A stretch of DNA of 32,037 nt from Erysipelotrichaceae bacterium (GTDB taxonomy: Bacteria; Bacillota_I; Bacilli_A; RFN20; CAG-631), in assembly GCA_022767485.1 (NCBI GenBank), contig JALEMY010000061.1, forward strand, positions 1 through 32,037, given 5' to 3'. A program made the translations under genes and the position numbers. Each line of letters starts with the position of its first letter. The stretch's first letter is position 1. Shown piece after piece: positions 1-32,037 of this stretch. The notes under the pieces were generated by a model that did not search any database, had not been told where the DNA came from, and saw nothing but the letters and a program-made list of their open reading frames with translations.

Positions 1-369
1 TTTTTAAATAATTATTTTTCATATGATAAAAAAGATATAATTAAATTTAAAAATAATTATTGTTATGCTCCTTTTATAAAAATAGATTTAAATAATGTTA
101 AAATCAAACGATATGGTTTGGAATTAGTAGAAGTTAAAAAAGATGTTTGCTATCCTTTACACGCTTTAGCTATGTATAATAACATATTTAAAAACAATTT
201 TATTTCATTAGATGAAGATGAAGCTAAGAAATATCTTAAAGGATTAGATCTTTATAAAGAAGGAAAGAGTGGATATCAAATTGTATGTTATAAAAATTTA
301 GCATTAGGGTGGGTAAAACATGTAAATAATTCATTAAAGAATCATTATCCTAAAGGTTTAAGGCATTAA
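1..369 (+). CDS. RsmF/NOL1-NOP2-sun type rRNA cytosine-C5 methyltransferase, C-terminal part (5' end outside window)
   Basis: Frame 1 is open from the first base to the TAA at 367-369, so this is the 3' end of a longer gene. A TTG at 118 could be taken as a start, but the reading frame and protein-like composition continue upstream of it. The last 40 residues show the RNA-binding tail found after the methyltransferase domain of RsmF-like enzymes: a KSGYQIVCYKNLALGWVK stretch, then LKNHYPKGLR at the extreme C-terminus. Such enzymes make 5-methylcytosine in 16S rRNA using S-adenosylmethionine. The catalytic domain with its two cysteines would lie outside the window. It is the only protein gene on the plus strand here and converges on tex. 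Confidence 0.8.
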   Translation, partial: FLNNYFSYDKKDIIKFKNNYCYAPFIKIDLNNVKIKRYGLELVEVKKDVCYPLHALAMYNNIFKNNFISLDEDEAKKYLKGLDLYKEGKSGYQIVCYKNLALGWVKHVNNSLKNHYPKGLRH

Positions 370-486
370 AGCAAAATATAAAACACTTCGCATAATATAT
401 ATTATGTAAAATGATTGATTAAAATACTTAAATTCGATTAATTTATTCAAACAATTATTTTTAAAATTAAGGCATTTATAATAAAG

Positions 487-528
487 AAAAAGTAGTCTGT
501 CTCATTTTTGATTCAAACTACTTTTTTT
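487..528 (+). terminator. Bidirectional intrinsic terminator between rsmF-like gene and tex
   Basis: AAAAAGTAGT (487-496) pairs with ACTACTTTTT (517-526), and the stem can extend past one mismatch. A T-run follows on the plus strand, and on the minus strand the same stem ends in T5 after ACTAC. It can serve both converging genes, although it lies about 115 bases beyond the tex stop. Confidence 0.7.
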
Positions 529-641
529 GTAAAATATCAATTTTAACAATATTTCTTAAAATATTACATTATGTACATAATGAAATTTATATACATATTA
601 TATTTTAATTACTTTTTATACTTTATGATATTAATGTACAA

Positions 642-2822
642 TTATTCTTTTTCAGGATTAATCATAGTTAATTGAATTCTTCTTTTGATTTGATCAACAG
701 ATAAAACCCATACTTTAACAATTTGTCCAATATGCAATACATCAATTGGATGCTTTATATATTTATTTGTAATTTTAGAAATATGAACTAGACCATCAAT
801 TTTATGACCTTCTTTATCTGCAATACCAATATCAATAAAAGCACCAAAGTCTATAATATTTCTTACTGTTCCTTCAAGCTCATCACCTGGGTTTAAATCT
901 TCAAATCTTACCACATCGCTTTTTAATAATGGTTTGTCAAATTCATCTCGAGGATCAAGGCCTGGTGTCTTTAAATATTTTATTACATCTTCTAAAGTAT
1001 AAGTATCAGTTTTTAATTCTTTAATATATTTGTTCATGTCAAAATCTCTAAGTTTTAGGCCAACAACTGCTGTTCCTAAATCATCAAAGTCAATTTTGAA
1101 ATCTTCCATTATTCTATTAGCTATAAAATAACTTTCAGGGTGTATTCCTGTAGCATCTAATGGATTAATTCCATCTTTAACTCGCAAGAATCCTGCAGCT
1201 TGTTGATATACTTGCTCATTTAATCTTGAAACATTCAACAACTCTTCTCTTGAAGTAAATGTTCCATGTTGATCTCTATATTTAACAATGTTATTAGCTA
1301 CAAAACCATTTAAACCAGAAACATATTTTAATAAAGAATTAGAAGCAGTATTTAAATCTACGCCAACAGTATTTACAGCAGATGTTACCACATACGTTAA
1401 TTCTTCATCAAGTTTCTTTTGATTAACATCATGTTGGTATTGCCCTACTCCAATTGATTTTGGATCGATTTTAACAAGTTCTGCTAATGGGTCGATAATT
1501 CTTCTTGCAATTGATACTGCACTTCTTTCTTCTACATGAAAATCTGGGAATTCCTTTCTTGCTTCTTCGCTTGCAGAATATACTGATGCACCTGCTTCTG
1601 ATACTAATGCATATTGAATTTTTTTATCTAATTTTGAAATAGCTTCGATAATTAACTTTTCAGTTTCTCTTGAAGCAGTTCCATTTCCTATAGCAATGAT
1701 GTCAATATCATATTTTTTGCATACGCTAACTACAAGATTAATAGCTTCATCCCATTCTTTTTTGCCATTATGAGGAAACATTTTAAATTTATCAACAAAC
1801 TTTCCTGTTGAGTTAACTACAGCAAGCTTACAACCAGTACGATAACCAGGGTCAACACCTAAAACCATCTTATTTTTAATTGGTGATTGAAGTAATAATT
1901 GTTTAGCATTTTTTCCAAATATAGAAATTGCAATATTACAAGCATCATCAAATAAGGCTGAATAAATTTCTCTTTCAACAGATGGGGCAATTAAACGATT
2001 AAACGAATCTTTTATTGTAATTTTATATAATGCAACAATTTGTGGATTTTTACAGTGTACATAGACATTTTCGATGTGTTGCAAAATAACATTATCATCA
2101 TAAGTAAATGACAATGTTAAAATCTTTTCATCCTGGCCACGATTCATAGCTAATAATCTATGTGCTTTAACTGTTGAAATTTGTTCTTTGTAATCATAAT
2201 ATATTTCATAAGTTTTCTTTTCATCTAAAGATTGCGCGCCTTTTTTTACTTTTGATACAATAAAACCCGATGAAAATATATAATTTCTGATCCATTTTCT
2301 AACATCAGCATTATCAGAAATTTTTTCAGCAATAATATATAAAGCATTCATCACTGCTTCATCTACAGATGTCACTTTATCATTTAAATATTTCTCTGCT
2401 TCAAGCTTAACATTATAATTCTCTTTTTGCTCCATTATATAATCAGCAAGTCCTTGAAGTCCCATATTAATCGCTTCAGTTGCTTTAGTTTTTTTCTTTT
2501 CTTTAAATGGGCGATATAAATCTTCGATTTCAACAAGTTTTTTAGCCTCTAGAATTTGATTTTTCAATTCATCAGTCAATAGCCCTTTTTCATCAATAAG
2601 TCTTATTACAGCGTCTTTACGGGCCTTTAAATCACATTCATATTGATATACTTTTTGAATTTCATTTATTGTTACTTCTTCTAAACCACCTGTTTGTTCT
2701 TTACGATAACGTGCTATAAAAGGAATTGTATTTCCCTCTTCAAGCATTTGTAAAACAGCTTCAGTTTGCTTAATAGATATTTTTAAATTTTTACTTATTT
2801 CTTGTATAATAGCTTCTTCCAT
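642..2822 (-). CDS. tex: Tex family transcription accessory / RNA-binding protein
   Basis: This 726-residue protein has the full Tex layout: a helical N-terminus, a YqgF/RNase H-like domain (GVDPGYRTGCKLAVV), helix-hairpin-helix segments (GLNGFVANNIVKYRDQHGTF) and a C-terminal S1 RNA-binding domain from about residue 645 (GDELEGTVRNIIDFGAFIDI, then DGLVHIS). Tex proteins bind nucleic acid and associate with transcription; the exact biochemical role is not settled. The length matches the family. The ATG at 2820-2822 is preceded by AAGAAAGG at suitable spacing. It is probably a single-gene unit: a terminator lies directly upstream (2874-2906) and its own TATAAT is at 2854-2859. Confidence 0.95.
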   Translation of the reverse strand: MEEAIIQEISKNLKISIKQTEAVLQMLEEGNTIPFIARYRKEQTGGLEEVTINEIQKVYQYECDLKARKDAVIRLIDEKGLLTDELKNQILEAKKLVEIEDLYRPFKEKKKTKATEAINMGLQGLADYIMEQKENYNVKLEAEKYLNDKVTSVDEAVMNALYIIAEKISDNADVRKWIRNYIFSSGFIVSKVKKGAQSLDEKKTYEIYYDYKEQISTVKAHRLLAMNRGQDEKILTLSFTYDDNVILQHIENVYVHCKNPQIVALYKITIKDSFNRLIAPSVEREIYSALFDDACNIAISIFGKNAKQLLLQSPIKNKMVLGVDPGYRTGCKLAVVNSTGKFVDKFKMFPHNGKKEWDEAINLVVSVCKKYDIDIIAIGNGTASRETEKLIIEAISKLDKKIQYALVSEAGASVYSASEEARKEFPDFHVEERSAVSIARRIIDPLAELVKIDPKSIGVGQYQHDVNQKKLDEELTYVVTSAVNTVGVDLNTASNSLLKYVSGLNGFVANNIVKYRDQHGTFTSREELLNVSRLNEQVYQQAAGFLRVKDGINPLDATGIHPESYFIANRIMEDFKIDFDDLGTAVVGLKLRDFDMNKYIKELKTDTYTLEDVIKYLKTPGLDPRDEFDKPLLKSDVVRFEDLNPGDELEGTVRNIIDFGAFIDIGIADKEGHKIDGLVHISKITNKYIKHPIDVLHIGQIVKVWVLSVDQIKRRIQLTMINPEKE

Positions 2823-2853
2823 ATTATAATACCTTTCTTGCTTTATTTAATTT

Positions 2854-2859
2854 ATTATA
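2854..2859 (-). promoter_or_regulatory. Probable -10 element for tex
   Basis: The minus strand reads TATAAT 32 bases before the tex SD-start region. The -35 position falls in the T-tract of the preceding terminator and is poor, so the call rests on the -10 box and its position. Confidence 0.45.
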
Positions 2860-2873
2860 CAATAAATTAAGGT

Positions 2874-2906
2874 AAAAAAAAAGGTTGTAATTTGCTAATT
2901 ACAACC
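2874..2906 (-). terminator. Intrinsic terminator of the SpoIIIAH-like gene
   Basis: On the minus strand GGTTGTAATT and AATTACAACC (2883-2892 and 2897-2906) form a perfect 10-bp stem with a 4-base loop, followed by nine T (2874-2882). It lies six bases beyond the stop of the gene at 2913. Confidence 0.9.
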
Positions 2907-2912
2907 ATTAAT

Positions 2913-3413
2913 TTATGCTACGTATTCAACTTCAGGGAGAAGATTTCCTATGCTACTTTCAATCACCAAACTGATAATCATAGCAGCTTCTTCATTATTT
3001 AAACTTTGAGCTTGAACAATTACTTTAATCATATCTTCTTGGTATTCAACATACGCATTTGTATACCCTTTTTCTTTGATTAATGAAACAATTTGTTCTT
3101 CGCTTTGAATAATTTTATATTCAAAAGATAAATTATTTAAAGCTGTTTCTTTTTCTTCATTACTTTGGCTAGATGAAGCTACGATAGATTCATAATTATA
3201 AATTGTATCATTATGTTTTTTATTTAATTTACTATTTAGTGTTGCAAAAAATAAGTTTGATGTTTCATCGACAGTCATATTGACATTGATTACCTTATTA
3301 TCATCGATATTATTACTTTTAATAAATAAATTTGTTGGAAGCAAAACATAATAAATTGATAATACAAACACTAACCCAAATAATGCTAAAAAAGAAATTA
3401 CTTGTTTTTTCAT
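2913..3413 (-). CDS. SpoIIIAH-like protein
   Basis: The protein has 166 residues with one N-terminal membrane helix (about 5-26, MKKQVISFLALFGLVFVLSI) and an extracytoplasmic part. A variable linker leads to a C-terminal domain of about residues 95-160 containing KEKGYTNAYVEY, IKVIVQAQSLNNEEA and AAMIISLV, the pattern of the YscJ/FliF-like ring domain of SpoIIIAH. In spore formers SpoIIIAH joins SpoIIQ to build the mother cell-forespore channel. It lies next to efp, and in Bacillus subtilis the spoIIIAA-AH operon also adjoins efp; here only the AH-like gene remains at the locus. The start has a strong SD (AAAGGTGG). Terminators on both sides make it a separate unit. Whether it works in sporulation cannot be told from this window. 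Confidence 0.8.
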   Translation of the reverse strand: MKKQVISFLALFGLVFVLSIYYVLLPTNLFIKSNNIDDNKVINVNMTVDETSNLFFATLNSKLNKKHNDTIYNYESIVASSSQSNEEKETALNNLSFEYKIIQSEEQIVSLIKEKGYTNAYVEYQEDMIKVIVQAQSLNNEEAAMIISLVIESSIGNLLPEVEYVA

Positions 3414-3469
3414 AAATACCCACCTTTATATTTCATTACATTATATAATCTACAAGTAGTAAATATGAC

Positions 3470-3496
3470 AAAAAAAATGTTATGATTTCTCATAAC
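3470..3496 (-). terminator. Intrinsic terminator of efp
   Basis: GTTATGA (3479-3485) pairs with TCATAAC (3490-3496) across a 4-base loop. On the minus strand it runs into eight T (3470-3477, one base after the stem). It lies 16 bases beyond the efp stop. Confidence 0.85.
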
Positions 3497-3512
3497 ACTT
3501 TAATGTAATAAA

Positions 3513-4073
3513 TTAGTTAGCTCTTGAATCGTATGAGCCATCTTCTGTCTTAACCCATACTTTTTCGCCTTGTTCAATGAACAATGGCACTTTAATTAAT
3601 AAACCTGTTTCACATGTTGCATCTTTTAATGCTCTAGTTTGTGTATCACCAGATACACCAGGTTCTGTATGAGTAATTTCTAAAGCAACTTTTGCTGGTA
3701 AATTAATATCTAATACTTCGCCTTCATATGAAACAATTTCTACTTGAAGATCAGCTACTAAAAACTTAAGTTCCTCTTCCAATCTAGTTTTTGAAATAGA
3801 TATTTGTTCATATGTTTCTTGATTCATAAATACAACTGAATCACCATCATCATATAAATATGACATTGGTTGTTTATCAATTCTAACATCTTCAACTTTT
3901 TCACCGCCAGATAATGATAAATTTGTAATTGCTCCAGTTCTTAAATTCTTAGTTTTTAATTTGATGACCATTTTTGCCATAGCTGTTTTGTTGTGTAATG
4001 TGTCTAAAACAACATATAAATTGCCATCATACATAAAATAATTTCCAGGTTTTAATTCATTTGATATAACCAT
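3513..4073 (-). CDS. efp: Elongation factor P with non-canonical modification loop
   Basis: This is a full-length 186-residue EF-P. It has an N-terminal KOW-like domain (LKPGNYFMYDGNLYVVLD), two OB domains, the NLRTGAI segment, MSYLYDDGDSVVFMNQETYEQ, and the C-terminal GDTQTRALKDATCETGL ending in DGSYDSRA. EF-P binds between the P and E sites and rescues ribosomes stalled on polyproline. In domain I the loop is HNKTAMAKMVIK where most EF-Ps have a PGKG-type loop. An ungapped alignment to B. subtilis EF-P (recalled from memory) puts Met32, codon 3978-3980, at the modified lysine; Lys34 lies two residues later. The start is preceded by AGAAGGAG at good spacing, and a TTGCCT/TATAAT promoter lies upstream. 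Confidence 0.95.
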   Translation of the reverse strand: MVISNELKPGNYFMYDGNLYVVLDTLHNKTAMAKMVIKLKTKNLRTGAITNLSLSGGEKVEDVRIDKQPMSYLYDDGDSVVFMNQETYEQISISKTRLEEELKFLVADLQVEIVSYEGEVLDINLPAKVALEITHTEPGVSGDTQTRALKDATCETGLLIKVPLFIEQGEKVWVKTEDGSYDSRAN

Positions 4074-4099
4074 AATAATTCTCCTTCTATAACGAAATT

Positions 4100-4128
4100 A
4101 TTATATCTTAAAATGACGTTTAAGGCAA
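4100..4128 (-). promoter_or_regulatory. Promoter of efp
   Basis: On the minus strand TTGCCT (4123-4128) and TATAAT (4100-4105) are separated by 17 bases. The transcript would start near 4093, a short leader before the SD. The -35 overlaps the last codons of the upstream membrane-protein gene. Confidence 0.7.
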
Positions 4129-4539
4129 GATTTTGTTGCTATTTTCATATTTTGTTGAATAATTAATAAAATACGATAAAAATATTTCTATGCTAGTTAA
4201 AGAAATATAACTTACAATATCTATTGAAATATCATTAATCAATAAAATATAACTATGTAATGCAGAAATAATTAAAGCGACAATAAATGAATAATAATTA
4301 GTAAAAGAATATGATGAAATCAAATAATTAATCAACGATAAAATATAATAAATAAAAATATAAATTAATAACAATATTAAAACATTATAAAAATCTTTTT
4401 GAAAAAAATGCAAATAAAAATCATTTATTTCTATGTTAGTTAATTGAAAATAAATATGCAAATTTAATAATAAATATGAAAAAAATAAACCAAATATTAT
4501 GATGATTAGGTTTTTAATTAAATATAACAAAAAAATCAC
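4120..4539 (-). CDS. Hypothetical four-helix membrane protein
   Basis: I do not recognise this 139-residue protein. It is almost entirely hydrophobic, with predicted membrane segments near residues 5-28, 48-72, 78-98 and 105-127, and a short polar tail (STKYENSNKILP). Such a long open frame is unlikely by chance at this base composition, so I take it as real. The start is uncertain: the first possible codon is GTG at 4537-4539, inside the terminator hairpin of the preceding gene. No SD precedes it and there is no internal ATG; a TTG lies three codons later. MreD-like proteins have similar size and hydrophobicity, but nothing here establishes that. Confidence 0.5.
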   Translation of the reverse strand: MIFLLYLIKNLIIIIFGLFFSYLLLNLHIYFQLTNIEINDFYLHFFQKDFYNVLILLLIYIFIYYILSLINYLISSYSFTNYYSFIVALIISALHSYILLINDISIDIVSYISLTSIEIFLSYFINYSTKYENSNKILP

Positions 4540-4562
4540 CCATAATTATTTTTGGGTGATTT
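4529..4562 (-). terminator. Intrinsic terminator after the metallo-beta-lactamase-fold gene
   Basis: AAATCACCCA (4533-4542) and TGGGTGATTT (4553-4562) form a perfect 10-bp stem with a 10-base loop. On the minus strand it ends in a seven-T run (4529-4535) that overlaps the stem end. It lies six bases beyond the stop at 4569. Confidence 0.85.
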
Positions 4563-4568
4563 AATTTA

Positions 4569-5198
4569 TTAATACTTAAAAAATTCATTATTTGCTTTTT
4601 CATCAGCAATTGTTGTCGAATTACCATGTCCTGGATGTATTTTACATTCATCTTTAAATGTCTTATAAAGTGAAATGGATTTCTTAAGTTCTGCTAAATT
4701 TGATGTAGGTAAATCATATCTACCAACACTATCTTTAAAAACTGTATCTCCAGAGAAAATTCGCTTATAATTTCTTAACACGTATGTTACAGATCCTTCA
4801 GTATGTCCGGCAGTTAAAATAGCATCGACAATCACACCATCAATGTTAAAAGTATTAAATTCACCATCAAAATATTTAATAGGTGAGTTTACTTTAACAC
4901 CTTTTAATGAAGGAATTTGCAAAACTTTGCTTGGGACAAGACCAGTGATGATTCCTCGATCATTATAATGAGCTATTATTTTACATTTATATAAATTATA
5001 TAAATAATCAACTGCCCCAATATGATCTTGATGACCATGAGTTAAGAAAATTGCGACTAAATTATATTTGTTTTTTCTTAAATATGAATCAATATTTTCA
5101 CCATCACATGCTGGATCAATAACAAATGCAGTATTATTATGAGAAACAACGTAGCAATTTGTTTTAAATTCACCAAGGATAAGTTTATCAATTTTCAT
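4569..5198 (-). CDS. Metallo-beta-lactamase-fold hydrolase (glyoxalase II-like)
   Basis: The 209-residue protein carries the metal-site motif THGHQDHIGA (His54, His56, Asp58, His59), then TAGHTEGSV, FSGDTVF and a C-terminal HPGHGNSTT that supply the remaining histidines and the bridging aspartate. This is the single-domain YcbL/YqgX-like branch of the family, cytosolic thioester or similar hydrolases; the substrate cannot be read from sequence. The start lies three bases after the rpmG stop, and the purine-rich end of rpmG (AAAGAAAAGAAA) is the only SD, so translation is probably coupled to rpmG. A strong terminator follows. Confidence 0.85.
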   Translation of the reverse strand: MKIDKLILGEFKTNCYVVSHNNTAFVIDPACDGENIDSYLRKNKYNLVAIFLTHGHQDHIGAVDYLYNLYKCKIIAHYNDRGIITGLVPSKVLQIPSLKGVKVNSPIKYFDGEFNTFNIDGVIVDAILTAGHTEGSVTYVLRNYKRIFSGDTVFKDSVGRYDLPTSNLAELKKSISLYKTFKDECKIHPGHGNSTTIADEKANNEFFKY

Positions 5199-5201
5199 AG
5201 A

Positions 5202-5351
5202 TTATTTCTTTTCTTTGTGAGCTGTCTTTTTGTTACATCTTGGACAATATTTTTGATATTCAACTCTATCTGGATGTAAACGTTTATTTTTGTTAGCTAA
5301 ATAATTTTCTTCACCACAAACAGTGCATTTTAAAATGAAACTATCTCTCAT
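5202..5351 (-). CDS. rpmG: Ribosomal protein L33, zinc-binding form
   Basis: This short gene encodes 49 residues beginning MRDSFILKCTVCGEENYLA and ending NKKTAHKEKK. The two CxxC pairs (CTVC and CPRC) are the zinc ligands of the C+ form of L33. RLHPDRVEYQKYCPRC matches the family well. A near-perfect SD, GGAGGTG, lies seven bases before the ATG at 5349-5351. It is the first gene of a two-gene unit with the hydrolase downstream, driven by the extended -10 promoter at 5380-5388. Confidence 0.95.
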   Translation of the reverse strand: MRDSFILKCTVCGEENYLANKNKRLHPDRVEYQKYCPRCNKKTAHKEKK

Positions 5352-5379
5352 AATTCACACCTCCATATTATGCCTTAAA

Positions 5380-5388
5380 ATTGTATCA
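5380..5388 (-). promoter_or_regulatory. Extended -10 promoter of rpmG
   Basis: The minus strand reads TGATACAAT, a TGn-extended -10 box, 28 bases before the rpmG start codon. No good -35 is visible at 16-18 bases, which is common for extended -10 promoters. Confidence 0.6.
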
Positions 5389-5418
5389 CAAATTATTAAA
5401 AATATCTACCTTTTTTGA

Positions 5419-7095
5419 TTATTTTTTAAAATTTTGTATAACATTTTCAATTGCACAATCTCTAATATAATCACCTGTCTTAATTAATCCATTAGAATCG
5501 TTAAAATATGGTATCATATAATCTTTAGTGGCAACATAATCAACAGTTATAACTTTATAAATTTCATCTTCTTTAATCGATGAAAAACTATAGGTAGTAG
5601 AATTACCATATCTATTATTATCAAAATAATAATATGTTGTATTGGCAATTGGAATCATTGATTTTAAATCTTTACCAGATATAAAAGTAATATAGATTTC
5701 ATTATCAAAAGGAAATACTTCGTAAATAGAAGCATTAGTAATATTTCCATTTGATACATTAGCTCTTACACCAGCTGTATTAATGAATGACAAATCTGCA
5801 TTATATTTTTCATTTAAATAATTACAAGTTGAAACAGCAATATCTTTCTTTAATAATTCTTTACTAGAATAGCCTATAACGCTATTTTGATAAACTTCGA
5901 CTACTTCATAATATGTTTCCATAATGTTTTTTAAATTGCTGTCTTCACTATAATTACTACCATAAAAATGAGATATTGAATATTTACTCATTTGTTTATT
6001 ATCATCAAGGGATAATTCAACTTTACCAATTGTAATATTTTTCGTGTTAGATTCAACAACTGGTACCTTTACATCATCATATCTCGTTACAAACTCTTCA
6101 ATCTTTTGATGATCATGTCCATTAATTATACAATCAATTTTGTTAGAATTAACATATTCTTGATTTTTGATTTCATCATGAGCATGTGATGCTAAAATTA
6201 TCACATCTACTTTTTCTTGTTTTTCTAATATGTCACAATAAGTTTTAACAGTTTGTATAGTGTCGGTAAAATGATAACCATTTAAAGATAAAGAAGAAAT
6301 ACTATTTTCTAAGCCATCACCTATTATTCCTAAAATGCCAACTTTTACATTACCTTTATTAACTATTGTATATGGTTCAATAAAGCTTGGCCTATTACCG
6401 TTTTTATCGACGATATTCGCACCTAAAAACGGACAATGTAATTCACCATTTTCCTCATTTCCATCTTTATAAACACTAAGATAATCAATGCCCCAATCAA
6501 ATTCATGATTGCCAATCACAAAACAATCAAAGTTCATTTCATTTAAAGATGCTACTGCAGGTTCTCCAAGTAACATATTTGAAAAAGCAGTTCCTTGCAT
6601 TAAATCACCATTTGCGATTTTAACACATGCATATTGATCATCGATATTTTCTTCAATACATTTTTTAACTCTAGAAATCCCAATTAAATCTGATGAATCA
6701 TAATATGCTCCATGCGTATCATTAATTTGAAAAATTTCTAGTTTTGATACATCGTGATTTTCATCATTTAAAGGATATGTTGTATAAGAAATTTTACTCC
6801 TATCAACTAATTCTTTATAATATTCTTTATTAGTAATATCATTATTATCACTTGGAAATGAACTTTCTTCACTTGATAAACTTTCTTCAACCGATGAACT
6901 TCCTTCAACAGAAGAACTTTCTTCACTTGATGACAATTTTTCACTTTCAGATGAATCATATTCACTAATATAACTTTCACTACTATCGTTAGAAGATATG
7001 ATATTACTATTATCAAAAGAATCATCACTAGAATCAAAAATATTTATATTACAAGAACTTAAAAACAATATTAAAAAAATATTTAACTTTTTCAT
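5419..7095 (-). CDS. Lipoprotein 5'-nucleotidase / cyclic phosphodiesterase (UshA family)
   Basis: I place the start at the ATG at 7093-7095, giving 558 residues. It is preceded by AAAGGA at normal spacing and followed by a short lipoprotein signal (MKKLNIFLILFLSSC, Cys15). A Ser/Glu-rich linker leads to the calcineurin-like phosphatase domain with FQINDTHG (near residue 123), NGDLMQGT, GNHEFDWG (near 197), ASHAHDE and NGHDHQ (near 326), i.e. the dimetal ligands. The C-terminal part from about 400 is the 5'-nucleotidase substrate domain (NTAGVRANVSNGNI, VFPFDNE). It should act outside the membrane, removing phosphate from nucleotides before nucleoside uptake. It is the last gene of a six-gene run, 13 bases after the first DHH gene. 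No clear terminator follows. Confidence 0.88.
   Translation of the reverse strand: MKKLNIFLILFLSSCNINIFDSSDDSFDNSNIISSNDSSESYISEYDSSESEKLSSSEESSSVEGSSSVEESLSSEESSFPSDNNDITNKEYYKELVDRSKISYTTYPLNDENHDVSKLEIFQINDTHGAYYDSSDLIGISRVKKCIEENIDDQYACVKIANGDLMQGTAFSNMLLGEPAVASLNEMNFDCFVIGNHEFDWGIDYLSVYKDGNEENGELHCPFLGANIVDKNGNRPSFIEPYTIVNKGNVKVGILGIIGDGLENSISSLSLNGYHFTDTIQTVKTYCDILEKQEKVDVIILASHAHDEIKNQEYVNSNKIDCIINGHDHQKIEEFVTRYDDVKVPVVESNTKNITIGKVELSLDDNKQMSKYSISHFYGSNYSEDSNLKNIMETYYEVVEVYQNSVIGYSSKELLKKDIAVSTCNYLNEKYNADLSFINTAGVRANVSNGNITNASIYEVFPFDNEIYITFISGKDLKSMIPIANTTYYYFDNNRYGNSTTYSFSSIKEDEIYKVITVDYVATKDYMIPYFNDSNGLIKTGDYIRDCAIENVIQNFKK
6863..6934 (-). repeat. 18-nt in-frame tandem repeat encoding a Ser/Glu linker (4 units)
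   Basis: Four imperfect 18-base units (6863, 6881, 6899, 6917; type CTTTCTTCACTTGATGAA on plus) encode the SSxEES linker between the lipid anchor and catalytic domain of the 5'-nucleotidase. Closely related units occur in two other lipoprotein genes of the window. Confidence 0.8.
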
Positions 7096-7108
7096 CTGCT
7101 TATTCCTT

Positions 7109-8068
7109 TCATAAATCGTGTGGGATATCATCTTTATAACATCGAACCAATTCATCTGCATCTTTTAATAAACTTTTGACTTTACTAAAGGATTTTAATG
7201 AAGTTCCTGCCGCTTTTTGATGACCTCCCCCACCATATTTTTCAGCTAGCTTATTTATATCAGGCCCATTTGAACGAATTCTAACACGAATTTCTTTTGG
7301 ATAATTAATTATCAAAATCCACACAGGACATTCTTTAATATTAGAAAGTAGTGTTACTAATGATGCAGCTTCATCGTATGAAACATTGTAATATTTAATC
7401 GTCGTTTTAGTTAGTTTTGCATATACTACACCATGTTTAGTAACTTTTAAAGAACGATAAATAAATGCTTTTAATTTAGTAGCACGTAATGATTCAGAAG
7501 AAAGATTTTTATCAATAAAGGAAACATCAACACCCATTTCAATAAGTCTTCCAGCAAGAGTAAATGTCTCTAGATTTACACCACGATAGCGAAAATTACT
7601 CGTATCTGTTATTATTCCTGTGTATAAGGCATTTGCACCTTTAGGTGTAATTTTTAAATCAGGATAGGAAAATAAAAATCGACATATTAATAATGATGTT
7701 GCAGAAATATCTTCATCAACAATATTATAATCACCATAATTATCGATAATAACATGATGATCAATTTTTATTTTTTCTTTACATAGCGTATATCTTTTAT
7801 CGCATATTCTTTCACGAGTTGATGTGTCACATATAATTGCTAATGAATCGATAAATTCTTCATCTTCAACATCATCCATTTTACCAACAAATGATAAAAA
7901 TTCTACTTGAGAAGTCAAGCAAAAAACACTTTTCTTAGGAAAAGATGTTTTAATAATATCCTTTAAGCCATTTAAAGAACCATAACAATCACCATCTGGA
8001 CGTACATGTCCAAAGATCATAATTTTATCGTATTCTTTAATCTTCTCATATAGAATATCAAAATTCAT
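7109..8068 (-). CDS. DHH/DHHA1 phosphoesterase, NrnA-like (paralogue 1)
   Basis: The 319-residue protein has the DHH domain motifs GHVRPDGDCYGS (His21, Asp25, Asp27), ICDTSTRERI and IDHHVIIDNYGD (near 103), and a C-terminal DHHA1 domain with YGGGGHQKAAG (near 279). NrnA-type enzymes degrade short RNA/DNA oligonucleotides and 3'-phosphoadenosine 5'-phosphate in the cytosol using Mn ions. All visible catalytic motifs are canonical. The start has SD AAAGGAG, and the gene abuts paralogue 2 with no spacer, so the two are co-expressed. The downstream neighbour is the lipoprotein 5'-nucleotidase, consistent with nucleotide turnover. Confidence 0.9.
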   Translation of the reverse strand: MNFDILYEKIKEYDKIMIFGHVRPDGDCYGSLNGLKDIIKTSFPKKSVFCLTSQVEFLSFVGKMDDVEDEEFIDSLAIICDTSTRERICDKRYTLCKEKIKIDHHVIIDNYGDYNIVDEDISATSLLICRFLFSYPDLKITPKGANALYTGIITDTSNFRYRGVNLETFTLAGRLIEMGVDVSFIDKNLSSESLRATKLKAFIYRSLKVTKHGVVYAKLTKTTIKYYNVSYDEAASLVTLLSNIKECPVWILIINYPKEIRVRIRSNGPDINKLAEKYGGGGHQKAAGTSLKSFSKVKSLLKDADELVRCYKDDIPHDL

Positions 8069-9004
8069 TTAAGACTCCTTTGCTAAATTATCAAAATCTT
8101 TTATAATTTCATCGACTACTTCAAATGAATCAACCGTTGCTCCACAGGCAAGCAAATGTCCTCCTCCACCATATTTTTTTGCTATTTCAACAATTGGGAT
8201 TCTTTTGCTTCTAAATTCACACACTATCTTGTTATTTTCTGGGTCTTGAGTAAAATTACACCATATTTCAACTCCATCTAAATTGGCCATAACATTAACC
8301 ATACCACGAGATATTGAAAAGAAATCAACTGGGAAACGCTTAAATATTGCAGCATCATTTTTTAAGTAAGCCACTTTATTTTCGTCGACAATAAATTTAT
8401 CCATAAAGTAAGCTTTCATTTTGACATTGCTTACTTTTTCATTATAAATTATATTATAAATTTCAGAATAATTAAATCCTAAATCAATTAATTTTCCACA
8501 AACATCAAATAAATCTTTCGATAAAGAAAAATTAAATCGATTTGTATCCGAAATAATTCCTGTATATAAGCAAATCGCGCTATTATTAGAAACATATAAA
8601 TTATTGTTAAAAGCAAATTCAGCAATTATTTGACATGCTGCTGCAGCTTTTACATTATAAAAAGCTTTGGCGTTTTCAATATTGCATTCATTATGATGAT
8701 GGTCGATACAAATAATGCTCTTTGCTCTCTTATAAGGAATGTCACATAGCATATTTATGACGGAAACATCTGTAATTATTAGCAATGAATTATCATAAAC
8801 ACTATCATCTATTTCGTCCATTTCACCTAAAAAACACTTTCTTGACATATCACCAACTGCATATACTTTTTTATGAGGAAAATTATCAAGAATTAATTGT
8901 TTTAAACCTAGTTGAGATCCTAATGCATCTAAATCAGGTCGCAAGTGTCTTGTTATTATAATAGAATCATATTCTTTAATATATCTTAAAATTTCTTTAT
9001 ACAT
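8069..9004 (-). CDS. DHH/DHHA1 phosphoesterase, NrnA-like (paralogue 2)
   Basis: I start it at the ATG at 9002-9004 (311 residues), because AAAGGAAG sits eight bases before it; a GTG nine bases upstream is too close to that SD. The motifs parallel those of paralogue 1: RHLRPDLDALGS, LIITDVSV, IDHHHNECN (near 101) and YGGGGHLLACG (near 277). The first motif has Leu where the usual PDGDA has Gly, and the last has Cys in place of Ala, but the metal-binding Asp and His residues are kept. It overlaps the end of the preceding gene by 8 bases. It may have a different chain-length or substrate preference from paralogue 1; that is inference. Confidence 0.87.
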   Translation of the reverse strand: MYKEILRYIKEYDSIIITRHLRPDLDALGSQLGLKQLILDNFPHKKVYAVGDMSRKCFLGEMDEIDDSVYDNSLLIITDVSVINMLCDIPYKRAKSIICIDHHHNECNIENAKAFYNVKAAAACQIIAEFAFNNNLYVSNNSAICLYTGIISDTNRFNFSLSKDLFDVCGKLIDLGFNYSEIYNIIYNEKVSNVKMKAYFMDKFIVDENKVAYLKNDAAIFKRFPVDFFSISRGMVNVMANLDGVEIWCNFTQDPENNKIVCEFRSKRIPIVEIAKKYGGGGHLLACGATVDSFEVVDEIIKDFDNLAKES

Positions 9005-9815
9005 TATTTTCACTTCCTTTTTTAAAAGATTTAATTATCCTAACTATTTTTTCATAGCTTTCATGGCAATTATTAATCGTCACACTATCGATATTTTTTT
9101 GTAGTTTAAAATCAAAGATTGAACGATCATCAACGAAAATAATATTGATTTTATTGTTTTCTACACTTAGCATATGAAACATTGTTAATTTATCTAATAA
9201 ATCCAAAAGTCTAATATCATAGTTTTGTTTATGTAAACATATATACTGTTTATTGTTCGTTTTATTATTTATTTCTTTCTTTTTATCAAATAAATAAGAA
9301 TAATATTCTATATATTTTTCACTTTCTGATGAATAATTTAATATCAAGGCAAATTCATCATTAAATTCATAAGGAATTTGTATATATTTTAACGATAAAG
9401 AAATATTTTTGTTATTAATTCTTTTATTTAATGAAACATAAAACTCTTTAACTAAAATATTATATTTATCAAAGACAAACTCAAACGAGGATTTTATATT
9501 GACATCTTTTTTATTATAAAATCTATAAATAAAACTATTATTAGTATCGTTTTTTAAAATTTTATTAAATCGTAATTTATTAATTAAAGTTAATTCTATT
9601 ACATTATATTTAATATTTAAATATGTTTTATAAACATAAAACTTTGACAAACAAAACAATAAAAATAAAAGAGAGAAAATAAGTAGAATACGAATAATAA
9701 TATGGCTACTAAAAAAAATCCAACCCATTACAAAAAAAGACAAAAGTAATATGGTAAGAAACAAAGAAATATATGTAGTTATTTTCCTTTTAAAATTAAT
9801 ATTTTTTAACTCCAT
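8997..9815 (-). CDS. Hypothetical protein with two N-terminal membrane helices
   Basis: I do not recognise this 272-residue protein. It has two adjacent hydrophobic segments (about 12-32 and 37-57) and then about 200 polar residues rich in Asn, Lys and Ile. This layout resembles a membrane-anchored cytosolic domain, and the N-terminal hairpin recalls PH-like/YdbT-type proteins, but I see no diagnostic motif. SD AAGAAGG lies within the end of the RDD gene, whose stop is one base before this ATG, and its own end overlaps the next gene by 8 bases. Tight coupling to the RDD genes and DHH enzymes suggests a shared unit. Confidence 0.7.
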   Translation of the reverse strand: MELKNINFKRKITTYISLFLTILLLSFFVMGWIFFSSHIIIRILLIFSLLFLLFCLSKFYVYKTYLNIKYNVIELTLINKLRFNKILKNDTNNSFIYRFYNKKDVNIKSSFEFVFDKYNILVKEFYVSLNKRINNKNISLSLKYIQIPYEFNDEFALILNYSSESEKYIEYYSYLFDKKKEINNKTNNKQYICLHKQNYDIRLLDLLDKLTMFHMLSVENNKINIIFVDDRSIFDFKLQKNIDSVTINNCHESYEKIVRIIKSFKKGSENNV

Positions 9816-9816
9816 A

Positions 9817-10596
9817 TTAGTAAACCTTCTTATTGGACTCTAATGATTTTCTTTCTTTTGACCTTGCTAAGTGTAAATCTTTTAAAGAATTAAAGAAAAT
9901 TGTCGAAGTAGCATCAACTGCAAATACTTGACCAATTTTATCAGGAATTGCCGTCTTATTTGGTGTTGAAAATAAAAATATTAAATTTATAATATTTATT
10001 AATAAGAAAAATATCGTTCCTAATAAACCTCCTGTAGGATTAAAGAAAGAATAGATTAAACACATATAAGGAATTAATCCTAGTAACACTATTTTTCCAA
10101 ATAATCCTCTAATGAATATTTGAAGTGGTTTAACTTTAATTTCACTTGTAGAAATTAAAGCAATAGAAAAACATTTCATACCAATCGTTTGCCCATTTTT
10201 TAAAATTAAAGGTATAATAATTTCTAAAATTAGTAAAGATATAGTAATTGATAAAAGTGGAGCATTTAAAACAAATTTTGAAAAAAATTCATTTTCTTTT
10301 TTAATTATTTCATTATTATTATATTCTTTGATTATATCTTCAAAATTTTCATAATTTTCATCAATAATCTTCCATGTTTTATTTTCTTCATCATAAATTT
10401 CATAGCCTATTTCTCGATATTGATTATGCAAATTATCATAATGTGTATCATAATAACTACTAACAGAACAAATATATAAAATGCCTGTAGATACTATTAA
10501 TAGTAATATGGCATCGATAATGAAAGCGGCCAATCTTTTTATCATTTTTGCATTTACAGGTTTATAAACAGAAGCGACTATGTTCTTTCCTTCCAT
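9817..10596 (-). CDS. RDD family membrane protein (second of two)
   Basis: The 259-residue protein has an N-terminal RDD-type segment (KMIKRLAAFIIDAILLLIVS) with the conserved Arg and Asp at the edge of the first helix, then a long extracytoplasmic loop (about 45-105). Two or three more helices follow, including NGQTIGMKCFSIALIS, the usual second RDD motif. RDD proteins are poorly understood; some act in ion transport. SD AAAGGAG precedes the ATG. It starts three bases after the first RDD gene. Confidence 0.8.
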   Translation of the reverse strand: MEGKNIVASVYKPVNAKMIKRLAAFIIDAILLLIVSTGILYICSVSSYYDTHYDNLHNQYREIGYEIYDEENKTWKIIDENYENFEDIIKEYNNNEIIKKENEFFSKFVLNAPLLSITISLLILEIIIPLILKNGQTIGMKCFSIALISTSEIKVKPLQIFIRGLFGKIVLLGLIPYMCLIYSFFNPTGGLLGTIFFLLINIINLIFLFSTPNKTAIPDKIGQVFAVDATSTIFFNSLKDLHLARSKERKSLESNKKVY

Positions 10597-10599
10597 ATT

Positions 10600-11520
10600 T
10601 TATTTCTCCTTTTCATAATAAAAAATTAGCGAATATTTACTGCCTTCATCTATTGGTTTATCTGAGATTTCATTATCAATTACAATAGTAGAACAACATA
10701 AATCGTGGAATGTTTGGTTATATTTTGTAAAAATCATTAAAACGATTGATAAAATAAGAACCAATGGAAGTGGGATACCAAAAAAGCCAATTGTTGAAAT
10801 TGTCAATAATAATTCAAAAACAATCAAAACCAATTGTCTAAAAATAATTTGTAATTTACTTGGCTTTAAATCAATATTAATTTTTGAAATAATTTTTAAT
10901 TTAAAAGCCATCTTTCCTATACTATTTCCATCTTTATTAATTATTGGTATAAGTAAATAAACAACTAACAATGAAAGAGATGAACAAAGTAATAAATTAA
11001 TGTAATCAATTTTATTTAACAAAGCACAGACTTTTTTAAAATCATCAATAGAATTTAAATAATTATCGATATAATTTGCTAAACAATAATCTCTTATTGG
11101 CTGATAAAAATTAACGTGTTCATTTCTTTTTTCAACATCGTTATAATCATATGGAATTTCTAAATAAGATTGACTTTCATTATCAAAATAAAATAATGAA
11201 GATTCACTTTTTTTTGCATTATATTCATCAATTTTATTATCAGTACAGTGAAGATAAAAATAAGTTAAATTTTCATCATAATGAATTATACTATCATTTA
11301 ATATTAAATTATTGTTCTCATCAACTATATATAACTTTGTAGAAACTGCATAATCGCAATATGTTTTATATAATTGTTCTCCATCGTATATTAAATTAAC
11401 AATAGGATTTGTTAAAAAAGAAAATAAAAGTGCAAGAATAAAAGCGATCATTAAATCCAAAAATGCTGATGTAATTCTTCTTAGCCATTTTGGCTTTCTA
11501 AGTGTTATTTTCTTTTCCAT
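10600..11520 (-). CDS. RDD family membrane protein (first of two)
   Basis: The start is the ATG at 11518-11520 (306 residues), preceded by AGGAAGTG. A longer frame beginning 51 bases upstream would lie inside the promoter and lacks an SD. LRRITSAFLDLMIAFILALL is the first RDD helix with its Arg and Asp. A loop of about 130 residues follows, then KDGNSIGKMAFKLKIIS, the second motif, and further helices. It shares architecture with the next gene, so the pair looks like an old tandem duplication. It is the first gene of the run from 11520 to 5419. Confidence 0.8.
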   Translation of the reverse strand: MEKKITLRKPKWLRRITSAFLDLMIAFILALLFSFLTNPIVNLIYDGEQLYKTYCDYAVSTKLYIVDENNNLILNDSIIHYDENLTYFYLHCTDNKIDEYNAKKSESSLFYFDNESQSYLEIPYDYNDVEKRNEHVNFYQPIRDYCLANYIDNYLNSIDDFKKVCALLNKIDYINLLLCSSLSLLVVYLLIPIINKDGNSIGKMAFKLKIISKINIDLKPSKLQIIFRQLVLIVFELLLTISTIGFFGIPLPLVLILSIVLMIFTKYNQTFHDLCCSTIVIDNEISDKPIDEGSKYSLIFYYEKEK

Positions 11521-11542
11521 TCTTTCACTTCCTATTTTTACT

Positions 11543-11571
11543 ATTATCTCATATTTTCTATTTATTTTCAA
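11543..11571 (-). promoter_or_regulatory. Promoter of the RDD-DHH-nucleotidase operon
   Basis: On the minus strand TTGAAA (11566-11571) and GATAAT (11543-11548) are exactly 17 bases apart, with TGA directly before the -10 (extended -10). The leader is short, and the SD follows within about 20 bases. Confidence 0.8.
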
Positions 11572-11590
11572 TAAATAGTATCTTTATGAT

Positions 11591-11653
11591 AAAAAAAGGA
11601 TGTCGACTTAACACCCTAAGTTGAGCATCTTAGATATGTAAGTCAAACATCCT
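11591..11653 (-). terminator. Large branched intrinsic terminator of the ABC-nuclease operon
   Basis: On the minus strand AGGATGT at the 5' side pairs with ACATCCT at the 3' side. The stem continues past a one-base bulge as TGACTTA/TTAAGTCG. A second hairpin (CTAAG/CTTAG) sits inside the loop, and seven T follow (11591-11597). It starts 16 bases after the stop of the 941-residue lipoprotein. Confidence 0.85.
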
Positions 11654-11669
11654 AAATAATAATATTTAA

Positions 11670-14495
11670 TTAAGCTGCAAAATTAATAACAATTGACTCG
11701 AAATATAAAGTGTACTTAATATTATTAGTCATTTTAAAATAAGTATAAGTTGCAGAATCTGGAGTAACAGTATATTCTGTAACGTCTTTAACAGTTGATA
11801 ATGTAGTAGTGTAATCACTAACATCAGCTGTAGTACCAAAATTAAATAATAATGCATCAGTATTGTTATAAGTAGTTTGTGATGAACTGTAAGTAAATAC
11901 GATGCTTTCAATTGGTTTTGCAAATGCTGTAGTATTATACATTACTCCAACATTCTTTTTAATTTGAATACCATCTCCAAAGTCACCAATGTTAATATGA
12001 TAGAAAGTAACGCCAGAAACTTCAACTGTTGCTTCTTCATATGTTGTTAATGATAAAGTTTCACTAGTTAATGTAATATTAGATGAAGGAGCTACTGGAG
12101 TAACTAATGTATAAGTTCCATTAACTACTTCAACTACTTTATCATTGTAAGTTCCATCAACTAATGTAGTTTCAAAGAATGTATTGTCAGTCATTGTAGT
12201 AAATGATTGTCCAAATAAACTATTAACTACTGGAAGCATTTGTTCAACGCTTCCTGTAACAATTGTAACACCAGTAGGACATACAACGTCATATAATGTC
12301 CAAGCGCCAACTTCAACGCCATTAATTTCAACTTTAGCTGGATATCCTGCAAATTGAGCATCTAATTCAAAAATACCACAAGTTTGTCCAGCAACCCAAG
12401 CATAATTTCCATCGTGATAGAAACCATCAGCTGGTCCACCATAACCATCTTTTGTAAATGAAGCAAAGAATATTTTTCCAGTTGCATCATAAGCTACAGT
12501 AATGTCACCTAAAGTAACATCAGTGTCAGCATCTGTATAAACAGTTGGAGCATTTTCATTAACAAAGTTGATTACAATTGAATCAAAATAGAATGAGTAA
12601 GATAGATTTAAATCCATTTTAAAGAATGTGTAAGTTTCAGCGTCAGGAGTTACTGTGTAAACTTTAGTATCTTTAACAGTAGATAGATTAACTGTAGAAG
12701 TTAATGCATCAGCAGAATTTCCAAATGAGAATGTGAATGCATCAGCATTATCAAAAGTATTTTTACTTGCATTGCAAGTTAATGTAATATTAGCAATTGG
12801 TTTATCAAATGCAACAGTGTTAGCTAAAGATGATGCATTTCCACCATCTGCGCTCTTATTTCTCATTTGAATACCATTACCATAGTTACCAAGTTCAACA
12901 TAGTCAAATGTGTAATTTCCAACTTTAGCTGTTCCAGCTGCATATGATGAAAGTTCTAGGTAATTAACATCTAAAGTTACACAATTAGTTGTATCTTGAA
13001 CACCTAAAACTGTAAATGAAATTTCAGCATCGTCGCTTGCATTATTTAATGAACCAGATACTTTAATAGTATAAGTAACATCAGCAGCTGCTGGAGTAAT
13101 TGTTAACTCATTTCCATTTAATACTGCAGAATCACCAGCTACAACTTCATAAGATAAAGTAGTTCCATTATCACCAGTAGTTGGTAAAGTTACTTTTTGA
13201 GTTTGCGAATACATTTCCTTTAATGATCCACTAACAGCATTTAAATCGCCAGTAACTTTTGCACTATCTGATAAAGTTCTATCAGTAATTTCAATAGCAT
13301 CAAGAGAAATTGGAGTTAAATAATAATTACCATTATAAATTGATAATAAACCTTTTAAGTTAGCTTTATAACCTTCATTCCATTCAGATACAAGTTCAGT
13401 CATTTGTGCTGAAGTAAATCCATTAAATGAAGTTGAAGTTCTTAAATAGTATTGAGTTTCATTGATTGTAAAGTAATAATAATAGTTTGAAGAATCAATT
13501 ACACCAAATGTTACACCGCTTACTGATACTGGTCTATTTTGATATGGTACGAATGCACTATCAGATATTGATGTAACTGAATTAAATACGTCAGTAATAT
13601 CAGTATAAGTTACAGCAAAATCATCTGCTTTATCATTTAATAATGTAACTGTACAACCACTATTAAATTCATATTGCTTACTATAAATAGTAGCAGTACC
13701 GGCAACTAAAATTTCATCACCAATTTCAAAATCAGAATAAGAAATATCTTTTGGTGAATATGCATAGAACCCTTCGTTATTTTCATTTACAAAATAAATA
13801 CCTGATTTATAAATAGCAACGATATGTCCTTTTGCATTAACAATTTCTGATGACTTATTATCAGCTAATTCTTTAAACTCTGCAAATGTTGCAAACTTAA
13901 ATTCTGGTACAACAAAATCAAAAGTAACAGAAGCAGTATCATTTTCAGAAACTACGATATTTGCTGTAACTTTCATAATAGTGTCTGCAGTATTAGTTTC
14001 AGCACCATAAACAACATTAAATGTTTGTAATCCATCTTTATCTACTTCTCCAAGAGTGATTGCATCTTCTACTGGTCCGCTTACAAATTCAACAGTATAA
14101 GTGATTGTAGAAACTACTTCTTCATCATTGTCATTGTAACAAACAGGACTAGTTGGTAATTTGAATGTAGCAGTTTTATTAACATTATCTTTTCCACCAT
14201 AAGTACCTTCTAGATATGGAGCAACAACATCTGCTGCATAAGTTGTAGCAACAACTTCTTCGCTTGATGAAACTTCTTCACTTGATGAAACTTCTTCACT
14301 TGATGAAACTTCTTCACTTGATGAAACTTCTTCACTTGATGAAACTTCTTCGCTTACGCTATCACTAGGCACAAAAACATCACTTGATTCAGATTTGTTT
14401 TCACTTGAACCATCATTTGGAGTGTTACATGCAGCTAAACCAAATGCAAGAACAGTTGAAAACGATAAAACTAATAATTTTTTAAATGATTTCAT
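11670..14495 (-). CDS. Large multidomain surface lipoprotein (OB-fold, Ig-like, duplicated C-terminal module)
   Basis: The 941-residue protein starts with a lipoprotein signal (LAAC, Cys23) and a Ser/Glu linker of SSSEEV repeats to about residue 82. An Ig-like beta domain follows (about 85-195), then an OB-fold-like domain (about 198-285, with KGHIVAIYKSGIYFVNE and FEIGDEILVAGTATIY). An atrophied bacterial Ig-like domain lies at about 433-495. The last part holds two copies of a beta-rich module (about 503-645 and 803-941) separated by a different domain. The copies share LSTVKD, YTVTPD, TYT-F-KM and SIVINF signatures. I know no named family for the module; a carbohydrate- or polymer-binding role is possible. 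SD AAAGGGAA precedes the ATG. It is the last gene of the ABC operon, 19 bases after the nuclease gene. Confidence 0.8.
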   Translation of the reverse strand: MKSFKKLLVLSFSTVLAFGLAACNTPNDGSSENKSESSDVFVPSDSVSEEVSSSEEVSSSEEVSSSEEVSSSEEVSSSEEVVATTYAADVVAPYLEGTYGGKDNVNKTATFKLPTSPVCYNDNDEEVVSTITYTVEFVSGPVEDAITLGEVDKDGLQTFNVVYGAETNTADTIMKVTANIVVSENDTASVTFDFVVPEFKFATFAEFKELADNKSSEIVNAKGHIVAIYKSGIYFVNENNEGFYAYSPKDISYSDFEIGDEILVAGTATIYSKQYEFNSGCTVTLLNDKADDFAVTYTDITDVFNSVTSISDSAFVPYQNRPVSVSGVTFGVIDSSNYYYYFTINETQYYLRTSTSFNGFTSAQMTELVSEWNEGYKANLKGLLSIYNGNYYLTPISLDAIEITDRTLSDSAKVTGDLNAVSGSLKEMYSQTQKVTLPTTGDNGTTLSYEVVAGDSAVLNGNELTITPAAADVTYTIKVSGSLNNASDDAEISFTVLGVQDTTNCVTLDVNYLELSSYAAGTAKVGNYTFDYVELGNYGNGIQMRNKSADGGNASSLANTVAFDKPIANITLTCNASKNTFDNADAFTFSFGNSADALTSTVNLSTVKDTKVYTVTPDAETYTFFKMDLNLSYSFYFDSIVINFVNENAPTVYTDADTDVTLGDITVAYDATGKIFFASFTKDGYGGPADGFYHDGNYAWVAGQTCGIFELDAQFAGYPAKVEINGVEVGAWTLYDVVCPTGVTIVTGSVEQMLPVVNSLFGQSFTTMTDNTFFETTLVDGTYNDKVVEVVNGTYTLVTPVAPSSNITLTSETLSLTTYEEATVEVSGVTFYHINIGDFGDGIQIKKNVGVMYNTTAFAKPIESIVFTYSSSQTTYNNTDALLFNFGTTADVSDYTTTLSTVKDVTEYTVTPDSATYTYFKMTNNIKYTLYFESIVINFAA
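14253..14355 (-). repeat. 18-nt in-frame tandem repeat encoding SSSEEV (5 units plus a partial unit)
   Basis: Five full units of AACTTCTTCACTTGATGA (plus strand; the first has a C-to-G-type variant, CGC for CAC) start at 14253, 14271, 14289, 14307 and 14325, followed by 13 bases of a sixth. Units two to five are essentially identical, indicating recent expansion. The array encodes the flexible linker behind the lipid anchor. Confidence 0.9.
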
Positions 14496-14514
14496 TTCTT
14501 TTCCCTTTCTGCAA

Positions 14515-15987
14515 TTACGCTATTTCTAATTCATTTAAAGTAAATACATGGATTTGAATTTTACCATTGTATTTTGTAACAATACCCTTCACAGAAATAT
14601 TTTTATTTAAAACCTCTTCTGCTGTAAGAAGAGTATCGTCATCATGTTTTAAAACAGAAGTTCTAACAGTAACAACATTGCCGTCATTATCTTTACATGT
14701 CAAAGTTAAAGCGCCATTAGAATTTATGTTAGTTGATTGAGTTGTATATACTTTTGTTACTAATAAATTATTCATAGTTACATATGTTGATTCTATCTTT
14801 TCACCAACAGAAAGTGTATCACCTTCGTTTTCAATGCGTGTAGATAAATCATCATAAGTTACTTCATGAGCAACTACTTCAACATTTTTTTCAAGTATTT
14901 TCATACTTCCTTCATAATCAGGAGTCATTGGTAAATATGCTAAACCAGATACTTGCCATGTTCCATATTCTGGACTATTTGAATCTGGAGCGTAAAAGGA
15001 TAATGTTCCAACAAGCCTTAAATAATTACCTGAAGCTAATGGAGCAAACTTTGTATAACCGGCATAAAAATTCATACCATACCATCTATCATCTTCGGCA
15101 TCATATGACTCAGCATATGCCATATGATTAAATGGATCATATAATGTAACTAAACCTTCAACACATACCTTCTTATCTTTATATTCGCTAGCATTTAAGC
15201 GCAATTCTTTCATAGAAAGACTAATAGCATTACCATCATAATAATTAGGGTCTTTATCATTGCTATATAACTTTAATTTTAAATTCATCGCTTGTAAATT
15301 TGCAGCATAGAAAGTATCGTATAAAGAGTATGATGAGGCACTTTTTAATTTAGCAAGGCCATTTTGAATCAATTCAAGATTCAATAAACGATAATCCGAA
15401 TGTTCGTCAACACGATACCAAACCCATACTAAATATCTGCCACCAGTCGTATCAGTGTTCCAAGTATTTGTATCAGATTGTAAAATAATTGATTGGGCAG
15501 ATTCTAGGGCATCCTTAGTAAATAAAGAAGCAGATTTTCCCCATTTTTCTACTTTTCCTGTTGATTCTGGTGTATCAACAGAATTGTATCTAGCTTTTAA
15601 ATAATCATCTTCAATCCAAACGGATGGAGTACCAACTGGAACAAAATGCGTAGTATCACCATCAACATAATGTAATACTTCTACTTCAGCTGTAATCTTA
15701 CTTGAATCAGTTAAATCAAGTTTTGTTTGAGAAACATAGTCAACAAAGACAGCCTCTTCGCTAGATGATTCATTAACTTCGTCAGAGTTTGATATTTCAC
15801 TAGAATCATCATTTTCTTCTTCTGATGATTGTGATATTTCATTAGAATCATCATTTTCTTCTACTGATGATTGTGATATTTCATTTCCGCTAGTTTGACT
15901 ACTATCAGAAACATTTGAATTGTTATTACATGATGCAAGGAAAAGCAAAGCGACTAATAATAATAAATTTTTATTAAACTTTTTCAT
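14515..15987 (-). CDS. Lipoprotein thermonuclease (SNase domain) with C-terminal OB-like domains
   Basis: The 490-residue protein has a lipoprotein signal ending at Cys20 and an Asp/Glu/Ser linker with a duplicated 14-residue unit. A staphylococcal-nuclease domain spans about 97-235. The metal and catalytic residues are all visible: Asp109/Asp111 (VDGDT), Arg133 and Glu141 eight apart (RYNSVDTPES), Asp138, and Arg184 (GGRYLVWVWY), matching Arg35, Asp40, Glu43 and Arg87 of the S. aureus enzyme in spacing. LELIQNGLAKL completes the fold. Two OB-like segments follow (about 250-350 and 380-490). It should cut DNA or RNA at the cell surface with calcium. SD AAAGGGAA precedes the start, 18 bases after the second binding-protein gene. 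Confidence 0.88.
   Translation of the reverse strand: MKKFNKNLLLLVALLFLASCNNNSNVSDSSQTSGNEISQSSVEENDDSNEISQSSEEENDDSSEISNSDEVNESSSEEAVFVDYVSQTKLDLTDSSKITAEVEVLHYVDGDTTHFVPVGTPSVWIEDDYLKARYNSVDTPESTGKVEKWGKSASLFTKDALESAQSIILQSDTNTWNTDTTGGRYLVWVWYRVDEHSDYRLLNLELIQNGLAKLKSASSYSLYDTFYAANLQAMNLKLKLYSNDKDPNYYDGNAISLSMKELRLNASEYKDKKVCVEGLVTLYDPFNHMAYAESYDAEDDRWYGMNFYAGYTKFAPLASGNYLRLVGTLSFYAPDSNSPEYGTWQVSGLAYLPMTPDYEGSMKILEKNVEVVAHEVTYDDLSTRIENEGDTLSVGEKIESTYVTMNNLLVTKVYTTQSTNINSNGALTLTCKDNDGNVVTVRTSVLKHDDDTLLTAEEVLNKNISVKGIVTKYNGKIQIHVFTLNELEIA
15791..15874 (-). repeat. 42-nt in-frame tandem duplication in the nuclease linker
   Basis: Two 42-base units (15791-15832 and 15833-15874) differ at only a few positions, and a 10-base partial copy follows. 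They encode two copies of the 14-residue acidic unit EISQSSxEENDDSx between the lipid anchor and the nuclease domain. Confidence 0.85.
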
Positions 15988-16005
15988 CTTAGTTTCCCTT
16001 TCGTA

Positions 16006-17478
16006 TTAGTTAGATTGTAATTCGTTCATTACATTACTAAATGCTTGAGATACAATGGCATCATAATCATTGTTAGTGCTTGAAAATACACTAACTAATA
16101 GATTTCCAACTTGATCTCTAGCATTAGATGATCCGACAAATGCAGGAGAAGTAAAGTACCAATTTTCTTGATCTCTTGCAACACTTGTAGAAGCAGCAGT
16201 TAAGTTTTCTGCTCCATCAGAACTATCTAAAAATTCTTGATAAATTTCATTTCTATATACAGATTCAATTACTGGAGAATAACCAGAAACCATTGAAAAG
16301 TTAGCTTGGAAATTAATATCAGTAGTTAAATAACGTAGAAGTAACCAACAAGCCATTTCTTTTTGTGGATCTTTATTTTTAAAAATACATACATTTGGTC
16401 CTTGAGAAATAACTTTACCATTACTTGCATCCATTTGAGGAATTTTTGCAACACCAACTTCAAATGTAAATCCATCTGGTACTTGATTAGATGCACCAGC
16501 TGATGAACCAATACACATGTAACAACGAGGCTTTGATGTATCTTGATTTTTAAATAAATTTGAAGTGTATTGACCATAAATTGCTTTAGTAGTAAAGTAA
16601 TTAGCATCATACCATGTTTTTAATTTTTTAACAAAATCACGATTTGTTTGATTATCGAATAAATAATGATTTTCACCTGATGAAGTATATCCAGAATTTA
16701 ATTGCTCACATAATGTGATAAACCAGTTAGATTCAGAATCATATCCTAAAGGATAACAATTAGGATCTATTTGTAAAATTCTTTCACATACATATTCCAT
16801 TGAAGTAAAATCATTTTCATCAATTGAAAACCAATGATCAGGAACAGATAAATTATTGTTTTTAAAGAAATCTTTATCATAAAACATAACTTCAGAAGAT
16901 TTAGAAAATGGTAGTGAGTACATTTGACCATCACCAAAGCATTTTCCTTCTTCCCAATATGAATCGACAAAATCATCTATTTGAGTATCACTTAAACCGT
17001 AAAGTAAATTACCATTATCGTCAGTTTGAGTATCGTTAATATATCGATCTAAAATAAGAGTTGATTTTGCCTGATTATACAAAGCTACATGGTCAGGATA
17101 ACAATAAACCATATCACATAGTAAACTTTCAGCAGATAAAGCAGTTTTAATTTGGTCTCTAACATCATCGTATCCACCAGCAGAAGTACTTTCAACATGA
17201 ATGTTTGGATATATTCTATTAAATGAATCAATGGAAGCTTGCAAAACTTCCATTAATGTACCATTCATAGTATGGTAGAAAGTAATTGATACGTCTTTGC
17301 TAGTATCAAAATACAATTTTGTTTCTGTTTGAGAAGAAGAATTATCAGATGAAGTATCACTTATAGAATCATTAATAGAATCATTTGACGATAAATCTTC
17401 ACTATTTGAACCAGTATTACAGCCACTAATAGCTAATAATACTGACGATGCTAATAATGCAATAAAACTTTTTTTCAT
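16006..17478 (-). CDS. ABC transporter substrate-binding lipoprotein, family 1 (paralogue B)
   Basis: The 490-residue protein has a lipoprotein signal (ISGC, Cys20), a short Ser/Asp linker, and an extracellular solute-binding fold of the UgpB/MalE class. Visible motifs are ITFYHTMNG, YPNIHVE, the PFSKSSEVMFYDKDFF stretch typical of glycerophosphate/oligosaccharide binders, PLGYDSESNWF, and a hinge-proximal ISQGPNVCIFK. It is closely similar over its whole length to the gene just upstream, for example in CYPDHVALYN, TDDNGNLLYGL and SGY-PVIESVYRNE. A duplication with some divergence is clear; the ligand is not. SD AAAGGAAA precedes the start. Confidence 0.92.
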   Translation of the reverse strand: MKKSFIALLASSVLLAISGCNTGSNSEDLSSNDSINDSISDTSSDNSSSQTETKLYFDTSKDVSITFYHTMNGTLMEVLQASIDSFNRIYPNIHVESTSAGGYDDVRDQIKTALSAESLLCDMVYCYPDHVALYNQAKSTLILDRYINDTQTDDNGNLLYGLSDTQIDDFVDSYWEEGKCFGDGQMYSLPFSKSSEVMFYDKDFFKNNNLSVPDHWFSIDENDFTSMEYVCERILQIDPNCYPLGYDSESNWFITLCEQLNSGYTSSGENHYLFDNQTNRDFVKKLKTWYDANYFTTKAIYGQYTSNLFKNQDTSKPRCYMCIGSSAGASNQVPDGFTFEVGVAKIPQMDASNGKVISQGPNVCIFKNKDPQKEMACWLLLRYLTTDINFQANFSMVSGYSPVIESVYRNEIYQEFLDSSDGAENLTAASTSVARDQENWYFTSPAFVGSSNARDQVGNLLVSVFSSTNNDYDAIVSQAFSNVMNELQSN

Positions 17479-17497
17479 AATATATTTCCTTTATTAA

Positions 17498-19057
17498 TTA
17501 AATTGAAGCGTTACATTCAGCAATAGCATTCTTAAATGCTTCATCAATTGAAGTACCAGTAAATGCCGCTTTCATTAAGTTTCCAACTTGATCTCTGGCA
17601 TCTGAAGAGCCAACGAATGCAGGTGAAGTAAAGTAAGCATTAGCTTGTTCACTACATACTTTTGCCGATAATGCAGCAATACCAAGTGATGTTCCATCAG
17701 CACCATCTAAAAATTCTTGGAATAGTTCGTTTCTGTAAACTGATTCAATTACAGGTACATATCCAGAAGACATTGAAAATGCAGCTTGAACATTAATATT
17801 TGTAGTTAAATAACGTAAGAATAACCATGAAGCAACAACTTCTTGTTGATTAGCTTTTTTAAACATACAAATTGAAGGGCCTTGAGAGATAACTCTAGGT
17901 CTTGCAGCATTAACTTGTGGAATTGGAGCAATACCTACTTCAAAACGATCACCATCTGGAACTTGGTGTGTTGCACCAGCCGATGAACCAATTGACATAT
18001 ATGAAGATTTCTTAGATGTATCCTCATTAACAAATAATGTTGATGTATATGCGCCTTCAATGCCTTGTGTTGTAACATAGTTTTTGTTAATTACCCAATC
18101 AGCAAATCTTGTAACGAATTCTCTATTTGTTTCATTATCAAATAAGAAGTGGTTTGATTTATCTGTTGATGTGTAAGGAGAATTATATTGTTCACACATT
18201 GTTATAAACCAGTTAGCTTCAGAATCATATCCTAATGGTACATCATTTGGATGAGCAATTAATAATTGTTCACAAACATATTCCATAGAAGTAGTAGGAT
18301 CTAAGCCTGCATCATCTTTAAACCAATGTGTAGGTACAGATAATCCTAAATTGTCAAATTCAGTTTTATTGTAATATAAAACTTCAGTAGACTTAGAAAA
18401 TGGTAATGTATACATTAAGTTATTACCAAAAGATTTACCTTCTTCCCAATAACCATCAATGAAATCATTACATTGTTCTTCAGTCAAACCATATAATAAA
18501 TTACCATTATCATCAGTCTCAGTATTGTATATAAATTTATCTAATGTTTGTACTTTTCCAGATAAATTATACAAAGCTACATGGTCTGGATAACAATATG
18601 CAAGGTTTGGTCCTTGATTTGTACCAAGTTCAGTCTTGATTTGATCTCTAACTTCATCATATCCACCAACAGTATCGTGTTGAACTGTAATATTTGGATA
18701 TAATTGTTGGAACATTTCAACATATGGAGTAAAGCTAGTTTTTAATGAATCACCCATTGTTGAATAAAAAACAATTGTAACAGGTTGAGTTGGATCGTAT
18801 TGTAATTTAGGTTGTTCAACAACACTAGAACTTTCTTCAACTGATGAGCTTTCTTCAACTGATGAACTTTCTTCAACTGATGAACTTTCTTCAACAGAAG
18901 AACTTTCCTCTACTGATGAAACTTCTTCAGAAGATAATTTACTATCTTCATCACTAGAATTTGAAGATAAATCATTAGTGTTACCACAAGCAGCAAGCCC
19001 TAAACTAAGTAAAGATGTCATTAATAATGCTGATAGTAATGATTGATTTTTTTTCAT
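17498..19057 (-). CDS. ABC transporter substrate-binding lipoprotein, family 1 (paralogue A)
   Basis: I start it at the ATG at 19055-19057 (519 residues), which has the SD run AAAGGAAAGG and a proper lipoprotein signal (LAAC, Cys24); upstream codons lie in the intergenic SD region. A linker of SSVEES repeats leads to the binding domain with VTIVFYSTMG, YPNITVQHD, LPFSKSTEVLYYNK, PLGYDSEANWF and VISQGPSICMFK. It resembles UgpB/MalE-type proteins that bind glycerophosphodiesters or oligosaccharides. It lies 22 bases after the second permease gene, the usual operon position. Confidence 0.92.
   Translation of the reverse strand: MKKNQSLLSALLMTSLLSLGLAACGNTNDLSSNSSDEDSKLSSEEVSSVEESSSVEESSSVEESSSVEESSSVEESSSVVEQPKLQYDPTQPVTIVFYSTMGDSLKTSFTPYVEMFQQLYPNITVQHDTVGGYDEVRDQIKTELGTNQGPNLAYCYPDHVALYNLSGKVQTLDKFIYNTETDDNGNLLYGLTEEQCNDFIDGYWEEGKSFGNNLMYTLPFSKSTEVLYYNKTEFDNLGLSVPTHWFKDDAGLDPTTSMEYVCEQLLIAHPNDVPLGYDSEANWFITMCEQYNSPYTSTDKSNHFLFDNETNREFVTRFADWVINKNYVTTQGIEGAYTSTLFVNEDTSKKSSYMSIGSSAGATHQVPDGDRFEVGIAPIPQVNAARPRVISQGPSICMFKKANQQEVVASWLFLRYLTTNINVQAAFSMSSGYVPVIESVYRNELFQEFLDGADGTSLGIAALSAKVCSEQANAYFTSPAFVGSSDARDQVGNLMKAAFTGTSIDEAFKNAIAECNASI
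18831..18920 (-). repeat. 18-nt in-frame tandem repeat encoding SSVEES (5 units)
   Basis: Five units of the type CTTTCTTCAACTGATGAA begin at 18831, 18849, 18867, 18885 and 18903. Units two and three are identical, and the outer ones carry a few changes. They encode the linker of binding protein A and are related to the units at 6863-6934. Confidence 0.9.
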
Positions 19058-19079
19058 TATATTTTTCCTTTCCTTTATA

Positions 19080-20249
19080 TTATCCTTTAATACCACTACG
19101 AGATACACCCTTCATAATATACTTACGTAAGAATATGAAGACTAAAAATAGTGGTAGAGAAACCAATGCAACAGCGGCCATTTGAATTGGATAGTTTACA
19201 TCACCAGATGAGTCGGTAAATGAATTTCGAAGACCATTTGTAATTAAACGGTGTGCAGCATCATTTGCAACTAAGTTTGGCCAAACATACGAGTTCCATG
19301 CTCCCATCATCTTTAAAATTGTAATAGAAATTAAAGTTGGTAAAGAAAGCGGAACCATAACTTTTAATAAATATTTCATATCGCTTGTTCCATCAACTTT
19401 TGCAGCTAAATATAATTCATTAGGAATTTGTAAGAAATTTTGACGAAGCAAATAGATATAAAATACAGAAACTAAAAATGGTACGATCAATACTGTATAT
19501 GTTCCTGTCCATTTTAGTTGAGATACAGTTGCATAATTTGTAATTGTAAATAATTCTCCAGGAATCATCATTGTTGCAAGCAATGCAGCAAATAATGTAT
19601 TTTTACCTTTGAATTCTAAACGAGCAAATGCAAATGCAGTTATTACAGTAATAATCAATGATAAAATTGTTGAAACTAAACCTACATATAATGTATTTAA
19701 GAATAATGTACCTAAATTAGCTGTATTATATGCATCTTTATAGTTTGAAAACAAAATATTTTTAGGCCAAAATGTTGGAGTTGATAGTTTGTATTCTTCT
19801 AGTGATTTTAATGAAGAGTTCAACATCCAATAAAATGGGAATAAAACAATAATTGCAATAAATACTAAGAACACATAAATAAATGTTTGACTTATTGCTT
19901 TTGTAATTCTTGAATTTCTTTCAATACTTCTTAATTCAAATTCTTCAATCATAATGTTGAAGTGTCTATCAATATTTTTACCATCTATTCTAATTTGCTT
20001 TAATTCTTTCTTTTTTAATAAATCTAACACAAAGAAAACAACAAATCCTAGGAAAATAATAGACAATAATATGATGTTAATTGTTAACGTTGTATTGGAC
20101 ACATTCTTATAAGAAAGAAGGAAAAACAACACATATACAACAAAAGCGAATAGAAAAGCAACATAAGTCCAATGAAAAATATCATTTAAGTTTTGACTTT
20201 TATTATATTTTTCTTTTAATTTTGATAATTTAACTTTATTTTCTTCCAT
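19080..20249 (-). CDS. Carbohydrate-type ABC permease (MalG/UgpE class) with N-terminal extension
   Basis: The 389-residue protein contains a normal MalG-like core from about residue 115: FPFYWMLNSSLKS, then the EAA loop ELYLAAKVDGTSDMKYLLKVMVPLS and the LRNSFT-containing C-terminal part. Core permeases of this class are usually about 270-300 residues. Here some 110 residues are added at the N-terminus, with two extra membrane helices (about 28-46 and 57-76) and a charged stretch before the core. The start is secure: AGGAGG lies nine bases before the ATG and overlaps the end of the first permease gene. It should form the channel with the product of 20261-21304. Confidence 0.92.
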   Translation of the reverse strand: MEENKVKLSKLKEKYNKSQNLNDIFHWTYVAFLFAFVVYVLFFLLSYKNVSNTTLTINIILLSIIFLGFVVFFVLDLLKKKELKQIRIDGKNIDRHFNIMIEEFELRSIERNSRITKAISQTFIYVFLVFIAIIVLFPFYWMLNSSLKSLEEYKLSTPTFWPKNILFSNYKDAYNTANLGTLFLNTLYVGLVSTILSLIITVITAFAFARLEFKGKNTLFAALLATMMIPGELFTITNYATVSQLKWTGTYTVLIVPFLVSVFYIYLLRQNFLQIPNELYLAAKVDGTSDMKYLLKVMVPLSLPTLISITILKMMGAWNSYVWPNLVANDAAHRLITNGLRNSFTDSSGDVNYPIQMAAVALVSLPLFLVFIFLRKYIMKGVSRSGIKG

Positions 20250-20260
20250 ATTCTTGCCTC

Positions 20261-21304
20261 CTAGTAATGAACTTTCTTATTTGAAACATATAAATTAACA
20301 AGAGTAACAGCAAAAATAATTAAGAATAAAATTAAAGACGCAGCTGAGGCAACACCATAATTTGCTTTAGCTAAAGCATCATAGATGTAACCAACAATCG
20401 TATTTAACTTACCAGCTTCACCAGTAGGTCCAAGTGAAGTACCATATATACCTACTACACTTGTATATTCTTTAAATCCACCAATAAAACCTGTGATAAC
20501 AACATAGGCTATCATTGGTGAAAGTAAAGGAACTGTAATTCTACCAAATATTGTTAATCTTGAAGCGCCATCAATTTTAGCGGCATCATAATATTGCTTG
20601 TTAACAGATTGAAGTCCTCCAAGTAAAATTAATATTTTAAATGGTAAAGCATTCCAAACAATATAGATGACTAATACTGCAATATTTGCAGAATATGAGG
20701 ATCCTTGATTAATCCATATAATTGGATCAAACTTTAAAAAAGTTAAGAAATTATTAATAATACCCCAAGAATCAGCTGTATAACCAGTTTGATATGTTAC
20801 ACCATCTCTTATTACTTCTTGAGCTAAGAATAATTCTTTTGGCGTACCACCAGCGTTAATAATATCTTGACAATACTTCCCATAATCTGATTGATATCGT
20901 AAACCTACGATATTAAACATCATAGCAAATACCATACCGATTGCAATAGTATTGGTAACATATGGTAAGAAGAAAATAGTTTGAAGTAATTTAGAAAACT
21001 TTGTTATAGAATTTAAAAATACGGCAATTATTAGGGCTAAAAAACAAGATAGAGGAACAGTCAATACACATAATAAAGCCGTGTTTTTAAGACATGTTAA
21101 AAATCCTCTGTATGTAATAACTTTTGTAAAGTTACTTATTCCAAACTGATATGTTTCTCCACCATTGCTTCCAAGCGAACTATAGTCATTTAAAAAAGCA
21201 AAGTGAAATGTGTTAATAATTGGCCATACAGTAAAAACTAACAAAAGAATCAATGCAGGAGCTAAATAGACCCATGCTTTCCATTTATGTTGAGAATCTA
21301 CCAT
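20261..21304 (-). CDS. Carbohydrate-type ABC permease (MalF/UgpA class)
   Basis: The 347-residue protein begins WKAWVYLAPALILLLVFTVWPIINT, the standard first helix of UgpA/MsmF-type permeases, and has the EAA loop QYYDAAKIDGASRLTIFGRITVPLL that contacts the ATPase. A loop of about 80 residues between membrane segments (about 130-205, with DYGKYCQDIINAGGTPKEL) is longer than usual. The start is two bases after the ATPase stop, with SD GATGAGG inside the ATPase gene. Confidence 0.93.
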   Translation of the reverse strand: MVDSQHKWKAWVYLAPALILLLVFTVWPIINTFHFAFLNDYSSLGSNGGETYQFGISNFTKVITYRGFLTCLKNTALLCVLTVPLSCFLALIIAVFLNSITKFSKLLQTIFFLPYVTNTIAIGMVFAMMFNIVGLRYQSDYGKYCQDIINAGGTPKELFLAQEVIRDGVTYQTGYTADSWGIINNFLTFLKFDPIIWINQGSSYSANIAVLVIYIVWNALPFKILILLGGLQSVNKQYYDAAKIDGASRLTIFGRITVPLLSPMIAYVVITGFIGGFKEYTSVVGIYGTSLGPTGEAGKLNTIVGYIYDALAKANYGVASAASLILFLIIFAVTLVNLYVSNKKVHY

Positions 21305-21306
21305 GT

Positions 21307-22398
21307 TTAGTCCTCATCTTTCAAATAAATTCTTTCTTCGTTATCTTTTCTAAATACGAAAATTTTATTCTTCTTAATATTAAATTTAACAGTTTTTGCA
21401 TCATAAGGAATTTTAATATCAGAATCGATGATTGAGCGAATATTTGTAGATTCAGCACAATCGTGAGTTGAAACAATTGAACTATCTCTACCCATTACTT
21501 CAACAGATGATAAATTACATGTTAATACACCATCGTCTGGAGCATAGATGAAACCTTCAGGACGAATACCTACAAATACTTCTTGATTAGAAGCATCAAC
21601 ATCCATAATCATTTCATTTCCAATATATAATTTTCTATCAAAGATTTTACCTACGAATACATTAATTGGTGGAGTTCCCAAAAATTTAGCAACGAACAAA
21701 TTAACTGGATTATCATAAACAATTTGTGGAACATCAATTTGTTGAACGACACCTTTTTTCATAACAACAATCATATCCGAAATACTCATAGCTTCTTCTT
21801 GGTCATGTGTTACGAAAATAGTAGTAACTTTAGTATCTCTTTGGATACGGCGAATTTCTTCACGAGTTTGTAATCTTAAACGAGCATCCAAATTACTTAA
21901 AGGTTCATCAAGTAATAATACCTTAGGACTTTTAACTAAAGCACGAGCAATTGCAACACGTTGTTGTTGTCCACCAGATAATTCATTTGGCTTTCTTTCA
22001 AGATAATCTTCAAGTTGAACAAGTTTTGCGGCTTCATATGTTCTTTGTAAAATTTCAGCCTTAGGAACTTTTTGATTTTGAAGTGGGAACATAATATTTT
22101 GCTTTACAGTCATATGAGGATATAAAGCATAATTTTGGAACACAAGTCCAACTCCACGTTTTTCAGGTGATAAATTTGTAACATCATCATCACCAAAATA
22201 AATTTTACCAGATGATGGCTTTAATAAACCACTAAGCATAAATAAAGTAGTTGATTTACCGCACCCTGATGGGCCTAAAAGGCCAATCAATTTACCATCT
22301 GGAATTTCATAAGTGAAGTTATCAACCGCTACAGTTTCCGCACCATTTTTTGTTCTACTTGGAAATATTTTTGTTAAATTTTCTAAAACAACTTTCAT
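21307..22398 (-). CDS. ABC transporter ATPase (UgpC/MalK/MsmK class)
   Basis: The start is the ATG at 22396-22398 (363 residues), with GGGAGG nine bases upstream; a TTG 18 bases earlier would lie inside the SD. Motifs are Walker A GPSGCGKST (42-50), the Q-loop FQNYALYPHMT, signature LSGGQQQR (140-147), Walker B VLLLDEP with D-loop SNLDA, and switch His198 (VTHDQEEA). The C-terminal third is the OB-type regulatory domain of MalK-like ATPases (VGIRPEGF). It is the first gene of the operon after the promoter at 22475-22502. In several Bacillota one MsmK serves several importers, so its presence here does not fix the substrate. Confidence 0.95.
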   Translation of the reverse strand: MKVVLENLTKIFPSRTKNGAETVAVDNFTYEIPDGKLIGLLGPSGCGKSTTLFMLSGLLKPSSGKIYFGDDDVTNLSPEKRGVGLVFQNYALYPHMTVKQNIMFPLQNQKVPKAEILQRTYEAAKLVQLEDYLERKPNELSGGQQQRVAIARALVKSPKVLLLDEPLSNLDARLRLQTREEIRRIQRDTKVTTIFVTHDQEEAMSISDMIVVMKKGVVQQIDVPQIVYDNPVNLFVAKFLGTPPINVFVGKIFDRKLYIGNEMIMDVDASNQEVFVGIRPEGFIYAPDDGVLTCNLSSVEVMGRDSSIVSTHDCAESTNIRSIIDSDIKIPYDAKTVKFNIKKNKIFVFRKDNEERIYLKDED

Positions 22399-22443
22399 CT
22401 TATGGTTTCCTCCCAATCTTTAATTATAATAAAAACATCGACG

Positions 22444-22460
22444 ATTACACAAAGTGTAAT
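22444..22460. promoter_or_regulatory. Perfect inverted repeat downstream of the ABC operon promoter (candidate operator)
   Basis: ATTACACAAAGTGTAAT has two 7-base arms around a 3-base centre. It lies about 8-24 bases downstream of the expected transcription start of the ABC operon, a typical repressor position. No poly-T follows, so it is not a terminator. It does not fit the CcpA cre consensus. Confidence 0.55.
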
Positions 22461-22474
22461 AAAATAACAACTAT

Positions 22475-22502
22475 ATAATATCATAATTTGATATTTTATC
22501 AA
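22475..22502 (-). promoter_or_regulatory. Promoter of the ABC-nuclease operon
   Basis: On the minus strand TTGATA (22497-22502) and TATTAT (22475-22480) are separated by 16 bases, with TGA directly before the -10. The leader of about 70 bases contains the inverted repeat at 22444-22460. Confidence 0.65.
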
Positions 22503-22504
22503 AT
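22486..22504. promoter_or_regulatory. Perfect inverted repeat over the -35 of the ABC operon promoter (candidate operator)
   Basis: ATTTGATATTTTATCAAAT has two 8-base arms around three T. It covers the -35 box and much of the spacer, where a bound protein would block RNA polymerase. Confidence 0.5.
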
Positions 22505-22538
22505 GATTAGTTAGCAAATTATGATTATTATTAAATAT

Positions 22539-22964
22539 TTATTTTTTATTTTTCTTTGGATATCTTAGCAATTCTTTTACTTCATCATTACTTTCACAAT
22601 TTAAGATATGAAAAATAAATGGCAATTTAACTTTAATGTTTTGTCCATAATAATAAAACATAAAGTTATCGTAAACATCGTTTGCGTATTTTACTAATTC
22701 ATTACACAAATTATTTTCAGCTTCAATTTTACTTTCGCCTTCTGCAAATACATCTAAGTCGCTAGCTCGATAAATCCATTTATCTTCTTTTTGCACTACA
22801 TTAACATTAATAGTGGCGTATTCAAGTAGCATTTGCAATAATGAACGTTCAATTAAAACAGCCTCATATTTTCTTCTTTTTAAAATAAGTGGTTTTTCAT
22901 GAATAACACTATCGAAAAAAGCACTCATATCTTTTCTAGCATCAGTAACATTTATTTTATTCAT
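22539..22964 (-). CDS. Orphan Phd/YefM-type antitoxin with HicB-like C-terminal part
   Basis: The 141-residue protein starts with a Phd/YefM-like DNA-binding domain: NVTDARKDMSAFFDSV, then PLILKRRKYEAVLIER and SLLQMLLE (residues 1-48). The following part (about 52-100) has DKWIYRASDLDVFAEGESK and EAENNLCNELVKYANDVYDN, resembling the partly buried HicB fold (substrate-like dl.g..a.G.s..EA..n). A tail of about 40 residues ends in KKNKK. No toxin gene is adjacent: the neighbours are the ABC operon downstream and an unknown surface protein upstream. SD AAGGAGGTG is excellent, and a consensus-like promoter with a palindrome lies directly upstream. Without a toxin it may simply be a transcriptional regulator. 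Confidence 0.7.
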   Translation of the reverse strand: MNKINVTDARKDMSAFFDSVIHEKPLILKRRKYEAVLIERSLLQMLLEYATINVNVVQKEDKWIYRASDLDVFAEGESKIEAENNLCNELVKYANDVYDNFMFYYYGQNIKVKLPFIFHILNCESNDEVKELLRYPKKNKK

Positions 22965-22983
22965 GCTTGCACCTCCTTAAATA

Positions 22984-23012
22984 ATTATATTTAAAAAAAC
23001 AAAAATAGTCAA
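22984..23012 (-). promoter_or_regulatory. Promoter of the antitoxin-like gene
   Basis: On the minus strand TTGACT (23007-23012) and TATAAT (22984-22989) are 17 bases apart, nearly the full sigma-A consensus. Confidence 0.85.
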
Positions 23013-23018
23013 ACATAA

Positions 23019-23033
23019 CGTACACATTGTACG
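23019..23033. promoter_or_regulatory. Inverted repeat upstream of the antitoxin promoter (candidate autoregulatory operator)
   Basis: CGTACACATTGTACG has two 6-base arms around a 3-base centre and ends six bases before the -35. Each arm matches five of six bases of TGTACA, the core recalled for E. coli YefM operators, which fits an antitoxin binding its own promoter. Confidence 0.55.
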
Positions 23034-23039
23034 CAAACT

Positions 23040-23061
23040 AAAAAAGGGGAAAATATCCCCT
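23040..23061 (-). terminator. Intrinsic terminator of the 383-residue surface protein gene
   Basis: AGGGGA and TCCCCT (23045-23050 and 23056-23061) pair around a 5-base loop, and T follows on the minus strand (23040-23045, partly in the stem). It starts six bases after the stop at 23067. Confidence 0.8.
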
Positions 23062-23066
23062 ATAGA

Positions 23067-24218
23067 TTATTGAAGAACTAATTTTTTATTATCATCAACA
23101 GTGCTGTTATATTCGTCTACACGTTGTTGCAAATATGCTAATTTTTCGGCATCAAATGCCTCTTTTTGTTCATCCTCAAGCAAATTATAATATTTTACAG
23201 AATATTGTACATATTTATTAAAATCACGCTTTGTTTCATCATTTACTTCACTAGGAATTTTATTAATGTAATTATAAACTTTAGCAATTGGTAAATTAAA
23301 TACACAAGCTTGTAATTTGCTTACAGCTTCTTCAGATATATATTCTTTTTGCTCATCAGAAAGATTAGAATATGCAGTGTTAGCTGTTTCAATATCATAG
23401 CCATGTAACACACTATCAATTTCTTCTGGCTTTGGTAAGTTTAAAATGCTATTTTCAAGTTTCTTAGCTGGTAAAACAACATTAATTGCTTCTTGTAATA
23501 CATCGTAATTTGTAACATCTTGCTTAAATAAATCTGGTAAATTATTATAATTTTCTTGAATTTGCTTTAAAACAGGTTCATCAGATGCTTTCAAAGAATT
23601 TAAATCACCTAATTCATTGATTGCATCAATGATTGTTTGTGCACTCACTCCAATCAATACTTCCTCACCATATTGATAAAAATTAACATTTGTATAATTA
23701 GTAGAAAAAACTTCTTGCAATTTATAAACTGGAGAATTCTTAGGGCTATTACGATTATATGTTTCATATAAATATTCTTTGTAACCTGTTTCTTTGATAG
23801 AATCATTGGTATAATATTCACATAAATCTGTATATTGTTGGTCTGTAATAAAAAATTCAAAAACAAGTTGGAAAGAATCAATTATCACTTTTCCATTGTC
23901 ATCATGAGTTGTAGGATTTGCACATAATTTTACTGTACGAGAAAAGCGATCAGTTGTGACACTATCGCCATTTAATACGATAGAATATAATTGTACACTT
24001 GCACTAGTTATATTAAAATCACCACTAATTTTTGGATATTCATCATTTAATGAATTAATCTTTTCTTTCACTAAAGCTTCAAATTTAACTTCTGCATCAA
24101 CTGCACTATTAACATAATAATTATGCCTAATTCCTGCTACTGCTGCCCATGCAATACCAATCAATGGAATAAATGATAAGACGATATAACCAATGTATTT
24201 ATTTTCTTTTTTAGCCAT
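23067..24218 (-). CDS. Hypothetical membrane-anchored surface protein with helical repeats
   Basis: I do not recognise a named family for this 383-residue protein. A membrane helix at about 8-32 (YIGYIVLSFIPLIGIAWAAV) is not followed by a lipobox, so it should be anchored by an uncleaved N-terminal helix with the rest outside. Residues about 40-190 form a mixed alpha/beta part. The C-terminal half (about 190-380) is helical, with three to four imperfect repeats of the form Y..L...QK..I.....L..L, for instance YSNLSDEQKEYISEEAVSKL and YYNLLEDEQKEAFDAEKLAYL, a pattern common in Gram-positive surface proteins. SD AAAGGAGA precedes the ATG. It is a single-gene unit with its own promoter and terminator. 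Confidence 0.75.
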   Translation of the reverse strand: MAKKENKYIGYIVLSFIPLIGIAWAAVAGIRHNYYVNSAVDAEVKFEALVKEKINSLNDEYPKISGDFNITSASVQLYSIVLNGDSVTTDRFSRTVKLCANPTTHDDNGKVIIDSFQLVFEFFITDQQYTDLCEYYTNDSIKETGYKEYLYETYNRNSPKNSPVYKLQEVFSTNYTNVNFYQYGEEVLIGVSAQTIIDAINELGDLNSLKASDEPVLKQIQENYNNLPDLFKQDVTNYDVLQEAINVVLPAKKLENSILNLPKPEEIDSVLHGYDIETANTAYSNLSDEQKEYISEEAVSKLQACVFNLPIAKVYNYINKIPSEVNDETKRDFNKYVQYSVKYYNLLEDEQKEAFDAEKLAYLQQRVDEYNSTVDDNKKLVLQ

Positions 24219-24267
24219 ATGAAATCTCCTTTTTTTAGCAAAAACAACTTTTAAACATTACATTTCA

Positions 24268-24296
24268 ATTTTATCATTTATGATTATAATTGTAAA
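24268..24296 (-). promoter_or_regulatory. Promoter of the 383-residue surface protein gene, overlapped by an inverted repeat
   Basis: On the minus strand TTTACA (24291-24296) and TAAAAT (24268-24273) are 17 bases apart, with TGA just before the -10. A perfect inverted repeat, ATAATTGT/ACAATTAT with a 2-base centre (24286-24303), covers the -35. Confidence 0.65.
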
Positions 24297-24322
24297 CAAT
24301 TATTAATCAACTTTTAAATAAG

Positions 24323-24352
24323 AAAAAAAATGAAATATTCATTTTCATTTTT
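24323..24352 (-). terminator. Intrinsic terminator overlapping the acetyltransferase stop
   Basis: On the minus strand AAAAATGAAA and TTTCATTTTT (24343-24352 and 24326-24335) form a stem with a 7-base loop, followed by T. The last codons and the TGA stop of the acetyltransferase lie inside the stem. Confidence 0.7.
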
Positions 24353-24875
24353 CTTTAATACAATATACTAAATTATATACTTTGTTATTTTTTTTAAATA
24401 AAGTTGGTTCAACTTTAATAATCTTAAAACCATTATTTAATAGTAATTTTTCACTAGCGACGTTTTCACTGATAAATGATGCACATAAATAATTCAATTG
24501 GTAATAATTAAATGAAATTTCAATAATTGCTTTTAAAGCTTCATCCATGATTTTATTATTCCAATAAGTTGAATCAAGAAGATAACCGACTTCACCGCTA
24601 TTGTCATTTTTAAATGAAAGAGATATCGATCCAATAACATCATTTGTTTTTTTTAAAACAATAGAAAAATTAACATCACTATCTGCTAAATAAGCGCGAA
24701 TCATGTTATTAATAGCAATTTTTGCTTGATTAACATTACTATATGGATTAAAAGATAAAAACTGACATACTTCTGCCTTGCTGCAAAAATTAAAATACGC
24801 TTGATAATCGTTAATATCAACAAGCCTAATAAATAATCTATCAGTATTTATAACAGGTGCATTTAAACCTTTCAT
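24345..24875 (-). CDS. GNAT family N-acetyltransferase (RimJ/RimL-like)
   Basis: The 176-residue protein matches the RimJ/RimL branch: TDRLFIRLVDINDYQAYFNF at the start, then VIGSISLSF, GEVGYLLDSTYWNNKIMDEALKAI and ENVASEKLLLNNGFKIIK. These enzymes transfer acetyl from acetyl-CoA to amines, often protein N-termini. The pyrophosphate-binding loop normally reads like YWGKGxxTEA; here it is YWNNKIMDEA, so the usual glycine is absent. SD AAGGTGATGG precedes the ATG. It lies 16 bases after ruvX and is the last gene of the alaS operon. The substrate is unknown. Confidence 0.85.
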   Translation of the reverse strand: MKGLNAPVINTDRLFIRLVDINDYQAYFNFCSKAEVCQFLSFNPYSNVNQAKIAINNMIRAYLADSDVNFSIVLKKTNDVIGSISLSFKNDNSGEVGYLLDSTYWNNKIMDEALKAIIEISFNYYQLNYLCASFISENVASEKLLLNNGFKIIKVEPTLFKKNNKVYNLVYCIKEK

Positions 24876-24891
24876 TCCATCACCTTATCAA

Positions 24892-25305
24892 TTAAAATTT
24901 TCTATCTAGATATGTTTGTAAAATGACAGTTGCTGCAACTTTATCAACTACTTTTTTTCTTTTTTTACGAGATACATCAAATGTCAATAAGGCATTTTGC
25001 GCAGTAATTGTTGACATCCTTTCATCTACTTCAACAATTTTAATTTGTTTTCTTTTTAATATCTCTTCTTCAAATCTTTTTGTTCTAGCGCAACCTTCAC
25101 TAAAGTCACCATTCATATGATATGGCATACCAACAATTACTTCATCGACATCATTATCTTCAATAATCTTAATTATTTGTGTAAACAATTGATCATTTTC
25201 GTATTCATATCTAATAACAGTATATGAGGATGCAATCATTTTAAGTCCATCAGATAAAGCAACACCTACAGTTACACTGCCAATATCAAGTCCCATTGCT
25301 TTCAT
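24892..25305 (-). CDS. ruvX: RuvX/YqgF, putative Holliday junction resolvase / rRNA processing nuclease
   Basis: The 137-residue protein has the RNase H-like motifs GLDIGSVTVGVALSD, VGMPYHMNGDFSEGCARTKRF, VDERMSTITAQ and the C-terminal KVVDKVAATVILQTYLD, with the three acidic residues expected for two-metal catalysis. YqgF proteins are linked to 16S rRNA 5'-end processing and to branched-DNA resolution. Its ATG shares one base with the alaS stop (TAATG), so translation is coupled. The alaS-ruvX order is the same as in B. subtilis (alaS, yrzL, yrrK) with yrzL missing. Confidence 0.93.
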   Translation of the reverse strand: MKAMGLDIGSVTVGVALSDGLKMIASSYTVIRYEYENDQLFTQIIKIIEDNDVDEVIVGMPYHMNGDFSEGCARTKRFEEEILKRKQIKIVEVDERMSTITAQNALLTFDVSRKKRKKVVDKVAATVILQTYLDRKF

Positions 25306-27986
25306 TATAATAATCCCTCAATTAATGCTTTAACTTCACAAGCTTTTAATACATCTTTGCCACCAGCTTGAGCGAAGTCATTTCTTCCTCCGCCATTACC
25401 ACCACATAGCATAGCAGCTTTTTTTACAAGATTACCACATAAAATACCTTTATCATTAATCGCCTTATTAGCTTTTGCTACAAACAAAACTTTTTCATTT
25501 GAAACAGACATTACAAAAATTAAACAATCAGGATGTTCATTTTGTAAATTATCGGCAATTTGTTTAACTTGTGAACCATCATCAATTGATAAAGTAACGA
25601 AAATTAAATTAATGCCATTGATATTTTTAATATCAACATTTTTATAATCAAACGATGAAACCATCTTATCATTTAATGAATTCTTAATACTTTTATCCAA
25701 TGATTTAATGTTTTCTTTAAGTTTAACAATGGCATTTTTAATATTTAAAATCATCTGGTAAGAATTAACTTTCTCATAGTTGACATCTTTATCCACTAAA
25801 ACATTTAATTTCGCATTATTTGCTTGACTTAATAATTCCAAATATTTTTTATATAACATCTCATATTCATCAAAAATATTTTGATTTAATTCAATAATTT
25901 TTTCTATAACATTATTTCCTGTAACGGCTTGAACACGGAAAATACCTGAACCTTTTGATTCTATTGAAGCAATTGCAAAATCGATAATATTTTCAGTGTT
26001 ATTTGTATGACATCCACCACAAAATTCTTTAGAGTATCCGCCAATATTTACAATACGAACTATATTTCCATATTTTTCACCAAATAAAGAAATACATCCT
26101 TCTTTTTTAGCTTCTTGTAATGGAAGTTCATATTTTTTTACTTCAAGTTTTAATGCTATTTTTTCTTTAACAATATTTTCAAGTGCTAAAAGTTGTTCAT
26201 TAGAAACGTTTTCAAAATGATTAAAGTCAAATCTAATATTTTTTGCAGTTACTAATGAGCCGTGTTGATAAACGTGATTACCTAAAACATCTCTTAGTGC
26301 TTGATCAAAAAGGTGTGTTGCACTATGATTAAGTTCGATACTTTTTCGAGTTTGTTCATTTACTTCAAGATTAACAATATCACCAATATTAACACTACCT
26401 TGCATAATTTGTATTAAATGCATATGCTGACCATTTGGCATTTTTAAACAATCGTTAACGCTCGCTTTAAAATTATTATTATAGATGATACCACAATCAC
26501 CAATTTCTCCACCCATTTCAGCATAGAAAGGAGTTTTATCAGTAACTAAATATTCTTTATTATCTTCTTTGAAAATTCCTATAACTTTAGCATTGGATAC
26601 TTTCAATGTATCATAACCTACAAATTCGCTTTTATCCTTAAAATCCATCATTAAAAGATTTTGTGATTTCATAGAATTACGATCTCCTCTTGAACCTCTT
26701 GCAAGTTCTTTTTGACGATTCATCGCTGCATCAAAAGAGGACTTATCAATGGTAATGTTATGCTCTTGTGCAAACTCTAAAGTAATTTCAAAAGGGTATC
26801 CATAAGTGTCGTAAAGTAAGAAAGCATCTTCTCCAGATATACAATGATTTTTATTATATAAATCATTTAAAATCTTTTCACCATCAATTAATTTTTCTAA
26901 AAATTTTCTTTCTTCTATTGTAATTAAATTTTTAATATATTGTGCTTTTTCAAGAAGATATGGATAAAAATCCTTCATAATGTTTATTACTTCATCAACT
27001 AATAAAGCTAAAAACTCATGTTCAATACCTAATTTTTTACCATGCCTTACTGCTCTACGAAGCAATCTACGCAATACATAACCTCTTCCTTCGTTTGAAA
27101 AAGATGCACCATCTGCTAAAGCAAATGTACAAGTTCTCAAATGATCAGCGATAATTTTATAACTAGTTTTATATTCATCAACGTATGAATGCTTTGCTAA
27201 TGATTCACATTTTTTGATGATTGGATAAAACAAATCAGTTTCATAATTAGTTTCTGCATCTTGCATGATACAACAAAAACGTTCAAGCCCGGCTCCAGTA
27301 TCGATGTTTTTATGTGGAAGTTCCTTATAATCACTTCTTTTTACACCTGGTTTTGAATTAAATTGTGAAAAAACAATATTCCAAATTTCAATATATCTAT
27401 CGTTTTCAATATCGTTTTTTAATAATTCTATTCCTAAATTATTTGGATCGTATTTTTCTCCTCTATCAAAGAAAATTTCACTATCAGGGCCACAAGGACC
27501 TTCCCCAATTTCCCAAAAATTACCTTCACAAGGAATCATATGCGATGGATCAACACCAAGCATTACCCATTTATTATATGTGTCTTTATCTTCAGGAAAA
27601 TAAGTAATATATAACTTTTCTAATGGGATAGCAAAATATTTCTCACTAGTTAATAATTCAAATGCGAATTCAATCGCTTCAAATTTAAAATAATCGCCAA
27701 TAGAAAAATTACCCATCATCTCAAAAAAAGTATGATGCCTTGCAGTATGTCCAACATTTTCAATATCGTTAGTACGAATAGCTTTTTGAACGTTGCAAAT
27801 TCGTGGATTAGTAGGAATAACACTACCATCAAAATATTTTTTTAAAGCTGCAACTCCAGCATTAATCCATAATAAAGTCGGATCATTAACAGGAATTAAT
27901 GATGCTCCTTCTTCAATATGATGTCCTTTTTCTTTAAAAAAATTAAGCCAAATATTTCTAATTTCATTACTACTTAAATATCTCAT
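25305..27986 (-). CDS. alaS: Alanyl-tRNA synthetase
   Basis: This is a full-length 893-residue AlaRS. It has a class II catalytic core (SSNEIRNIWLNFFKEKGH, TARHHTFFEMMGNFSIGDYF, GRGYVLRRLLRRAVRHGKKLG) and an editing domain with the zinc ligands HSATH (near residue 554) and CGGCH (near 657). A coiled coil and the C-Ala domain follow, ending with CGGNGGGRNDFAQAGGKD. It charges tRNA-Ala and edits Ser/Gly mischarging. SD AGGAGG lies ten bases before the ATG, separated from it by a run of eight T that belongs to the T-box leader. Confidence 0.98.
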   Translation of the reverse strand: MRYLSSNEIRNIWLNFFKEKGHHIEEGASLIPVNDPTLLWINAGVAALKKYFDGSVIPTNPRICNVQKAIRTNDIENVGHTARHHTFFEMMGNFSIGDYFKFEAIEFAFELLTSEKYFAIPLEKLYITYFPEDKDTYNKWVMLGVDPSHMIPCEGNFWEIGEGPCGPDSEIFFDRGEKYDPNNLGIELLKNDIENDRYIEIWNIVFSQFNSKPGVKRSDYKELPHKNIDTGAGLERFCCIMQDAETNYETDLFYPIIKKCESLAKHSYVDEYKTSYKIIADHLRTCTFALADGASFSNEGRGYVLRRLLRRAVRHGKKLGIEHEFLALLVDEVINIMKDFYPYLLEKAQYIKNLITIEERKFLEKLIDGEKILNDLYNKNHCISGEDAFLLYDTYGYPFEITLEFAQEHNITIDKSSFDAAMNRQKELARGSRGDRNSMKSQNLLMMDFKDKSEFVGYDTLKVSNAKVIGIFKEDNKEYLVTDKTPFYAEMGGEIGDCGIIYNNNFKASVNDCLKMPNGQHMHLIQIMQGSVNIGDIVNLEVNEQTRKSIELNHSATHLFDQALRDVLGNHVYQHGSLVTAKNIRFDFNHFENVSNEQLLALENIVKEKIALKLEVKKYELPLQEAKKEGCISLFGEKYGNIVRIVNIGGYSKEFCGGCHTNNTENIIDFAIASIESKGSGIFRVQAVTGNNVIEKIIELNQNIFDEYEMLYKKYLELLSQANNAKLNVLVDKDVNYEKVNSYQMILNIKNAIVKLKENIKSLDKSIKNSLNDKMVSSFDYKNVDIKNINGINLIFVTLSIDDGSQVKQIADNLQNEHPDCLIFVMSVSNEKVLFVAKANKAINDKGILCGNLVKKAAMLCGGNGGGRNDFAQAGGKDVLKACEVKALIEGLL

Positions 27987-28200
27987 AAAAAAAATACCTC
28001 CTATACATTAATGTACATGTAGGAACGACTAAGTCGCGGTACCATCCTACTTCTCTTTCGAGCACTTGATTTATCTTTAACGTAAGATTAACGGGAATAA
28101 TTAGTTCCATCTCCAAAGTAGCAAAGTATATTTCTTTTAAACTATTTCCACCAGCAAGTTCTCTCTATAATCATCCATATACTTATTCTTTTTCATAGAC
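27987..28200 (-). promoter_or_regulatory. T-box riboswitch (alanine) controlling alaS
   Basis: The leader contains the T-box AGGATGGTACCGCG (28035-28048) with the TGGTACC bulge that pairs with the tRNA acceptor end. Distal stem I motifs are also present (AGAGAG and CTGGTGGAAA near 28150-28167). A GCT specifier codon (28120-28122) precedes ACTTTGGAG and matches alanine. The antiterminator pairs GTAGGA (28045-28050) with TCCTAC (28019-28024) around the stem CGAC/GTCG. The competing hairpin pairs TCCTA (28020-28024) with TAGGA (27999-28003), enclosing TACATTAATGTA, and is followed by eight T at 27987-27994. Its 3' arm is part of the SD. Uncharged tRNA-Ala should favour the antiterminator and alaS expression. 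Confidence 0.9.
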
Positions 28201-28206
28201 ACTTTT

Positions 28207-28212
28207 ATTATA
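28207..28212 (-). promoter_or_regulatory. -10 element of the alaS promoter
   Basis: The minus strand reads TATAAT just before the start of the T-box leader. The -35 region, 17 bases upstream, is AT-rich without a clear match. Confidence 0.55.
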
Positions 28213-28236
28213 CATAAAAACTAAAGTAAAATAAAG

Positions 28237-28264
28237 AAAAAAACGCAAATTTAAACAATTTGCG
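28237..28264 (-). terminator. Intrinsic terminator of the mnmA-recD2 unit
   Basis: CGCAAATT and AATTTGCG (28244-28251 and 28257-28264) form a perfect 8-bp stem with a 5-base loop. Seven T follow on the minus strand (28237-28243). It lies nine bases after the stop of the 55-residue gene and just before the alaS promoter. Confidence 0.9.
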
Positions 28265-28273
28265 CTTTAGGTG

Positions 28274-28441
28274 CTATTTAATCTTTTTCTTTATTTCATC
28301 TTTTACATCCATAACCTTATTATAACATTGACGTTTTACTCTATTTAATTGATCTGTTTCATTCAAATAAATATAAGCTCCAGCACAGGTTAAAGCCATA
28401 ATAGTCATGGTACAAATAATCGTTTTAGAAAATTGACACAT
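28274..28441 (-). CDS. Small single-pass membrane protein, 55 residues
   Basis: A short gene reads MCQFSKTIICTMTIMALTCA and so on, ending DEIKKKIK with a TAG stop. It has one hydrophobic helix (about 7-26) and a charged cytosolic tail with heptad-like spacing (about 28-55). GGGTGATT precedes the ATG at 28439-28441 as a plausible SD. It lies 45 bases after the recD2 stop and just ahead of the terminator, so it fits as the last gene of that transcript. I see no known family. The cysteine at position 19 does not sit in a good lipobox. It may be a real small protein of the mnmA-recD2 unit. Confidence 0.6.
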   Translation of the reverse strand: MCQFSKTIICTMTIMALTCAGAYIYLNETDQLNRVKRQCYNKVMDVKDEIKKKIK

Positions 28442-28486
28442 TTTTTTAATCACCCAACATATTTTTTACATAATTTGCTGTTTTTA

Positions 28487-30697
28487 TTATAAAATTTCTT
28501 GAATTTTACTAACTAAACCTGTTTTTCTTTTATTTAAATTTTCAATATGTGATTTTTTAATAAAAACTTGATAATCTCCCAGTAATACAAGTTTTCTTTT
28601 AGCTCTCGTTATACCAGTATATAATAATTGCTTATTAAGCATATAATTAAAATCATTAAAAACACACATGATGACAACATCAAACTCGCTTCCTTGAGAT
28701 TTATGAATAGAAATTGCATATGCTAGCGTTAAATTATTAAATGAGGTTTTATTATAAACAACATCATTAACAAAAGATGAAGTTTCAAAACGTACTGTAA
28801 TTTCTTCTTTATCTAAGTCAATATCAATAATATCTCCAATATCACCATTATATATGTCGTCTTCAGGCTGGTTCTTTAACTGTAACACACGATCACCAAT
28901 GCGAAAAACTTGATGATTTACTTTAATTTCAACATCGCTTTTTTCTTTAGGATTATACCATTGTTGTATAATTGAATTAATGTTATCAATTCCTGAAACT
29001 GTTGAATACATTGGTAAAATAACTTGTATATTTTCAAAATTTAAACCGATAGAAAAAAATTTTTCCAATATATTAATGATTAAATTTGATACTTTTGTAT
29101 TTTGCGTTTTTATAAACATGACTTCATTATTAAAACGAAATGATTCATCCAACTTGTTATATCGCATAAGATATGCTAATTCGACAATTGATGAGCCTTC
29201 ACTTTGTCTATAAATGTGCGATAAAGATATTTTATTTATTTTTTCAATTTTTAATAAATCATATAATAAGTTTCCCGCTCCAACTGAAGGAATTTGATTG
29301 TCATCACCAATCAAAATTATTTGACTAACTTCACAAGTTCCAGATAATAACGCATTAAAAAGTAATGTATCTACCATAGAAAATTCATCGATGATAATTA
29401 CATCAGTTTTAAGTTTATTCATTGCATTGTAAGTAAATGTATTTGAATGTAAATCCCATTTTAACAAACGATGGATAGTGCATGCATAGTGATTAGCTAA
29501 AATTGACATTCTTTTACTTGCTCTACCTGTAGGAGCACAAAGTGATATATTAGCTTGCTCACCATATATCATCTTTAGTAATTTTATAATGGCATTTAAA
29601 ATAGTTGTTTTTCCGGTTCCTGGTCCACCAGTTATTATATATAATCCATTACATGCTGCATTATAAATAGCTTCTTTTTGCTCATCTGAATAAATTATAC
29701 CTTCTTCATCTTCAATATTATTAATCATATTATCAAAATTTATATTGAGTGAATCTGTGTTTAAACGTCGATATATAAAAGGCTTTAATAAATAAGCAAT
29801 ATTTTTTTCACTATCATATAAAGAAAAATGATATAAGCAATTATCTTCTTTAATAATTCTTCTTTTATTTATCAATTCATTTAAGTATGTATAAAACAAA
29901 TCTTCTTCTATAGATATTATTTTTTTTAAATATTTAAACAATGTGTTTTCATCTGTATAAGTATCTCCACTATTATGGCAAAGATTCAATATAGTATATA
30001 ATATTGCTGCTTTTACTCTTCTTGGATCATCTAATGAAAAGCCAAGGTTAAGAGCAATTTTATCCAAATATTTAAAACCTATTCCTGGAATGTCTTCTAC
30101 TATCTGATAAGGGTTAGTGTTAATTATCTTATCGACATCGCCACCATAAGTAGCTTCAATCTTCATAATATTTTTTAATGAAAAACCATATTGAATTAAA
30201 AGTTGATAATATGAAGTATTAAAATTGAAATCTTTCAATCCGAGTTTCAATGATTCTTTTTGTTTTTCTGTAATAATTCTTTCTATCAACATTTTTTCAT
30301 AGATGCTTTCATCATTAAACAATGTCGACAAAACATCATCTTGAATAAATTCATAGATTGATGTAGCACATTTTTTACCAATTCCTTTAAATTTACTTGA
30401 TGATAAAAATCTTATTATATTTTCTCGTCCTGTAGGAAGTTTTAAATTTATTTCATGCACTTCAACTTGAAGTCCATATTTTTTATGATGAACAACTTTT
30501 CCTTTTAACTTTAAAGCATCAGTTTTCGCAAAATGAGGAAATGAACCAACAATAATAATTGAACGTTCTTGCTTATTATCATCAATTTTAAACGAAGCAA
30601 TACGATAACCATTATTTTCATTTTCATATTTATAATATGTAATAAAACCTTCAAGTTCTATTTCATCATCATTTATTATTTGCTCATTCTTGTACAT
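28487..30697 (-). CDS. recD2: RecD2-type ATP-dependent DNA helicase (SF1B)
   Basis: The 736-residue protein has the RecD2 layout without RecBC: an N-terminal OB-like domain (ELEGFITYYKYENENNGYRIASF), helix-hairpin-helix segments (KFKGIGKKCATSIYEF, IPGIGFKYLDKIA), then the helicase core. Core motifs are Walker A GGPGTGKTT (near residue 357), DEFSMVD, GDDNQIPSVGAGNLL, YRQSEGSSIVELA, the SH3-like insertion, LAYAISIHKSQGSEFD and LLYTGITRAKRKL. RecD2 unwinds DNA 5' to 3' and works in repair and fork maintenance. The start is one base after the mnmA stop with only a weak SD, implying coupling to mnmA. B. subtilis has the same pair with yrrB between. Confidence 0.95.
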   Translation of the reverse strand: MYKNEQIINDDEIELEGFITYYKYENENNGYRIASFKIDDNKQERSIIIVGSFPHFAKTDALKLKGKVVHHKKYGLQVEVHEINLKLPTGRENIIRFLSSSKFKGIGKKCATSIYEFIQDDVLSTLFNDESIYEKMLIERIITEKQKESLKLGLKDFNFNTSYYQLLIQYGFSLKNIMKIEATYGGDVDKIINTNPYQIVEDIPGIGFKYLDKIALNLGFSLDDPRRVKAAILYTILNLCHNSGDTYTDENTLFKYLKKIISIEEDLFYTYLNELINKRRIIKEDNCLYHFSLYDSEKNIAYLLKPFIYRRLNTDSLNINFDNMINNIEDEEGIIYSDEQKEAIYNAACNGLYIITGGPGTGKTTILNAIIKLLKMIYGEQANISLCAPTGRASKRMSILANHYACTIHRLLKWDLHSNTFTYNAMNKLKTDVIIIDEFSMVDTLLFNALLSGTCEVSQIILIGDDNQIPSVGAGNLLYDLLKIEKINKISLSHIYRQSEGSSIVELAYLMRYNKLDESFRFNNEVMFIKTQNTKVSNLIINILEKFFSIGLNFENIQVILPMYSTVSGIDNINSIIQQWYNPKEKSDVEIKVNHQVFRIGDRVLQLKNQPEDDIYNGDIGDIIDIDLDKEEITVRFETSSFVNDVVYNKTSFNNLTLAYAISIHKSQGSEFDVVIMCVFNDFNYMLNKQLLYTGITRAKRKLVLLGDYQVFIKKSHIENLNKRKTGLVSKIQEIL

Positions 30698-30698
30698 A

Positions 30699-31838
30699 TT
30701 AATTTAACTCAATTCTTTTTCCTTCACGAAAAATACTATCAATAATACCAGCTGCTATCATCTCATCATTTTCATTATAAAAACAAGCAATTTGACCATT
30801 TGTCACTGCTTTTAACAAAGTTTTAGAATATACGTTTATAGTATTATCATCATTTCTTTTAATTTCAACTTCTACATCTTTTTGTCTATATCTAAATTTT
30901 GCTTTACAAACAATTAATTTGTTATAGGAAATATTTTGTAAAAAATTACAATCGGTTACGTATACTTCATCACAAAGCAAATATTGTGTATCGTCACCCT
31001 TTGCGACGTATAATATGTTATTTTTAACATCTTTTTTTATTACAAACCAGCTTTTACCATCACTACCTTTAATTCCACCAATATTCAATCCTTTTCTTTG
31101 TCCAATAGTATAGTAAAAAACTCCTTGATGTTGGCCAACTACTTTATTTGTTTCAATATCAACAATTGTACCACTTTGTGCTGGAATATAGTTTTTCAAA
31201 AACTCTTTAAAATTCCTTTCACCAATAAAGCAAATTCCAGTAGAATCTTTTTTATCAGCGATTGATAAATCAAGTTTATGAGCTATTTCTCTAACTTCAC
31301 TTTTATTTATATCAGCTAATGGAAATAAAACATTTTTTAATTGTTCTTGACTTAAAAAAGATAAAAAATATGATTGATCTTTATTATCATCAAAAGCTTT
31401 TTTTAAAATGGAATAATCCCCATTATGAATTATTTTTGCATAATGTCCAGTAGCAATATAGTCAGCCCCATTGTTTTTAGCAAATTTAGCAAAACTATCA
31501 AATTTAATATATTTATTACACATAATATCAGGATTTGGTGTTCTTCCTTTTTTATACTCATCAATAAAATATTTAAAAACATTGTCCCAATATTCTTTGA
31601 TAAAATCGACTCTTAATAAAGGAATATCTAACTTTTTAGCAACTGAAATGGCATCGTTATAATCAACTTCTTGCGGACAAATATCACCTGTCCAATTATT
31701 TCCCAATATATCATTATTTAATTGAGAATCCCAATTACGCATAAAAGCGCCAACGACCTCATAACCTTGCATTTTTAATAAATATGCCGCAACTGCACTA
31801 TCAACTCCACCACTTAAACCAACAATTACTTTTGCCAT
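30699..31838 (-). CDS. mnmA: tRNA-specific 2-thiouridylase
   Basis: The 379-residue MnmA starts with the PP-loop VGLSGGVDSAVAAYLL (residues 6-21). It has NPDIMCNKYIKF and STGICFIGERNFKEFL, which carry the two catalytic cysteines, and the central ATGHYAKI and DQSYFLSFL segments, then a C-terminal beta-barrel. It makes 2-thiouridine at the wobble position of tRNAs for Lys, Glu and Gln, taking sulfur relayed from a cysteine desulfurase. SD AGGAG lies nine bases before the ATG. It is the first gene of a unit with recD2 and the 55-residue gene. Confidence 0.97.
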   Translation of the reverse strand: MAKVIVGLSGGVDSAVAAYLLKMQGYEVVGAFMRNWDSQLNNDILGNNWTGDICPQEVDYNDAISVAKKLDIPLLRVDFIKEYWDNVFKYFIDEYKKGRTPNPDIMCNKYIKFDSFAKFAKNNGADYIATGHYAKIIHNGDYSILKKAFDDNKDQSYFLSFLSQEQLKNVLFPLADINKSEVREIAHKLDLSIADKKDSTGICFIGERNFKEFLKNYIPAQSGTIVDIETNKVVGQHQGVFYYTIGQRKGLNIGGIKGSDGKSWFVIKKDVKNNILYVAKGDDTQYLLCDEVYVTDCNFLQNISYNKLIVCKAKFRYRQKDVEVEIKRNDDNTINVYSKTLLKAVTNGQIACFYNENDEMIAAGIIDSIFREGKRIELN

Positions 31839-31866
31839 AAAATCATACTCCTATATATACGATACA

Positions 31867-31875
31867 ATTATACCA
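31867..31875 (-). promoter_or_regulatory. Extended -10 promoter of mnmA
   Basis: The minus strand reads TGGTATAAT, a perfect TGn-extended -10, about 28 bases before the mnmA start. No clear -35 is visible in the A/T run upstream. Confidence 0.65.
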
Positions 31876-31905
31876 TATTTTTAAATAAATAAAATAAAAA
31901 AAAAA

Positions 31906-32013
31906 GCCCGGCAACTTGCTAGTCTCTCCATACGGATACATTCGCCGTTACGGTGCTTAACTTCTGTGTTCGGGATGGGTACAGGTGTGTCCACCGTGCC
32001 ATAATCACCAGAC
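31906..32013 (-). rRNA. rrf: 5S ribosomal RNA
   Basis: The minus strand carries a 108-base 5S rRNA. Its ends pair in helix I (GTCTGG with CCGGGC, including G-T pairs). Conserved loop sequences are CCCATCCCGAACACAGAAG and GTTAAGC, and GGCGAATGTA/GTATGGAGAGAC forms the helix IV/V region. Ten T follow its 3' end directly (31896-31905) and may form, with the 5S terminal stem, the end of the rRNA transcript. The bases beyond 32013 look like the 23S-5S spacer; the rest of the operon would lie outside the window. Ends are accurate to a base or two. Confidence 0.95.
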
Positions 32014-32037
32014 TTTTTTCTTGAAAGAATAATCTTT

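Follow-up and report, generated by a model that had tools for sequence, protein, structure and literature searches.

In the genome of an Erysipelotrichaceae bacterium, alaS is preceded by an alanine T-box whose competing hairpin holds the Shine–Dalgarno sequence (SD) of the gene, and a run of uridines occupies the gap between SD and start codon. We consider it probable, at roughly 0.6, that this hairpin is an intrinsic terminator which, in addition, masks the SD in transcripts that read through, termination being its primary output and masking a second lock. The proposal is drawn from four genomes of the family, and it builds on the arrangement of the leader, on its conservation and on the folds that it can adopt.

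Identity and Layout of the alaS Leader

Within the window, i.e., the whole stretch of 32,037 nucleotides that was analysed, alaS lies on the minus strand (25305..27986, ATG at 27986-27984) and encodes an alanine--tRNA ligase of 893 aa (TIGR00344, 866 bits), whose start co-aligns with its relatives from residue 1. Upstream, from Stem I to the antiterminator (28018..28205, minus strand, as are all the features below), the leader matches the T-box model RF00230 with 81.9 bits and an E-value of 2.9e-18 over the full model length (1-219 of 219), yet under the gathering score of 93; it was missed at the Rfam gathering threshold and recovered by E-value. As it spans the whole of a long-Stem-I model, its Stem I is long. 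The specifier GCU (Ala; 28120..28122 in the RF00230 alignment), followed by A, agrees with the regulated gene, and the T-box bulge UGGUACC (28038..28044) is intact in the sequence, the alignment and the folds. The UGGU of this bulge contacts the tRNA acceptor end, and its variable position, here U, fits A73 of the tRNA-Ala of this genome. Helix A1 is formed by GUAGGA (28045..28050) and UCCUAC (28019..28024); across the 87 alaS T-box leaders of the order, its four inner pairs are AGGA/UCCU without exception and its fifth pair covaries (TA 38, AT 28, CG 13, GC 4, non-Watson-Crick 4). Helix A2 (GCGAC/GUCGU with the loop UUA; 28025..28037) is present in both states of the leader. The alaS leader, the sixth of eight T-boxes in the source genome, is thus a genuine alanine T-box, as the sequence-only reading had recognised.

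Regarding the specifier, GCT is found in the aligned family relatives and GCC in one relative of family f3. The sole tRNA-Ala seen in the assembly (~81% complete) has the anticodon UGC (L261, 801-876, minus strand), with one close match each in G001 and in the two g2 genomes. Specifier and anticodon are usually described as forming three Watson-Crick pairs; here the third position of GCU faces U34, a U-U apposition that leaves two of them.

The 3' strand of A1 is also the contested strand, being complementary to the SD. Indeed, its UCCUA pairs with UAGGA (TAGGA, 28003-27999) in the competing hairpin UCCUACAU...AUGU-AU-AGGA (27999..28024), which takes the SD into its 3' arm in the folds, with the same placement in L010, L011 and L012. 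The SD itself, AGGAGG (27997..28002), is followed after UA by a U8 tract (27987..27994) that makes up the whole remaining gap to the AUG. All the elements quoted in the sequence-only reading (A1, bulge, TAGGA, SD, T8 and ATG) were found where it had placed them on the minus strand, including its two central features, an SD inside the decision hairpin and a U-run filling the gap between SD and ATG, and both extend to the family.

Further upstream, a -10-like TATAAT (28207..28212), read from the letters, is the likely leader promoter, and a consensus scan called no promoter at this site (28212-28207). It lies 3' of a terminator-like hairpin of 12 pairs (28268-28240), which belongs to the upstream unit and was detected by a consensus terminator scan. 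This hairpin follows a 55-aa ORF (28274-28441, minus strand) that has a hydrophobic N-terminal stretch and is located between recD2 and the alaS leader. Elsewhere in the window, a 941-aa ORF (11670-14495, minus strand), without Pfam or NCBIfam match, adjoins an SNase-domain protein (14515-15987).

Placement of the SD and U-Run Among Relatives

The arrangement is shared by all four family genomes, which represent two genera and in which the AlaS N-termini of the other three are 72-89% identical to that of the window. In each of them the SD, spaced by 10 nt from the ATG, precedes the U-run (U8, U8, U7 and U7) and lies within the competing fold; this location of SD and U-run argues for a terminator that also masks the SD. 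No terminator was found upstream of the SD in any of these four leaders; the comparison with relatives that the sequence-only reading had proposed, on SD inclusion and on a different terminator further upstream, hence leaves its account standing.

Across the order, the U-run is located 5' of the SD in 81 of the 87 alaS T-box leaders, and the six exceptions are the four leaders of the window's family plus a pair from a single further genus (f4g39). An SD-ATG spacing of at least 10 nt occurs in only 6 of the 83 other leaders, most of which have 5-8 nt. Within the source genome, the seven other T-boxes, upstream of genes read as thrS, valS, leuS, pheS, trpS, tyrS and ileS, all show a hairpin and a U-run followed by a separate SD, so that terminators are evidently in use in the T-boxes of this organism, which favours our reading. 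The layout is therefore as unusual with respect to relatives as had been claimed. Moreover, 99 starts supported by an SD were sampled over 252 kb of the source genome; apart from alaS, with its eight T, each has at most four T immediately ahead of the ATG, a further argument for our reading. Because termination precedes the SD in almost every relative, the family layout, with the terminator on the SD, is probably derived, judging from these sequence comparisons. G002 retains a U7 in a loop, at the position of the terminator U-run of relatives.

In the two f4g39 leaders (L096 and L097), the alaS T-box is directly followed by GAGG-U5/6-ATG with a weak fold (-5.8 kcal/mol), and no separate terminator was found between the two elements; they make up a second case in the order, possibly a translational or a decayed one. 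In L013-L017 (f4g38), as well as in L023, L026, L032, L035, L047 and others (f2g6), alaS has no T-box motif, an absence that appears to reflect losses, other families of the order having the T-box.

Competing Folds

The match between TCCTA and TAGGA is partly automatic, since UCCU is part of every A1 and always complementary to an SD; we consequently rejected this complementarity alone as significant, it being inherent to the AGGA/UCCU helix. When the extra pairing of the SD was compared with shuffles of the free bases only, p values of 0.06, 0.04, 0.02 and 0.35 were obtained for the four leaders: given the T-box and the SD, it beats the shuffles only modestly. The conserved placement of the SD, its 10-nt spacing and the T-run before the ATG, in contrast, exceed what chance would give.

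The simple hairpin of the window (46 nt) is weak, at -6.3 kcal/mol, and does not by itself stand out from chance (z -0.69). It stops some three bases short of the U-run, and to this extent the gap of three or four bases described in the sequence-only reading is correct. This gap disappears, however, in the lowest-energy alternative computed on a longer segment for the window and its congener G001, in which UACC of the bulge (28041-28038) pairs with GGUA just after the SD (27995..27998). The resulting three-way junction (closing helix, helix A2 and SD hairpin) ends at U8, so that the U-run directly adjoins the structure. In G003, a hairpin of -14.8 kcal/mol (z -4.33), whose 6-bp GUUCCU/AGGAAC base abuts U7, has the form of a textbook terminator. 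Stem and U-run are thus plain in G003 and are obtained in the window only through the bulge-closed junction, at near-equal energies. Termination combined with masking is favoured both by this stable hairpin next to U7 and by the fold that the window and G001 close through the bulge, right up to U8.

The energies of the terminator and antiterminator states are -13.6 and -14.1 kcal/mol for the window, -13.9 and -15.2 for G001, -14.9 and -12.8 for G003, and -9.8 and -11.7 for G002. The antiterminator is hence computed as slightly stabler than the alternative in three of the four family leaders, which counts against the terminator reading; as the difference between the two states ranges from about -7 to +7 kcal/mol across the order, such energies neither prove nor exclude function. 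With the alaS start included in the fold, the SD of the window can also form weak pairs with coding sequence while the antiterminator is in place. The consensus terminator scan did not call the competing hairpin of alaS, its only call on the minus strand being the terminator of the upstream unit. Both observations, like the modest gain over the shuffles and the small number of genomes (four), weigh against our reading.

The 3' arm of a T-box terminator is usually described as pairing with the 3' strands of A1 and A2 and not with the bulge. Thirteen of the 87 alaS leaders, mostly from a neighbouring family, have a GGUAC(C) 3' arm that pairs with GGUACC of the bulge and stands directly before U6-9 (L039, L031, L040-L045, L053, L071, L076, L105 and L106; 12 identified by script and L053 by eye). 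In these leaders, the OFF fold would mask the tRNA acceptor-binding site. That other relatives close their terminator through the bulge, in this GGUAC(C)-U7 type, lends support to our reading of the alaS leader.

Proposed Mechanism and Rival Explanations

We propose that the terminator of this alanine T-box has moved 3' onto the ribosome-binding site. Upon docking of uncharged tRNA-Ala, the A1/A2 antiterminator would hold UCCU and the bulge, and polymerase would read through with the SD outside the antiterminator. Without docked uncharged tRNA, UCCUA would pair with UAGGA, the SD arm thereby capturing UCCU; in the genus of the window, the bulge would in addition contribute its UACC to a pairing with GGUA, and the structure would end exactly at U8. 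Polymerase would then stop within U8, just before the AUG, and in OFF-state transcripts escaping termination the SD would still be paired and translation blocked as well. Since the SD would be in or near the exit channel while polymerase stands on U8, masking is expected to matter only for these escaping transcripts. The suggestion that one hairpin might both end transcription and hide the SD is supported as a possibility.

A T-box controlling transcription only, whose terminator would have drifted onto the SD during leader compaction, would share the conserved U-run, the strong hairpin of G003 and the long Stem I. Masking would then carry no regulatory weight, nearly all OFF transcripts ending before the AUG, and the likely position of the SD in or near the exit channel is in line with this. 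We nevertheless regard it as unlikely: the SD is in a paired strand in four of four genomes, so that any OFF-state transcript reading through ought to be masked, and in pT181, which has the same layout, added translational repression was found (PMC5435934). Conversely, the hairpin could be a sequestrator and the U-run incidental, as in the actinobacterial ileS T-boxes, where the SD is sequestered (PMC1262725). The weak simple hairpin of the window, the terminator scan without a call and the near-isoenergetic states, said to be needed by translational T-boxes (PMC7583486), would suit such translation-only control. Against it stand a U7-8 run kept in four genomes with no such T-run at the other sampled starts (99 in 252 kb), a G003 hairpin that abuts its U-run, the long Stem I and a fold able to close at the U-run. 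This explanation is quite improbable in our view, and translation as the main mode, towards which the sequence-only reading leaned, loses ground for the same reasons, as pure sequestration would not need a conserved U-run.

It is finally conceivable that the T-box is decaying, the switch of the family having lost its terminator and alaS being nearly constitutive. Although two groups of this order, f2g6 and f4g38, lack alaS T-boxes, and in three of the four leaders the alternative is no stabler than the antiterminator, we judge this very improbable, given that two genera have in common the T-box core with its specifier and bulge, the U-run and the location of the SD, in spite of coming from genera whose AlaS N-termini are ~27% different. 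A terminator that also masks the SD thus remains our preferred interpretation.

Comparable Layouts in Other Lineages

A pattern scan of GTDB returned many accidental matches, with GAGG in a terminator and the true start downstream (e.g., L251, asnS-like); the independent cases described here are therefore a hand-read lower bound, with genes named from their N-termini by reading and not by family search. Among the matches listed, an SD within a terminator with a stable hairpin was found for a Thermaceae valS (L123), for actinobacterial ileS (L151 and L177) and for metG-like genes of Lachnoclostridium phytofermentans (L180 and L190). Among the same listed matches, a thrS-like start of Williamsoniiplasma lucivorax (L182) shows this layout with a fold that also pairs ACC of the bulge with GGU after the SD, and MAGs of Bacilli and of Clostridium (L149, L166 and L194) carry a gene for a protein of 237-253 aa that is preceded by a T-box with the SD in a compact terminator. 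The motif LLHDIGRFEQ, read by eye in the product of the latter gene, suggests an HD-type phosphohydrolase. In L196 (uncultured Bacilli bacterium isolate Lapin-014__bin57), the end of the alaS leader is the same as in G003. A sample of 392 genomes of the phylum gave five pattern matches, two of them from the window's genus; L252, L251 and L255 were rejected as the same layout, having a separate terminator, a downstream start and only a weak fold, respectively.

That unrelated lineages show this layout again, with hairpins that are stable, argues, together with the pT181 precedent, for the dual function of the alaS hairpin. More tentatively, double control by a single hairpin, which terminates and masks the escapees, might be a recurrent and unrecognised third output mode of T-boxes, arisen independently in several phyla, with the bulge recruited into the terminator stem in the window's genus. 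Independent origins are plausible under this broader and rather speculative view because the AGGA/UCCU A1 is already an anti-SD, and the terminator need only slide onto the SD.

Known Systems and Significance

T-boxes are sorted in TBDB into class I, transcriptional, and class II, translational (PMC7778990). The alaS leader resembles the class I transcriptional T-box (RF00230) by its Stem I with specifier, its bulge, its A1 and A2 helices and its competing hairpin with U-run before a synthetase gene. It differs in that class I leaders usually have a terminator and then a separate SD, whereas here the SD is the 3' arm and is separated from the AUG by the U-run. In the translational T-boxes known for actinobacterial ileS, a hairpin likewise takes up and sequesters the SD (PMC1262725), but that class is described with a sequestrator in place of the terminator and often with a short Stem I, most translational T-boxes being associated with a shorter Stem I (PMC7583486). 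The alaS leaders do have their SD paired in the OFF fold; rather than a sequestrator without U-run, however, they carry U8, U8, U7 and U7, and Stem I is long.

The closest parallel in output is the pT181 repC attenuator, where an intrinsic terminator carries the SD in its 3' half and one hairpin serves both outputs, with a repression of 97% for protein versus 84% for mRNA (PMC5435934). The alaS leader has the same layout, an SD inside the 3' arm of the terminator with the U-run after it, whereas pT181 is controlled by an antisense RNA instead of tRNA and is not a T-box. Bifunctional terminators that also sequester the RBS, as suggested here, were proposed in general terms by Naville and Gautheret in 2010 (PMC2965389), and pT181 has since provided a demonstration; the passage concerned points to E. 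coli attenuators near start codons, contains no T-box example and presents none as demonstrated at that time. In the openly accessible literature, with the main T-box surveys outside its scope, we found no description of a T-box doing both with one hairpin.

If our reading is true, sorting leaders by the presence or absence of a terminator misfiles such cases, and less leak would be predicted for alaS, as has been measured for pT181. Moreover, a dual hairpin whose close relatives have plain terminators would make the two outputs separable by experiment, and it suggests a route by which T-boxes may pass from one mode of control to the other.
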